53,663 nt of DNA, taken from positions 1-53,663 of the forward strand of contig VBAW01000027.1 in assembly GCA_005888635.1 (NCBI GenBank), read 5' to 3'. Positions 1 through 53,663 of this stretch are shown piece after piece (positions within the stretch are counted from its first letter, which is position 1; every line of letters starts with the position of its first letter). Under the pieces are notes generated by a model. That model searched no databases and had not been told where the DNA came from. It was given only the letters and a program-made list of their open reading frames with translations. The translations under genes and the position numbers were made by a program. Source of the stretch: Candidatus Bathyarchaeota archaeon. GTDB lineage: Archaea > Thermoproteota > Bathyarchaeia > 40CM-2-53-6.

Positions 1-107
1 GGTTCTAGGCGCAGGATGGAACCGTCGACTGTTTTTTTGATCGCAGATTAAGCGTGGAGATCAGCGTGAATATCCTGCGACCTCAAAATGGCTGCCGCGA
101 TTCGGGA

Positions 108-854
108 TCAGGGCTTGTTCCAGGCGATTTTTCCGTCGCGAAATGTCTTTCGCATGACAGAGAGGAACATTTTCTCAGTCAGCTTACCAGTCTGAGTATT
201 CCGTGGACTAGGATGATAGGAGCAAATGATGGCAGGGATTCCTTCGCCAAGCTTCAACACTCTTCCGTGGCCGAATTTTGCAGACAATGCCGTGAGATTG
301 TACTTGCTCCGAATCACTCTCATGACAGCGTTGAAGGCGAACTGTCCAAGGCAGAGAACTGCCTTCAGATCTATTAGCGAGTCTATTTCGCTGGCGAGAT
401 ACCCGGAGCAGTTCGTTGTCTCTTGTGTCGAAGGTTTGTTGTCGGGCGGCGCGCACTTTACCGCGGCTGTCACATACGCGCCATTTAGTTTCAGCCCATC
501 CTCTGAGTTTTGTGACGTGGGCTGATTTGCGAGACCCATCTTGTAGAGCGCTTTGTAGAGAAAGTCGCCGCTTCGATCTCCAGTGAAGACCCGGCCCGTC
601 CGGTTCCCACCATGCGCCGCAGGAGCAAGACCGACAATCAACAACGAAGCGTCCGGGTCCCCGAACCCGGGAACAGGCCTTCCCCAATACTGCCAGTCTA
701 AGAATTCCTTTCTCTTGTTCCGAGCGACCTCTTCGCGATACTCAACCAAGCGCGGGCAGCGTCGACAGCTGACCACTTGAGCCCGAACTTTGAGTAATGG
801 ACTCGCAGAGGACAGGATGGGACCCGCTACTTCCTGGGTTGCTGGAATTTCCAA
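108..854 (-). CDS. Family 5 uracil-DNA glycosylase (UDGb-type, Fe-S)
   Basis: Removes uracil and other deaminated bases from DNA at the start of base excision repair. The 248-residue protein has the family signature GLAPAAHGGNRTG (residues 75-87), with Ala-Pro-Ala where family 4 has an acidic residue, and the second active-site motif SYHPSPRN near residue 216. Cys30, Cys33, Cys134 and Cys149 are spaced as expected for a 4Fe-4S cluster. Length is normal for the family. The start is TTG at 854, inside the 3' end of the upstream DUF72 gene (28-base overlap), so the two are probably co-transcribed. Bases 1-107 downstream hold no gene I can support. The family call is firm; the exact base specificity is not visible. 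Confidence 0.9.
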   Translation of the reverse strand: MEIPATQEVAGPILSSASPLLKVRAQVVSCRRCPRLVEYREEVARNKRKEFLDWQYWGRPVPGFGDPDASLLIVGLAPAAHGGNRTGRVFTGDRSGDFLYKALYKMGLANQPTSQNSEDGLKLNGAYVTAAVKCAPPDNKPSTQETTNCSGYLASEIDSLIDLKAVLCLGQFAFNAVMRVIRSKYNLTALSAKFGHGRVLKLGEGIPAIICSYHPSPRNTQTGKLTEKMFLSVMRKTFRDGKIAWNKP

Positions 855-2008
855 GCATCAAGATTCTCGTGAATAGCCGAGACCCATGTCAGCGCTACCT
901 GTTCCGGAATGGTCAGTAGAACCTTTCCAATATGCTTGCACAACTGACGAGTCTCAATGGCGCGTTCCCAATCGCCACAATCGTGAACGATCGTCTTCGA
1001 AGCCATGTCCATTTTGAGTGTGTAGTCTCTGATCTTAGCGTCGATGGTTTTCAGGTTGGCCTCTTTGATCTTCACGTCTTCATGTGGAATCGTGAAGGAT
1101 CTAGCAAGTCGTGTCTCGCCCATTATGGTTCCTAGAAGGTCTACAAGCTTTGCTCGGTCTTCGCCTCCCCTAGTAAATTCTCCTAGCCCTACTGGTTTTT
1201 CCTTGGCCTGCCTTAGGTTTGTTCTCGCGCGCTTGAGCGCTTCCTCCTGCGCCGGGGTGAGTTTGTCCAGCATCTTCAGGATGCTCAACCCGTTCTCTAC
1301 TGCGTATCCGTGAAAGTGGTTGTTGAAGTAACCGTAGGTGGTTTTGACCGAGCCCTCGACCTCTTTCACCTTGGGTAGCCAATCGGCCAATTCTTTCTCG
1401 GTGTAATGATAGTCATACCAGGGTCTCTGGCCACGACCATGCCAACGAATGTAAGCAAAGTCAGCTGTCACATGCACCTCAGGGGGTAGAAGTGGCTCGT
1501 CAACAACTGTGTAGGCGACGTTGTATTTGGAAAGAATTCTCCAAGTCTCGTCTCGTAGCCAGGATTTGTGCCGGAATTCTATGGCATACTTGAAACCGTG
1601 AGGTAAGAGTGAGAGGAATTCTTCGAGATGGTTAGAATCAAACTTGTATCTCGGAGGTAGCTGGATGAGTAGGCAGCCGAGCTTTCCACTGTTGTTAAGT
1701 GGAAGCATAAGGTTGGCGAATCTGTCTAGTTCTTCTTCGATCGGCTTTCCGAGTGCTTCCAGTCTCTCATGAGTTATGGTCTGCGGAATCTTGGCGTTAA
1801 ATACGAAGTTGCGTGGGGAATATCTGTCCCATCCTATCACCATGCCCTCTTTTGGAAACGCGTAGAAGGTGGAATCTATCTCGACTGTCGGGAATATTTT
1901 GCTGTAGAATCCGAGCTTACTCTCGGTTGAGGTGGGGTAGAATACTGCGACCCATTCAGCGTATGACCAGCCGGAGGTCCCGAGGAGGAATCGGCCCGTG
2001 TTCGCCAA
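827..2008 (-). CDS. DUF72 (YecE-like) family protein with C-terminal extension
   Basis: The first 240 residues are a DUF72 TIM-barrel-like domain: LLGTSGWSY near residue 8, YSKIFPTVEIDSTFYAFP around 36-53, FNAKIPQTITHE near 70, and an IRWHGRG motif near 187. Biochemical function of DUF72 is not established. Residues about 245-393 form a charged, mostly helical extension not found in the minimal family, so this copy may have an added partner-binding part. The start is TTG at 2008, 43 bases from the likely start of a second, divergent DUF72 gene. It overlaps the uracil-DNA glycosylase gene, which hints at a nucleic-acid or stress role, but that is inference only. Confidence 0.88.
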   Translation of the reverse strand: MANTGRFLLGTSGWSYAEWVAVFYPTSTESKLGFYSKIFPTVEIDSTFYAFPKEGMVIGWDRYSPRNFVFNAKIPQTITHERLEALGKPIEEELDRFANLMLPLNNSGKLGCLLIQLPPRYKFDSNHLEEFLSLLPHGFKYAIEFRHKSWLRDETWRILSKYNVAYTVVDEPLLPPEVHVTADFAYIRWHGRGQRPWYDYHYTEKELADWLPKVKEVEGSVKTTYGYFNNHFHGYAVENGLSILKMLDKLTPAQEEALKRARTNLRQAKEKPVGLGEFTRGGEDRAKLVDLLGTIMGETRLARSFTIPHEDVKIKEANLKTIDAKIRDYTLKMDMASKTIVHDCGDWERAIETRQLCKHIGKVLLTIPEQVALTWVSAIHENLDAWKFQQPRK

Positions 2009-2051
2009 CCTCTATCCTTAGTAATTGGAATCGGAATGGATTCTTGAAGAT

Positions 2052-2963
2052 ATGTCTCAGCTACTAGTTGGAGCAGGAGGCTGGGCCTACTTCCAGGTCC
2101 CAGGAACAGACAGCCTCGAAGCGTATTCTCAAGCGTTCGACCTCGTCGAGCTGAACAGCAGTTACTATCATCTGCCGTCTATCTCCTCAGCCTCTGAATG
2201 GCGAAAGAGAGTCCGAGACGAATTCCGTTTCTCGGTAAGATGCCCCCGGATCCTTGTTGATCACTATGGCCTAAACCTTCTCCCGGGTGCTCGTTTGCTC
2301 ATAGAGAGACTGGAAGAAGTTTGCGAGAAGCTCGAAGCAGAGGTCATGACGATTCTGATTGGTGCCGGTTCGCCGATCAAAGAAAGCGAACTGGCCGCTA
2401 GAGTTAGAGACTTTCTTGGAACATTCAGTTCTGGCGGGACCGCTGTATCGCTCGAATTCAGAGGTATGAGACCCTCCGGCGAGGTTTTCGACCTTATGAA
2501 AGAGTCGGGGGCGATCCACTCTGTCGATCTCTCGAATAGTGAGCCTCGTTATGAGGGGAGAGTGTTGTACAGTCGGCTGTTTGGAAAGGGAGAGGAGAAC
2601 ATATACGAATTTGACGACAGGGAGCTGAAGGAGATTGCGAAGAAGGCTTCAGCCCCGAAATTCGAGAAGAGTATCCTTGCCTTTCACGGGGTACGGATGT
2701 ACCGGGACGCGGGACGAGTCAAATCATTTATCGAGAAAGGATACTTCCCCAAGATAAAAAGTGGCGTCGGGACAGAGTCGATCCGAGAGGTGTTGAGCGA
2801 TGCCCGATTTCCAACCACAAAATCACGTCTCTTGAAGGATCATGGATGGAAAGTCTTCCAAGATACTGACGAAGTAAGGAAGATCTCAACTGTCCTAGAG
2901 AAGCTACCAGAGGGAGAATTCAACAGCTTAAACGATCTGATGGCTGAACTTCGAAGCCACTAG
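2052..2963 (+). CDS. Second, divergent DUF72-like protein
   Basis: About 303 residues. The N-terminus LLVGAGGWAYF, then FDLVELNSSYYHLP and FRFSVRCPRILVDHY, matches DUF72 motif order (GTSGW, E-x-N-S-x-F/Y-Y, F-x-x-K) with clear divergence: Gly-Ala-Gly-Gly replaces GTSG. I place the start at ATG 2052 because the conserved barrel strand follows directly; an earlier in-frame ATG at 2025 would add nine residues. It is transcribed away from the longer DUF72 gene, so the two paralogues share a short intergenic control region. The function is unknown. Sequence similarity to the neighbour is confined to the barrel motifs, so this is an old duplication and not a recent one. Confidence 0.82.
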   Translation: MSQLLVGAGGWAYFQVPGTDSLEAYSQAFDLVELNSSYYHLPSISSASEWRKRVRDEFRFSVRCPRILVDHYGLNLLPGARLLIERLEEVCEKLEAEVMTILIGAGSPIKESELAARVRDFLGTFSSGGTAVSLEFRGMRPSGEVFDLMKESGAIHSVDLSNSEPRYEGRVLYSRLFGKGEENIYEFDDRELKEIAKKASAPKFEKSILAFHGVRMYRDAGRVKSFIEKGYFPKIKSGVGTESIREVLSDARFPTTKSRLLKDHGWKVFQDTDEVRKISTVLEKLPEGEFNSLNDLMAELRSH

Positions 2964-2989
2964 GGTTCATCTCTCTAGAGTCAAGCGTC

Positions 2990-3784
2990 TCATTTCTCCA
3001 CGGGAAGATTCTTTCGAGCAGACCATTCGTGCCATGATCCAACATAGTTCCTGACCTTTCCATATCCCAGTGATCGAAGAGCATAGTATGCGGCCGCGGC
3101 TCGAGCTCCCCGATGACAGTAAGTAATCACCACCGCCGATCGATTTTTGTTCAATCCTCTCTTCTTCAGAACGCTAGCCATTTCGGATCTTGTCTTGAAC
3201 CTCTTTCCATCATCGATGAAGTTTGTCCACTCAAGCCATCGAGCACGAGGGATTCGTCCTCGGCGTTTGTCGCATTCTCGTCCCTCCTCGCCTGTGAACT
3301 CTCCTTCGCTGCGCACGTCCAGGATTTGGGCCGACCTATCTGAGCGAATCTCGTCGGCCGTGGCGAGCACTCTTGACATGGGTCTGATTCGGAAGATCTT
3401 AGCATCTGGTTCTAGAGGCCTGTTTTCAGTAGGAAAATCAGACTTGCGCCAAGCTTGGAATCCGCCTTCAAGAAGGAAGACTTTGTGTGCTCCGGTGTAT
3501 TCTAGCATCCACCCGACCCTCGCGGCTCGCATTCCGAAACCAGATTCATAGACAACAATCGTCTCCTTGCCTGTTAGTCCCAGCTTTCCCAATCGCTGAC
3601 CGAGATCTTCATGGAATTTCCGAAGACCCTTCCGGTCAGTTCCCGGAACAAAGTAGTGGAATAGGTCGGCGTGTATGGCTCCGGGAATGTGCGATTTGAC
3701 GTAGGATTGTCGTGATCTAGAGTCTAGGATTGCTAGGTTTTTCGAGTGTAGGTGAATATTTAGCCAGTTTGTGGTGACGCTGAC
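2990..3784 (-). CDS. Tandem-rhodanese sulfurtransferase
   Basis: Thiosulfate/3-mercaptopyruvate-type sulfurtransferase with two rhodanese domains. The C-terminal domain carries the active loop C-H-R-G-A-R (Cys223 of the full protein), preceded by ILDVRSEGEFTG. An ATG/TTG-based call would start at TTG 3592, but the same frame is open upstream and encodes the start of the first domain: NWLNIHLHSK, ILDSRS, then SHIPGAIHADLF. I therefore start at GTG 3784, giving 264 residues, close to the usual 270-290. The first domain lacks an active cysteine, as is usual. The upstream metallo-hydrolase gene ends 25 bases before, on the same strand, suggesting an operon. Confidence 0.87.
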   Translation of the reverse strand, partial: VSVTTNWLNIHLHSKNLAILDSRSRQSYVKSHIPGAIHADLFHYFVPGTDRKGLRKFHEDLGQRLGKLGLTGKETIVVYESGFGMRAARVGWMLEYTGAHKVFLLEGGFQAWRKSDFPTENRPLEPDAKIFRIRPMSRVLATADEIRSDRSAQILDVRSEGEFTGEEGRECDKRRGRIPRARWLEWTNFIDDGKRFKTRSEMASVLKKRGLNKNRSAVVITYCHRGARAAAAYYALRSLGYGKVRNYVGSWHEWSARKNLPVEK

Positions 3785-3809
3785 TTTCAGTGTCTTCGCT
3801 GGTCCTCGA

Positions 3810-4463
3810 CTATTCAGGCTTTAGGATTTGGACTTCGACTGTTGCGAGCTGTTTGAACTTCTGTGCGTCCTGTTCTGATCCAACTATTACTCCATAGTGC
3901 ATTGGTATTGCCAGTTTAGGCTCTACCATTTTCGCGGCTTGGGCTGCTTCGTCCGCAGTCATGACGTAGGTCCCGCTCACTGGGAGAAGCGCCACATCCG
4001 CCTTAAGACCTTTCATCTCCGGAATTGCATCAGTATCGCCCGCATGGTAGACTCTGACACCTTTGATTCCAATGACGTAGCCTGCTTTCCCATCCTCCTT
4101 TGGATGGAAGACCTTTCCGGGCTCTCGGAACTTGTTCAGATTGTAGGCGGGTACAACGTCAATTGAGATGTCTCCGAGTTTGAGCTTGTCCCCAGGCTTC
4201 ACCGCCTTCACTTCTTTGACTTTGAGGCTGGACAGTTCTTTCTTGACTGCTGGAATGGTTACGATGGTCGTGTTCTCGTTGACGACCTTCTTGATGTCAT
4301 CCATTGAGAAATGGTCAAAGTGTTCATGAGTAATTAGTAGAATATCGGCTTTTTCAGACGTCGGGCGGATTTTGAAGGGGTCGATGACTACGGTCTTCCC
4401 GTTCTTGATCCGGAAAGAGTCGTGTCCGAGCCAGCTTATCTTTAGGCCCTGATATTCGTACAA
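3810..4463 (-). CDS. Metallo-beta-lactamase fold hydrolase (UPF0173/UlaG-like)
   Basis: A 217-residue metal-dependent hydrolase of the UPF0173 type. Metal ligands are visible: H46-x-H48-x-D50-H51 (THEHFDH), H140 in HAGDTD with Asp143, and the late His in PMHYG near residue 188. The domain begins almost at residue 1 (LKISWLGHDSFRI), so the TTG start at 4463 is reasonable; an upstream in-frame stop lies five codons earlier. A TTAATTAT element on the minus strand (4496-4503) sits about 35 bases upstream and could be its TATA box. The substrate is unknown. It is likely co-transcribed with the sulfurtransferase, which could mean a role in sulfur or persulfide handling, but this is inference. Confidence 0.88.
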   Translation of the reverse strand: MYEYQGLKISWLGHDSFRIKNGKTVVIDPFKIRPTSEKADILLITHEHFDHFSMDDIKKVVNENTTIVTIPAVKKELSSLKVKEVKAVKPGDKLKLGDISIDVVPAYNLNKFREPGKVFHPKEDGKAGYVIGIKGVRVYHAGDTDAIPEMKGLKADVALLPVSGTYVMTADEAAQAAKMVEPKLAIPMHYGVIVGSEQDAQKFKQLATVEVQILKPE

Positions 4464-4549
4464 GATAGTACGATCTCATGGATCCACGGTTCTCGATAAT
4501 TAAGTCTTGCAAGATACGTTCTCGCATTCATCTTCTGTTCAAGAATACG

Positions 4550-4556
4550 CATAAAT
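4550..4556 (+). promoter_or_regulatory. Candidate TATA box of trxB
   Basis: CATAAAT lies 32 bases before the trxB ATG. Archaeal transcription starts about 25 bases after the box centre, giving a leader of about 9 bases and no room for a Shine-Dalgarno site, so the mRNA would be almost leaderless. Confidence 0.4.
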
Positions 4557-4587
4557 CGCTCCGAGTCCGCTAATCTAGTAATCGTTC

Positions 4588-5508
4588 ATGCATGACGTAA
4601 TAATTATCGGTTCGGGGTCCGCGGGATATACTGCAGCCATCTACGCTTGCCGAGCTGGACGAAAGACGCTGGTCCTAGCAGGGTCGATTCCAGGTGGTCA
4701 ACTGATGATTACTTCAGACGTTGAGAATTTCCCCGGCTTTCCGGAGGGAGTGCTGGGCCCCGAACTGATGGAGAAGCTGCGGCGGCAGGCGGAGAAATTC
4801 GGACCGGAAATAATCTACGATGACGTATCATTCGTGGACTTTTCATCTAGGCCTTTCAAGGTAGTGGCTGGTGGGAAGTCGTACGAGGGGAAGAGCGTAA
4901 TCATCGCCACCGGCGCGAACGCCAAGTGGCTTGGGTTGCCCTCGGAGACCAAGTTTAGGGGAAGGGGAGTCTCCAGTTGCGCGACCTGTGATGGATTCTT
5001 CTTCAAAGGAAAAGACGTTGTGACAGTAGGCGGCGGTGACACTGCGATGGAGGAAGCGAACTTCTTGGCAAACATCACCAACAGCGTAACGGTCGTCCAC
5101 CGGAGGGACACGCTGCGAGCTAGCAAGATAATGCAGGAGAGAGCCACTGCTAACCCAAAGATCCATTTCGTCTGGGATTCAGCTGTCAAGGAAATTACTG
5201 GTGACGACAAGGTGACGGGGGTTCGATTGCACAATCTGAAGAGCGGAAAAGATAGCCATGTCAATGCTGATGGGGTTTTCATAGCGATAGGCTATGAACC
5301 GAACACGGGGTTCCTGAAGGGCAAGGTTGACCTCGACTCTCAAGGATACGTTGTGACCAGAAAGGATACCGAGACTAATGTTCCGGGAGTCTTCGCAGCG
5401 GGTGATGTTCGAGACCACAAGTACAGGCAAGCAGTCACAGCTGCAGCGGATGGATGCATGGCCGCTATCGATGCAGACCGGTTCCTAGCCGAACACTACA
5501 AGGCTTAG
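4588..5508 (+). CDS. trxB: Thioredoxin reductase (FAD, NAD(P)H)
   Basis: Flavoprotein that passes electrons from NAD(P)H through FAD to a redox-active disulfide and on to thioredoxin-like proteins. The 306-residue chain has the FAD dinucleotide motif GSGSAGYTAA (residues 8-17), the active CATC centre (Cys131-Cys134, in SSCATCDG), the nucleotide motif GGGDTAMEEA near residue 152, and the C-terminal FAD motif FAAGDVRD near 272. Length and order match low-molecular-weight TrxB. No thioredoxin gene lies beside it; a small zinc-ribbon gene follows after 15 bases and is probably co-transcribed. Confidence 0.97.
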   Translation: MHDVIIIGSGSAGYTAAIYACRAGRKTLVLAGSIPGGQLMITSDVENFPGFPEGVLGPELMEKLRRQAEKFGPEIIYDDVSFVDFSSRPFKVVAGGKSYEGKSVIIATGANAKWLGLPSETKFRGRGVSSCATCDGFFFKGKDVVTVGGGDTAMEEANFLANITNSVTVVHRRDTLRASKIMQERATANPKIHFVWDSAVKEITGDDKVTGVRLHNLKSGKDSHVNADGVFIAIGYEPNTGFLKGKVDLDSQGYVVTRKDTETNVPGVFAAGDVRDHKYRQAVTAAADGCMAAIDADRFLAEHYKA

Positions 5509-5523
5509 AGTCGTTGTGACCAC

Positions 5524-5727
5524 TTGAAGTGCACGAAATGCGACTTGCAACTTGACTTCGTAGGCCGATACATTGTACGAGAAGACTTTGAAGCCGGAGC
5601 TCCTGCGCAGATCCGTGACATGGAAGTTTGGCAGTGCGATGTTTGCAAGACTTACTATGAGGCGAGTATGAGCGGTAAGCCCGTTCCGATAAGATTCATG
5701 CAGAGCCTCTTCAAACGACTAGAGTGA
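5524..5727 (+). CDS. Small zinc-ribbon protein (two CxxC)
   Basis: 67 residues with Cys3-x2-Cys6 and Cys38-x2-Cys41, the pattern of a zinc ribbon with a 31-residue spacer, followed by a basic tail. I know no named family for it. The start is TTG at 5524, 15 bases after trxB on the same strand, so co-transcription is likely and a thiol-linked role is possible. Its last 9 bases overlap the 3' end of the convergent coiled-coil gene. Confidence 0.72.
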   Translation: MKCTKCDLQLDFVGRYIVREDFEAGAPAQIRDMEVWQCDVCKTYYEASMSGKPVPIRFMQSLFKRLE

Positions 5728-6966
5728 GATTCCCTCTAGTTCTACTTCCTTTCCAACATATTCTCGAGTTTTCATCTCGGCCTGTTTCAAGAGCTCTACC
5801 AGCCGCTTATTCACCGCATCTGTCATCGAGGCAGCAGACTTCATCTTCTCCTGAAGCTCTAGTTCTTCTCTCCTAGTCTCTTCAATCTTCGACAGCAACC
5901 CCTTCCGTCGATCGTACATATCCTTGCATTCCGCAATCCGCAGAAGCTCTCGTCTCCGCGCCAGTAATCGTCTCCCCTTCTCTTGTTTCTCCGCCAAATG
6001 GGTCGTCCCGATCAATTGGTTCAACTGAACCGAGACTCTACCAGTTTTTTTCGGCTTGAACTCCATCTTGCCGGAATCAATCGCCTTCTTCATGCTTTCC
6101 AGTATCCTTGCCAAGTATTCTCCTGTCGATTTGGAAAGGAAGCTCTTGTAAGGAGATTTGACGAATCCGGACAGGGCTTCTCGCTCATCTGAGCCCAGCG
6201 GATACTCGCCACGCTGAGATAGATCTGCGAGCCTTCGAAGGGGTCTCTGTAGATGGGCCAGGGTCTCGGCACGAAAGGCGCGACTCTCTTTACGTAGCTC
6301 TTTCTCGATGTCTAAGACTTCTCGAAGGTTAGCGTTTGCCTCTAACTGGTCAACCTTAGAGGTCAGATCTGATTCGGAACGACCCAGTCCCTCTATGTCT
6401 CTCTTCACTCCGCCTAGTTCCCGGGCCTTCTCCTCGAGTTCATTTCTAGCTATCTTGATGCTCTCAACAATTCCTGTCATCGTTCTTGCCCTTTGGAGTT
6501 TTGAGCCCTCGCCTTCCAGAAATGAGGCGAGCCTTTCGCCGCTCTTTGCTATCCGATCTAGGGTTCCGCCGAATGATCGCATGTCAAGAATGTAAAAACC
6601 GGAAAGTTCTCGCGCGGTAGAGTCTCGCAGGTCCCGAATCGACCTGCTCGCTACTGAAACACCGTCCTTGACGATTTTTAAGGACTCCCAGCTAGTCTCC
6701 GATGGAATTACGATATCCCCGACCCGCGCTGCTGCTTCGTGGGCTCCATGTGCGATTACTCGTGCTGCCCTGTAGGACGCGGCGTCCTTTTTCGTCGCCA
6801 TGTCCCTGTCGCCTTTCTTGGCCAAATCCTCATAGAAACTCTGTGCTTCGCTAACGGCTCGCTTCGCTTCGTCGACGAGTTTGGCGGCTTTGGATCTGGT
6901 AGATCGTAGTTGGCCGTCTAATTGGTTAGAAATCCAGGGCCCGTATTCTTCAATCGTCAGTCTCAA
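5719..6966 (-). CDS. Cytosolic coiled-coil protein, unknown function
   Basis: 415 residues with no signal peptide or membrane segment. It is dominated by charged heptad-like stretches: about 20-60 (EAKRAVSEAQSFYEDLAKK), 150-260 (KIARNELEEKARELGGVKRD) and 340-410 (KIEETRREELELQEKMKSA). The middle holds a less repetitive basic part around 270-320. I do not recognise a named domain. It lies 20 bases downstream of a membrane-anchored surface protein whose C-terminal half is also coiled coil, so the two are probably one transcription unit and may form a membrane-to-cytosol scaffold. This pairing is the main clue to function and is inference. Confidence 0.8.
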   Translation of the reverse strand: MRLTIEEYGPWISNQLDGQLRSTRSKAAKLVDEAKRAVSEAQSFYEDLAKKGDRDMATKKDAASYRAARVIAHGAHEAAARVGDIVIPSETSWESLKIVKDGVSVASRSIRDLRDSTARELSGFYILDMRSFGGTLDRIAKSGERLASFLEGEGSKLQRARTMTGIVESIKIARNELEEKARELGGVKRDIEGLGRSESDLTSKVDQLEANANLREVLDIEKELRKESRAFRAETLAHLQRPLRRLADLSQRGEYPLGSDEREALSGFVKSPYKSFLSKSTGEYLARILESMKKAIDSGKMEFKPKKTGRVSVQLNQLIGTTHLAEKQEKGRRLLARRRELLRIAECKDMYDRRKGLLSKIEETRREELELQEKMKSAASMTDAVNKRLVELLKQAEMKTREYVGKEVELEGISL

Positions 6967-6986
6967 TTTGAGTTAACCGGAGGAGT

Positions 6987-8723
6987 CTACCTGATCTCCT
7001 CTCGTAGGTTAATGATTACCGTGTCTATAGTCTGCTCCGCCTTTTGTTTGCGACGTATAAGATCTGCATTCAATGATTCATAGAGATCCCTAGAGATCTT
7101 GCCGCTACGATTCTGGTTTCTTAGATCTGCAGAGGTCGTCTTGATGACGTTAAGTTCCACTTCAGCCCGTTCAATCCGCTTTATCATGTCTGAATAGCGT
7201 CCTTGGGCCGTGGCCAATTGTTCTTCGACTGGTGCCAATGACCGGTCGATCTCAGTCATCCGACGATCCAACATCCGCCTCCGCTGTTTGTAATCATACC
7301 TGTTCAACGCGCCCCTAGCGAGGTCTTCCTCCATCTTGTCAGATTCGAGCCGCATAGACGATTTCTCGTCATACAGGTCCACGAACTTTGTGATCAGTTG
7401 TGATGGCGCGCCCGTTATCGCGCCCTCAGCACCGGGTCTACTCAAAACAGCCAAGGCACCTGCAGCCAAGGCACCTTCCACGAGGCCGACCCAGGTGAGT
7501 GGGCTTAGACTCGACCAGAAGGGATCAAGTTGGTACGTCATAGAGAAGCCTAGACTACTGACCGGAGTGACGGGTGAAGCTAGGAGAGAGATCTGGTTGC
7601 CAGAAATCTGAGGCACCTGCCCCGTAAGCGAGTTCAGTCTGAAACCTGACGGGGTGACAATCTTTGTCTGAAGCGAGGGGGCGTAGAACTGTACATTGTT
7701 AAACAGAGCAAAGTTCACTGTGAAGGTTCCCAGAGAACTAGTCGAAATGTAGGCGCTGGGGGACAGCGTATAGAATATCTTAGCCCTGAACGACTGGTTA
7801 AAGGGCACAGAGCCGAAGCTAGGCGTAAACGTAACCGTGCTTGTGCCGTCCGAATTCACCGTAGGCGTGGGAGTCGTTTCAGGTTGGTCAATTTCGAGTC
7901 CGAGAACATAGTTCTCAGTGATGCTCGATACGCCCTTCGGCACTTTGAACGCAAGCGAGGAGAGAGTTGGACCCAAATTCGTAACATTATAACTGTCAGT
8001 GACTTGCAAGGCACCTGTCGGAAAGATCTGGATTAGTCTTCCCGCTGACACCGTGAGAACATTCTGAGTCGCTGACGAGGCGAAGGTAACTTTCCATACG
8101 CTCGAGTTGCCAAAGTTGAGCGGACTCGATCCAGGACAATTATCAGAGCCAGTACTAGGCAGCGTGCAGGTGAAGGTTCCACCAGTAATTGTCTGGTTTA
8201 GAGGGAGTGGAATCTTGGGAGACTGCCAGTCGCCAGTCTGGAGGGTTACTTTTGCTCTAGTAACGTTGTAACTGCCGTCGACGAGCGGGAATGGGTTAGC
8301 TTCGAATGTGAAGCTGTTCGAACCAAGGCTGTACGATAGAAGCTCAGCAAAAACCGTGGTCACGTTGAAAACGAACTTTGTCTCACTTGCTGGAAATTGA
8401 ACGTTGAGAGTGGTGTAGTTTTGGCTCGGTGTCGGGCTTTGCTTGGAGACTTGGAGGTTGGCACCCTGAGCTGTCGCTGAGGTGAACCGCAGATCCTCGC
8501 TCACACTTGCTGGGATGCCGATCGTCATATGGGTAACGGGAACGGTACTTGTCAGATTGACGTAGTCGTTAAGGGTGGTGACGCCCCAGGCGTTAGTTGA
8601 GATGGTTCGTTCGAATGATGCGGAGCAAGTTGTGGGTTGGCAGTCTGTTGCCGCAGTAGCAGGGTGAGGGAGGAAAACGACGGTTAAGGCGAGTAGCAAA
8701 AGTACAGCGAAGAGTGCTCTCAT
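6987..8723 (-). CDS. Secreted-domain, single-pass membrane protein with cytosolic coiled coil
   Basis: 578 residues. A Sec signal peptide covers residues 1-25 (RALFAVLLLLALTVVFL, cleavage near ATA-A). Residues 30-405 are Ser/Thr/Asn-rich with many N-x-S/T sites and beta-type sequence, as in archaeal surface proteins. A membrane segment follows at about 410-430 (WVGLVEGALAAGALAVL). Residues 440-578 are a charged cytosolic coiled coil (KMEEDLARGALNRYDYKQRR). Topology is therefore outside-in with a long intracellular helix. No known family is obvious. The adjacent downstream gene is a soluble coiled-coil protein, a likely partner. Cell-envelope organisation or signalling is possible but unproven. 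Confidence 0.8.
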   Translation of the reverse strand: MRALFAVLLLLALTVVFLPHPATAATDCQPTTCSASFERTISTNAWGVTTLNDYVNLTSTVPVTHMTIGIPASVSEDLRFTSATAQGANLQVSKQSPTPSQNYTTLNVQFPASETKFVFNVTTVFAELLSYSLGSNSFTFEANPFPLVDGSYNVTRAKVTLQTGDWQSPKIPLPLNQTITGGTFTCTLPSTGSDNCPGSSPLNFGNSSVWKVTFASSATQNVLTVSAGRLIQIFPTGALQVTDSYNVTNLGPTLSSLAFKVPKGVSSITENYVLGLEIDQPETTPTPTVNSDGTSTVTFTPSFGSVPFNQSFRAKIFYTLSPSAYISTSSLGTFTVNFALFNNVQFYAPSLQTKIVTPSGFRLNSLTGQVPQISGNQISLLASPVTPVSSLGFSMTYQLDPFWSSLSPLTWVGLVEGALAAGALAVLSRPGAEGAITGAPSQLITKFVDLYDEKSSMRLESDKMEEDLARGALNRYDYKQRRRMLDRRMTEIDRSLAPVEEQLATAQGRYSDMIKRIERAEVELNVIKTTSADLRNQNRSGKISRDLYESLNADLIRRKQKAEQTIDTVIINLREEIR

Positions 8724-8822
8724 CAGTTGAGACCATTAGCCGAACTCGAATTTGGAGTGCGAGGCATGACTTCCCTACTTATTAGTTGCTCCGATTGTTG
8801 AACGCCTTGTCAAGGTCTGCAA

Positions 8823-9893
8823 ATGAAAAGCATACTGGTCACTGGAGCGGGGGGAAGTGCGGGCCACAACGTGTGTTGGAGTCTCAGAGTTAGCAAGGAT
8901 GGACGCTCTCTAGTACTGACGGGCGGCGATGTAGATAGGACGAGTATCGAACTAAACATGTGGTTGGATTATTCGTTCCATCTTCCCGGTGCTCATGACC
9001 GTGGATATGTTGCCGCGTTGAACAAAGTCATTGAAAATGAGAAGGTTGAGCTGGTCATGCCACAACCAGACCCGGAGGTCGAGCGAGTCTCGAATGATCG
9101 TTCACGAATCCGGGCGCGGATATTTCTTCCCGACTCCGAAACGGTTTCTACGTGTCTCGACAAATTCGCAGCATTATCTCGATGGCACGAGTCAGGGCTG
9201 CGACAGAAACCAATCCCCATCTCTCACGATGATTCTTCCAATATGCGGAAGCTCCGCCTGCTCGATTATCCGTGTTGGATTCGCGCTCGAGAAGGAGCGG
9301 GTGGCCTCATGAGTTGTAAAGCAACTAGCCCGAGCATCGCGGAATATTGGGTCAAGTTCCATTGGGATCAAGGAATCAAAGCGAACTTCGTCGCGGAGGA
9401 ATATCTTCCAGGAAGAGACTTTTGTTTCATGTCTCTCTGGAATAAAGGTGGCCTGGTCACTTCTATGATTCGCGAGAGGCTGAGCTGGGTGGGCCACCGG
9501 ATCGTAGGCTCTGGAGGCACGTCGAAGCTCAACCGGGTTGTTCATTTGGACACGGTCAACAAGAAAGCAGTGGAAGCGATAAGCGCCGTTTCAAAGAAAC
9601 CTCACGGGATTTTCTGTGTCGATCTAAAGGAGGACGCGAAAGCCGTTCCCTGTCCTACTGAGGTCAACTGTCGGTTCACAACCAATGTTCACTACCTCTC
9701 GCTTGCTTCAATAAAACTTGGACATCCCGAGTGGAATTTTCCGTGGCTTGCAGCGAGATTAGCGCTGGAGGAGGAGATACCCGACTGCGCCAAGACCAAT
9801 GCTCTACCAGATGATTTGTGGTTTACCAAGAACACAGACATGGGCTTTACAATGGTTCGAGGAAATCATTGGAAGGCCGCAGAAGTCTTCTGA
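8823..9893 (+). CDS. ATP-grasp family protein (carboligase-like)
   Basis: 356 residues. The N-terminus ILVTGAGGSAGHNVCWSL is a nucleotide-binding fold like the pre-ATP-grasp domain of CarB-like proteins. The middle (about 155-225) has a lysine and a glycine-rich loop, WIRAREGAGG, and VAEEYLPGRDF, matching the ATP-grasp A/B subdomains. FCVDLKED and TEVNCRFTTN near 265-290 supply the acidic and Asn metal ligands. Proteins of this kind join a carboxylate to an amine and often occur in cell-envelope or sugar modification loci; the AglH-like transferase next door agrees with that. The substrate cannot be read. A CTTATTAG element at 8779-8786 may be its TATA box. Confidence 0.82.
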   Translation: MKSILVTGAGGSAGHNVCWSLRVSKDGRSLVLTGGDVDRTSIELNMWLDYSFHLPGAHDRGYVAALNKVIENEKVELVMPQPDPEVERVSNDRSRIRARIFLPDSETVSTCLDKFAALSRWHESGLRQKPIPISHDDSSNMRKLRLLDYPCWIRAREGAGGLMSCKATSPSIAEYWVKFHWDQGIKANFVAEEYLPGRDFCFMSLWNKGGLVTSMIRERLSWVGHRIVGSGGTSKLNRVVHLDTVNKKAVEAISAVSKKPHGIFCVDLKEDAKAVPCPTEVNCRFTTNVHYLSLASIKLGHPEWNFPWLAARLALEEEIPDCAKTNALPDDLWFTKNTDMGFTMVRGNHWKAAEVF

Positions 9894-9902
9894 GTGCTGA
9901 AT

Positions 9903-10145
9903 CTATTTTCCTCGTCTATGGAAATAGAGCCTTACCTGACGATCCCAAATGAACAGCCACGTCACCGATAGAATGAGAGCAATGAGTGCCTTTGTTGCTG
10001 AGTCAAAATATACCCCAAGAGACAAGCTCGGGTTCAAAAGGTTCAGCGGAGCAACGAATTTGGTAAGAATACCAAACCCAATGAGCATCAGACCCCACTG
10101 CGTTACGAAGACGACCAGTTCGTAGCCAACCGCGCGTCTATTCAT
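9903..10145 (-). CDS. Small two-helix membrane protein
   Basis: 80 residues with two hydrophobic helices: about 8-30 (LVVFVTQWGLMLIGFGILTK) and 48-66 (ALIALILSVTWLFIW), ending in a basic tail (RQVRLYFHRRGK). No named family. It starts one base after the stop codon of the AglH-like transferase gene, so it is almost certainly co-transcribed and may be an accessory subunit of that enzyme. Confidence 0.68.
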   Translation of the reverse strand: MNRRAVGYELVVFVTQWGLMLIGFGILTKFVAPLNLLNPSLSLGVYFDSATKALIALILSVTWLFIWDRQVRLYFHRRGK

Positions 10146-10146
10146 A

Positions 10147-11166
10147 CTAAACCCCTGTGAGCAAGAGCGTGATCACGGCCAAGCTCGTCGATGTCAGGAA
10201 AAGTATCCATATGCTGGATACGATTTCATTCTCGGTGGCCGGACGACCTATGAGTAGTGTTCTGACCAAGGTTAAAGGTGCGCGCGGATCCTCAGAGTCA
10301 GCAAGCCTTCCGTCTGGAAGAAGTTTTGTTGGTTTAGAGGTCAATTCCCTGTGTTCTGTAAAGCGTCGAATCCTGGAGAGGAAGAAGAATGAGTTCTGGA
10401 TGTTGGGGAAGATTGCAACTACGCTTGCGATCTCAGTTTTTCCGAGAATGGCAAGTGCGCCTATGGATGCGCCAATTGATAACTGACCGACATTCCCGGC
10501 GAACGCCCGTGCCGGAAAACGGTTGTAGTACAGGAATCCCAACAGCGAGAACATCAAGCTAGCATAGAGAAAGATAGGCATCGAACCAGCTCCGACGAGC
10601 AATAATCCGATGAGAAGGCCTCCGGCTACTATCGACATCCCCCCGGCCATCGAACCGTTGAGGGGGTCTAGCATGTTGACCGTGTTCGATGTCACGGAAG
10701 TTGCGACAAGTATCGTCAAAGGATAGATTACTGGGAGGTGGTACTGTCCGAACAAGGGTACGTGAAGCATTGAGCTGTAGATTTGACCCGGAAATGCTAT
10801 TCCAAGGATCAATAGGGGCAAGCCGCAGAGAAGTGTGAGGAGTGGCTTGAAGATTCCTCGCATCCTGAGGCGATCATCGAAAGCGCCGACAAGCGCCGCA
10901 AGCCCGACTACAAGAGAGTAGGCAAGAAGCGGTATCGAACTCGCTCCGCCAAGAGTGGCGTAAATCGCCGCGAAGAGGATGAGAGTTATCGGAACTGCCG
11001 AGCCAACCATCTCTGGGACCTTCGGTCGGTTGGGTTTGTGGACGTCGATTCCGATTATTCCATGCTTCGCGTTCCAGTACATGAAGAATCTGGTTAGGGC
11101 GAGAGATACGGGGAACGAGCCGAGGGCGATGAGGATCGCGATCGTGTTCGCCCCGAGCGATGCCAT
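10147..11166 (-). CDS. UDP-GlcNAc:dolichyl/polyprenyl-phosphate GlcNAc-1-P transferase (AglH/DPAGT1-like)
   Basis: Integral membrane enzyme of glycosyltransferase family 4 that moves a sugar-1-phosphate from a UDP-sugar to a polyprenyl phosphate, the first step of N-glycan or envelope glycan assembly. The 339 residues have about ten membrane helices and family motifs: GAFDDRLRMRG near residue 91 (the DD motif), NMLDPLNGSMAGG near 160, and FAGNVGQLSIGA near 224, then the cytosolic FFFLSRIRRFTEHRE. This resembles the eukaryotic GPT/archaeal AglH branch. The ATG at 11166 lies about 28 bases from the shared TATA element at 11191-11198. A two-helix gene follows immediately. Confidence 0.88.
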   Translation of the reverse strand: MASLGANTIAILIALGSFPVSLALTRFFMYWNAKHGIIGIDVHKPNRPKVPEMVGSAVPITLILFAAIYATLGGASSIPLLAYSLVVGLAALVGAFDDRLRMRGIFKPLLTLLCGLPLLILGIAFPGQIYSSMLHVPLFGQYHLPVIYPLTILVATSVTSNTVNMLDPLNGSMAGGMSIVAGGLLIGLLLVGAGSMPIFLYASLMFSLLGFLYYNRFPARAFAGNVGQLSIGASIGALAILGKTEIASVVAIFPNIQNSFFFLSRIRRFTEHRELTSKPTKLLPDGRLADSEDPRAPLTLVRTLLIGRPATENEIVSSIWILFLTSTSLAVITLLLTGV

Positions 11167-11190
11167 GCCGGGATTCAGCGGTCCTGTAGA

Positions 11191-11198
11191 GTATAAAG
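11191..11198. promoter_or_regulatory. Candidate bidirectional TATA box, AglH-like gene / gcvPA
   Basis: GTATAAAG reads as CTTTATAC on the minus strand, so both directions resemble a box. On the minus strand its centre is about 28 bases from the transferase ATG, giving a nearly leaderless transcript. On the plus strand it predicts a start near 11220 and a leader of about 38 bases that contains the GGAGGT site before gcvPA. Confidence 0.4.
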
Positions 11199-11247
11199 CA
11201 ACAGTGTGCTGAAGGAAGGGTTATCAGTGGTTTTGAACCGGCGCACC

Positions 11248-11253
11248 GGAGGT
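11248..11253 (+). promoter_or_regulatory. Shine-Dalgarno site deciding the gcvPA TTG start
   Basis: GGAGGT lies four bases before the TTG at 11258. It is one of the few clear ribosome binding sites in the window and supports this TTG over later ATG codons. Confidence 0.6.
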
Positions 11254-11257
11254 AGTC

Positions 11258-12655
11258 TTGGCTCAAACCAGCCACCCGTTCATCCCTAACTCGAGCGATC
11301 AGCTTCGAAACAGTATGTTGAGGGTGATTGGAATCGGCTCGCTCGACGAGCTCTATTCCGACATTCCACTAGAAGTCCGATTGAACCGACCGTTGAAAGT
11401 GGACGGTTTCGCTTCTGAACAGGAAGTCCGCTCAAGCATCGAGCAACTTTTCAAAGAGAACAAGTCAGGGTCAGACTACAATTCGTTTCTTGGCGCGGGA
11501 ATATACAACCATTACATTCCAGCAGCAGTAAAAGCTATAGTATCGAGAACAGAATTTCAGACCTCATACACACCCTACCAGGCGGAAATCTCTCAAGGTC
11601 TTCTGCAATCGCTCTTTGAATTCGAATCCATGATCCGCGACTTGACCGCTGTAGACGCAGTAAATTCGTCCCTCTACGATGGATCGACGGCTCTCGGAGA
11701 GGCGGCCCGAATGGCAGTTCGGGCGACAGGAAAATACAAGGTGATCGTTCCAAGAAATCTTCACCCCGACAAGCTGTCCGTACTTCGAAACTATACTGAG
11801 CCCGTTGGGATAAGACTCGAAGCCTTCGGGTACGACGAGGAGACAGGAGGTCCGGACCTCAACGATCTTCAGTCAAGACTCGATCGTGAGACGGCGGCAG
11901 TCTATTGTGAAGTGCCTTCGTTTTTCGGAACGTTGGACGCCGATGTTGTTAGAATCCCTTCGCTATGCCATGAGAAGGGGGCCCTCTCGATTATTGGATT
12001 CGACCCGATTTCGCTCGGCGGCCTCAAGCCACCAGGCGAGTACGGTGCTGACATTGTTGTTGCGGAAGGTCAATCTATTTCATCTGAGATGAATTTTGGA
12101 GGTCCGGGACTCGGAATCATCGGTTGCAGGGGAGAGAATCTTCTACGCCAGATTCCGGGTCGACTCATTGGTATGACGACCACAATCAATGGTACGGACA
12201 AGGCGTTCAGCATGGTTCTTCAAACGAGAGAACAACACATCCGCCGAGAAAGAGCCACGTCCAACATCTGCACGAACGAGGCTCTCCTTGGCATTGGGGC
12301 AGCTGCCTATCTTTCACTTCTAGGACCCAAGGGATTACACGACTTGTTCGAATCCATCCTCGTAAAGACGAGGTACGCCATCAAGAGGCTCCAAGAATTA
12401 CCGAAGGCCTCGGTCCCAAGGTTTGAAACCCAACATTACCAAGAGTTCGTTGTCGCATTCAAACGAGCTCCAGGCATCACATCAAAGATTAACCGCAGAC
12501 TTCTCCTCGCGGGCATGCATGGTGGCAAGAGCCTGGTCGGGGACTTTCCCGAGCTTGGTGAAAGCTCGCTTCTCTGCGTGACAGAAATCAACACGGGCGA
12601 AGCCATCGATCGATTTTCGGGTCTGATGACGAAGCTTCTGAGAGGTTCGAGATAA
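11258..12655 (+). CDS. gcvPA: Glycine dehydrogenase (decarboxylating) subunit 1
   Basis: N-terminal half of the split P-protein of the glycine cleavage system, which decarboxylates glycine with PLP and passes the methylamine group to lipoyl-GcvH. The 465 residues follow the family closely: FLGAGIYNHYIPAAVK near 75, the TSYTPYQAEISQGLLQSLFEFES block near 97, and GGPGLGIIGCRG near 280. This subunit lacks the PLP lysine, which is in subunit 2. The start is TTG with a strong Shine-Dalgarno site. Its stop overlaps the ATG of gcvPB (TAATG), so the two are translationally coupled. GcvT, GcvH and lipoamide dehydrogenase are not in the window. Confidence 0.96.
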   Translation: MAQTSHPFIPNSSDQLRNSMLRVIGIGSLDELYSDIPLEVRLNRPLKVDGFASEQEVRSSIEQLFKENKSGSDYNSFLGAGIYNHYIPAAVKAIVSRTEFQTSYTPYQAEISQGLLQSLFEFESMIRDLTAVDAVNSSLYDGSTALGEAARMAVRATGKYKVIVPRNLHPDKLSVLRNYTEPVGIRLEAFGYDEETGGPDLNDLQSRLDRETAAVYCEVPSFFGTLDADVVRIPSLCHEKGALSIIGFDPISLGGLKPPGEYGADIVVAEGQSISSEMNFGGPGLGIIGCRGENLLRQIPGRLIGMTTTINGTDKAFSMVLQTREQHIRRERATSNICTNEALLGIGAAAYLSLLGPKGLHDLFESILVKTRYAIKRLQELPKASVPRFETQHYQEFVVAFKRAPGITSKINRRLLLAGMHGGKSLVGDFPELGESSLLCVTEINTGEAIDRFSGLMTKLLRGSR

Positions 12656-14238
12656 TGTATCATCAAGCTACCTGGGACGAACCGCTCATTATCGAAAAGT
12701 CCCAAGCCGGTAAGAGAGGCCATATCCCGACGGGGCCTAGCGACATTGAGAGAAAGATTGCTGGTGATCTCGGGAGTGCTGTGCCGATGGCTCTGAGAAG
12801 AAACGGTCTTCCCCCTCTCCCTGAGGTCTCGGAGCCCGAAGTTATTCGTCACTTCGTCCGACTCTCCCAGGAGAACTACTCGCCCGATCTGGGAATCTAT
12901 CCCTTGGGTAGTTGTACTATGAAGTACAATCCGAAATCGGCCGAGTTAGCGGTCTCGACTCACAAGCTGGAGAAGCTTCATCCTGAACAGGACGAATCGA
13001 CGGTCCAAGGGATGCTTGCGATGCTGTTCCGTTTGGACAAGATCTTGGCAGAGATTACGGGGATGAGCCGTATGTCCCTCCAGCCTGCGGCTGGTGCCCA
13101 CGGGGAGTACTTGGGGTGCCTCATCATTCGATCCTATCATCGTTCGAGGGGGGAGCTGGAGAAGAGAACGGAAATGATTGTGCCAGACTCGTCACATGGC
13201 ACGAACCCAGCCAGCGCGGCCATGGCCGGGTTCAAGGTCATGGTTGTTCCGTCGAACTCCGAAGGGATGGTTGACCTCGAAGAACTGAAGAAACTAGCGG
13301 GTCCGAACACGGCGGGACTGATGATTACGAATCCCAACACGTTAGGAATTTTCGAGAAGAATATTCTCGAAATCGCAAAGGTCGTCCACCAGGCAGGGGG
13401 CTTGCTCTACTATGATGGAGCGAATTTCAATCCATTGCTTGGAAAGGTCCGACCCGGCGACATGGGCTTCGACATTGTCCACCTGAATCTTCACAAGACT
13501 TTCGCGACTCCACACGGGGGTGGAGGCCCGGGCGCGGGCCCAGTGGGCGTGACCAAAGAGCTGGAACGCTACTTGCCGATTCCCTTGATAGGATTTGATG
13601 GGAAGAAGTATTTCTACGATTACAATGTTCCAGATACGGTCGGAAAGATCAGAGCGTTCCACGGCAACATTGGAATTCTCGTCCGCGCCTATGCATACAT
13701 CACGAGCCTGGGTGCGGAGGGACTCAAGACAGTCGCAGAGACTGCCGTCCTCAACACAAACTACATCCTGTCTCGGATTCTAGCAAGCGGCACATACGAC
13801 CTTCCCTTCGCTCGAGCTAGGAAGCACGAGTTTGTTCTCAGTGCAAAGAAGCTCTACGATTCAACAGGGGTTAGGGCGATGGATCTTGCGAAACGAATGC
13901 TAGACAAAGGCGTCCACGCTCCGACCACATATTTTCCGCAGATCGTGGACGAAGCTCTGATGGTGGAAGTTCCAGAGACTGAGAGTCTTGCAGATCTAGA
14001 TCAACTAGTTGAGGCTCTTCTCGGAGTGTATCGTGAAGCTCAGACTAATCCAGAACTCGTGAAGGATGCGCCGCACTATGCATCCGTCAGGCGGATCGAT
14101 GATGTGAAAGCCTCTCATCCGAAGACTCTGACACTGCATTGGAACAATCCGACGTTATTGGAGAATCGCAAAGTCTCGAACGAAGAGATATCTTCCCAAG
14201 AGTCGAAGTCGCGATTGACATCTCCGCCTAGCAGATAG
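12655..14238 (+). CDS. gcvPB: Glycine dehydrogenase (decarboxylating) subunit 2
   Basis: C-terminal, PLP-binding half of the split glycine decarboxylase. The PLP lysine is Lys281 in LNLHKTFATPHGG, followed by the glycine-rich GGPGAGPVGV loop. Other family blocks are YPLGSCTMKYNP near 82, SLQPAAGAHGEY near 141 and DSSHGTNPASAAMAG near 178. The 527 residues are slightly longer than typical, with a Ser-rich C-terminal tail after about 500. It overlaps gcvPA by one base and forms the heterotetramer with it. Confidence 0.96.
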   Translation: MYHQATWDEPLIIEKSQAGKRGHIPTGPSDIERKIAGDLGSAVPMALRRNGLPPLPEVSEPEVIRHFVRLSQENYSPDLGIYPLGSCTMKYNPKSAELAVSTHKLEKLHPEQDESTVQGMLAMLFRLDKILAEITGMSRMSLQPAAGAHGEYLGCLIIRSYHRSRGELEKRTEMIVPDSSHGTNPASAAMAGFKVMVVPSNSEGMVDLEELKKLAGPNTAGLMITNPNTLGIFEKNILEIAKVVHQAGGLLYYDGANFNPLLGKVRPGDMGFDIVHLNLHKTFATPHGGGGPGAGPVGVTKELERYLPIPLIGFDGKKYFYDYNVPDTVGKIRAFHGNIGILVRAYAYITSLGAEGLKTVAETAVLNTNYILSRILASGTYDLPFARARKHEFVLSAKKLYDSTGVRAMDLAKRMLDKGVHAPTTYFPQIVDEALMVEVPETESLADLDQLVEALLGVYREAQTNPELVKDAPHYASVRRIDDVKASHPKTLTLHWNNPTLLENRKVSNEEISSQESKSRLTSPPSR

Positions 14239-14357
14239 TTAACGCGCGAGTCTCCCGTTTGGACAAATGCGTGCTTCGCATGACCCTACTATTTTATAAA
14301 TGGATATGCACTTTGAGCTATTTCGTATTCGAATCGTAATACCTCTGCTTAGGATTC

Positions 14358-14369
14358 GTATATATCAAA
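14358..14369 (+). promoter_or_regulatory. Candidate TATA box of the FtsZ-like gene
   Basis: GTATATATCAAA is one of the best TATA-like elements in the window. Its centre is 30 bases from the TTG at 14393, predicting a leader of only a few bases. A second AT-rich box (TTTTATAAATGG, about 14291-14302) lies upstream in the same gap. Confidence 0.5.
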
Positions 14370-14392
14370 GTCAGTAGTTTCACTGGGCTATC

Positions 14393-15436
14393 TTGTCGAC
14401 TGAAGAAATAGTCTCTCATCAGCCACTATCATCTCACAGCTCACAAGTAGCAATTGTTGGAGTAGGTGGAGCCGGTAACAATCTTCTGAGCCAGGCAATC
14501 GATGGAGGAATCAGTCCGAGAAACTGCGTAGCAGTGAACACTGATCGCGGCCAGTTATCAGAATCCAGAGCACGGAACAAGGTCCTTCTGGCCGACTCAA
14601 CAGAGACTAACTCTCCATTGACGAGGCAGCGAGGTGGAGAAGGTCAACTGTTAGCTTACAGAGTATCCCCGTTTACCCGGGAATCTGATTTCACAATTCT
14701 ACTGACGGGTCTTGGAGGAGCGACCGGGACGAAGGCGGCTCCTCTGATCGCGCAGTGGCACCGAGACCGAGTCAGACCTATAGTGTCAGTAGTAGCCTTG
14801 CCTTTCATCCATGAGCGAGAGAGACGCTTCGTGGCTCTTCGAGGTTTGAAGAAGATGGTCGAAGCATGCGATTGCACGGTCATCGTCGACAATTCTGTCG
14901 AAAAGCTGGCTCTCCTAGATTCGAAAAGGGTCGCAGATGAAACAGCAGCACTCGCCGTGCGTGGTCTTTCGGAAGTGGTCGCTTCGAGCGACCAGATGAT
15001 TAGTCATCAGATCCTGAACATCCTCTCATTGGGATCGGTTGCGACTGTATGCATCGGTCCAGTAGAATCGAGAGAAAGAGTCCAGTCAGCAGTATCAAAT
15101 GCCCTAACGACTCCATCTGCGAGTCTCCCGTTGACGAAAGCCAAAGGAGCTGTCCTCCTCTTCAGAGGAATCGAGCCACTCAATAATGGTCAAGCAGCCC
15201 AAGCCTACGAAGCGATCTCGTCTCTGGTGGGTCATGACGTGGATTTCGTCCATGTGAGTACTAGATGTCAAGCACGGTCGAGCCTGTCGATATTCTTGTC
15301 AGGATACACCTACGACATGGCACTCGGAACTGTTGACGATCTGATCGAAGACTTGTACGATATGGAATATGGACTCGAATCAAAGGCGACTAGAGTCGGC
15401 GTGCGAATGCCACTCTACGAGATGGAGCTGGCTTAG
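14393..15436 (+). CDS. FtsZ/tubulin-superfamily protein with degenerate GTPase site
   Basis: 347 residues of the tubulin/FtsZ fold. The T1 nucleotide loop is intact (GVGGAGNN, residues 23-30). The tubulin signature is altered: GLGGATGTKAAP (106-117) has Ala and Lys where FtsZ has Gly (GGGTGTGAAP). The T7 synergy loop, expected as N-x-D-x-x-D, aligns with ISHQILN (about 203-209) and has no aspartate, so GTP hydrolysis between subunits should be lost. Divergent FtsZ homologues of this kind are known from thaumarchaea, where division uses Cdv/ESCRT proteins. A regulatory or structural role is therefore more likely than ring constriction. TTG start; convergent with the PHP gene. Confidence 0.85.
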   Translation: MSTEEIVSHQPLSSHSSQVAIVGVGGAGNNLLSQAIDGGISPRNCVAVNTDRGQLSESRARNKVLLADSTETNSPLTRQRGGEGQLLAYRVSPFTRESDFTILLTGLGGATGTKAAPLIAQWHRDRVRPIVSVVALPFIHERERRFVALRGLKKMVEACDCTVIVDNSVEKLALLDSKRVADETAALAVRGLSEVVASSDQMISHQILNILSLGSVATVCIGPVESRERVQSAVSNALTTPSASLPLTKAKGAVLLFRGIEPLNNGQAAQAYEAISSLVGHDVDFVHVSTRCQARSSLSIFLSGYTYDMALGTVDDLIEDLYDMEYGLESKATRVGVRMPLYEMELA

Positions 15437-15443
15437 CAACTTT

Positions 15444-16061
15444 TCATCTGATGATTTTTCGCACTCTATCACTGAAATGATAAGGTCGTCCTTCAGGAGC
15501 AACCCGTCCGTTTCTTATCGCATTTAGAACTGAAGCAATGTTTCTCGATTCGACGTCAACAATCGTGTATGCCTTTCCTATTGTTTCCGGAATATGCGAG
15601 TCGCTGCCGGCGGTTTGTGGCAGTTTCCTTTTCTCAGCGAAGGTTCTCGCTCGTTTCCAAGTGATGGAGTGGAGCATGCTGGCGGAGTTGATCACTTCGA
15701 TCGCGTTAGGCATAGTCGTTAGGATTTCTGGGTTTAACGCTGAGCGAAGAAAGTCGTACGGATGTGCTACTATCGAGACGCCCCCTAGCCGCTTGATTTG
15801 TAGGATTGTTTCATCGGCAGACAATCCTCTCGGGACGGTGTCTGATACGCCGAGGCCGATAATGTGTCCATCGCGGCTGGAGACTTCTATTCCAGGAATG
15901 ATGAGTAGTTCTGATGGAACGTCTCTTGCTAATACGTTATGGTCTGTTATCGCAAGACCGTCGAGGCCTCTGTCCTTACCCCTTGGGACCAGTTCGTCTG
16001 GTCGAGTATGAGCATCCGAGGATGCGGTCGTGTGGACGTGAAGGTCAAGCTTCAGCTTCAA
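15444..16061 (-). CDS. PHP-domain phosphoesterase
   Basis: 205 residues of the polymerase-and-histidinol-phosphatase fold, a metal-dependent phosphoesterase. Metal ligands are visible in order: DLHVHT (residues 6-11), the ITDHN motif near 39, E near 59 in PGIEVSS, AHPYD near 100 and GSDSHIPE near 153. The family contains small-nucleotide and sugar-phosphate phosphatases (RNase AM/YciV-like and others); the substrate is not visible. It begins inside the last codons of the MetRS gene (17-base overlap) on the same strand, so it is co-transcribed with it. Confidence 0.9.
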   Translation of the reverse strand: MKLKLDLHVHTTASSDAHTRPDELVPRGKDRGLDGLAITDHNVLARDVPSELLIIPGIEVSSRDGHIIGLGVSDTVPRGLSADETILQIKRLGGVSIVAHPYDFLRSALNPEILTTMPNAIEVINSASMLHSITWKRARTFAEKRKLPQTAGSDSHIPETIGKAYTIVDVESRNIASVLNAIRNGRVAPEGRPYHFSDRVRKIIR

Positions 16062-17748
16062 TAGTTGTCCCGCTCCGTATTTCTTCGAGCTTGGTTCGGA
16101 GATTCTCAGCTGACACTTTGTGGAAGAGTGGTTTCATAGGCCTGATTTTAGCACCGGGCTTCACGGTGATCGTGCCTGCCAGTTTCCAGTTCGGCTTCTT
16201 TCCTTGGAAGATGCTTCGATGGATTTGTGTCGCGGTTATCGGGAGGAATGGTTGGAGTTGTATTCCAATCGTGCCAACAATCTGGGCGGCTACGCCCAGG
16301 GTCTGACCGGCCTCTGGGGGGTCTGTCTTGAACGAGTGCCATGGTGCGCTCTCGTTCAGATAGCGGTTGCCTTCTCTTGCTAACTGAACGACTTGTTCGA
16401 GGCCTTCTTTCAATCGAAAGCGTTCAAGCTTCTCGTCGAGACGTTTCGGCGACTCCTGAAGAATATTGAAGATGGCTTGATCTCGCTCTTTGTTGGCGGT
16501 GAATTTCGGGATCTTGTTCTTGAATCTTGTACTGATGAAAGTGATGGTTCGATGGATGAAGTTGCCTAGGACATCGTTGAGTTCTGTATTGATCTTCCGT
16601 TCGAATTCTTCCCAGGTGAAGTTTGTGTCTCTCTGTTCGGGGCGGAGGCTGATGAGCGCATAGCGCCAATATTCAGAGTCTTCGAGTTTTAGCGCTTCGT
16701 CTATCCAGACGCCGATCTTGCGGCTTTTAGAGAATCTTTGGCCTTCGAATTGTATGTATTCTGTGCTGGCTACTTCCCATGGTAGGTTGTATCCTTCGTG
16801 GCTGGCGAGTAGTAGGCCGGGGAATACGATGACGTGGAAGGGGATGTTGTCTTTGCCTATGAAGTGGATGTTGCGGCTGGCGGGGTCTAGCCAGTATTTC
16901 TTCCACTGGCCGGGTCTCTTGTTCTTCTCTGCCCATTCTTTGACTGCGCTCATGTAGCCGAGGACTGCTTCCATCCAGACGTAGATGGTCTTGTCCTCGG
17001 CGCCTTTGAAGGGTGCGGGGATGCCCCAGGCTAGGTCGCGGGTTAGCGAGCGGGGTTTCAGTCCATCTCGTATCCAGCTCAGGCTGAAGTTTCTAGCATT
17101 CTCTGGGAGGTTCGGATTCTCCTCAACGTACTTTTTCAATTGGTCTGAAAGTTTGGGGAGGTCGAAGAACCAGCTGGCCGACTCTTTCATTACAGGTGTG
17201 CTGTGGTCAAGGACACAATATGGATTGATCAGATCCTTCGGGTCGAGTACTCGGCCGCAGTTGTCGCACTGGTCTCCTCGGGCAGGGATGTAGTGGCAGT
17301 ATGGACATTCTCCTTCTACGAACCTGTCTGGCAGGAAGCGCTTGTCGTTTTCGCAGTATGGCAGGATGATGTTCTGTTTGAAGACATATCCGTTCTTGTC
17401 GAGGGTGCGATAGAATTCTTGGACGAACTTCTTGTGAACAGGACTTTCTGTTCGTGTGTAGTTGTCGAATTGAATGTTGAACTGCTTGATGCAGCGGGTG
17501 AAGATTCGATGATACTGGTTGGTTAGCTGGCGGGGTGTGATCTTGCGTTTTATTGCTTCAACTTCTATTGGCGCGCCGTGCTCGTCGCTGCCAGACACCA
17601 TGACGACGTCTTCGCCTTTCAATCTCAAGTAGCGCGAGTAGACGTCGGCTGAGAGTAGGTGTGTGAATGTTCCTAGGTGGGGTCTGTCGTTGACGTATGG
17701 CCAGGCGCTGCAGACTACCCATCTTCCCAGTCGACTGTCATCCTCCAC
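16045..17748 (-). CDS. metG: Methionyl-tRNA synthetase (catalytic, archaeal type)
   Basis: Class I aminoacyl-tRNA synthetase charging initiator and elongator tRNA-Met. The 567 residues include the HIGH-like motif PHLGT (near 24), the knuckle zinc site with CPYC and CDNC (near 144-162), SDEHG near 54 and the KMSKS-like FSKSR near 337. The anticodon-binding helical domain follows. There is no C-terminal EMAP/Arc1p-like tRNA-binding domain, as is common in archaea where it is a separate protein. The ATG at 17748 fits the conserved WVVCSAWPYVNDRPH start. Confidence 0.96.
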   Translation of the reverse strand: MEDDSRLGRWVVCSAWPYVNDRPHLGTFTHLLSADVYSRYLRLKGEDVVMVSGSDEHGAPIEVEAIKRKITPRQLTNQYHRIFTRCIKQFNIQFDNYTRTESPVHKKFVQEFYRTLDKNGYVFKQNIILPYCENDKRFLPDRFVEGECPYCHYIPARGDQCDNCGRVLDPKDLINPYCVLDHSTPVMKESASWFFDLPKLSDQLKKYVEENPNLPENARNFSLSWIRDGLKPRSLTRDLAWGIPAPFKGAEDKTIYVWMEAVLGYMSAVKEWAEKNKRPGQWKKYWLDPASRNIHFIGKDNIPFHVIVFPGLLLASHEGYNLPWEVASTEYIQFEGQRFSKSRKIGVWIDEALKLEDSEYWRYALISLRPEQRDTNFTWEEFERKINTELNDVLGNFIHRTITFISTRFKNKIPKFTANKERDQAIFNILQESPKRLDEKLERFRLKEGLEQVVQLAREGNRYLNESAPWHSFKTDPPEAGQTLGVAAQIVGTIGIQLQPFLPITATQIHRSIFQGKKPNWKLAGTITVKPGAKIRPMKPLFHKVSAENLRTKLEEIRSGTTIEAEA

Positions 17749-17885
17749 TATTCTTTGAGCGATCGCGGTTGTCGTTTTGTTCTCGGCTCGGATTGTGATA
17801 AGCGTTTGTGGAAGAATCTGATCGTGAAGATTCTCTGTTAAGTCGACTGGACTTGTAGTGGGACTCGGCTAGGGATAATTGGATG

Positions 17886-18095
17886 CTATCTGCACAGGGG
17901 GAGTGCGCTGGCAGGACCCACATCTGAGATACGGAATCCGACTCCGAAAATCTCGTACTCCGGAGATCGCCAATCCGCCCCTCGAATCCATAGTCTTCCG
18001 CAGTACGATGTCGTTACCGGAGCTGGAATTATTGGTGCTGCGATGAATACCATAGCGGCGACTAGCGCGGCGGCAAATTTGCAGCGCAATTTCAA
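17886..18095 (-). CDS. Possible small secreted or membrane protein
   Basis: A 69-residue reading frame in the 431-base gap between the MetRS and aIF2-beta starts. It begins with a convincing signal-type N-terminus (basic KLRCK then FAAALVAAMVFIAAPIIPAP), followed by a 40-residue hydrophilic part with two cysteines. The TTG start at 18095 lies 26 bases from a CTTTAAC element (minus strand, centre near 18121), as expected for a leaderless gene. No homologue comes to mind, so this is a hypothesis. Otherwise I see nothing in 17749-17885. Confidence 0.35.
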   Translation of the reverse strand: MKLRCKFAAALVAAMVFIAAPIIPAPVTTSYCGRLWIRGADWRSPEYEIFGVGFRISDVGPASALPLCR

Positions 18096-18179
18096 TTTCT
18101 AGTATTGCCTTGTCCCCGTTAAAGGGGCTTGCGGGTCCCGGGCTACTGTTGAAATAGGCGTTCCGGACTATTACTAGTA

Positions 18180-18599
18180 ATGTCACTATCAATGAACGAC
18201 TATGACGCCTTGTTGGATCGGGCATTATCGAAGATTACACAATCCACTGGCACTGGCGAGCGCTTCGAGCTTCCAATCGCTATGGTACAGATAATCGGGC
18301 AAAGGACGATTGTTGTGAATTTCTCTGATGTTGTTGATCGGTTGAACCGTGATCCGCATCATGTGCTGAAGTATTTGGCGAAGGAGATGGCTACCGCAGG
18401 GTCCTACGAGAGTGGTCGGGGCTACTTCCAGGGCAGGTTTTCGCGTGAGACGATTAACCGACTGATCAGTGTCTATTCTAACCGGTTTGTTATCTGCCCG
18501 GTCTGTCATCGGCCTGATACGAGGGTTGTCAGAGAGGGACGACTGTCCTTCCTGGTCTGTGAAGCGTGTGGCGCGCGATCGTCAATACTGACGACATAA
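18180..18599 (+). CDS. eif2b: Translation initiation factor 2 subunit beta (aIF2-beta)
   Basis: Subunit of the heterotrimeric aIF2 that brings initiator Met-tRNA to the small ribosomal subunit. The 139 residues have the normal order: short N-terminal helix, alpha-beta core (residues 30-95, with VQIIGQRTIVVNFSDV) and a C4 zinc ribbon (Cys106, Cys109, Cys127, Cys130). The length is typical of archaea, which lack the eukaryotic Lys-rich extension. It is followed after 10 bases by a DUF424 gene, a neighbour arrangement common in archaea. Confidence 0.96.
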   Translation: MSLSMNDYDALLDRALSKITQSTGTGERFELPIAMVQIIGQRTIVVNFSDVVDRLNRDPHHVLKYLAKEMATAGSYESGRGYFQGRFSRETINRLISVYSNRFVICPVCHRPDTRVVREGRLSFLVCEACGARSSILTT

Positions 18600-18609
18600 G
18601 GGGTGTTTC

Positions 18610-18909
18610 TTGGATCTCGTCTACGCCACGTCCTACAAGACGGAGAAGGGCTTGCTGGTGGCGTGCTGCGACGAGGAGTGTATGGGCCGGACGTTCAGGG
18701 AGGGACGGTTGAAATTGGCTCCGGAGTCGAAGTTCTACGGGAGCGCGGTTGTAGGTTTGACAGAGGCGGTTGTTTTGATGGTTGGCGCTGATATGCTGAA
18801 TCTTGTTGGTAGAAAGGTAGTGGATGCGGCCATCAATAATGGGCTGGTTCATCCGGACGCGGTCATAACCATAGCCGGAGTCCCACACGTTCAGGTTATG
18901 AAACTCTAG
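18610..18909 (+). CDS. DUF424 family protein
   Basis: 99 residues matching the archaeal DUF424 family: YATSYKTEKGLLVACCDEE at the start, GRTFREGRLKLAP near 26, and FYGSAVVG near 42. The biochemical role is not established, but the gene commonly follows the aIF2-beta gene, suggesting a link to translation. The TTG start lies 10 bases after aIF2-beta on the same strand. Confidence 0.9.
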   Translation: MDLVYATSYKTEKGLLVACCDEECMGRTFREGRLKLAPESKFYGSAVVGLTEAVVLMVGADMLNLVGRKVVDAAINNGLVHPDAVITIAGVPHVQVMKL

Positions 18910-18956
18910 GATTTTCTGGAAAACGGTTTCTGTGTCGCGAGACTAGCACGCATACC

Positions 18957-18966
18957 GATTTTTTCT
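18957..18966 (+). terminator. T-run terminator after aIF2-beta/DUF424
   Basis: A run of six T (18959-18964) in GATTTTTTCT, about 50 bases past the DUF424 stop. Archaeal RNA polymerase stops at oligo-T on the coding strand without needing a hairpin. Confidence 0.45.
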
Positions 18967-18983
18967 ATAGGGTCTCGAGCTGA

Positions 18984-18996
18984 CCATATTTTAAAC
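18984..18996. promoter_or_regulatory. Orphan TATA-like element
   Basis: CATATTTTAAACG is a good TATA-like sequence, but no reading frame follows at the right distance on either strand. On the plus strand it would start an RNA near 19018, antisense to the membrane-protein gene. Confidence 0.25.
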
Positions 18997-19030
18997 GCGG
19001 ACCCATCAACATCCCTCCAAGACGGATTAT

Positions 19031-19714
19031 TCATCTCCGGTCGACATTAACATCGTCATGGACCCCAGCCGTTTTCTGGGCGTTTTCCTTGGGACTCGCA
19101 GGGAGACTCCCTTGGCTCTGCAATCCACTCCCTTTGAACCACGCGTAGATTTCATTTCTTGACATAGCAAGACCTGCATAGAAGATCGTGTCGAAAAGAA
19201 ACGAGAAAAAAGCGAAGGTGCGCCAATATGTGGTGAGATCGGGACTGAGTCCGCACGGAGGCCCGTCAAGTCCCGTGTAATGCGTGAAGGTAAGATACCA
19301 TGGTAATGGGAAGCCGCTTCCTGAAACGCCAAGAGCACAGGGTCCTACCGTCGATAGTGTCGTGTTGAATATGGCTGATGTTATAGTAGCTGCGATTCCA
19401 AAAGCCAACACCAAAGGCAACCTCCTCTTCCGGACTCGGCCAGAGACAACGTAGAATCCTTCCATAGCTACCAGAAACGGGAGACATAGGATCGAGACTT
19501 CCAATAAGACAGGGGCAGGGTTGAACGAAGAATTGTACAGAAAATAGAGGACGGAGACCACTCCGGCAACGAGCAGGAGCAGGATGATCAGTCTCGGTCG
19601 AGGATGATGGTTCGTTGAAGGCTGCACAGGAACACCTCCCATTTCATTATGAACGAGCGCGTAGTCATGAGTATACCCATCCAAGTTATTGTCGATGCAA
19701 CGAATTAATTCCAA
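19031..19714 (-). CDS. Four-helix integral membrane protein, unknown
   Basis: 227 residues from TTG 19714, or 203 from ATG 19642 (MGGVPVQPS), which directly precedes the first helix and may be the true start. Helices are near 43-61 (LIILLLLVAGVVSVLYFLY), 70-90 (LLEVSILCLPFLVAMEGFY), 100-118 (LVLAFGIAATITSAIFN) and 168-188 (FAFFSFLFDTIFYAGLAM), with a hydrophilic loop between helices 3 and 4 containing two Cys. The C-terminus is cytosolic and charged. I do not recognise a family. Confidence 0.65.
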   Translation of the reverse strand: MELIRCIDNNLDGYTHDYALVHNEMGGVPVQPSTNHHPRPRLIILLLLVAGVVSVLYFLYNSSFNPAPVLLEVSILCLPFLVAMEGFYVVSGRVRKRRLPLVLAFGIAATITSAIFNTTLSTVGPCALGVSGSGFPLPWYLTFTHYTGLDGPPCGLSPDLTTYWRTFAFFSFLFDTIFYAGLAMSRNEIYAWFKGSGLQSQGSLPASPKENAQKTAGVHDDVNVDRR

Positions 19715-19773
19715 CGCTTAGAACAACGAGTCCAGAGAACAGAACAGACTGTTTCTACTTTCTGAGAGATTTG

Positions 19774-19843
19774 ACCCATTGAGCCCGCACGAGAGACCAT
19801 TCGCTCTGCGCGGAATGGGTTAGACCTCTCTCCCTCAGAGGTC
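19774..19843. other. Nested inverted repeats in an intergenic gap
   Basis: Three perfect stems occur within 70 bases: ACCCATT (19774-19780) with AATGGGT (19814-19820), the alternative CCATTC (19797-19802) with GAATGG (19813-19818), and GACCTCT (19823-19829) with AGAGGTC (19837-19843). The first two exclude each other. This may be a structured RNA or 3' processing signal. No tRNA T-loop or other known RNA signature is present. Confidence 0.3.
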
Positions 19844-19886
19844 CCGCCTTAGACCCCTTAAGATCTTCCGGTTCGACTTCCACGCC

Positions 19887-20239
19887 CTAGATCCCTAACT
19901 TGGCGAGGCTGTTCTGGATTTCTTCGTACAGTTGATCTCTTTTCTTGTCCGGTAGCTCTCGTAGAATAGTTCCAGGATTCTATATCCTCTCTTCCGAAGT
20001 AGAGTTCGTAGTTCTTCGTCCTTCGACATCTGTGCTGTTCCAAGATGGACCCGGCCGTCGACAAACACGAGTAACGGTCTAGACTCCAGCGGCAAATAGA
20101 AGTCCGCTATGGTTACTGCTATCTCGACCTGTGTCTGATATCGTATCCCATTCTCCTGAAGTTTGATTGCTAGCTCCTGTTCCATCCTTGATGGATTGGC
20201 GTGCAGTCGATCGCGCCAGTAGCTCCACTGACTCGGCAT
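19887..20239 (-). pseudogene. DUF559/Vsr-like endonuclease-fold protein, frameshifted near its 3' end
   Basis: The frame from 20239 encodes a DUF559 domain: NPSRMEQELAIKLQENGI, then VTIADFYLPLE and LLVFVDGRVHLG (the D...E/Q-x-K-type nuclease core, here with a Val-Asp), and RTLLRKRGYRILELFYE. After FYESY the frame runs into a weak tail and stops at 19895. The frame two bases over continues as ELPDKKRDQLYEEIQNSLAK to a stop at 19887-19889, the usual C-terminal helix. A one-base indel near 19963-19975 explains this. Up to that point the domain is complete, so the gene may still work. Confidence 0.6.
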
Positions 20240-20342
20240 CTGTAGGGTTGAGCAACAGATCGGCTATTGCTCAGACACGACAACGAAACTGCTCCCCATA
20301 ACGGATTTATCTCCCGCACGGACATGGCCCACGAAGTACAGT

Positions 20343-21014
20343 TTGTCACATGGTCAGCGAAGGCTGGCAGCAATCATGTTCACCGACATGGTAGGCTACA
20401 CAGCCCTTGGGCAGAGGAACGAGTCCCTGTCCCTCGCCCTCGCAGACGAACAGAGAAAGCTGATCAGGCCTATCCTAGCCAGGCACAGCGGGAGAGAAGT
20501 GAAGATAATTGGAGACGCTTTTTTTGTCGAATTCTCGAGCGCTCTAGACGCCATAAGGTGTGCATACGATGTTCAGCGAGCAACTCGGGAATACAACTTC
20601 TCCTTGCCTGAGGAGAGAAGAATTCACCTGCGGGTGGGCATCCACTTGGGCGACGTGGTCGAGTCGGCGGGCGACATTTCCGGCGACGCCGTGAACGTGG
20701 CATCTCGGATAGAGGCGCTGGCCGAGGACGGAGGAGTCTGTTTCACGAGACAAGTCTATGATCACATACAGAACAAGTTCGAGCTTTCCCTCACTAATTT
20801 GGGATACAAGCCTCTGAAGAACGTCACGAATCCAGTAGAAGTGTACAAGATGGTGATGCCATGGGCTGAGAAAAAAGTGATCAACGAGCAAAGAGCGGAT
20901 GCCCGAAGAATCGCGGTACTGCCTTTCACAAACATCAGCCCTGCGCGGTCGGCTCAATCGTCGAAGGGAGCGTCAGAAAAGCCGGCAGCAAGATTCGAGT
21001 CACGGTTCAGCTAA
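20343..21014 (+). CDS. Class III adenylate/guanylate cyclase, 5' part of a broken cyclase-TPR gene
   Basis: Residues 6-165 are a class III nucleotidyl cyclase catalytic domain. Metal-binding Asp15 lies in IMFTDMVGYT, the second in VKIIGDAFF near 57, and the transition-state region in GDISGDAVNVASRIEALA near 110. The sequence then enters the linker RRIAVLPFTNISP (about 188-200), which in related proteins continues for about 50 residues before the EGSVRKAG segment. Here that stretch is missing and the frame is lost, ending 24 residues later at 21014. The catalytic domain is whole, so a cyclase without TPRs could be made. TTG start preceding GQRRLAAIMFTD, normal for this family. Confidence 0.8.
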   Translation: MSHGQRRLAAIMFTDMVGYTALGQRNESLSLALADEQRKLIRPILARHSGREVKIIGDAFFVEFSSALDAIRCAYDVQRATREYNFSLPEERRIHLRVGIHLGDVVESAGDISGDAVNVASRIEALAEDGGVCFTRQVYDHIQNKFELSLTNLGYKPLKNVTNPVEVYKMVMPWAEKKVINEQRADARRIAVLPFTNISPARSAQSSKGASEKPAARFESRFS

Positions 21015-21094
21015 TTGACGCTGGGACCCAGGAACACCTCTGGGCCTCGAACTATGACAGACAACTCGACGACATATTCGTAATCCAGGATGAG

Positions 21095-22114
21095 GTGGCG
21101 ACCAAGGTCGCGGCTTCACTGAAAGCCGGGGTCTTTTCCAAGACTTCGAGGAAGGACACGGACGACATCGGAGCATACACGTTCTATCTGAAAGCCATGC
21201 AGCTGCTTCCCGAGTCAACTCAGCCAAGAATAAGAGAGTCCATTTCGTTACTTGAACAAGCAATTGCTGCTGACCCAATGTTCGTGAGGGCTCATGCTGG
21301 GCTTTCGCAAGCTTGGGCCAGCTTGGCCATGGGAGGATACGAGGACTTTCTACCAGCGGTGAACAAAGCCGAGGAGGAAGCGAGAAAGGCCCTGGAGCTA
21401 GGACCCGAGTGGGCTGAAGCGCACGCCACCATGGCTAGAGTCCATTCTTTACTCGACAGGCTGAATCTGTCTATGGAAGAGGCAGAGAGGGCGATTGAGA
21501 TTAACCCTAACCTAGCCGAAGCTCACATCAGCCTTGGCATTGAATACACGACATTCAACAGGCTCGACGAGGCCATTTCCGCATTCCAGAAGGCAGCTGA
21601 GCTTGATCCCCTCTCATTCTACGCAGGCAACCATCTTGCCCTGGCATACAGAGTTGCGGGAAGAATCGGCGAGTCCTTGGAGGTACTTGGAAAGATGAGA
21701 GAGCACACTCCGAACCATCCCAGGATATACGCGGGTCTCGCAGAATCCTACATGATGAAGCGCGAATTCGGCACTGCCCAAGAGATGATTGACACGGCAA
21801 TGAAGCTCGGTCCAGACGAGCCGCTCGTCAACTTGGACCAGGGACTGATCTACGCCTTCACGGGAAGGAGCAAGGAGGCAGAGGAGACTATCGAATATAT
21901 GATGACCCAAAAAAGCGAAGGCGCACGCCTCTATGGCCAGCTATTCATCAACACAGCCTTGGGCAGACTCGACGAGGCTTTCAAGGCACTTACGAGACAG
22001 GCGGAAATCCACTCGTGGCCGTTCAACATCGAGTCACACCCTCTGTTCAAAGATCTCAGAAAGGATCCCCGATACTCGGAGTTCCGCGCGAAAGTCGGAC
22101 TGACAAATGGCTAG
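21095..22114 (+). CDS. TPR-repeat protein, 3' part of a broken cyclase-TPR gene
   Basis: From GTG 21095 the 339 residues contain about six tetratricopeptide repeats (for example GPEWAEAHATMARVHSLLDR, NPNLAEAHISLGIEYTTFNR and DPLSFYAGNHLALAYRVAGR). The same frame is open further upstream and reads VGSIVEGSVRKAG, then VTVQLIDAGTQEHLWASNYD from about 20949, which is the normal middle part of cyclase-TPR proteins. So this is the C-terminal half of the upstream cyclase gene, separated by a frame-changing deletion. Whether it is translated alone is unknown; I see no promoter or Shine-Dalgarno site of its own. Confidence 0.7.
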   Translation: MATKVAASLKAGVFSKTSRKDTDDIGAYTFYLKAMQLLPESTQPRIRESISLLEQAIAADPMFVRAHAGLSQAWASLAMGGYEDFLPAVNKAEEEARKALELGPEWAEAHATMARVHSLLDRLNLSMEEAERAIEINPNLAEAHISLGIEYTTFNRLDEAISAFQKAAELDPLSFYAGNHLALAYRVAGRIGESLEVLGKMREHTPNHPRIYAGLAESYMMKREFGTAQEMIDTAMKLGPDEPLVNLDQGLIYAFTGRSKEAEETIEYMMTQKSEGARLYGQLFINTALGRLDEAFKALTRQAEIHSWPFNIESHPLFKDLRKDPRYSEFRAKVGLTNG

Positions 22115-22210
22115 AGTGAAAACTTCGACGGTGAAGGTTAGATGTGAAAGTGCTGGTTAGATTGCCGCAGAAGGCTTATTGGGACTTGGCCGGAGACCCG
22201 GGTCTCTTGT

Positions 22211-22333
22211 AGCCCGGTGGTGTAGTGGACTAGCAAGGGTCGAAAACAAATGACCCGGCCAATGATGGGCTTTGGACCCCGAAAACCAGGAAGAAACCCA
22301 TCGACGGGAGTTCGAATCTCCCCCGGGCTACCA
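22211..22333 (+). tRNA. tRNA-Gln (anticodon TTG) with two apparent introns
   Basis: Acceptor AGCCCGG (22211-22217) pairs with CCGGGCT (22323-22329), then A and encoded CCA. The T arm is GGGAG-TTCGAAT-CTCCC (22306-22322). The anticodon stem ATGGG/CCCAT flanks loop C-T-TTG-G (anticodon 22272-22274), interrupted by about 20 bases (22276-22295) at the canonical 37/38 site. A second extra segment of about 27 bases (about 22236-22262), itself with a GGGTC/GACCC hairpin, splits the D arm from the anticodon stem near position 25/26. Removing both leaves a normal cloverleaf. Exact splice sites are estimates. A TTATT element about 33 bases upstream may be the TATA box. Confidence 0.85.
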
Positions 22334-22478
22334 AAAACCGAGACTCGAACATGCCGGCGCTCCAGCCTAAGGCTTTTCGGGAGGTCGGGAGGAGCTGTCG
22401 GAATTAATCATAATCTCTGCCGAGTATCTAGTATCGGCTGGCCATGCGAGTCAAATGTGGACAATTTCATCTCCCACA

Positions 22479-22488
22479 AAGTTAATAC
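22479..22488 (+). promoter_or_regulatory. Candidate TATA box of the liv operon
   Basis: AAGTTAATAC is centred 36 bases before the livK ATG, predicting a start near 22510 and a leader of about 10 bases. Confidence 0.4.
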
Positions 22489-22519
22489 ATTCAGCAGGTG
22501 AATTAGACACCATTCTAGT

Positions 22520-23818
22520 ATGCAAGCGAAGCCTCGCAGGCTGGCAACGAGGACAACTGCGATCATTGTCATAGTTATTGTCGCGCTGGTGGTTGTCTCC
22601 AGTGGAGGCGTCTATTACTATGTCAATTACATCGCACGGTCACCTTGCGCTTCGGCAACGAGCGGCAACATAAAGGTCGGCTTCACCATCTCGCTTACTG
22701 GGACATACAACGTCGAGGGCGGAAAGTCGCTCGCAGGCATCCAGGCCGCAGCCAGTTGGATCAATGACAACGGAGGAGTAACCGTCAATGGAAAAGCGCG
22801 TAACATAACCCTAGACTACTACGACGATCAGAGTTCATCGACTCTTGTTCCGCAGCTCTACACGAAGATCATCACGCAGGATTGTGCACAGTTCCTCCTC
22901 GCCCCGTACAGCAGTGCTTTGACAGGAGCTGCAGCACCTCTTGCCGAACAGTACAATCGAGTCATGCTGTCGCACGGCGGCTCGTCTGACACGATCTGGA
23001 CCCATGGATACCAGAATGTCTTCGGCGTTCTTAGCCCGGCCTCAACCTACTTCAAAAATGCGATCGACTGGCTCGTAGCCAACAACCATTCAGGCGACAA
23101 ACTTGCCATCCTGCACGCGGATGACACGTTCTCGACGGCGGCCAGCGCGGCGGCAGCCAAATACGCAACGGACCAAGGTCTACACGTGGTCTACAACGAA
23201 AAGTACTCGGCCACCACACAAGACCTGTCGACGCAGCTTATCGCGGCCAATGCGACGGGAGCTGTCGACCTGCTTGGGGGAGGCCACTTCGACGACGGAC
23301 TTAGGATCGTGAAACAACTCTCGTCTGTCGGTTGGACACCTAAGTTCATCTCCTTGCTGGTGGCCGTGACAGAACCAGAATTCCAACAACAGCTCGGTGG
23401 CGCGGCAAATCTCGTGACAGGCCCGTCGCAGTGGGAAACAATTGTGACATACAGCCCGGCCACGGCCCAGGCGGCAAACATCCCATGGTATGGTCCAAAC
23501 GAGACGCAATTCGTCAACTATTACTCGAAGCAGTCCAATGCTGGATCCCCAACCTACCACTCTGGAGAAGCCGGCGCGGCTGTGGTAGTGCTGGCAGACG
23601 CGATCCAGACCGCAAACAGCACGGATACGACAAACGTCAGGCAGGCCATCTCAAACATGCACATTATGACTTTCTTTGGACAGTTCAAGGTTGACGCCAC
23701 AGGGAAGCAGTCTGGGCATAGCATGGTGCTCGTCCAGTGGCAGAGTGGGGGGTTAGTGGTGGTCGCGCCTGACGCCGTAGCGTCCGGCACAGTCAAGTAC
23801 CCGTATACTGGCAGCTAA
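22520..23818 (+). CDS. livK: Branched-chain amino acid-type ABC transporter substrate-binding protein
   Basis: Extracellular binding protein of the hydrophobic amino acid/amide (HAAT) family. The 432 residues start with a basic N-terminus and one membrane helix (about 14-38, IIVIVIVALVVVSSGGVYYY) that acts as a signal anchor. A type I periplasmic-binding fold follows: KVGFTISLTGTYNVEGGKSL near 52, LAPYSSALTGAAAPLAEQY near 134 and a second lobe to the end. The lack of a clear lipobox suggests anchoring by the helix. The ligand could be an amino acid, amide or urea-like compound. It leads a five-gene operon with both permeases and both ATPases. Confidence 0.93.
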   Translation: MQAKPRRLATRTTAIIVIVIVALVVVSSGGVYYYVNYIARSPCASATSGNIKVGFTISLTGTYNVEGGKSLAGIQAAASWINDNGGVTVNGKARNITLDYYDDQSSSTLVPQLYTKIITQDCAQFLLAPYSSALTGAAAPLAEQYNRVMLSHGGSSDTIWTHGYQNVFGVLSPASTYFKNAIDWLVANNHSGDKLAILHADDTFSTAASAAAAKYATDQGLHVVYNEKYSATTQDLSTQLIAANATGAVDLLGGGHFDDGLRIVKQLSSVGWTPKFISLLVAVTEPEFQQQLGGAANLVTGPSQWETIVTYSPATAQAANIPWYGPNETQFVNYYSKQSNAGSPTYHSGEAGAAVVVLADAIQTANSTDTTNVRQAISNMHIMTFFGQFKVDATGKQSGHSMVLVQWQSGGLVVVAPDAVASGTVKYPYTGS

Positions 23819-23825
23819 TCGCTGT

Positions 23826-24713
23826 ATGGTCGCTACCGAGCTCATTGTTACAGACCTAGCGTTCGGCCTAATGCTCGGCTGTGTCTTCTCAGTCGTAGCT
23901 CATGGGTTGAACATGATCTGGGGAGTCGTCAAGGTTGTCAACATAGCCCATGGGGAATTCATCATGCTCGGGGCGTACGGAGCCTACTTCCTCAACCAGT
24001 TCGCTGGGCTTACCCCGCTAGAGACCGCCCCGGTCGATGCGGCCATCGGGCTGCTCGTAGGCTACGCCTTTTACTACGCATTCCTCCACCGGGAGCTGCG
24101 TAACAAGGAGACGATCACGCTCCAGAGCGAGATGGTGACCCTAGCGGCAACATTCGGCCTCAGCCTTTTCATCAGCAACCTAGCGATTATCCTCTTCACC
24201 GGGAACCCGGTAGGAGTCAATTACAGCCCGGGCACATTACAGTTCGGATATCTCCACGTCCCCATCGCAGCACTCTACGTCGCCATTCTCTCAGTCCTGA
24301 TAATAACGGGAACCTGGCTGTTCCTAGAGAGAACATTCATCGGCTCTACCATACGCGCATACGCCCAAGACGTGACGGCGACTGAGCTGGTCGGAGCCAA
24401 TCCGGCGAAGGTCGCATCACTCGCCACAGCGTTGGGGTTCGCCGTTACCATGGCCGGGGGAGCGCTACTCACAGTCTGGATCCCTGTCGGCATCAACCCT
24501 CTAATGGGGGCGCTTTACGCTCCTATCAGCTTCGTCATCGTCGTTCTTGGAGGACCTGGGAAGATGTGGGGAAGCCTGGTTGGCGGGCTAACATTGGGGG
24601 TCGTCATTGACGTTGTCCAAGCCTTCACCACTGTGGAGATTGCTTATGCTGCCGCTTTCCTGATCCTGATCCCTGTCCTTGTATTCCGCCCGGAAGGTCT
24701 TCTGAAAAGATGA
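23826..24713 (+). CDS. livH: ABC transporter permease LivH
   Basis: Inner permease of the HAAT-type importer. The 295 residues have about eight helices and the family block VAHGLNMIWGVVKVVNIAHGEFIMLGAYGAYF near residues 24-56 (described here by position), and the loop RAYAQDVTATELVGANPAKV near 177, which contacts the ATPase. It starts seven bases after livK and overlaps livM by four bases. Confidence 0.95.
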   Translation: MVATELIVTDLAFGLMLGCVFSVVAHGLNMIWGVVKVVNIAHGEFIMLGAYGAYFLNQFAGLTPLETAPVDAAIGLLVGYAFYYAFLHRELRNKETITLQSEMVTLAATFGLSLFISNLAIILFTGNPVGVNYSPGTLQFGYLHVPIAALYVAILSVLIITGTWLFLERTFIGSTIRAYAQDVTATELVGANPAKVASLATALGFAVTMAGGALLTVWIPVGINPLMGALYAPISFVIVVLGGPGKMWGSLVGGLTLGVVIDVVQAFTTVEIAYAAAFLILIPVLVFRPEGLLKR

Positions 24714-25642
24714 TCGGGAAGCCAGGCCTTACACTCTATGGGCTTTTCATCGTCATGGCTCTTCTCGCCGCGGCCGCCTTGCTGCTCGGAGTAGCAGTCT
24801 CCTCGATACTTGTTCTCCTGCTGGTTTATGCAGCCCTCGCTTACTCGATCAACTTCATCACCGGCATGATAGGTTACGTTGACTTCGGCCATGTCCTCTT
24901 CATGGCCATCGGCTCCTACACTCTAGCAACGCTGGTGAGCTATTACGGGGCGAATCCGTTGCTGGGCGTCGGTCTAGGCGCCCTGCTCGGCCTGGTCTTC
25001 GCTCTCGGCATAGGCCTCGTCATCCTGAGATTCCGAGGCGTCTACTTCGCCATCACCACGGTTGTCCTCGTTCTGGCCGCCTACAACATAGTCCTGCAGT
25101 TTCCCCAGCTTGGCGCGGGCGGCGAAATAATCGTCAATCTAAAGTTTCAGCCACTCGCTACCTACTTCACGATCTGGACCATAGTATTGATCGAGATAGT
25201 CCTGACCTATTACGTCAACAGGAGCAGGATCGGCTTCGGGATCAGGGCGATAAAGAACGATGAGGACGCTGCGAGCTCTATCGGGGTTAGCCCTCGGACG
25301 CTGAAACTGACTGGGTACATGCTCGGGGGGCTTTTCGGAGGTGCTGGGGGAGCAGTCTACGCATGGTCCATTTCAGGCGTCACCGCGGGACCAGCATTCG
25401 ACTTCACGTTCTCGCTCTTGATGCTCGCCATGATAATCATCGGGGGCGTCGGAACCTCCATCGGACCACTTTTGGGGGCGGTTGTAGTCTACATCCCGTC
25501 ATACTTTCTCCTAACCACAGTCGCACAGGCACAGCCACTCATAATCGGACTCCTCGTAATCATCATGGCTCTCTTCCTTCCCGACGGGATCGTCGGGCTG
25601 CTCAGACGATCGAATGAACACCTAAGGCTAGTGCTGGAGTAG
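24710..25642 (+). CDS. livM: ABC transporter permease LivM
   Basis: Second permease of the importer, 310 residues and about nine helices. The family signature SINFITGMIGYVDFGHVLF is near residues 46-64 and the ATPase-contact loop GFGIRAIKNDEDAASSIGV near 175-193. The ATG overlaps the livH stop (ATGA), so the pair is translationally coupled and should form the heterodimeric channel. Confidence 0.95.
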   Translation: MIGKPGLTLYGLFIVMALLAAAALLLGVAVSSILVLLLVYAALAYSINFITGMIGYVDFGHVLFMAIGSYTLATLVSYYGANPLLGVGLGALLGLVFALGIGLVILRFRGVYFAITTVVLVLAAYNIVLQFPQLGAGGEIIVNLKFQPLATYFTIWTIVLIEIVLTYYVNRSRIGFGIRAIKNDEDAASSIGVSPRTLKLTGYMLGGLFGGAGGAVYAWSISGVTAGPAFDFTFSLLMLAMIIIGGVGTSIGPLLGAVVVYIPSYFLLTTVAQAQPLIIGLLVIIMALFLPDGIVGLLRRSNEHLRLVLE

Positions 25643-25644
25643 GC

Positions 25645-26382
25645 ATGCCTATCCTCCAGGCAAGCAACATTTCAAAGAATTTCGGAGGAGTGCAAGCTTT
25701 GAAAGACGTCTCGTTCGACCTTCCCGAGTCCGCCGTCCTAGGCCTAATAGGCCCGAACGGTTCTGGAAAGTCAACACTACTCAACATCATTGCGGGACTG
25801 GAGAAACCAACCTCAGGAATCGTGAAACTCGACAGTAAGAGGATCGACAACCTCCAAGCGAATAGGGTAGTCGGATACGGCCTCGCCAAGACACACCAGA
25901 TACCGAAGCCATTCTCAAACATGACGGCGAGAGAGAACGTGGCGGTCGCAGTCCTCTACGGCAGGCGGAACATCCATTCCCCAAGCTTAGCCCTGCAAGA
26001 AGCTGAAAGGATCCTCTCGCTCGTCGGAATGAGATCGAGGAACGACGCATCCGCGGGCAGCCTTACGGTCCAGGAGAAGAAGAGGCTCGAATTTGCGAGA
26101 GCGATAGCCACTGGAGCCAGCGTATTGCTACTCGACGAAGTTTTCGCAGGTCTGTCTCCAGAAGAATTGAAGGATTCGATTCAGCTCTTCAGAAAGTTGC
26201 ACGAAGAGCTGCACTTCTCTGCGCTAGTGGTCGAGCATGTCATGAGAGCCGTACTCAACCTATCGCACAAGGTCATCGTGCTTGAGGAGGGGCATGTCAT
26301 CGCGACAGGTACTCCAGACGAGGTCGTGCACAATGAAAGGGTGATAGAGGCATACTTGGGGAGCAAGAAATCTGCCGCTTGA
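25645..26382 (+). CDS. livG: ABC transporter ATP-binding protein LivG
   Basis: ATPase of the importer, 245 residues. Walker A is GPNGSGKST (near 36), the signature appears as AGSLTVQEKKRLEFARA near 132 (degenerate SGG as Ala-Gly-Ser), Walker B is VLLLDEVFAGLSPEE near 158, and the switch His is in VVEHVMRAV near 197. The unusually weak signature SLTVQ is common in LivG proteins. It begins two bases after livM. Confidence 0.95.
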   Translation: MPILQASNISKNFGGVQALKDVSFDLPESAVLGLIGPNGSGKSTLLNIIAGLEKPTSGIVKLDSKRIDNLQANRVVGYGLAKTHQIPKPFSNMTARENVAVAVLYGRRNIHSPSLALQEAERILSLVGMRSRNDASAGSLTVQEKKRLEFARAIATGASVLLLDEVFAGLSPEELKDSIQLFRKLHEELHFSALVVEHVMRAVLNLSHKVIVLEEGHVIATGTPDEVVHNERVIEAYLGSKKSAA

Positions 26383-26392
26383 GCTCAAGCAG

Positions 26393-27082
26393 GTGAGTGC
26401 CGGCTACAATGGGACCCAAGTCATTTGGGACATCTCTCTGAAGTGCAAAGATGGCACCATCAGTGTAATCGTGGGTCCAAACGGTGCAGGGAAAACCACT
26501 ACGCTGAAAACAGTCAACGGCCTTCTAAGGCCCTGGAACGGCAGGGTCTACTTTGGAGGGAGAGATATCACAGACGTCCCCGCGTTCAGAAGAGTCGAAG
26601 AGGGCATCGCATCCTGCCCCGAAGGTAGAAGGCTGTTTCCCGGGCTCTCAACGGAAGACAATCTGAGGCTGGGCGCGTATTCTCGGCGTGCGAGACGAGT
26701 AGCGGACGAGACCCTGGATTTTGTGTACAGACTCTTCCCCAGGCTCAGAGAAAGATCCAAGCTCAGCGCTGGCAGGCTGAGCGGGGGAGAGCAGCAGATG
26801 GTAAGCATCGGACGAGCACTGATGACCAAGCCCAAGATAGTCGTTCTGGACGAGCCGTCCCTGGGAATCGCCCCGAAACTCACTGCAGAAATATTCGAGA
26901 AACTGGTCGAACTCAGGAAACAGGGTCTCTCGATGCTCATCGTCGAGCAGAACGCAGCCCAAGCACTCGAAGTAGCAGACTATGCGTACGTTCTTCAGGA
27001 AGGCAGGGTCATAAACGAAGGCCCACCCACGAACCTGATGGATTCAGAAGAACTCCGGAAAGCGTACTTCTCGATCGAGTGA
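26393..27082 (+). CDS. livF: ABC transporter ATP-binding protein LivF
   Basis: Second ATPase, 229 residues from GTG 26393. Walker A is GPNGAGKTT (near 28), the signature LSGGEQQMVSIGRAL near 130 and Walker B VVLDEPSLGI near 152. The GTG start cuts off the first beta strand: the open frame upstream reads LPLELKQVSAGYNG, and family members begin at that LELK position. The only codon there that could initiate is CTG 26372, inside the end of livG. Either a CTG is used or the protein is slightly short. After the TGA stop the same frame continues into the MFS coding sequence. Confidence 0.93.
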   Translation: MSAGYNGTQVIWDISLKCKDGTISVIVGPNGAGKTTTLKTVNGLLRPWNGRVYFGGRDITDVPAFRRVEEGIASCPEGRRLFPGLSTEDNLRLGAYSRRARRVADETLDFVYRLFPRLRERSKLSAGRLSGGEQQMVSIGRALMTKPKIVVLDEPSLGIAPKLTAEIFEKLVELRKQGLSMLIVEQNAAQALEVADYAYVLQEGRVINEGPPTNLMDSEELRKAYFSIE

Positions 27083-27235
27083 TCCACGATAGCTTCCGGA
27101 TATACCGCGTTCACACTCTTCCTCTACAACTCCTGCCTAGGCGTCTTCCTCTCCTACGGGGTCTTTTTCACCCGGGTATCTAGGGAATACAACCTGCCTG
27201 CGTCATCCACATCCATCGTCTTCGGCGTATTCGCC

Positions 27236-28240
27236 GTGTTCTTCTCCTTCTCCTCCCTCCTCCTCGGCCTCCTCATGAACAAAAACGGTCCGGGCAAGAC
27301 CATCCTGCTCGGTGGAGGCTTGATGAGCGCAGGACTCGTCTTCTCGTCGATCGCGAACTCATTCCCTCTACTGATCTTCACCTACGGTTGTGTGGGCGGA
27401 CTCGGCTCTGGGTCCATGTGGATGCCAACCTCGTACGTAGTCTTCAACAGCTTCGACCAGGCGAGCATAAAGAGGGTTACGGGCTTTGTCAGCGCGGGCA
27501 CAGCGATTGGTCTCCTCATCTTTCCACCTCTAGAAAACTATCTGATCGTGGTATGGAGTATCCAGAGCGCATTTCTCATCGTCGGCGTGATCGTCTTTGC
27601 CTTCACTATCCTCGCTTACCAAACTTCTAGGAACAGCCGAGTAGCTTCCGGGTTCGCGTTTGGAGAGGCGTTTCGTCGTCTCAAGACGAAGAGGTTCGGT
27701 TTCCTTTACGTATACTATTCCGCTGGCAACGCGTTCTCTCGGACCCTCGTCACAATATTCCTCGTCCCCCTTCTCGAGAGCAGAGGGCTGGGAACAGCCG
27801 CCGGCACTATCGCGCTAGTGCTGATCGGCGTTGGGAGCTTAGCAGGACGGCTGACGGCAGGAGTGAAGAGCTTCAACGAGGAGACAATGGCCGCTATCGG
27901 TTTCATACTCCAGGGGGTCTGCGCAGCCGGGTTGTTCGTAGCAGACGACTCAGTGACGATAGGAGTTCTCTCAGTGCTTTTCGGAATCGGCTATGGAACC
28001 TACATACCCGAGTTCGCGCTCTTGATTCGAAAGTATTACGGCGTGGACCATTACGGCACAATCTTCGGGGTTCTACTGACAAGCTTCGGGATAGGCGCGT
28101 TTATCGGCCCGGTCTTCGAAGGAATCTCAGTCTCATCTTCGGTCGGATATCTTCCAGGCTTCCTGCTAGCAGCTCTTGTGAGCCTGGCAGTAGGAGTCCA
28201 CCTGCTTATCGTAGGCAGGAAGAAGAACCTCTTGGGATAA
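27236..28240 (+). CDS. MFS transporter (OFA/monocarboxylate-like), N-terminus lacks a canonical start
   Basis: Major facilitator protein with about 11 helices from GTG 27236 (334 residues). The loop after helix 2, LLMNKNGPGKTILLGG, and the symmetric loop in the second half match the oxalate/formate-antiporter-like branch. The conserved first helix is encoded upstream in the same frame (27107-27160: FTLFLYNSCLGVFLSYGVFF), but no ATG, GTG or TTG lies between there and the livF stop at 27082. A GTG at 27079 exists one frame away, so a frameshift is possible. It follows the liv operon on the same strand and may share its transcript and substrate theme. Confidence 0.8.
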   Translation: MFFSFSSLLLGLLMNKNGPGKTILLGGGLMSAGLVFSSIANSFPLLIFTYGCVGGLGSGSMWMPTSYVVFNSFDQASIKRVTGFVSAGTAIGLLIFPPLENYLIVVWSIQSAFLIVGVIVFAFTILAYQTSRNSRVASGFAFGEAFRRLKTKRFGFLYVYYSAGNAFSRTLVTIFLVPLLESRGLGTAAGTIALVLIGVGSLAGRLTAGVKSFNEETMAAIGFILQGVCAAGLFVADDSVTIGVLSVLFGIGYGTYIPEFALLIRKYYGVDHYGTIFGVLLTSFGIGAFIGPVFEGISVSSSVGYLPGFLLAALVSLAVGVHLLIVGRKKNLLG

Positions 28241-28418
28241 GATCGAGTTTTCTTCGACTTGTCTAGCATTGCTCCGAGTCGTAGAAGACTTTGGTGAACA
28301 GAGGCAAGCGATCACCGGTATTCCCAGAGCCTTTGATCGGAGCCAATTAACGCGAATTCATCACTCTTTATCATGCAGCTGGTGCGGGCCTAACCGATGT
28401 TTAGATTGATTCTCAGTC

Positions 28419-28921
28419 TTATCGCCGAGTTTGATTGCGGCCCTTACTCGGAGAATTCAGTGCAACTATGTCGAAGAGTATGCGTCTGTAGTTTATTGTC
28501 AGGGCTCTTGCGTAGAACTGTCCTTGGATCTTCATGTCTCTCAGGTGACGGCTGTTTCTTTCGTCTCGGCGGAACCTTTCGAAGGACAGGCAGTTTTCGA
28601 GGTATGGCTTGAGCTTGGCAAGGTCTGAAACTGACTGACAAGCCTCGTTCCGAAATGGTCCTCGATGGGCCTTGCCACGCTGGCCTTCCTAGCGTTCGGA
28701 GTCACATAGACCCCTATCAAGATACCTAGCTGGCCTCCGTTATCAGACACATCGAACAACCATACCACCATACAATCCATTGAGACTTCTTCCAGGATAG
28801 CAAAGTTCCGGGATTGGCCGTCCGAATGTTGCGGAATCGGTGGACCGAAAACATCTGCCTCTAGGTACAAGACGGTTTTCACGCGGATCAACCACGATGT
28901 CTGGCCTCTATCGTCCTCCAA
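28419..28921 (-). pseudogene. Decayed copy of the 3' end of the DEAH helicase gene
   Basis: On the minus strand, bases 28622-28419 encode LAKLKPYLENCLSFERF, then GQFYARALTINYRRILFDIV and a stop. The intact helicase at 30461-32365 ends with LKLYLENCLSFERF and FYARALTINYRRILFDIV, and DNA identity over about 190 bases is roughly three quarters by eye. Upstream the frame is closed at about 28690, while another frame (28921-28541) is open and may carry older remnants. The rest of 28241-28941 shows nothing else I can support. Confidence 0.55.
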
Positions 28922-28941
28922 GGGAAGGTGTTTACTGCACC

Positions 28942-29388
28942 ATGAAGAAAGGACTCCTACTGATTCTTTTGATCGTCGGCACTGCTGGAACAGCCGTCTC
29001 CCTCTTTGCGTATGGCGGTCTGGTTTCTTCTACGAAGACATGCATCGCTGCGTCTAACGAATAGTACGACAGTACGTCTGGCGGTCGTAGCGGTGCTCGA
29101 TATCTTGTCAATGTCAATTGCTCGGGACAAACTGCTGTCGAAAACTCACAAGTTCATTGGAATGGCTGTTATGTGAAAATCAACGATACGGTGACTGTTC
29201 AGTTCTACAATTGGTACACGCCGGGAATCGTAGGAGACAATAGCTGTGAAGACGGCCTAACGGCTTCCTCTGAAGATCAAGAGCCCGTCTGGGCCTCCCA
29301 CTGCCTTGTGCGCCGTGCCAATCCATCCTTTGACCGGTTGTATCAAGATCGTTTCACCCAACGTATTTCCTTCATCTTCAACACATAG
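28942..29388 (+). pseudogene. Small secreted protein interrupted by an in-frame TAG
   Basis: ATG 28942 begins a clean signal peptide (KKGLLLILLIVGTAGTAVSLF) and 40 residues, then TAG at 29062-29064. The same frame then stays open for 107 codons and reads like a secreted protein: ARYLVNVNCSGQTAVENSQV, HWNGCYVKINDTVTVQFYNW, four cysteines in all after the stop region, ending at 29388 just before the next gene. A single nonsense change from a Tyr, Gln, Glu, Lys, Trp, Ser or Leu codon would explain it. The family is unknown. Confidence 0.45.
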
Positions 29389-29413
29389 TAAGGCTGGAGG
29401 TAAGAGATCAAGA

Positions 29414-29839
29414 ATGTCGTCGAAAACAGCCGTCGAATACCCGAACATTCCCTCGATACTAGCACTAGTAGGAGGCGCTCTGATAGTGCTCGTTGACATA
29501 TTCCTCGTGACCGTCAGCATAGTCGTACTGCCACATCTCAACTACACCAACTTCAATTCGCCACGTGGCTACACAGGCAGTCCTGGCTCTCTCGCCGCAG
29601 GCTTCGTCGGAGCAATCGCAATATTCGGTCTCATCTGTGGCATCTTCGTCACAATGTCAGCCGTACTGCTGCGCCTCAAGCCCAACCAGCGACAGACTTG
29701 GGGCATGCTGGTACTGGTCTTCAGCATCCTAGGCTTCTTTGGCTTGGGAGGCTTCATAGTCGGATCAGTTCTGGGGATAGTCGGCGGAATAATGACCCTC
29801 AGATGGAAACAACCATCGACAGCACAAACAACACCATAG
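29414..29839 (+). CDS. Small multi-pass membrane protein (DUF4064/DUF6114-like)
   Basis: About 141 residues from ATG 29414, with helices near 13-40 (ILALVGGALIVLVDIFLVTV), 65-90 (AAGFVGAIAIFGLICGIFVT), 100-120 (WGMLVLVFSILGFFGLGGF) and the G-rich segment to 130. The layout recalls archaeal DUF4064/DUF6114 proteins; I am not sure of the family. I prefer this ATG over a longer frame starting at 29306, because the extra N-terminus is low-complexity and lies over the previous gene, and GGAGGT (29396-29401) precedes this ATG. Confidence 0.72.
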   Translation: MSSKTAVEYPNIPSILALVGGALIVLVDIFLVTVSIVVLPHLNYTNFNSPRGYTGSPGSLAAGFVGAIAIFGLICGIFVTMSAVLLRLKPNQRQTWGMLVLVFSILGFFGLGGFIVGSVLGIVGGIMTLRWKQPSTAQTTP

Positions 29840-29887
29840 CATTAGAGAGGACCGACTAGCGCGGAGGAGAAGGGGTGAGGCGAAGAC

Positions 29888-30415
29888 TTGGAGAAACTAA
29901 AGATCCTCCTGATAATGCTAGTATCGGCTGCAGGCGGACTCGCAGTCTCTGGGTACATCCTCGCCCTCATCCTAACGCCTACGGAATCACCGCTGGAAGT
30001 TCTCTCTCAGATTCTCACCAAAGGATTCCCAGCCACATTCCCATTTCTTGTACTGTTTTCCTCGCTTCTATTTCTCAGCACACTACTGGCCAGTGTGGTC
30101 GGGGTCATCTATTTCCTGGTACTACCTGAGATGAAAAACTACTACGCGCCTGGCAACGGTAACGGGAAAGAAAACACAGGCATGGTCATGAAAACCCTCA
30201 AGCCTGAAGAAAGAAGTATCGTCAATGTTCTAGATGTCCACGGAGGCACCTACTTGCAAAAGTACATCACGAAGGAAGCGGGTCTATCGCGATTGAGGAC
30301 GCACCGAGTAGTTGCAGCGTTGTCAGAGCGGGGAATCGTCCAAGTTGAGAAGTACGGAAACACGAACCAGGTTAGGCTTGCGAAGTGGTTCCATGACGGG
30401 ATGCATCAACCATGA
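29888..30415 (+). CDS. Membrane-bound winged-helix regulator
   Basis: 175 residues. Two membrane helices at about 5-29 (LLIMLVSAAGGLAVSGYILA) and 48-78 (FPFLVLFSSLLFLSTLLASV) are followed by a linker and a C-terminal winged-helix DNA-binding domain at 108-170 (RSIVNVLDVHGGTYLQKYIT, then LSRLRTHRVVAALSERGIVQ and a wing). This is the arrangement of archaeal one-component membrane regulators. The TTG start at 29888 follows a purine-rich GGTGAGGCG. It is downstream of two membrane or secreted genes and probably controls them or senses the envelope. Confidence 0.82.
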   Translation: MEKLKILLIMLVSAAGGLAVSGYILALILTPTESPLEVLSQILTKGFPATFPFLVLFSSLLFLSTLLASVVGVIYFLVLPEMKNYYAPGNGNGKENTGMVMKTLKPEERSIVNVLDVHGGTYLQKYITKEAGLSRLRTHRVVAALSERGIVQVEKYGNTNQVRLAKWFHDGMHQP

Positions 30416-30460
30416 AACCTGGACCGTCGCTATTCATCAATGCTGTCAGAACAGCAGATC

Positions 30461-32365
30461 CTACCGATGCCGGCTAGATCGACGTTTGGCCCAGTTATGG
30501 TCTCGTCGCCCGGTCTGATGCCGTCGTTTACTCGGAGAATTGACTGCAACGATATCGAACAGAATGCGTCTGTAGTTTATCGTCAGAGCCCTTGCATAGA
30601 AGGGCCCTGGAATGCTCATCTCTTGAAACTCGTGACCTTTCTTTTCGTGTGGGCCGAATCTTTCGAACGACAAGCAGTTTTCAAGGTACAGCTTCAGCTT
30701 ACTAACGTCAGCGTCCACCACGACTTCCTTTGGTATGGGTTGCTTCTTTGACTCGCGGAGCAGGTCATTCAGCGCTTCTCTGGCTGCTTCATGGTTCTTC
30801 CATGCTTCCTCAACATAGACTGGGAAGAGGCCGTTCGCTTCCATCTTCGAGATGAATGAGCCATTGTTGTCTTCTGCGTAGCTTTTGAGGAGGTGTGCTT
30901 TGATGTTGAGTTCGTTTGTTCTGTCGAAGCTGTACAGGAAGCGGCGGGCGTTGCCTTCTGTGTCTGACTTGTAAGCGTGGTTTAGCGAGTCGCCGAAAGA
31001 GCCGCTGGCGAGAAGGAATCTTGCGATGTCGTAGTCTTGAGAGATTAAGGCGCTGGAGATCATGTGTGCAAAGTCTGGCTCGTATGGGATCTCGCTCATC
31101 AGGAGACCCTTCCAAGTGGTTTTGCGTGTGTGCCGGTCTATTGCTCCAATCTCGACGAGCCAGTTTTCTGCGAAGGCGACCTCTCGGTGGTCGACCTTCG
31201 ACATGAATTCTAGCTCTGACAGTTTCAGGCCATACTTGGACATGAGAAGTACCAGGTCGAACGGGGTCTCTGTTTCGAGAGCTTTCCGCACCGGTATCGG
31301 GTCGATCTTCTTCGGAATCGGCGAGTCAGTCAGGATGACGGCCCGGCCCGGCTTGAACCGGCCGATTCTGCCCATCATCTGCAGCAGAGTATTGTTGTCT
31401 ACGCTCGTGTAGTGGAGCGTCTTCTGGCCTAGGTTGTCCTTACTGTCGATCACGTCATCAAAAATCAACACGTTGTCAACGTAGATGTTTACAGAGCTTG
31501 CGATTACATTTGTTGCGAAGATTCTCAGATTCTTGTCGGTCTCAGCTCGGCGCTGTATCCTGTTGACCTCGGACCCCTCAAGTCCTCCGTGAATGTAGAC
31601 GCCGCGGTAGAGATCAGCATATTTTTCGACCATGCGCCTGGTCGGGAGAAAGACTAGCCACGACTCGTCGCGGGGCTGCGAGTAGAGATACCTGTCTAGA
31701 ATCCTGAACATTCCATTAAGATCGTTGACAAGCTCCACTTCGAGATTGACGGGGTATCTGCGCCCGCTCATCCGGTAGAGGTTCGAAATGCCTAGGAAGG
31801 AAAGGAATTCTTTCGGGTCGATGGTGGCGCTCATGACACGAAACAGATTCTTTGCATTGTCTTCCTCCTTCTTCGCCAGTGACATGCAGAGTTCCAGCTG
31901 GGAACTCATCTGGTGGCTTTCGTCGAAGTAGATCGAAGAATCATGGATCGAGTTCTCGGCCAGCATTCTCAGCAGGACCCCGTCTGTGACTATCTTGATC
32001 TTGCCGGTGACGTTGATCTGAGTGTCCTTCGTAATGACCGCCAGTTCATGTTCTAGCTCTGGATGAAGCGCCTGGAGAGAGTAGTAGAGCGCGTTGCACG
32101 CAGCCCTTGACGGCTCGCGGATAACGATCTCCCTTCTGCCCTTGGACAGTTCGAATTCGCGAACTGGGGTTACTGTGCTCTTCCCGGTTCCGACGTCGCC
32201 GATGATGATGAAATGGTCTGAGAAGTCTATCGAGTCGAGGAGTGAGAAGATTGGGAGAGGGAGTTCTGGTGGTTTGTTGGTCGCTTTCGCTCGGCTCTCT
32301 TCTCCTATGTTTGGGACGGCTGGGGGACGGTAATCATAATCAACGCCAAGTTCGTTGCCAGCCAA
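30461..32365 (-). CDS. DEAH-box-type RNA/DNA helicase (HrpA/HrpB-like)
   Basis: 634-residue superfamily 2 helicase. Walker A GDVGTGKST (56-64), Walker B as D-E-S-H (148-151, in IYFDESHQM), motif III SAT (179-181), and motif VI QMMGRIGR (329-336) are all present. DESH replaces DEAH. After about residue 420 there is a helical C-terminal region and a conserved tail ending in a basic stretch (KRRHQTGRRDHNW). The TTG start at 32365 is supported by a TATA-like GGAAATAAC on the minus strand centred about 26 bases upstream, giving a leaderless mRNA. A decayed copy of its last 65 codons lies 2 kb downstream. Confidence 0.88.
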   Translation of the reverse strand: MAGNELGVDYDYRPPAVPNIGEESRAKATNKPPELPLPIFSLLDSIDFSDHFIIIGDVGTGKSTVTPVREFELSKGRREIVIREPSRAACNALYYSLQALHPELEHELAVITKDTQINVTGKIKIVTDGVLLRMLAENSIHDSSIYFDESHQMSSQLELCMSLAKKEEDNAKNLFRVMSATIDPKEFLSFLGISNLYRMSGRRYPVNLEVELVNDLNGMFRILDRYLYSQPRDESWLVFLPTRRMVEKYADLYRGVYIHGGLEGSEVNRIQRRAETDKNLRIFATNVIASSVNIYVDNVLIFDDVIDSKDNLGQKTLHYTSVDNNTLLQMMGRIGRFKPGRAVILTDSPIPKKIDPIPVRKALETETPFDLVLLMSKYGLKLSELEFMSKVDHREVAFAENWLVEIGAIDRHTRKTTWKGLLMSEIPYEPDFAHMISSALISQDYDIARFLLASGSFGDSLNHAYKSDTEGNARRFLYSFDRTNELNIKAHLLKSYAEDNNGSFISKMEANGLFPVYVEEAWKNHEAAREALNDLLRESKKQPIPKEVVVDADVSKLKLYLENCLSFERFGPHEKKGHEFQEMSIPGPFYARALTINYRRILFDIVAVNSPSKRRHQTGRRDHNWAKRRSSRHR

Positions 32366-32491
32366 AGTGGACTCGTCCCTCCAGAATGTTATTTCCGTAA
32401 GGGCAGAAATAAACCAGCGCTGATCAACGACCCTTCGCTACTTCACGAGTTAAGCGGGAAAGTTCTTATTGACAGAAGGGCATAACGATTA

Positions 32492-32836
32492 TTGGATGAA
32501 GGGCGTTTGAGGGTCGCGAAGTGCGATCTTATCGCGTCACTCTTTCTAGCCGTATTCACGACTGGGTTCTTCGGTCTCGTTTACAACATCAATCCAGAGA
32601 GCAGCTGGCCTATCCTGACGACCATTGGATTATTGTCTTTTCTCGTCGTGGCCTATATCTTGCAGAACCAGAGGAAGAACCAGCGGAAATGGGAGAAACG
32701 GCCCATCACCTTTCCCAATCCAGAAGGTGGAGGCATTCTGGGCTTGTATACGGAGCGTCCTTGGTATAGTGAACTGGCCGAATTGGGCAGACGGTACAGG
32801 AGGAAGAGAAACAAGTCTCAAGAAAAGAAGCGTTAA
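32492..32836 (+). CDS. Small two-helix membrane protein
   Basis: 114 residues with helices at about 11-31 (LIASLFLAVFTTGFFGLVY) and 40-57 (PILTTIGLLSFLVVAYIL), then a cytosolic basic tail (QNQRKNQRKWEKRP; KRNKSQEKKR at the end). The TTG start is supported by TTCTTATTG (32462-32470), centred 26 bases upstream. No family recognised. Confidence 0.6.
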   Translation: MDEGRLRVAKCDLIASLFLAVFTTGFFGLVYNINPESSWPILTTIGLLSFLVVAYILQNQRKNQRKWEKRPITFPNPEGGGILGLYTERPWYSELAELGRRYRRKRNKSQEKKR

Positions 32837-33033
32837 TCTGTCGAATATTATCAGAGGACCCTAAAATTTTGCAAGATCAAATACTGAAGCCGCTTCTAAT
32901 TTTGGGTCACTTGCAATTCCGACTTGGATAAGTCTCTGATTCTTTGCCAGAGCATTGCTCGAATTGGATTCCAGCTCCGACCCAATTCTAATACGACGAT
33001 AATGGTCAGGCGTCGACCGCGTACTAATACATT

Positions 33034-33043
33034 CACATAATAG
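33034..33043 (+). promoter_or_regulatory. Candidate TATA box of the PAP2 gene
   Basis: CACATAATAG is centred 30 bases before the ATG at 33069, predicting a leaderless transcript. The rest of 32837-33033 shows no gene. Confidence 0.4.
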
Positions 33044-33068
33044 CAACCAATCAACGAGGCCCCCTTAG

Positions 33069-33719
33069 ATGTCTCTACTAGGAAGGGCAGGGCTCGACCT
33101 GAGGTCCTGGGCCAAGAGCCTGAGAGCTTCACACCGGACCGTCCTGATTTGCCTCATAGGGTTCGTCCTTGCACTGCTCGGCCTGCGAATACTCGGAACT
33201 CCAGCAGACACATACCTAGCCCTTGCCTTCTACCATTCCTTATCCAGTGACTCTTTTGTCCCTCTAATCTTCGGGATAGCAACCGTAGGCGATCTCATCT
33301 GGGTCCCACTGGTCTTCTGGCTCTACGTCTTCCGCAAGGACAACAATGAATGGACAAGCTCACTGATACTGGCAGTGGCGATGGTTTCCGCAATGGCTCT
33401 AACGGACATCTTGAAAGCGGCTTTCAACCTTCCAAGACCATCTCAGATACCTTCGCTCGGAATAACGCCCCGCGGTGAAATCCCAACAAATCCCGGATTC
33501 CCTTCAGGACATACAACAAACGCGTTCACAGTCGCCACGGTGATATGGTCTCGGTATCCTGCTTGGCGTGTTCCCTTCGTTCTGCTCGCGAGTGCCACCG
33601 GCGTCTCGATGATCATTCTGGGGCTGCACTTCCCCAGCGATGTCATAGGAGGTGTTTCTCTAGGAATCTTCTGCGGGACATTCGTTCTGGGGTTAGCCAA
33701 ACTCAGGTCGAGTAAGTGA
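33069..33719 (+). CDS. PAP2-superfamily membrane phosphatase with altered third motif
   Basis: 216 residues and about six helices. Type 2 phosphatidic acid phosphatase motifs: Lys116-x6-Arg123-Pro124, PSGH at 145-148, and His187-x3-Asp191. In the third motif the usual Ser-Arg is Ser180-Met181, so an arginine that contacts phosphate is missing. Other members dephosphorylate undecaprenyl or dolichyl pyrophosphate, or lipid phosphates. With an AglH-like enzyme elsewhere in the window, polyprenyl phosphate recycling is plausible, but the substrate is not visible. Confidence 0.9.
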   Translation: MSLLGRAGLDLRSWAKSLRASHRTVLICLIGFVLALLGLRILGTPADTYLALAFYHSLSSDSFVPLIFGIATVGDLIWVPLVFWLYVFRKDNNEWTSSLILAVAMVSAMALTDILKAAFNLPRPSQIPSLGITPRGEIPTNPGFPSGHTTNAFTVATVIWSRYPAWRVPFVLLASATGVSMIILGLHFPSDVIGGVSLGIFCGTFVLGLAKLRSSK

Positions 33720-33774
33720 TACTGTCAATATCAAGACTGGTCGAGGCTGCGGGCGGAGCCCCAACCGACGATAC

Positions 33775-34017
33775 TCAGCGGTTTAGTGAATCTCTGGTCT
33801 GCGAGTCTGCGAAGAGCTGAACCCTTCCACAGTTCTGACAGAGAAACGCGTCCAAGTGGAGGACATCTTCTCCGAGCTCCGCCCAGTTTCCAAGGAGAAG
33901 GTGAGTAGCTCCGCTCGTTCCTCCAGTGCGAAATGGAATGTCGCCCATGTCAACCATAGCCGTGTTGCAACTCTGACACTTGACAGCAAGGCGAGTTTGG
34001 GAAGTGGATTCAGACAA
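33775..34017 (-). CDS. Small zinc-ribbon protein
   Basis: 80 residues with Cys14-x2-Cys17 (VKCQSCNTAM) and Cys60-x2-Cys63 (FLCQNCGRVQLF). This resembles the short archaeal proteins annotated as nucleic-acid-binding zinc ribbons. The TTG start at 34017 lies about 35 bases from the palindromic CTTAAG element shared with the divergent zinc-ribbon gene. Confidence 0.78.
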   Translation of the reverse strand: MSESTSQTRLAVKCQSCNTAMVDMGDIPFRTGGTSGATHLLLGNWAELGEDVLHLDAFLCQNCGRVQLFADSQTRDSLNR

Positions 34018-34048
34018 TTTTGTCGGTGAGAGGTTGAAGGTCTCTCAG

Positions 34049-34056
34049 CCTTAAGC
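34049..34056. promoter_or_regulatory. Shared TATA-like element between two zinc-ribbon genes
   Basis: CCTTAAGC contains the palindrome CTTAAG. On the plus strand its centre is 26 bases before ATG 34078; on the minus strand it predicts a start near 34026, nine bases before TTG 34017. One box may serve both genes. Confidence 0.35.
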
Positions 34057-34077
34057 TTTCATCACTCACAGTTATCG

Positions 34078-34334
34078 ATGATCATCATACCAAGACAAGC
34101 TGGTCAGCGAAGGGCCCGCGACCTTTGGTTTCGCCTATCTCTTCTTGACATAAGGAAGGCACTCTCTTCGACTCCTCTCCACTTTGCAAAAGAAATCCCG
34201 ATTTCTACGCCCGGTACCTACAAGTCTGGTGCTGGACCTGCGGTAGGGTCACAACTCATGAGATAACCTTCCGCTGGGGCGGGAGATGCTTTCTTTGCAA
34301 AGAGTGCGGAAATATCGTCGTAGAAAAGCTGTGA
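34078..34334 (+). pseudogene. Zinc-ribbon protein split by a frameshift
   Basis: From ATG 34078 one frame gives a basic N-terminus (IIIPRQAGQRRARDLWFRL), then drifts into unrelated sequence and stops at 34266. A second frame, open from 34149 to the TGA at 34332-34334, encodes a clear zinc ribbon: VWCWTCGRVTTHEITF, then RCFLCKECGNIVVEKL. That frame has no start codon of its own. A one-base indel between about 34149 and 34190 would join them into a protein of about 85 residues. The promoter-like element supports the ATG. Confidence 0.5.
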
Positions 34335-34348
34335 CGGGAATAGATTGC

Positions 34349-34621
34349 CTACGCTCCCAGCTGGTCTGGAAGCGGCTGCCGAGGAAACTTCGCTTTTGCC
34401 AGGCGTAGGATCTGCCGAAAGTCCAGGCTGCTCGATATCTGTTGAACTGCGCCAACTTTGCCTAGGATAGACTCTCCTATTTTCTTCTCAAGGACGTTGG
34501 AGGTAGAGCCGAATACTTTGGTCAGCAGCGCGGCAAACTCTTCAGGTTCGCGGGCTATTGTCCTCATGTCGAAGAAGAAGTTGATGGCCTTCCACGTGTC
34601 CGTGCCCAGAATCTTAGACAT
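34349..34621 (-). CDS. NitrOD5-like helical domain protein
   Basis: 90 residues from ATG 34621. AINFFFDMRTIAREPEEFAALLTKVFG and a following ESILGKVG helix (positions 13-52) resemble the small NitrOD5 domain found in thaumarchaeal and bathyarchaeal proteins. The open frame extends 16 codons upstream as IATSFEELVSDSVTETM, which looks like the real first helix, but no ATG, GTG or TTG is there; the codon next to the stop of the upstream membrane gene is ATA. The function of NitrOD5 is unknown. It is the last gene of a three-gene run with two small membrane proteins. Confidence 0.68.
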   Translation of the reverse strand: MSKILGTDTWKAINFFFDMRTIAREPEEFAALLTKVFGSTSNVLEKKIGESILGKVGAVQQISSSLDFRQILRLAKAKFPRQPLPDQLGA

Positions 34622-34669
34622 TGTCTCCGTGACCGAGTCGCTGACCAGCTCCTCAAAGCTCGTTGCTAT

Positions 34670-35026
34670 TCACCCTTTGATTCCCTTGGCCGGCTCTTTG
34701 GGAATTGGCAATGCGCCAGAGGCTGGAGTGGGATGAAGTGTTGCAAATCTGATCGATCTCCAGCCGACGAATAAGGCGAAGACACCCATTGACACAGCGT
34801 GGAGGTCGAGCCCTATGTCTGTTAAACTGTCCGTTGCGATGAGTCCTAGGGATCCTGCGATGTGAGGGATCTCCGAGAGGACCCAGATTAGGAGGAATAT
34901 GGATAGTTGGAATCTGAAGTTTCCCAGACTCTTGCCTCTGATCGCGAGCCGGGCGAATATTGCAAAGGCGACCAGGATGAGGACTAGGTTGAATGTCTCT
35001 AATGTCTCGACGATGTCAGCTGCCAT
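34670..35026 (-). CDS. Four-helix membrane protein
   Basis: 118 residues with helices near 10-28, 40-60, 68-84 and 78-96 (for example FNLVLILVAFAIFARLAI and QLSIFLLIWVLSEIPHIAGS). It has a Pro/Ala-rich cytosolic tail. It starts directly after the stop of the upstream membrane gene (TAG-ATG), so the two are coupled and may form a complex. No named family. Confidence 0.68.
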   Translation of the reverse strand: MAADIVETLETFNLVLILVAFAIFARLAIRGKSLGNFRFQLSIFLLIWVLSEIPHIAGSLGLIATDSLTDIGLDLHAVSMGVFALFVGWRSIRFATLHPTPASGALPIPKEPAKGIKG

Positions 35027-35293
35027 CTATACGACTGCCACCTTCGAATAGTAGGCGCCGAGCCCCACGAGGAGTATGAGAGAGATAGGTTCGAAGACCG
35101 CGTCTGCCAGAAAGTCTTGCTGGTATCCTGAGGCGAGATGATAGAAGCCGTGGACCACTGCAAAGAGTCCTAGGAGTAGGGAGAGAATTCGGAGGCTGCG
35201 AACCTTCGCCTTGACGGCCATTATCAACGGGACGATGCCGGCTGCTACCATTATTGCGAAGAGAACAATGCCCCCAGCTACAAGGTCGACCAT
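35027..35293 (-). CDS. Three-helix membrane protein
   Basis: 88 residues and three helices: 4-26 (LVAGGIVLFAIMVAAGIVPL), 33-52 (LRILSLLLGLFAVVHGFYHL) and 66-84 (PISLILLVGLGAYYSKVAVV). It is first in a minus-strand run with the four-helix protein and the NitrOD5-like protein. A CTTAT element about 35 bases upstream may be its TATA box. No named family. Confidence 0.66.
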   Translation of the reverse strand: MVDLVAGGIVLFAIMVAAGIVPLIMAVKAKVRSLRILSLLLGLFAVVHGFYHLASGYQQDFLADAVFEPISLILLVGLGAYYSKVAVV

Positions 35294-35425
35294 AGGACAG
35301 CCTGCTCAGGTCAGAAAAGCAACTATTCCCATAAGAGAAGCGTAACTCCAGAAGAATGCTTTGAGTGACGGCACCCATTGCGAACCCCGGGAAGACGCCA
35401 ACGATAGTTCGATTGAAGCCTCTCG

Positions 35426-35433
35426 CTAAATAA
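35426..35433 (+). promoter_or_regulatory. Candidate TATA box
   Basis: CTAAATAA is centred 34 bases before ATG 35464, giving a predicted leader of about 8 bases. Confidence 0.45.
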
Positions 35434-35463
35434 GCCGCCGAAGTTTCGGTCTAGGCGACGACC

Positions 35464-36525
35464 ATGGGTCTCCTAAAACGGCAACTGTCGATATTTGCCG
35501 CGCTGAGCATCAATCGCCGGGGTCTCGCCTTTCTAGGAACTCTCGGTTTCATGACAGCCTTCTTTGGCGCGCGAGTGTTCGCAATTCTGAACCCAACCGT
35601 AGTCGTCGCACAAGGGAATATCCACTTTCACCATTTCTGGTACGGGCTAGGAATGATTACGCTGGCAGGCTGGCTTGGCATTGCTTTCAACCGGCCGAGG
35701 CTAGTTAGAACGTACGCGATGATCTTCGGCCTCGGTGCCGGGCTAATCGGAGATGAAGTGGGATTACTCTTAACATTCGGCGACTACCAGTCGAGTCTTA
35801 CTACAGATTTTTTCGTCGGAGTGATCGGGTTCATCATTCTCGCAAGCACTCTGGTCAGATACAGGAAGATCGTCATGAAAGACGTGACACATACGAGCTG
35901 GAATGAACGGCTCATCTACATCGGAATAAATCTAGCCGGACTATCAGCAATCTTCTTCGCAGTAAACAGCATCACACCCGGTCTAGTGCTGGCCGCGATC
36001 GGAATAATTCTGATCATTTCAGCATTCGAAGCGGCAAGAGCAGGCATAGCCGCCGGAATTATCTCGGGAAGCATTGCGGCGGTAGGGAATTTTCTACTTG
36101 CTCAGAACTATGATGTCATCGGAACAACGTTCGAGGGCACCCCATTCGCGCCTACAAGCGCAATTGAAAGTCTAGCGGCTGCCACGATCTATGTTCTAGC
36201 CGTAGACGTGTTTCTTTCTGGAGTTATCGGTGGCGCCATTCTGGGACTAATCTTCGCGAGGTTACATGACCGATACTTGAGAAGCAGCAGCCTTCGAACT
36301 CGAGGAATCATATTCGGCTTGATTCTCTGGATACTGCTGAGCCTATCCAGTTTTGGCTCCGAGTTCGGGCTGCTATACGACACCATCTCAGTAATAATCG
36401 GACTAGTAGCGTACCTAGCGTATGGAATCCTACTGGCTCGATTCTTTCCAAGATTCAAACGAACCATACCCTATACCCGAAAAGAGTCGGATGAGCAACA
36501 GGCGATCCCTGCGGGAAAAGCGTGA
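35464..36525 (+). CDS. Ten-helix integral membrane protein with conserved HxHH and DE motifs
   Basis: 353 residues and about ten helices. The N-terminal half has a His cluster, NIHFHHFWYGLGMITLAGWL (near 55-75), and a buried acidic pair, GAGLIGDEVGLLLTFGDY (near 97-114), a layout that suggests a metal or proton site in the membrane. Similar integral membrane proteins exist in haloarchaea and other archaea, but their function is not known to me. The C-terminal tail is short and charged. It stands alone, with a good TATA box and no close operon partner. Confidence 0.72.
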   Translation: MGLLKRQLSIFAALSINRRGLAFLGTLGFMTAFFGARVFAILNPTVVVAQGNIHFHHFWYGLGMITLAGWLGIAFNRPRLVRTYAMIFGLGAGLIGDEVGLLLTFGDYQSSLTTDFFVGVIGFIILASTLVRYRKIVMKDVTHTSWNERLIYIGINLAGLSAIFFAVNSITPGLVLAAIGIILIISAFEAARAGIAAGIISGSIAAVGNFLLAQNYDVIGTTFEGTPFAPTSAIESLAAATIYVLAVDVFLSGVIGGAILGLIFARLHDRYLRSSSLRTRGIIFGLILWILLSLSSFGSEFGLLYDTISVIIGLVAYLAYGILLARFFPRFKRTIPYTRKESDEQQAIPAGKA

Positions 36526-36589
36526 GAAAGTCCTCTCGGGTTTTACAGTTCGAAATTTGATCGAGATGCCGTGATCAGATCTTGCTCTG

Positions 36590-36772
36590 AACGGACCCGG
36601 TCACCGGCACGATCTCTCGACCGACTACACCGAGGTTCTTAGAGAGATTGTCAAAGTCAGATGCAAATACTGTGGTGCGTTGAATCTTGAGACCAGTCAA
36701 AACTGCTCGAATTGCGGAGCACATCTCCGACAACTCAGTTCTGAATATTTGACATTGAGATGTGAATATTGA
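36590..36772 (+). pseudogene. Zinc-ribbon fragment without a start codon
   Basis: An open frame in the 588-base gap 36526-37114 encodes VKVRCKYCGALNLE and CSNCGAHLRQL, a double CxxC zinc ribbon of the DZR type, ending at about 36772. No ATG, GTG or TTG precedes the first cysteine; ATT 36647 stands where the usual Met would be. It may be a remnant or use a rare start. Confidence 0.35.
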
Positions 36773-36939
36773 GAAAAGATAGAATTCACCGACCGTATCT
36801 TACGAATCCTGAGGAACTTATTCTCCGAAAATCGGATGGATGCGTAGCGCAAGTTAGAAAGTGAGAGAAATACGGTAATTTTGGGCAAACAATCCCAGAA
36901 TAGTTATTAGATTTGAAATCATCCCGAGAATACAATAGA

Positions 36940-36952
36940 TTTATATTTAAAA
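36940..36952 (+). promoter_or_regulatory. Strong TATA box in a gene-poor gap
   Basis: TTTATATTTAAAA is the best TATA match in the window. Its centre is 27 bases before GTG 36973, exactly the distance for a leaderless transcript. Confidence 0.55.
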
Positions 36953-36972
36953 GTCAGCTTATATGTGATACG

Positions 36973-37038
36973 GTGAATTCGGGACGCGAGCTAAGCCCAA
37001 AAAGAAGAGTAAGAAGTAGAATCCGACGGATTGTCTAA
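36973..37038 (+). CDS. Possible 21-residue basic micropeptide (or the start of a small RNA)
   Basis: GTG 36973 opens a 21-residue frame with eight arginines or lysines in its last 12 residues (SPKRRVRSRIRRIV). It begins at the predicted transcription start of a strong promoter. The next frame also ends in a Lys-rich tail (RAKPKKKSKK), so codon evidence is ambiguous and the product may be a noncoding RNA. Confidence 0.25.
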   Translation: MNSGRELSPKRRVRSRIRRIV

Positions 37039-37114
37039 TTTCTACTTCGAAATTCCCGAGTTTCTTTTCTTTCGTACGAGATGGATGCAGAACCGTGTTC
37101 GGGGGAACGCGGCT

Positions 37115-38953
37115 CTAAGCTCCTCTGTAATCCAATAGCGCCAGAATGAACATGGCGTGAGACCAGGCGAGTGGCGACGCGGATATCGGCTCTCCATTGT
37201 CCTTGTGAACCTGTTCGGCGAAGAGTTGCAGCTCGTCGACGTGTTTCACGCACCATTCGATGAGGGTCTTCGCCTTCTCATAATTTCCCTGCTGGCAACG
37301 GTAGAGCGCCATCCAGAGGGTAGTGATGAACCATGGGTTCCCTCCGTGGTACGTGTCGCCCGGGTATCGTCCTATTCCTTCGGAAGCATACGTGAATGCG
37401 TTCTCGATCTGTCGAGAACTACTGAGGATTCGCGGATCGTCAGGTTCAAGAACTCTGAACGGGTATGTGAGGCCGAGGATTGCAGTGTCTATGGAAGAGT
37501 CATGGGGTTTGACTGATTTCAAGAATCGGCCGCTCTGCTCGTCCCACAGGTGCTTGACTATTGCAGTCTGCAGATTCTTGGTCTCGTTTGACCATGCGTT
37601 GGATAGCACTTCGTAACCGAGGGTTGAAGCGATTCTAGCACTTTCTCTTAGAGCTGCTGTTGCTGCCGCGTTAGTGTATGTGTGAAGAGCCTGTTTTTCT
37701 TCCCATAGGTCAAAGGAGGGTCCTACGAGGCCAGTGTCGGCGTCCCTATTTCGAAGGAGATGCTCGACGCCCTTCTTTACTGTCGGCCACATGTCAGCAA
37801 GAAACTCCTCATCCCTCGTCAAAGTGTGGTGCTGGCCGATGCCCCACAGAATGGTCGCGCACTGATCTTCCTGCTCTCCCCAAGAAGGACCTGGAGATTT
37901 TTCAACATGGTATCTCTGAGCCCAACCGCCATCAGGCTGCTGGACTTCCTTGCACCATTGATAGAATGCCGCCGCGTCGTGATTGTAACCACAACGATCC
38001 AGAGCATATGCGACGTACGTCCCGTCTCTCGACCAGACATAGCGATAGTCAGGCTCCAGAGTTGGGGCTGCGATTATTCCTCCAAGGTCAGGAGAGACGA
38101 GCGTCTGGAGGGTTAGTAACGATCTTCGAAGCAGTTCTCTCCAATGTTCCTGGACCACTGTAGCCTTGTTTCTTCTCAGCCAGTCCTGGCAGGATCGATT
38201 CACATCGTTGACCATTTCTGCGAGCGAACTTTGTCTTGCCTCTTCCAAGATGTCGAGGGCCTGTTGCTTGTTGTGGCCGAAGGTCATCAGAAGGACAAGC
38301 TGCTCCCTCGCACCCTGTGGTAGGTCGCCTAGATTCCATTTCAGACAGGAATTTACTCCCTTCACACCTGCATGCAGGGCTAGGGAGTTTCCGCCGAGAT
38401 GACCATCCTTTGCATCGACAAAGGCGTCTGAGCCCTCCTCATGTACTCCGCACTGGTGTTGTGAAGAGGGTTTGTCTGCACCATATGTGAACCAGTAATG
38501 TCGCTTGTACGAAACTACGCTGTCAGTCTTCTCATCATAGTAGCAAGCGTCACCCGACGGTGTCTCGGCTATGTCGAAATCGTTGTAATAGAGAAAACTG
38601 ATCTTCAAAGCCTCACTCCCCCCGTTGACCACTTCGAAGATCCGCACCAGAACGTCCTTGCTGGGCAGGACAAGATCCGTGGCCTTTACCTGTATCCCGT
38701 CCGGGTTCGCAAAACTTGTTTCGAGAATGGTGCTATCAGGAAGAAATCGCTGTTTCCTAATCCAGGGGTCGTCGGTCAACCAGCTGAAAGATTCGCTACC
38801 GTTCCGCCCGGCCAAAATTCCGGGGAGGGATCCGCGAACGTGTTGAGGATAATTGTGGCTTGGCCAGAAGAGGTGCCGCAACTCCCCGTTCTTCCCAATC
38901 GTGATCAGGGTTGAACGGTTTCCCATTGGGGCTTGCTGGCTGGTTGAAAACAT
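37115..38953 (-). CDS. GH15 glucoamylase/glucodextranase-type glycoside hydrolase
   Basis: Inverting exo-acting enzyme releasing glucose from the ends of alpha-glucans. An N-terminal beta-sandwich (GELRHLFWPSHNYPQHVRG onward) precedes an (alpha/alpha)6 catalytic barrel with the GH15 markers DYRYVWSRDGTYVAYAL, the EQEDQCATILWGIGQH helix, a catalytic acidic residue near DLWEEKQALHTYTNA, and PLAWSHAMFILALL at the end. The longest frame starts at 39049, but that would collide with the divergent hydrolase gene. I use ATG 38953 (MFSTSQQAPMGN), since GH15 proteins begin shortly before a P-M-G-N motif. It could also act as a trehalase, which belongs to the same family. Confidence 0.88.
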   Translation of the reverse strand: MFSTSQQAPMGNRSTLITIGKNGELRHLFWPSHNYPQHVRGSLPGILAGRNGSESFSWLTDDPWIRKQRFLPDSTILETSFANPDGIQVKATDLVLPSKDVLVRIFEVVNGGSEALKISFLYYNDFDIAETPSGDACYYDEKTDSVVSYKRHYWFTYGADKPSSQHQCGVHEEGSDAFVDAKDGHLGGNSLALHAGVKGVNSCLKWNLGDLPQGAREQLVLLMTFGHNKQQALDILEEARQSSLAEMVNDVNRSCQDWLRRNKATVVQEHWRELLRRSLLTLQTLVSPDLGGIIAAPTLEPDYRYVWSRDGTYVAYALDRCGYNHDAAAFYQWCKEVQQPDGGWAQRYHVEKSPGPSWGEQEDQCATILWGIGQHHTLTRDEEFLADMWPTVKKGVEHLLRNRDADTGLVGPSFDLWEEKQALHTYTNAAATAALRESARIASTLGYEVLSNAWSNETKNLQTAIVKHLWDEQSGRFLKSVKPHDSSIDTAILGLTYPFRVLEPDDPRILSSSRQIENAFTYASEGIGRYPGDTYHGGNPWFITTLWMALYRCQQGNYEKAKTLIEWCVKHVDELQLFAEQVHKDNGEPISASPLAWSHAMFILALLDYRGA

Positions 38954-39052
38954 CTCCCGGTGCCCTGTAAGTGAGTCGGAGGTGTCGGGAATCTTAAATG
39001 GGTTAGGTATCTGTGCACCGACTGTTGACGGTACAGCTACAATCGGCATTCC

Positions 39053-40255
39053 TTGGAATCACAATGCAATCCAACGATGGACGGAGCGCCAACCGTCTCT
39101 TCTCCGGTTCGAAGCCTTTTACCACATGACCCTGTTTCATCAACGTCCTTGCTAGATCTGACTAAGGGATTCTCCTTCGGCATAGACCTCGACGATCCCT
39201 GGAGATATAGCGGGATGAATCCTCCGCGATCCATAATCATTCCTCATCTACTTTCGATCAGCCTACCTGAGGGGAAGATCTTGGACGAGGCTGATGACCG
39301 GGAAATCCGTGCACGTGGTGAGGTGGAATCTGGGACTGTCGCGGGCAGAGCTGTCGTCTCATTATCCGACTATCTGGTTCAGTCAAAGGTTGACTTCGTA
39401 CGTTGCTGGTTTCCTTGGAAATATTTTGAACCTCTCCCGATTGCCGAAGCAAACTTGGATCACCTACTCGAGGAGTCTTACTCTCATTGGCCTCTAGACG
39501 ACCTTGTCATTACACTAACAAGTCACGGCATAGGCATTGTTCCAGTCATAGGTTGCGGGTATCATCGGATGCTTCCACAAGGGCTGGAGCCCGACAAGAA
39601 CAAGACTCTCTATTTGAAACGCATCTCGACACACGCGAGGCTGCTCGTTCGCAAGTATAAAGATCAAGTCAAGTGCTGGCAGATTGAGAATGAGCCCAAC
39701 TGGTGGACCGCACATGAGGCCGGCGGATGGCGTTCGGGATCATCGTGGATTCGTGACCCAATATTCAATCAACAACTCCTGCGTAGACTCAATACAGCTG
39801 TGCACACCGAAGACTCATCCGCTAAGACAATAATCAATCTTGAAGCTGATGCTAAAACCTTGGATCCCGGAGCTTACTCTTCTTCATGCGACATTTTCGG
39901 CTTAGACTTCTACCCAAACTATAGGTCCTCTCACCCGATCAATACGAAGGTCCTGAAATTGGCTGACGATGTGGCCAAGGCTCTAGGCAAACCCGTGATG
40001 ATATCCGAAACAGGATATCCCAGTGGCCCATCTTTCCTGGGATACTCGGCTGAGCGCCAGGCCGAGTATGTTGCCAGTGCCTGTAGAGATGCGCACCAAC
40101 TCGATGGCGTGACCGGTATTGGAATCTGGCGCTATATCGACACCGCCTGGAGATCATTTCCTCCCCAAGAGAATCATTTTGGATTGTTCGACAACAAAGG
40201 CAGTCAGAAACCCGGTTGGGCCGCATTCTCGAAAGTTATCGAAGAATTGAAATGA
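39053..40255 (+). CDS. Clan GH-A glycoside hydrolase (TIM barrel)
   Basis: About 400 residues. A (beta/alpha)8 barrel is indicated by FVRCWFPWKYFEP near 115, WQIENEPNWW with the acid/base Glu214, FGLDFYPNYR near 282, and VMISETGYPSG with the nucleophile Glu319. These two glutamates at the ends of strands 4 and 7 are the retaining clan GH-A pattern (GH5, GH39, GH53 or similar). The substrate is not clear; plant-type polysaccharide or beta-glucoside is possible. No signal peptide, so likely intracellular. The true start may be an internal ATG such as 39077 or 39215. It is divergent from the GH15 gene. Confidence 0.78.
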   Translation: MESQCNPTMDGAPTVSSPVRSLLPHDPVSSTSLLDLTKGFSFGIDLDDPWRYSGMNPPRSIIIPHLLSISLPEGKILDEADDREIRARGEVESGTVAGRAVVSLSDYLVQSKVDFVRCWFPWKYFEPLPIAEANLDHLLEESYSHWPLDDLVITLTSHGIGIVPVIGCGYHRMLPQGLEPDKNKTLYLKRISTHARLLVRKYKDQVKCWQIENEPNWWTAHEAGGWRSGSSWIRDPIFNQQLLRRLNTAVHTEDSSAKTIINLEADAKTLDPGAYSSSCDIFGLDFYPNYRSSHPINTKVLKLADDVAKALGKPVMISETGYPSGPSFLGYSAERQAEYVASACRDAHQLDGVTGIGIWRYIDTAWRSFPPQENHFGLFDNKGSQKPGWAAFSKVIEELK

Positions 40256-41212
40256 GTGAACACAAACAAAGATGTCGAAGTAGTTAGTCGAATGAAGGGC
40301 AAGACGCTCAAGGACGTCATCGGGACCGAGGAGAGGAGTCTCTACAAGCTGATCTCGCTAATCGCCGATCTGTCGACCCTCGTCCGAGAGATGATTCCGA
40401 GAGAGCTCGGATTCGCCGGAGGCATCAACCCATATGGGGAGAAGCAGTTGCAGATCGATGTCTGGTCAAACGATCTCTTTACCAAGAAGCTCTTGAGGAG
40501 TGGTCTTGTAAGAAGAGTAGCTTCGGAAGAAATGGAAGAAGTCGCAGAGGCCAAAGCGGGAGAGTACTCGATTGTTCTTGACCCTTTGGACGGTTCGTCG
40601 AATCTGAAGAGCAACAACTTGCTAGGAACCATAGTCGGAGTCTACCGGGAGAAGCCTCTGCCTGCGAGAGGAAGGGACCTTCACGCTGCGATGTACTTCC
40701 TCTATGGACCGTTCCATCAACTCGTTCTCGCGCTCGAGGATGGGGTTCGGACCTTCGCAGCCCTCGGCAGAGGATCTGAGGGAGCCAGATTCGTTTCGGA
40801 CGGTCTGATTCGCCAGCTTCCCAAGCCACCGATGGTCTACGGTATCGGAGGCCTAAGGGAGAAATGGACTCCAAGAGTAAGAGAGTTCGTGGAGAGCCTA
40901 GAGAAGCGCAAGATGTCCCTGCGATACGGCGGGTCTTTCGTAGGCGATTATAACCAGGTCCTGACCAAGGGAGGGTTCTTCGCATATCCCGAACTGACCG
41001 ACGCTCCCGAAGGGAAATACAGGTTGCAGTTTGAATCGAACCCGATCGGGTTCATCACAGAAAAGGCGGGAGGCCAAGCGAGCACAGGAATGGGTAGGAT
41101 TCTCGATGTTGAACCCACGAGTATCGTCCAGCGTATCCCGACGTATCTAGGCGATTCAGAGCTGGTCCAGGAGTTCCAATCGACCTACAAATACAAGGGC
41201 CAGACCGTATGA
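40256..41212 (+). CDS. fbp: Class I fructose-1,6-bisphosphatase
   Basis: Gluconeogenic phosphatase converting fructose 1,6-bisphosphate to fructose 6-phosphate. The 318 residues show the class I metal motif DPLDGSS (109-115), the early GEKQLQIDVWSN segment (61-72) and the substrate loop YRLQFESNPIGFI near 268, followed by ITEKAGGQAS. Most TACK archaea use the unrelated bifunctional class V FBP aldolase/phosphatase, so a class I enzyme is notable. The GTG start directly follows the previous stop and the end overlaps rpe (ATGA), forming a three-gene unit. Confidence 0.92.
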   Translation: MNTNKDVEVVSRMKGKTLKDVIGTEERSLYKLISLIADLSTLVREMIPRELGFAGGINPYGEKQLQIDVWSNDLFTKKLLRSGLVRRVASEEMEEVAEAKAGEYSIVLDPLDGSSNLKSNNLLGTIVGVYREKPLPARGRDLHAAMYFLYGPFHQLVLALEDGVRTFAALGRGSEGARFVSDGLIRQLPKPPMVYGIGGLREKWTPRVREFVESLEKRKMSLRYGGSFVGDYNQVLTKGGFFAYPELTDAPEGKYRLQFESNPIGFITEKAGGQASTGMGRILDVEPTSIVQRIPTYLGDSELVQEFQSTYKYKGQTV

Positions 41213-41901
41213 AGCTGCGGGTCTCGATTGAGCCTTCAATCCTGAGTGCTGACTTTGCCCGGCTAGGCCAACAGGCGAAAGAAGCGGAAGACGCCGGGGT
41301 AGAAGGTATCCAGATTGACGTGATGGATGGCCATTTCGTTCCAAACCTGACATTCGGACCTGGAGTCGTCAAGGCGTTGAGAAAATCAGTAAACCTATTC
41401 TTGGACGCTCACCTGATGATCGACAATCCTCAGAGCTTTCTCGAAGAATTTGCGCGCTCAGGCGCAAACAGGATCATCGTACACGAAGAGGTGTGCAAAG
41501 ATCTTCCCGCGGTTCTCCAGTCGATCAGAAAGCTAAAGGTCGAGGCAGGGGTTGCCATAAACCCCAAGACGCCTGTCGGCGCGATTGAGAGCGTCCTCGA
41601 CATAGCTGACTGTGTCCAAGTTATGACAGTTCACCCGGGATTCGCGGGGCAGCGTTTCATGGAAGATCAACTCAGCAAGATTCAGCGTCTAAGGCGAGAG
41701 ATAAACCAGCGGCACTTGAAAGCATCAATCGTTGTCGACGGAGGAATCGATCCCAACACAGCTCCGCTAGCAGTGAGATCTGGCGCTGCGGTCCTGGTTG
41801 CCGGGTCCAGCGTCTATAACCCATCAGCATCAGTCGCCCAAAACGTCGCGACGTTAAGAAACAGCATAGCATCCACAGTCGCCGCGATAAGCTCAGATTG
41901 A
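41209..41901 (+). CDS. rpe: Ribulose-phosphate 3-epimerase
   Basis: Interconverts ribulose 5-phosphate and xylulose 5-phosphate. The 230-residue TIM barrel has all family motifs: EPSILSADFARLG at the start, QIDVMDGHFVPNLTFGP (near 37), DAHLMI (near 67), VMTVHPGFAGQRF (near 139) and VDGGIDPNTA (near 181). It is translationally coupled to fbp. Many archaea lack the oxidative pentose pathway, so it likely serves ribose synthesis. Confidence 0.96.
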   Translation: MKLRVSIEPSILSADFARLGQQAKEAEDAGVEGIQIDVMDGHFVPNLTFGPGVVKALRKSVNLFLDAHLMIDNPQSFLEEFARSGANRIIVHEEVCKDLPAVLQSIRKLKVEAGVAINPKTPVGAIESVLDIADCVQVMTVHPGFAGQRFMEDQLSKIQRLRREINQRHLKASIVVDGGIDPNTAPLAVRSGAAVLVAGSSVYNPSASVAQNVATLRNSIASTVAAISSD

Positions 41902-41934
41902 AGTAGAGAACCGGCCACATCCTCCATCGTTATC

Positions 41935-43023
41935 ATGACAGACGACTCGCAAGCCGGCTTCTCTACACTAAGCGATCTCGAAGAGGCCGCCTCAAAGAAG
42001 ACCGAAAGGTCCGCCTGGGCCTACATCCAAGGCGGTGCAGGCGAGGAATGGACGGTGGGGGCGAACCGCGAAGCCTTCCATCGCAGGACCCTGCGACCGA
42101 GAGTTCTTGTTGATGTTGAGAACCTAGAATTTGGCACGACTCTGCTGGGAACTAAGGTGTCTGCACCGTTCTACGTATCTCCAACTGCTTCTCACGGCCT
42201 CGTGCATCCAGATGCGGAGGCTGCGACAGCAAGAGCCGCAAGCAAAGCCAACATCCTCGCTAGCTTCAGTACACTATCCTCAATCTCAATGGAAGACATC
42301 GCCAAGGCCGCTCCGACAGGTCCCAGATGGTTCCAGCTCTACCTACAACCAGAATTCTCAGCCACGAAGAGCCTCGTCGAGAGGGCCGAGAAGGCCAATT
42401 ACAAGGCCATAATCCTAACTGTTGACATGCCGGTCGCGGGCACCCGCGACAAGGAGAACCAAGCAGGCTCTCCATTGGCCTCTACCATCGTTTTGGGAAA
42501 CGGTAGGGAAGTTGTTCGTCCTCTCAGAAACCCTATCGTCGATGGCGATCACGCTCATATTCGCAAGGAAGCCTCCAACACCTGGGAGGTCGTAGATCGT
42601 CTTCGCGAAATAACTCGACTCCCGTTGGTGCTGAAAGGAATCCTCACACGTGAGGATGCTCGACGGGCTTCTGATCACGGCGCTAAAGGCGTTGTAGTTT
42701 CTAATCACGGCGGGCGCCAGTTGGACCGTGCTCCCGCCTCGTTGGATGCTCTTCCAGAAGTGGTGGAAGAGGTCGGGTCTGAGGTCGAGGTTTACTTTGA
42801 CGGTGGAATCAGGCGAGGCAGCGATATTGTAATGGCTCTCGCCCTCGGAGCCAGAGCGGTCGGGCTCGGACGTCTTGTTTTCTGGGCCCTCGCAGCTGGG
42901 GGAGAAGCAGGCGTCTCAAAGCTGCTATCTCTCCTCAAGACAGACCTGGCGACCGTCATGGCCCTTACGGGTCGGCGGACTCTATCTGAGATAGACAACA
43001 GCCTCGTTGACGCTGCTCGGTAG
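41935..43023 (+). CDS. FMN-dependent 2-hydroxy-acid oxidase/dehydrogenase (glycolate/lactate oxidase family)
   Basis: Oxidises a 2-hydroxy acid such as lactate or glycolate to the keto acid with FMN. 362 residues. The family signature is VSNHGGRQLDRAP (near 258-270) with the catalytic His; other motifs are PFYVSPTASHGLVHPDAE (near 77), WFQLYLQPE (near 127), ILTVDMPVAGTRD (near 160) and FDGGIRRGSDIV (near 285). There is no membrane-binding insertion, so it is soluble. Substrate choice cannot be read. It follows rpe after 33 bases. Confidence 0.9.
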   Translation: MTDDSQAGFSTLSDLEEAASKKTERSAWAYIQGGAGEEWTVGANREAFHRRTLRPRVLVDVENLEFGTTLLGTKVSAPFYVSPTASHGLVHPDAEAATARAASKANILASFSTLSSISMEDIAKAAPTGPRWFQLYLQPEFSATKSLVERAEKANYKAIILTVDMPVAGTRDKENQAGSPLASTIVLGNGREVVRPLRNPIVDGDHAHIRKEASNTWEVVDRLREITRLPLVLKGILTREDARRASDHGAKGVVVSNHGGRQLDRAPASLDALPEVVEEVGSEVEVYFDGGIRRGSDIVMALALGARAVGLGRLVFWALAAGGEAGVSKLLSLLKTDLATVMALTGRRTLSEIDNSLVDAAR

Positions 43024-43086
43024 TTTTCCTGGTTGCTCAGGTGCGGCTTGATCCAAAGGAAGACTTCAGACGGTTTAGTTGAGCGT

Positions 43087-44139
43087 TTAGAAGCTTATCA
43101 CTGATTTGATGTCGTCCTTGGTGGGACTGTATGCCTTCGAGAAGTCAGACGGTCCGACCATTTTGGTGAACAGCGACTTGAGAATTCCGGGAAATCGCTG
43201 TTGGATGGTTTTGAAATCTTGAATCCCGCTGACAAAGTATCGTTTGTTCGCGTTTACTGATCCGAACGTTATCTTGTTGCCCAGGACGATATCATCGTAG
43301 GAGTGTCCGATATCTTGCGTAGCAAGTTTGGGCTGATAGATCCCCAGCAGGCAGAGAACTCCATTGTTGTTCAGTAAGCCTTGCGCTTCCGCGGCCAGCG
43401 TAGCTACCCCGGTCTCCTCCAGGATCAGGTCAAACTTCCCGAGACTAGTGATTGATTGATCGTTGGCGTTGACGTAGGTCCCTCCAATCTTCTCGACAAT
43501 GCGAGCCTTGAGGCTATCCTTTGGTCTTGTAGCAACCGCGGTCACATCGAGCCCTCTGATTCTGAGGAGCAACACCGTGAGGAGGCCTACGGGTCCTGTT
43601 CCCAGGACGAGTGCCCTCTGGGGCTTCCAGATCATTCTCTCCTGAATCTTGAAACTCTGGAAGACACCCTTCCCAGCAACACTCGTCGGCTCCAGTAGAA
43701 CTGCTACATCCGACAATTCAGCGGGCACTGGAACTAGGAAGTTGATGTCTGACACCGAGTATTCCGAACAGAAGCCGTGGAGGCCTTTGATTCCATGCTC
43801 CTTGTACTGTCCGGTAAGGCACATGTCAGATTCGCCGTTCTGACAGTTGAGGCATCGGTCAGGTCGTCTCACAGTTGGAACTACAAGATCGCCTTTCTTG
43901 ATTCCTGCAGAATTGCTCGGTGCCTCTTCGACGGTGGCCAGACATTCGTGTCCGAGTATGAGATAATCGGAACCTGAGGGCGCTTCTCCGTATGAGCCTT
44001 GAATTATCTCCAGGTCAGTTCCACAGATACCGATCCTGTCGGTTCGAAGGAGAGCCTGTCCAACGGAGGGGATAGGTCGAGGGGCATCAATGAGGTGGAC
44101 ACTGCCAGCTTTGCCAGGAGTTACGGCGATTGCTTTCAG
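43087..44139 (-). CDS. Glucose/aldose 1-dehydrogenase (zinc MDR family), probable CTG start
   Basis: NAD(P)-dependent oxidation of glucose to gluconolactone, entry of the Entner-Doudoroff route. The frame open from the stop upstream of 44139 encodes a full protein: KAIAVTPGKAGSVHL, ICGTD (Cys39, Asp42), LGHE (His64, Glu65), structural cysteines in CLNCQNGESDMC (96-107), and the nucleotide motif LGTGPVGLL near 180. A standard call would begin at GTG 43872 and lose 89 residues, including the catalytic zinc ligands. No ATG/GTG/TTG occurs before KAIAV; the codon in the Met position is CTG 44137-44139. The total of 350 residues is normal. Confidence 0.85.
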   Translation of the reverse strand: MKAIAVTPGKAGSVHLIDAPRPIPSVGQALLRTDRIGICGTDLEIIQGSYGEAPSGSDYLILGHECLATVEEAPSNSAGIKKGDLVVPTVRRPDRCLNCQNGESDMCLTGQYKEHGIKGLHGFCSEYSVSDINFLVPVPAELSDVAVLLEPTSVAGKGVFQSFKIQERMIWKPQRALVLGTGPVGLLTVLLLRIRGLDVTAVATRPKDSLKARIVEKIGGTYVNANDQSITSLGKFDLILEETGVATLAAEAQGLLNNNGVLCLLGIYQPKLATQDIGHSYDDIVLGNKITFGSVNANKRYFVSGIQDFKTIQQRFPGILKSLFTKMVGPSDFSKAYSPTKDDIKSVISF

Positions 44140-44230
44140 AGAACTATCCTATCCAAATGAGCAAGGTTTGGGACGAGACTCCGTTACGATTCCTTTCAGT
44201 TCTTCAGTAGTCGCCGCTGTTGCTGATGGT

Positions 44231-44569
44231 CTAAGGAGTCTTTTGTAGACTATCGAGTCGCGCCCTGACGGTTTCTACCAATTGCAGTCTTAGATCTTCT
44301 CCCCGTAGTTTCTTCTCCTTCAGATCTGCGAGCTGCTTGGCGAGCGTATTGTCGCCCAACATTTTGACCCAGTTCTCAAAGTCACCGCGTCCGAGATGGA
44401 ACTGGAGGGAGTTGAGGTCGATAGTGTTGAGGATTCCCAGAAAGTCGGGAAGGTTTCGGGCTGCCGCTCCGGTCGGAGCTCCAATGGCTCGGTAGAAGTA
44501 GAACGCGTTCTGTGGAGGTACGCTTCGGAGAACGTTTGAAGCGACGTTTCTCAAAATCTTGTTTGCCAA
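44231..44569 (-). CDS. DUF5752-like protein
   Basis: 112 residues. AFYFYRAIGAPTGAAARNLPDFLGIL (near 22-47) and LQFHLGRGDFENWVKMLGD (near 55-73) resemble DUF5752, a small archaeal family of unknown function often near glycogen synthase genes. Here it is divergent from the glycogen synthase gene, supporting a link to glucan metabolism. TTG start at 44569. Confidence 0.72.
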   Translation of the reverse strand: MANKILRNVASNVLRSVPPQNAFYFYRAIGAPTGAAARNLPDFLGILNTIDLNSLQFHLGRGDFENWVKMLGDNTLAKQLADLKEKKLRGEDLRLQLVETVRARLDSLQKTP

Positions 44570-44649
44570 AGTCTCACCTGTTTCCTCTTCGAGTGTCGAT
44601 CGGTGCTTGGCTATGAAACTTTGGCTATTTATCTAGAAGACAACCGAGG

Positions 44650-46467
44650 ATGAGCTGGGAAAAAATGCCTGCCGCTAATCCCAAGCTTCCCTCAAAGGCC
44701 TCTCTACGTTCTACGAGTCGGAGGGTTTCGAAAGTCTGGATGTTTTCGCACGAGTGTGCCGGTCTCGCCCAGGCTGGCGGTCTGGGAGAAGCGGTCGCGG
44801 GATTGTCAAAGACCCTGGCTCTGGATTCTAAGCTAGATGTCAGCGTGTTTCTCCCAAGTCATGGCAGACACTTGGACCCCAGCATCAGAGAGTCCTATGG
44901 CTTACAGGGTCTGGCGACGTTCATAGCTCAAGGGCATCGGACCGGAGTCAACGGATTGTGGTACAACTACCTAGCTGGCATGGAGAAAGGTTCGCGGGAC
45001 GGAGTCAACTATTTCCTCGCCAAGGGTCTTGATTCAGCAACCAGCAAGTGGCTAGACGATCCGGTAATCTACGATCACGAGGCTACTTTCGAGAAAATGT
45101 CCCTTCTCGCACGAACCGTCGGAAGTTACGCTGATTATTTGATCTCGATGGGCCGAGCAAGAGAGCTGCCGGACCTGATTCATGCCCACGACTGGCACAT
45201 GGTGCCGGCAGGGGTCCTTGTAAAACAACGTCTTGCGGAGAGAGGCATGGCCGTTCCTCTTGTCCTCACAGTCCACCTGTTGAGTGGAGTAATATTGCCT
45301 TGGCATTATGCTTCCGAGGAATGGTGCGGAATCAGAGACATACCGTATTCCTTGCGAACGAACGCGAAGCGAGTTTCGACTCTGAAGTTCAGTCAGATAT
45401 GGCAAGACGTGTGTCGCAACTCCCTGGAAAAGTTCGGATGCTACATAGCCGACTACGTCACATCGGTCAGCAACACGTACCTGAGGAATGATGTCAGCAC
45501 CTACGTTGGGAACACAATCAGAGGAAAAAGTGGCCACATTTACAACGGCTGCGACTGGAACCCGGCGATCATCGAGTCATCCATCGTCGCAGTTGAATTC
45601 GAGAAAATCAGACCGGGGCTTATCGATGGCGCACCGAAACGGTGGGACCTAAGAGAGTACCTGCTCACCAAAGCAATTTCGAAAATCGAGAAGGAATCAG
45701 AAATCAAAGGTCCGGCTAGACTCCGCGACGGTTCTCGAAAGAAGGAGGATGGGTCGATAGAGACGTTTCGAAGTGACGGTCCGTTGGTTCTGATGACTGG
45801 TAGACTGAGTCCTCAGAAGGGAGTTGATCTGTTGCTAGACGCCATTCCGCTCGTTCGTAGCGCCATACCAGAAACGAAGTTCCTTCTATTCCTATTGCCT
45901 TCCAACGATTCTGACCTTACGAAAACGACCCTTGAGAGGGCTAGAAAATATCCCGACAATGCCCGGGTAATCCTCGGCAGACATCCATCCATCTATCTCC
46001 TCTCCCACCTCGCAGCAGACGTCTACGCAATGCCCTCGAGGTCAGAGCCTTTCGGGATCAGTGCCCTCGAAGCCATGATTACCGGAAACCCGGTCGTCGG
46101 AACAAGCGTTGGTGGCATCACTGAAACAGTTGTCGACCTGTCTGCCAAAGGAGAATCTGGAACAGGAATACTAGTTCCTCCTGAAAACGTTGCAAAGCTA
46201 GCAGAGTCTCTTGTCTCTCTCTTGACAATCATGCAGCTCGACGAACTTGGTCAACGGGGAAAGAGAGACGGAGCGGGAATATCTCGAAAAATACTTGTGG
46301 AATCAATGGCAAGAATGGTGGCCAAGAATCGAAATCTTGGTTCGAAGATTCGTGAGAATTGCAGAAACAGGGTTGCGGAGAAATTTAGGTGGACGAACGC
46401 AGGCCAAATGGCTCTGAACAGATATTCCGCCGCGAGATCCTTGGCCCTAAAAACACTCCAGAAGTAG
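44650..46467 (+). CDS. glgA: Glycogen/starch synthase (GT5-like)
   Basis: Extends alpha-1,4-glucan from a nucleotide-glucose donor. 605 residues, GT-B fold. The N-terminal donor/acceptor loop is HECAGLAQAGGLGEAVAGL (near 34), with HAHDWHMVPAGV near 179. The C-terminal nucleotide-binding domain has TGRLSPQKGVDLLL (near 384) and the E-x7-E motif in SEPFGISALEAM (near 468). An insertion around 340-375 is rich in charge. A branching enzyme and two GH15 enzymes nearby complete a synthesis and breakdown set. ADP- or UDP-glucose preference is not clear. Confidence 0.93.
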   Translation: MSWEKMPAANPKLPSKASLRSTSRRVSKVWMFSHECAGLAQAGGLGEAVAGLSKTLALDSKLDVSVFLPSHGRHLDPSIRESYGLQGLATFIAQGHRTGVNGLWYNYLAGMEKGSRDGVNYFLAKGLDSATSKWLDDPVIYDHEATFEKMSLLARTVGSYADYLISMGRARELPDLIHAHDWHMVPAGVLVKQRLAERGMAVPLVLTVHLLSGVILPWHYASEEWCGIRDIPYSLRTNAKRVSTLKFSQIWQDVCRNSLEKFGCYIADYVTSVSNTYLRNDVSTYVGNTIRGKSGHIYNGCDWNPAIIESSIVAVEFEKIRPGLIDGAPKRWDLREYLLTKAISKIEKESEIKGPARLRDGSRKKEDGSIETFRSDGPLVLMTGRLSPQKGVDLLLDAIPLVRSAIPETKFLLFLLPSNDSDLTKTTLERARKYPDNARVILGRHPSIYLLSHLAADVYAMPSRSEPFGISALEAMITGNPVVGTSVGGITETVVDLSAKGESGTGILVPPENVAKLAESLVSLLTIMQLDELGQRGKRDGAGISRKILVESMARMVAKNRNLGSKIRENCRNRVAEKFRWTNAGQMALNRYSAARSLALKTLQK

Positions 46468-46480
46468 TTGTGATGCAGGA

Positions 46481-46674
46481 ATGCAACAAGACATCAAGGC
46501 GGGCCTCGCAATAATCGTCTTGGGCGCGCTAATCCTCTTGGGTTTGCTGGCATTCGCTGTCCAAGTCCAGTCTTATGCCTGGTTGGCGTTTTGGTCTTTG
46601 GTTTCGTAGCGACGGGTCTCATAGGGATGGGACTGTATTTGATCATGCAACGAACCAGGCAACCTGAAATGTAG
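46481..46674 (+). pseudogene. Two-helix membrane protein with a frameshift
   Basis: From ATG 46481 the frame encodes QQDIKAGLAIIVLGALILLG and a first helix, then stops at about 46610. Another frame continues from about 46577 as LVGVLVFGFVATGLIGMGLY and LIMQRTRQPEM, a second helix and tail, ending at 46674. A one-base indel near 46575 would join them into about 64 residues. It follows glgA after 13 bases, so it may be a coupled small membrane gene. Confidence 0.5.
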
Positions 46675-46695
46675 TACAAATTGTTTCGACTTCTA

Positions 46696-48612
46696 TCAAC
46701 TCTCAGACTTGAGGAAAAGAGAACTGAATGGTGGCAAAGTCATCGAGATAGAGTGGTCTCTTCCGTGATAACGGTGTGCGTCAGCGGTCACTCCGCCGAG
46801 GTTGCCTTGTCCACTTCCTCCATACTCTAACGCGTCGCTGTTGAGAATCTCCTTCCAGTATCCGCCCCCCGGAACGCCAACTCTGTAGTTTCGTCGTGAC
46901 ACTGGCGTAAAATTGCAGACAACGACGATTCGATGGTCTGGGCTTCTGCCCCGACGTGAGAAGCTGATGATGCTCTTCTCCCAGTCCTGGATGTCAAGCC
47001 ATTCGAATCCCAGTCTTTCAAAGTCGAGCTGATGCATAGCGATCTCTCTAGTGTAAACGGTGTTTAGATCCTTGACCCAGAGCTGGAGCTGTTTGTGCGC
47101 TTGCTCATTTGTTAAATGCCAGTCGAGACTCTTCTCAAAGTCCCATTCGTCCCACTGTCCGAATTCCCCGCCCATGAAGAGAAGCTTCTTTCCTGGATGC
47201 CCATACATATATCCGAAGAGGAGTCTGAGGTTCGCGAATTTCTGCCAAGTGTCTCCAGGCATTTTGTCGAGCAACGAACGCTTTCCGTAGACGACTTCAT
47301 CGTGTGATAATGGTAGGACGAAGTTTTCGGCGAAGGCGTACCAGAGGCTGAAGGTCAACTGGTTGTGATGGTGTTTCCGGTAGACTGGGTCTTTCGTCAT
47401 GTATTCGAGTGTGTCGTGCATCCAGCCCATGTTCCATTTCATCCCGAAGCCTAGTCCCCCGAGATAGATCGGACGTGACACCATGGGCCAGGCTGTTGAT
47501 TCTTCGGCGATAATCTGCACATCCGTGTGTGCACGGTAGACTGCCTGGTTGAGATCTCGGATGAAAGACAGTGCCTCAAGGTTCTCTCTCCCACCGTACT
47601 GGTTTGGGGTCCACTCGCCCTTCTTCCGAGAGTAGTCCAGGTAGATCATTGATGCTACTGCGTCGACTCTAAGCCCGTCAGCGTGATACATATCCAACCA
47701 GAACAGCGCGCTGCTCGCTAGGAAGGAGCGGACCTCGCCTTTTCCGAAGTCGAAAATGTAGCTCTTCCAGTCCGGATGATATCCTTTCTTCGGATCAGCA
47801 TACTCGAAGAGATGCGAGCCGTCATAGTAGGCGAGGCCATAGGCGTCCGATGGAAAATGCGAGGGGACCCAGTCGAGGATTACTCCGAATCCCTTCTTGT
47901 GAAGCTCATCGACGAGGTGCATGAAATCTTCGGGTATGCCAAATCGGCTTGTCGGAGCGAAGTACCCGAGGGTCTGGTAGCCCCACGATCGTGAGTATGG
48001 GTGCTCCATTATCGGGAGAAATTCGACATGAGTAAAACGCATCTCTTCCAAATAGCTCGGTAGATCGTGGGCCGTCTCTCTGTACGTCAGTGACCGGTTG
48101 TTGTCTTCAGGGACTCGTTTCCATGATCCAAGATGCATCTCGTAGATGGCGAGTGGCGAGCTGAGCGAGTTCTTGTCTGCCCGGGCTCTCATCCATTCCG
48201 CATCGTTCCAGGAATGCTTCAGGTCCCAGACGATCGACGCAGTGCGTGATGGAATTTCCCAGTGGAGAGCGAAAGGATCGCCCTTCTCCATCGAATACCC
48301 AAGATGGGCTCTCGATTCGACATGATACTTGTAGAGGGAGCCCCTCGTCGGACCAGCGATGAACCCTTCCCAGATTCCAGAATCGTCCTTTCTGAGAGTG
48401 AGCGGGTGTTGGCCAGGCCGCCACTCGTTGAAATCTCCAATAACAGAGACATGTTTCGCATTTGGTGCCCACACCGCAAAATGGGTTCCATCCTGTCCAT
48501 CGAGCTGGGTTGGATGTGAACCGAGTTTTTCGTGGAGTTTGAGGTGTTTTCCCTCTTTGAAGAGGTAGATGTCGTAAGGAGTCAGCAGCTCATGTTCGGT
48601 GACGGGGTCCAT
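46696..48612 (-). CDS. glgB: 1,4-alpha-glucan branching enzyme (GH13)
   Basis: Cuts alpha-1,4-glucan and re-attaches the piece by an alpha-1,6 bond. 638 residues: an N-terminal CBM48-type domain ([20 protein letters not shown], 45-64), the GH13 barrel with Asp317 ([10 protein letters not shown]), Glu370 (IIAEEST) and Asp438 (LPLSHDEVV), and a C-terminal beta domain. This is the short-N-terminus type of bacterial GlgB. The gene is convergent with glgA. Confidence 0.95.
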
Positions 48613-48658
48613 GGCCTGGGAAACGCCTGTAGGATGGTTTGGTGACGATGGCTAAGCC

Positions 48659-51085
48659 TTACGATTCGGCCTGAACGGTGGTTAGCGCAGGTTCTGCGAC
48701 CGCAACTTGGAAGTCGACTCCTTCCCACTTGTTAGCTTCGGGCCAGAAGAAAGTGAAGACAACGCTCTCGCCTGGCGAGAGGCCCATGGCTTCCAGGTCA
48801 GCGTAGTGGATTCCGAGCCCAGTATCGACAGTTTTCGAATCCGTTACAGTTTTCCAACCGTCGCTGCTCCAGTGAATAATCGCAGGCGCGAGCACCTCGA
48901 TTCTAAGATTCCTTCCATGCGGGATTGTTCGAATCTTCTGGTTGAACCTCCATGCAGCAAGTTTCGAACTGGTCCTCTTAGTTTGATATCGGATAACGGG
49001 TTGCGGCGGCATGTCGAAGACCTTCCGTTCACGGATCGACCTTGCGAGTTTGATGTATTCCGCGTGCGCCCATACCAGGGGCATGGCTGAACCTGCAGGG
49101 CGGCCGTTGTGAAGGCCTCGCTTGGGAATGTCTTCCGCGTCCCATATTTGTTCTGGAATTAGTCCTCCAGGGCTGGCTTGAGCCTCGATCACGTGCAGGA
49201 GGCGCTCAGCTTCCTGAACCTCTCCCTTAGCTATTTCATAGTGGGCTCGTTCCCCGGCGAGGAGCGGCCAGCCTCTTCCGACACCAGTCCCATCGAACGG
49301 GGAGCCGTCGTCGTGTTCGCCGTAGCCGTCTAAGTTGTACCGATGCCAGACCGGGCCTGTCCTAGTCTCTTTTCGGAGAGTCGCGTCTATCACCTTGACC
49401 GTGTCGAGGATCCGCGGGTCCTTAGCTGATCGTAATCCGTAACGGACGAGAGCGAGAGCGTCCACGCTAACTAATTGTTCGCCGGGGACGACTTCTTGTC
49501 CTAAGGGACGATTTCGGAGAGAGACAAACGCTGAACCTGGAAGCTCAATGTCGGAAGGATTCGCAGGAGCGATTCTGACGTAGTACCCGTTGACTCCGAC
49601 GCGTTTCGCGAGTTTCGTTCCTGTAACATAGGTCCAACGTTCAATGGCTTCGTTCCATGTGTCTGCCGTCTCCCTGAGATACGAGGCCAGACCGTAGTCG
49701 CCCTTCTCTTCGGCAAAATCAGCCGCCGCGAGCAACCCTGCGATCTCAGCCGCGAGAGTAAATGGAGAATATCCACCGTCCTCCTCCCACCTGTCCTGCT
49801 GTGTGACAGGGCCGTTTCGGACAAGGTATCCTGCCGCGCGTTGTATCATCGGCCACGCGTCGAACCCAGAAAGAGCATCCACACGTTTCAATTGGTCCGC
49901 GACAAGTATTGGAAAAGCCGTTTCATCCATCTGCACTCCTCCCCAATAGGGTGATCCGTCGAGCCACATGTTCTGCAGCCAATGACCGTCCTCCTCTTGG
50001 GTAGACATGAGGTAGAGGAGAGTCTCTCTCGCGTGTTCAGCGTCTCCGGAGGCGATGAACCCTCCGGCTGCCTGCGCCAAGTCCCTAGGCCAGATCAGGT
50101 GGTATCCGCCCAAGTCGTCGTCGCTCTTGGAGAAACCCCATGGAATCGAGAGACTGGCGATCACTGCGCCCGGGTAGGATTTTTCCTCGTGCGTTCGGAG
50201 GACTGTATTGCTTACGCGGTAGAGGTCGAAGCCCGTCTCGTAGGTCTTTCCAAGATCCATGCTTTGCGACTGGACCTCTTTCCATCCATCAACAAACGTC
50301 CTCTGGACCCTATCGAAGTCCTTCAACAAGGCATTCCGGGCCTGCTGTCCCGCCTCGTCCGGCGTTCGTCCGAAAGCAATAGCGGTTACACACTCGCCAT
50401 CATTGCTCGTCAAGTCGAGTTCTGCGGTCAGAGCAATGTTTCCGTTAGACGCTGCAGAATATTCCCATATCATCTTCTTGTTGGCACTGACATCTTGCCA
50501 ACCATCGCTGACACCTACGTATCCACAACTCATCTTCCTGAATGCTGTCGAACCAGCGAGGGCGAGCGATACTCCTTCTCTCTGCGCGAAAAGCATCGGT
50601 GTACCCTTGTAGTTGCCGATCCATCCGTTGTTTCCGTAGCCACGGTTTCCAATGTGGGGAGCGAGCAGAGCATAGACGCCATAATCTTCTAGTTTGCCCT
50701 TGCTGGCATCAAAGTGGACCTTCTGGAGAAGCACGTCGCGCTCGGGGTCGGTGATGACGATCTTTGTCATCCTGTAACGTCCTCTCTTGCAAGAGTTGAC
50801 GAGCCTGTATCCAGGCACGCCTTGTTCTAGAGGCGCGATTCTTCTGTTCGTGTCACGCCTCTCTTCAGAGAAATATTGGTCTCCGTCGGCAACAAGAAAC
50901 TCCATGTCACGGGTATTCGCCTGGTCTATTCTCGGATAGTAGACCTCGTTCAGGATTCCGTGAGAAATGGTGAACCAGACCCTGCTCTGGTAACTAGCGG
51001 AGGTTCCCACCCCTTCTTTGGCGCTAGAAGTCCACCGAGGCGCGATACCAGGCCAGCCCGGAGCCGCATTTTCTGTAGAGGACAT
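48659..51085 (-). CDS. GH15 glucoamylase, large type
   Basis: 808 residues. An N-terminal super-beta-sandwich (GTSASYQSRVWFTISHGILN onward, about 1-280) is followed by the catalytic (alpha/alpha)6 barrel with the GH15 markers LIWPRDLAQAAGGF (near 329), QEEDGHWLQNMWLDG (near 357), and PLVWAHAEYIKLARS (near 673). The last 130 residues form a beta domain (VEVLAPAIIHWSSDGW) resembling a starch-binding or Ig-like module. No signal peptide is seen, so it probably acts on intracellular glycogen. It lies 46 bases upstream of glgB on the same strand. Confidence 0.93.
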   Translation of the reverse strand: MSSTENAAPGWPGIAPRWTSSAKEGVGTSASYQSRVWFTISHGILNEVYYPRIDQANTRDMEFLVADGDQYFSEERRDTNRRIAPLEQGVPGYRLVNSCKRGRYRMTKIVITDPERDVLLQKVHFDASKGKLEDYGVYALLAPHIGNRGYGNNGWIGNYKGTPMLFAQREGVSLALAGSTAFRKMSCGYVGVSDGWQDVSANKKMIWEYSAASNGNIALTAELDLTSNDGECVTAIAFGRTPDEAGQQARNALLKDFDRVQRTFVDGWKEVQSQSMDLGKTYETGFDLYRVSNTVLRTHEEKSYPGAVIASLSIPWGFSKSDDDLGGYHLIWPRDLAQAAGGFIASGDAEHARETLLYLMSTQEEDGHWLQNMWLDGSPYWGGVQMDETAFPILVADQLKRVDALSGFDAWPMIQRAAGYLVRNGPVTQQDRWEEDGGYSPFTLAAEIAGLLAAADFAEEKGDYGLASYLRETADTWNEAIERWTYVTGTKLAKRVGVNGYYVRIAPANPSDIELPGSAFVSLRNRPLGQEVVPGEQLVSVDALALVRYGLRSAKDPRILDTVKVIDATLRKETRTGPVWHRYNLDGYGEHDDGSPFDGTGVGRGWPLLAGERAHYEIAKGEVQEAERLLHVIEAQASPGGLIPEQIWDAEDIPKRGLHNGRPAGSAMPLVWAHAEYIKLARSIRERKVFDMPPQPVIRYQTKRTSSKLAAWRFNQKIRTIPHGRNLRIEVLAPAIIHWSSDGWKTVTDSKTVDTGLGIHYADLEAMGLSPGESVVFTFFWPEANKWEGVDFQVAVAEPALTTVQAES

Positions 51086-51142
51086 TATGATGCTGCAAGG
51101 GCGAAATTGCTTCCATTCAAGCCTTAGCGCGTTTTCGAGTAC

Positions 51143-51601
51143 CTATGCGGGCTTTACAATTATTTGGCCCGCGAGCCAGTTATGCCAAGCGCAAGTGTAT
51201 CGGTAAGTCCCCGGAACTGTCAGAGTGATCGAGAAGGTCTTTCCGGGTAGGATCAGTCCCGAGTTGAACAACGGTTGCTGAGGGCTTACTATGGCAGTGG
51301 CCGTGTGAGGCTGAGTATCCTTGTTCACCCATTCTATCGTATTGTTGACTCCAATTGTGACAGTCTTGTTGACAGGGTATGGATAGGGACCCGTCGCGAA
51401 GTATTCCTGGAATCGCGTCGTGTTGAAGCCTGAGGGTTCGATGTATGACCCCGGGGGAATGGGGATCATCGTGACACTAGGATTGCCCGCCCCATTGTTC
51501 GGCGAGAGTGATGTGAGATAGACGTACCCCGTTATCGCAACTGCTAATACTACTACGATCGCGATTGCTAGGACAACGACTCGCCTTTGCATGGGATGCA
51601 T
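51143..51601 (-). CDS. Membrane-anchored cupredoxin with axial Leu
   Basis: 152 residues: an N-terminal membrane helix (8-30, VVVLAIAIVVVLAVAITGYV), a linker, then a plastocyanin-like fold. Type 1 copper ligands are His99 (TQPHTATA), Cys137 and His140 in YTCAWHNWLAGQ. The position of the usual axial Met is Leu143 (C-x2-H-x2-L), which in other copper proteins raises the redox potential. It probably carries electrons on the outer face of the membrane. Confidence 0.88.
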   Translation of the reverse strand: MHPMQRRVVVLAIAIVVVLAVAITGYVYLTSLSPNNGAGNPSVTMIPIPPGSYIEPSGFNTTRFQEYFATGPYPYPVNKTVTIGVNNTIEWVNKDTQPHTATAIVSPQQPLFNSGLILPGKTFSITLTVPGTYRYTCAWHNWLAGQIIVKPA

Positions 51602-51735
51602 ATTGGGACCAGCTTTCTGATAGTTGAAGCTAACTGTCGAGTTCTAACAATAACGTTTGGTTACTAGCTGCTTTGGTTTTAGACTATAGTCAATCGCGGC
51701 CATTAGGACTCAATGGCTCATGTCAGATAGGGGTT

Positions 51736-51749
51736 TAGAAAAAGAAAAT
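51736..51749 (-). terminator. T-rich terminator after the second cupredoxin
   Basis: AGAAAAAGAAAA on the plus strand gives a TTTTCTTTTTCT run in the minus-strand transcript, about 30 bases after the stop of the cupredoxin at 51779. Confidence 0.4.
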
Positions 51750-51778
51750 GGATCTCTTGTATTCAGGCGTGAACGTGC

Positions 51779-52228
51779 CTATCCGGTGACGATTACTGTC
51801 CCGTGCATCCAATAATGATATGAGCACAAGTAGTTGTACGTCCCGTCCACTGTGAAAGTTACTGTGTAAGTGGCGTTCGGATTCATGTTCCCAGAGTCAA
51901 AGCCGCTGGCTCCGGATGGCCAGCTGGTCGCAGTCACCGTGTGCGCAACAGGATCATTGTTTGTCCAGGTCACCTTTCCGCCTTTGGCGACAGTTACGCT
52001 TGCAGGAGCGTAGTTGAGCCCTTGGCTGCTACCCACTCCCTTCGGGATCGAAACACTCACTGTACTTCCGCCTATGGCAGAGCTTGAAAGCGAGAAGATC
52101 GGGGAGCCTGTTGCTAATTGGTATATTCCAGCTGAGGCAAGACCGATGCATGCGCCTATGGCAATGGCGATCAGTATTGGAGCAATAATCAGAATGTAAT
52201 TGGTCGGTTTCTTAGGAGCGGTTTCCAA
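51779..52228 (-). CDS. Membrane-anchored cupredoxin with axial Met
   Basis: 149 residues: a membrane helix (11-38, ILIIAPILIAIAIGACIGLA), a Ser-rich linker and a cupredoxin domain. Copper ligands are His96 (DPVAHTVTA), Cys135, His138 and Met141 in LCSYHYWMHG (C-x2-H-x2-M). The TTG start follows a minus-strand TTATTTT element (52263-52269). It is divergent from a sugar-acid dehydrogenase operon and may accept its electrons. Confidence 0.9.
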   Translation of the reverse strand: METAPKKPTNYILIIAPILIAIAIGACIGLASAGIYQLATGSPIFSLSSSAIGGSTVSVSIPKGVGSSQGLNYAPASVTVAKGGKVTWTNNDPVAHTVTATSWPSGASGFDSGNMNPNATYTVTFTVDGTYNYLCSYHYWMHGTVIVTG

Positions 52229-52310
52229 TTTTACAACCCAGCTTTACTGACGAACCGTTGAGAAAATAACACTTTCGGGGGAGCATCTTCGTATCGAAGC
52301 TTAGTGCAAT

Positions 52311-52319
52311 CTAAAATAC
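52311..52319 (+). promoter_or_regulatory. Candidate TATA box of the gluconate dehydrogenase-like operon
   Basis: CTAAAATAC is centred 33 bases before ATG 52348, predicting a leader of about 7 bases. Confidence 0.45.
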
Positions 52320-52347
52320 TAGTTAGCAGACCCTCGGGTGAGCCCGT

Positions 52348-53391
52348 ATGGTCAGTCAGACCAGGCGTGAATTCCTCAAACTCGGTCTTGCCGCTGCGGC
52401 AAGTGCTGCTGCAGCTTCTGGGATCGAGATTCCTCTGTTAGGAAATCAGAACTCCAATCTTCAGAACCAACTAAACAGCGCGAATACCCAGATGGCCAAT
52501 CTCAAGACTAAGCTCAATACGGTCACTGGGTTCGTTAGTCTGAACATCAATGAACAATCTCTTGTAGAAGCCATCGTTGAGACAATCATCCCCTCGGATA
52601 GTACAGGTCCCGGAGCAAAGGAGGCTGGAGTCATCTACTTCATCGACAGAGCGCTAGCAGGGGATTACGGACAGAGCGCTAACATGTTCATGGACGCTCC
52701 GCACAATCCGCCGGGGATACCTGCCAGCGCTGGCCCACTCAAGGTCAAGCCGAGCTCTGCATGGGCATTCCTCCAGAATTACCAGCAGACCGCCTATCTG
52801 CCCGCGGGGGGAGGGGGAGGAGCGGGGGCTGCCAACCCGATATCCTACCCTGGAGCAAGTCGGACTTACACCGTAGGTGTGACCAATTACACGGTCAATT
52901 ATGGCGTCACCGCTAGCCCACGCGTGGGCTCAGGCATCAACCTTCAGTATCCGGTTAATATGAGAGAATTTTGGAGGATAAGCCTAGCTGCACTCCAAGC
53001 CTACTCCAACAAGTACTACAGCGGGAACTACCAGACTTTGAGCTCCGCTAATCAACTGCAGGTGCTGAAAGATCTCTGGGCAAACACGCCAAAGACGCAA
53101 ACTAATCCTCCTCCTCCCGCGGACGATCTTACAGGATTCAGCAACATTCTACCGTCCGACTTCGCGTACGAGCTGACGTTCATGACATGGGCAGGGTTCC
53201 TCATGGATCCGTTGTATGGTGGAAATCAGAATATGGTCGGGTGGGACTATGTCGGATTCAATGGAGTGAACTTCGGCAACTTCTATGGTGAGGGATTAGA
53301 CCAGAAGACGCTCATGGTTGCCTCAAGTCCTACGAAGCTCAAGCCGGCCAGTCTGGCGCAGTACCAGCAGCAAGCCACGGGCGGAGCATAG
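52348..53391 (+). CDS. Gluconate 2-dehydrogenase subunit 3-like, Tat-exported
   Basis: 347 residues. The N-terminus has a twin-arginine signal, T-R-R-E-F-L-K-L-G followed by an Ala-rich hydrophobic stretch, so the folded complex is exported. LVEAIVETIIPSDSTGPGAKEAGVIYFID (near 68-96) matches the Gluconate_2-dh3 family, the small subunit that pairs with an FAD-dependent dehydrogenase. The central part has a Gly-rich loop (near 152-159) and a long insertion, so it is longer than the usual 180-250 residues. The FAD subunit gene starts three bases later. Confidence 0.86.
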   Translation: MVSQTRREFLKLGLAAAASAAAASGIEIPLLGNQNSNLQNQLNSANTQMANLKTKLNTVTGFVSLNINEQSLVEAIVETIIPSDSTGPGAKEAGVIYFIDRALAGDYGQSANMFMDAPHNPPGIPASAGPLKVKPSSAWAFLQNYQQTAYLPAGGGGGAGAANPISYPGASRTYTVGVTNYTVNYGVTASPRVGSGINLQYPVNMREFWRISLAALQAYSNKYYSGNYQTLSSANQLQVLKDLWANTPKTQTNPPPPADDLTGFSNILPSDFAYELTFMTWAGFLMDPLYGGNQNMVGWDYVGFNGVNFGNFYGEGLDQKTLMVASSPTKLKPASLAQYQQQATGGA

Positions 53392-53393
53392 TC

Positions 53394-53663
53394 ATGTCAA
53401 CGGTGATCCAAGAAAGTCCGGTAGACGTCGTCTGCTTGGGTGTCGGATTCATGAGCGGGGTGGTAGCAACGGAGCTAGCCCTAGCAGGTAACAGTGTTGT
53501 AGGGATAACCAAGGGTCCATATTGGGACTATGTCAACGACTATTCAACAACCAAGTACGACGAGTGGGGGGTCGGACTCGGACGGAAGTACGACAGCCCG
53601 CTTCCTCTGCAAAGCACCACTATTCGGAACGACAGCAGCCAGTTCGCGCTTCCAGTCCGCAGG
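53394..53663 (+). CDS. GMC-type FAD dehydrogenase subunit, cut by the window end
   Basis: The first 90 codons of a flavoprotein. VDVVCLGVGFMSGVVATELA is a variant FAD dinucleotide fold (G-x-G-x2-x-G), followed by GITKGPYWDY and NDYSTTKYDEW, as in the large subunit of gluconate/2-keto-gluconate dehydrogenases of the GMC family. It has no signal of its own, so it would travel through the Tat system with subunit 3. The 3' end is outside the window. Confidence 0.8.
   Translation, partial: MSTVIQESPVDVVCLGVGFMSGVVATELALAGNSVVGITKGPYWDYVNDYSTTKYDEWGVGLGRKYDSPLPLQSTTIRNDSSQFALPVRR

Follow-up and report, generated by a model that had tools for sequence, protein, structure and literature searches.

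An archaeal OST1/ribophorin I homologue encoded next to a soluble all-helical protein in a Bathyarchaeia genome

The window analysed here, a whole stretch of 53,663 nucleotides from a Bathyarchaeia genome, encodes an OST1/ribophorin I homologue and, next to it on the same strand, a soluble all-helical protein (table 1). Ribophorin I is a subunit of the enzyme complex by which sugars are attached to proteins and which assists in docking ribosomes at the membrane; in the UFM1 ligase, CDK5RAP3 (C53) is the subunit that binds ribosomes. Our main reading, to which we give a probability of roughly 0.7, is that this archaeal OST1 acts at the ribosome and translocon with the soluble protein as a CDK5RAP3-like cytosolic adaptor. 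The membrane protein is an OST subunit of a eukaryotic type already known, here in a non-Asgard lineage, and the partner gene could reveal what an archaeal OST1 does on the cytosolic side. The gene order, the 415-residue length of the second protein and the 20-base spacing given by the first-pass annotation were confirmed, the open reading frames 8723..6987 and 6966..5719 of the minus strand both being real.

Table 1. Positions in the window of the two genes, the gap between them and the parts of their products.
Feature	Positions	Strand	Basis
OST1/ribophorin I homologue, 578 aa, ATG start	6987..8723	-	ORF; profile of relatives matches OST1 chains; fold match
Signal peptide, about residues 1-24	8652..8723	-	Hydropathy windows starting at 1-8; model helix 2-16; cleavage point estimated
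Outer beta-rich domains, residues 25-405	7509..8651	-	Model beta strands; yeast OST1 match
Single membrane helix, residues 408-427	7443..7502	-	Hydropathy window 409; model helix
Cytosolic four-helix bundle, residues 441-577	6993..7403	-	Four model helices; Foldseek to 8whn
Intergenic gap, 20 bases	6967..6986	-	ORF ends; range 19-26 bases over 15 loci
Soluble all-helical partner, 415 aa, TTG start	5719..6966	-	ORF; AlphaFold2 mean pLDDT 90.7; homologues
Partner N-terminal helical bundle, residues 5-151	6514..6954	-	Model
Partner outgoing coiled-coil helices, residues 154-234	6265..6507	-	Model
Partner small helical tip domain, residues 240-343	5938..6249	-	Model
Partner returning coiled-coil helix, residues 345-404, then short terminal strand	5755..5934	-	Model

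Identity and topology of the membrane protein

Single-sequence scans against Pfam and NCBIfam gave neither protein a name, and the membrane protein of the window, taken alone, has no Pfam Ribophorin_I match at E 1. To this extent the first-pass annotation, which recognised neither protein, was right; for the membrane protein, this ceased to hold once relatives were used. Indeed, a profile of 21 members of the class, compared with all PDB sequences, matched human OST1 at E 1.1e-24 (profile positions 244-542 to chain positions 276-590, across the membrane helix and the cytosolic part), the Asgard OST1 8whn at E 2.9e-20 and yeast OST1 at E 8.4e-13, the last over profile positions 1-369. Likewise, Pfam Ribophorin_I is found in 16 of 21 relatives at E up to 1 (best 1.1e-15). 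The structural model leads to the same identification by computation: in Foldseek, ranks 1-8 are OST complexes holding OST1 (E 1.9e-25 to 2.0e-17) and rank 11 is 8whn (E 1.3e-5; TM 0.89 by target), superposition on human OST1 over the whole length being loose (TM 0.48, rmsd 19.5). The membrane protein is thus a Bathyarchaeia homologue of OST1/ribophorin I.

Eukaryotic OST1 (PDB 6s7o, 8b6l, 6c26) shares with the archaeal protein the signal peptide, the outer beta domains and the one membrane helix, and human OST1 also has the cytosolic helical bundle. However, identity is at most 14% in the eight best fold alignments, and the eukaryotic protein resides in the endoplasmic reticulum, whereas the archaeal version would reside in the cell membrane. 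The OST1 of Prometheoarchaeum syntrophicum MK-D1 (8whn; PMC11417166) also has four helices bundled in the cytosol, and Foldseek superposes the modelled bundle on it with an rmsd of 1.9 over 142 columns and an identity of 25%; it is, however, of Asgard lineage, whereas the OST1 of the window is from Bathyarchaeia and has the soluble partner gene next downstream. That paper reports OST1 in TACK and Asgard archaea.

A signal peptide and one membrane helix had been proposed in the first-pass annotation, and these stand, as hydropathy windows above 1.6 begin only at residues 1-8 and 409. Other elements of that description had to be given up. The supposed long cytosolic coiled coil is a 137-residue part modelled as four helices (441-469, 475-506, 508-539 and 545-577) that match a solved four-helix bundle. 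As for the outer domain described as rich in Asn-glycosylation sites, it contains 8 sequons in residues 25-405 versus a shuffle mean of 6.3, and since 577 of 2000 shuffles reach 8, composition accounts for their number. The proposed link between surface and cytoskeleton, in which a surface receptor or adhesin would be connected to a cytoskeletal or scaffold protein, has only the topology in its favour and is refuted for the membrane protein, which is confidently assigned to a family already known and is accounted for by the OST1 identity from end to end.

Some scans also brought up the archaeal division protein CdvA, and one could imagine an OST1 bundle linked to CdvA and a pair acting in cell division. 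Eight of the 21 members match the Pfam CdvA-like coiled-coil domain at E up to 1, the lowest value being 7.5e-5, the CdvA chain 9s9g is reached at E 0.11 with the profile of relatives, and the cytosolic part of the OST1 profile produces many short matches to frames of about 250-290 aa that look like CdvA. However, those scans score Ribophorin I much higher, nothing but the helical part is covered by CdvA-like matches and the bundle is modelled as in 8whn. In CdvA, a PRC-barrel domain precedes the coiled coil; no PRC match was obtained for the membrane protein of the window (Pfam, E up to 1), and its outer domains match OST1. A role in division through CdvA is consequently hardly credible.

These short matches also bear on how widely OST1 is distributed. 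The OST1 profile gave raw matches in 161 of 300 genomes, a number that we do not accept as a count of OST1, since the short matches resemble CdvA-type coiled coils. Among the matches listed, 101 genomes reach E 1.3e-17 or better for the OST1 profile; in 100 of them the match covers 300 or more profile positions, and in 71 it starts in the outer part and continues as far as the cytosolic end. Within the class, OST1 was detected in 51 of 61 genomes.

Two other OST subunits, STT3 and OST3/6, were sought in this genome. STT3 is encoded there (PF02516, E 2.3e-41, over the cut-off), while OST3/6 is represented by one match barely above the cut-off (a 135-residue frame, 31.9 versus 27 bits) to a model that also scores in 5 of 14 control genomes. 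OST1 very probably works with STT3: its signal peptide and beta-rich domains would be extracellular, next to STT3/AglB as the catalytic subunit, its one helix would span the membrane and its four-helix bundle would face the ribosome, so that its most likely role would be to hold the glycosylation enzyme near translating ribosomes and the Sec channel. According to PMC11417166, human ribosomes are pulled down by the cytosolic domain of Asgard OST1, a bundle of four helices. The bundle of the Bathyarchaeia protein probably contacts ribosomes as well.

The gene pair within and outside its family

Of the 20 genomes of their own archaeal family that carry OST1, 18, including the present one, have the two genes side by side in the same orientation, a recurrence that takes their adjacency far beyond chance. 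Fifteen family loci retain the gene order with a spacing of 19-26 bases, even as OST1 identity falls to 45%, and both genes presumably share one transcript. In a few family loci, frames are broken or rearranged: the OST1 of one genome (G009) is in two pieces, and that of another (G002) contains an internal duplication.

Outside the family, OST1 and the soluble gene were found within 5 kb of each other in none of the 29 genomes in which both genes could be placed. The soluble gene is carried by 46 genomes outside the family, of which 17 were left out of this count (five gave no OST1 and twelve were never searched for it). Within the family, the soluble gene was not found in one member with OST1 (G020, a genome 80% complete). 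Since the partner gene lies away from OST1 in the 29 genomes outside the family, has other neighbours there and was not found in G020, a function shared by the two proteins is not general. The conserved two-gene unit expected in the first-pass annotation, made up of a type I membrane protein and a soluble helical one, therefore exists in the family and dissolves beyond it. That annotation had named in advance two findings that would speak against its proposal, a match to a known family and unpaired homologues; the first was made for the membrane protein, the second outside the family.

The pair might then be a lineage-specific operon of convenience, the soluble family's own role being unrelated to glycosylation or OST1 and connected, depending on the group, with a phosphatase or with a JAMM-type protease. 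Besides the separation of the genes in the 29 genomes, several observations are consistent with this. In 9 of the 20 contexts inspected, the soluble gene has a PPP-type phosphatase for a neighbour (one confirmed by Pfam), and a JAMM-type gene lies next to the soluble homologue in all 30 of the 30 best-matching loci of another archaeal family, f25. In addition, 8 of 21 family genomes possess a second, diverged copy of the soluble gene on a contig other than that of OST1. The f25 homologue belongs to the same protein family by profile (E 3.0e-16 and 2.2e-15 in two genomes), but its neighbour is a Prok-JAB protein, not OST1, and identity in the alignment is about 13-17%. Nevertheless, the constant order and the short gap in 15 loci exceed what is usual for a random neighbour, and we regard an operon of convenience as possible but, on balance, somewhat improbable.

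In our main reading, the partner would be an adaptor in the cytosol, in which a long coiled-coil hairpin joins a helical bundle to a small domain at the tip; as it is co-encoded with OST1 in the family, it would most likely work at the same ribosome-translocon site, in a CDK5RAP3-like manner. The chances that it acts jointly with OST1 on the same complex appear to us evenly balanced.

The soluble partner and its likeness to CDK5RAP3

The second protein is soluble, as first proposed (highest hydropathy window 0.78), and its model is confident, with 408 of 415 residues at pLDDT 70 or more. From the order of the helices in this model, residues 154-234 are predicted to pair with residues 345-404. 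The tip domain contains P272, G282 and L324, which are invariant columns among 13 sequences. The partner belongs to a Thermoproteota protein family with homologues in 65 of 151 genomes of the class at E 1e-6; in one archaeal family it occurs in 108 of the 121 genomes, and a JAMM-type gene comes next in the 30 loci inspected there. This protein family has no match over the cut-off in Pfam or NCBIfam, and a literature search on JAMM and archaeal coiled-coil proteins yielded no paper on it. Being nameless in both databases, it is the half of the pair for which the idea of an undescribed system holds; for the membrane half, OST1 put an end to it. Thus, even without kinship to C53, the partner represents an unnamed family that is widespread in one archaeal family.

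Coiled-coil proteins attract many chance matches, none of which was counted as evidence. Against this background, the partner could be a true CDK5RAP3 homologue without the disordered insert, an ancestral factor on membrane ribosomes predating UFM1. Structure offers some grounds for considering this. In Foldseek against the PDB, ranks 1 and 2 are CDK5RAP3 chains aligned at nearly full length (8ohd_B, E 1.7e-3, probability 1.00; 8qfc_C, E 6.7e-3, probability 0.99); however, no match reaches E 1e-3, TM is 0.24 and unrelated coiled coils attain a probability of 0.98. In VIA, 279 residues of 8qfc_C are aligned end to end, the longest alignment among the best 50 matches, but its Z of 8.5 corresponds to rank 38, within the range of a common helical arrangement, and 8ohd is not among these 50. 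The succession of bundle, coiled coil and tip follows the same three-part plan, in the same order, as that of C53 described in PMC10937380. The JAMM-type gene located after the homologue in the 30 best-matching f25 loci also points in this direction.

At the sequence level, the signals are weak. When human CDK5RAP3 was searched with phmmer against 812 archaeal proteins, 70 of them from the family, family members stood at ranks 1-4 and 11 among the 25 top matches, with a best E of 0.081; by BLAST, however, it is not enriched (9 of 103 rows). Three weak local matches are co-linear (human 75-120 to residues 109-154, 450-492 to about 360-402 and, with profile A7, 491-505 to residues 400-414). Yet of 12 block profiles, 5 match co-linear places, 6 match elsewhere and 1 nowhere, and only two C-terminal ones are reached by fewer than 1% of shuffles, which destroy heptads. 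Pfam CDK5RAP3 passes its cut-off in 0 of 151 genomes, and the 29 places listed below it include a single one in the partner family, the top-scoring place at 17.7 bits; this model (PF05600) was missing in single scans of ten family members, including the one scoring 17.7 bits genome-wide. Three family profiles compared with PDB sequences had no CDK5RAP3 among the best 60 of 87, 32 of 32 and best 60 of 139 matches, and hhalign gave a probability of 0.1-0.6% for the family versus human CDK5RAP3. Unrelated archaeal proteins equal or beat the family score (104 or 37 of 742, and 27 or 24 in a second test), and a profile built from f25 only does worse against the human protein, being reached by 1999 of 5000 shuffles and by 264 other proteins.

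Genomic context and architecture also weigh against homology. UFL1 exceeds the Pfam cut-off in 1 of 121 genomes of the class and DDRGK in 1 of 101, both in the same genome (G351), and in the present genome Pfam detected neither UFL1 nor DDRGK1. According to PMC10183829, the disordered insert of C53 carries shuffled ATG8-binding motifs; no such insert was found in the 415-residue partner, 408 residues of which are at a pLDDT of at least 70. The sequence tests, then, do not establish homology between the partner and CDK5RAP3, which we consider rather unlikely although a lead worth testing.

PMC10183829 reports C53 only in eukaryotes, but UFL1 and DDRGK1 in Asgard archaea as well, where they may have a role independent of UFM1. 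Were the partner family a relative of C53, the missing third subunit would have an archaeal origin, its neighbours (OST1, phosphatase and JAMM-type protease) would make its original role testable, and, before the addition of UFM1, a CDK5RAP3-like factor would already have worked at the Sec/OST site on ribosomes bound to the membrane.

Two further resemblances of the partner were set aside. The last 13 residues of the soluble protein of the window resemble by eye the last 13 of human CDK5RAP3, but this likeness is lacking in most members and was given little weight. In VIA, the top places go to inhibitors of pectin methylesterase and invertase; with Z up to 12.8, they align to no more than the N-terminal bundle, and we read them as a common helical arrangement.

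Two adjacent genes on the minus strand

Two ORFs separated by a 20-base gap, both on the minus strand, are present at 5719-8723, where the first-pass annotation had placed an undescribed membrane-to-cytosol coiled-coil pair. Each gene was found again in relatives, so that the observation is not owing to chance. A plus-strand ORF of 67 residues (5524..5727) overlaps the final nine bases of the soluble-protein ORF, tail to tail. By hydropathy, the membrane protein displays one N-terminal hydrophobic stretch and one membrane helix near residues 409-427, and the soluble protein no membrane helix. The outer part of the membrane protein had been described as rich in Asn-glycosylation sites; it carries eight sequons versus a mean of 6.3 from composition, a count reached by 577 of 2000 shuffles, hence this label adds nothing.

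The source assembly (2.18 Mb, 92% complete; the window being contig C66) is related to a named set of 20 loci, 14 of them bearing the title Candidatus Bathyarchaeota, five that of ‘archaeon’ or Crenarchaeota and one that of ‘bacterium’; depth labels in several of these names suggest a soil origin. Two divergent DUF72 genes, the second with a DUF5789/DUF2795-like C-terminus, were also observed at 827-2963.

Coordinates of the two genes, of the parts of the soluble protein and of comparable loci (L-numbers, fetched loci; f25, another archaeal family)
Feature	Position	Strand	Description
OST1 gene	8723..6987	-	ORF, 578 aa, ATG start
Soluble-protein gene	6966..5719	-	ORF, 415 aa, TTG start
Soluble protein, bundle	residues 5-151		AlphaFold2 model
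Soluble protein, helices read as coiled-coil hairpin	residues 154-234 + 345-404		AlphaFold2 model
Soluble protein, small domain between hairpin helices	residues 240-343		AlphaFold2 model
Soluble protein, short strands	both ends		AlphaFold2 model
Soluble gene + PPP-type phosphatase	L142:7427-9620, L152:8636-10853, L154:6838-9024 and others		
f25 soluble homologue + JAMM-type gene	L205:7814-9527, L206:8402-10093, L207-L236		

Identity and distribution of the membrane protein

The membrane protein, which the first-pass annotation did not recognize, is OST1 (ribophorin I), as established by a profile of its relatives and by fold. As a single sequence, it yielded no match over cut-off in Pfam or NCBIfam. 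A profile built from 21 class members and run against all PDB sequences retrieved human OST1 (E 1.1e-24), the ‘Ribophorin 1’ domain of the Asgard archaeon MK-D1 (8whn, E 2.9e-20) and yeast OST1 (E 8.4e-13), and 16 of these 21 members matched Pfam Ribophorin_I in single scans admitting E up to 1 (best 1.1e-15). The AlphaFold2 model (mean pLDDT 78.6; 19 sequences) comprises beta-rich outer domains, one helix crossing the membrane (408-427) and a cytosolic set of four helices. Its first eight Foldseek matches in the PDB come from OST complexes with OST1, at E values from 1.9e-25 to 2.0e-17 and a whole-length TM, by query, of no more than 0.48. At rank 11, 8whn aligns with the cytosolic part (TM 0.89 by target, rmsd 1.9 over 142 columns). 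Weak CdvA coiled-coil Pfam matches also arise from these cytosolic bundles (window 6993-7403 and relatives; 8 of 21 members).

The catalytic subunit STT3 is encoded in the same genome (E 2.3e-41). The OST3/6-type match there is weak (31.9 bits for a cut-off of 27, in a frame of 135 residues), and the OST3/6 model also matches 5 of 14 control genomes. By analogy with the Asgard protein, whose cytosolic domain is reported to bind human ribosomes (PMC11417166), OST1 would most likely keep the glycosylation enzyme beside membrane-bound ribosomes via its cytosolic bundle; this proposal draws on knowledge of the family, the profile match, STT3, the model and the fold match.

Within the class, 51 of 61 genomes have a match to the membrane protein. 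Across the phylum, the OST1 profile matches 161 of 300 genomes, many of the weak matches being short coiled-coil frames; at least 101 genomes have a match at E 1.3e-17 or better, spanning at least 300 positions in at least 100 of them. As OST1 has been reported from eukaryotes, TACK and Asgard archaea (PMC11417166), and Ost1 and Ost3 are recorded as previously reported in Asgards (PMC10307638), this half of the pair is an ordinary OST subunit, a well-supported added case rather than a new kind. Among relatives in the order, OST1 often follows a gene for a hexapeptide-repeat transferase, one for a PRC-barrel plus zinc-ribbon protein, or both (L022, L023, L024, L025, L027, L062; Pfam run for two).

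Conservation of the gene pair

The window's own family comprises 21 genomes (G000-G020); the search located OST1 in 20 of them, and the soluble gene lies directly downstream in 18. Of the remainder, G019 carries the two genes at the ends of separate contigs; G020 yielded no soluble gene and has a convergent ORF next downstream of OST1; in G008, neither gene was found. Both occur in 17 of the 20 named loci, with a gap of 19-26 bases in the 15 with full-length frames. Outside the family, the soluble gene was detected in 46 genomes, and in none of the 29 with both genes placed do they lie within 5 kb (in G159 and G171 they are 9-10 kb apart, on one strand); among these 29, OST1 was placed by its profile in 23 and by the class search with the membrane protein in six. 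Thus, the proposed pairing holds in the family, and homologues outside it are unpaired, an outcome that the first-pass annotation had named as refuting its two-part system.

The pair occurs twice, on two contigs, in the MAG archaeon 13_1_40CM_2_52_13 (L101, L119; OST1 identity 88% and 90%). A second, strongly diverged soluble-gene copy lies on a different contig from OST1 in 8 of the 21 family genomes (L055, L057-L060, L099, L100, L183-L185).

The soluble family and a possible relation to CDK5RAP3

The soluble half is the interesting one: its helical family is widespread, its gene neighbours are informative, and it may be linked to the ribosome machinery of UFM1. Its AlphaFold2 model is all helical (mean pLDDT 90.7; 18 sequences). 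Searches detected the family in 65 of the 151 genomes of the class and in 26 of 250 across the phylum (three of these outside the class); a search started from one of those three detected it in 108 of 121 genomes of f25. Members scanned singly had no match over curated cut-off listed in Pfam or NCBIfam; alignment scans listed the best 25 of 87 and the best 25 of 171 families.

Neighbours vary, from OST1 in the window's family to a PPP-type metallophosphatase or a JAMM-type gene. The phosphatase adjoins the soluble gene in 9 of 20 contexts of other Bathyarchaeia (motif search; one confirmed by Pfam), and at L142 it lies in a C1-pathway cluster with methenyl-tetrahydromethanopterin cyclohydrolase and a FwdA-like amidohydrolase, other contexts appearing similar by eye. 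In f25, a JAMM-type gene (Prok-JAB by Pfam in two cases, by similarity in the rest) is directly downstream in 30 of the 30 best-matching loci; the gap is -4 to 39 bases in 27 loci and 283-287 bases in the other three.

The first two PDB fold matches of the soluble model, 8ohd_B (E 1.7e-3, probability 1.00) and 8qfc_C (E 6.7e-3, probability 0.99), are CDK5RAP3 chains from UFM1-ligase/60S structures and, being one protein, constitute a single piece of evidence; all Foldseek E values stay above 1e-3, the TM is 0.24, and probabilities up to 0.98 are attained by other coiled coils. VIA aligned 279 residues of 8qfc_C over model residues 1-411, the longest among the matches listed, with a Z of 8.5 (rank 38) that falls in the range cautioned against for helical proteins. 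CDK5RAP3 is described as beginning with a domain that binds UFM1/UFBP1 (residues 15-116), which is followed by an extended coiled coil and then by a domain for ribosome binding (PMC10937380); bundle, coiled coil and small domain of the soluble model come in the same order.

Sequence comparisons do not establish homology. With human CDK5RAP3 as phmmer query against 812 archaeal proteins (70 of the family), family members, which are not independent of one another, occupied the first four places and the eleventh among the 25 best, at a best E of only 0.081; BLAST on the same set revealed no enrichment (9 of 103 rows, the first being row five). Some weak local matches are co-linear, and of 12 block profiles, five match human CDK5RAP3 at co-linear places, six elsewhere and one nowhere. 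Among 3000 shuffles, the scores of the two C-terminal blocks were attained by none and by 22, respectively, and that of the 60-152 block by 113. Pfam PF05600 exceeded its cut-off in none of 151 genomes; its best sub-threshold place (17.7 bits) is in the soluble family, the other 28 listed places outside it. hhalign gave probabilities of 0.1-0.6%, and CDK5RAP3 is absent among the PDB matches listed for the family profiles. Unrelated archaeal proteins equalled or beat human CDK5RAP3 on the first family profile in 104 of 742 cases (37 without bias correction), on a second in 27 or 24 and on the f25 profile in 264 or 126; shuffled CDK5RAP3 attained its score in 433 or 21 of 5000 trials (first profile) and 16 or 0 of 5000 (second). 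As for its UFM1-ligase partners, the UFL1 model exceeded cut-off in only 1 of 121 genomes and the DDRGK1 model in only 1 of 101, both being G351.

Given this contrary evidence, the soluble protein is not filed as CDK5RAP3; we regard true homology as unlikely, at roughly three chances in ten, and the protein may work like CDK5RAP3. Most likely it would be an adaptor acting at the OST1-ribosome site, as gene order in one family and the resemblance in shape suggest.

In the Bathyarchaeia genome G351, one frame (L188, C25 near 5399-6105) is the sole one to exceed the cut-offs of both the UFL1 (25.3 bits) and the DDRGK (29.2 bits) models of Pfam, as scored with neighbours.
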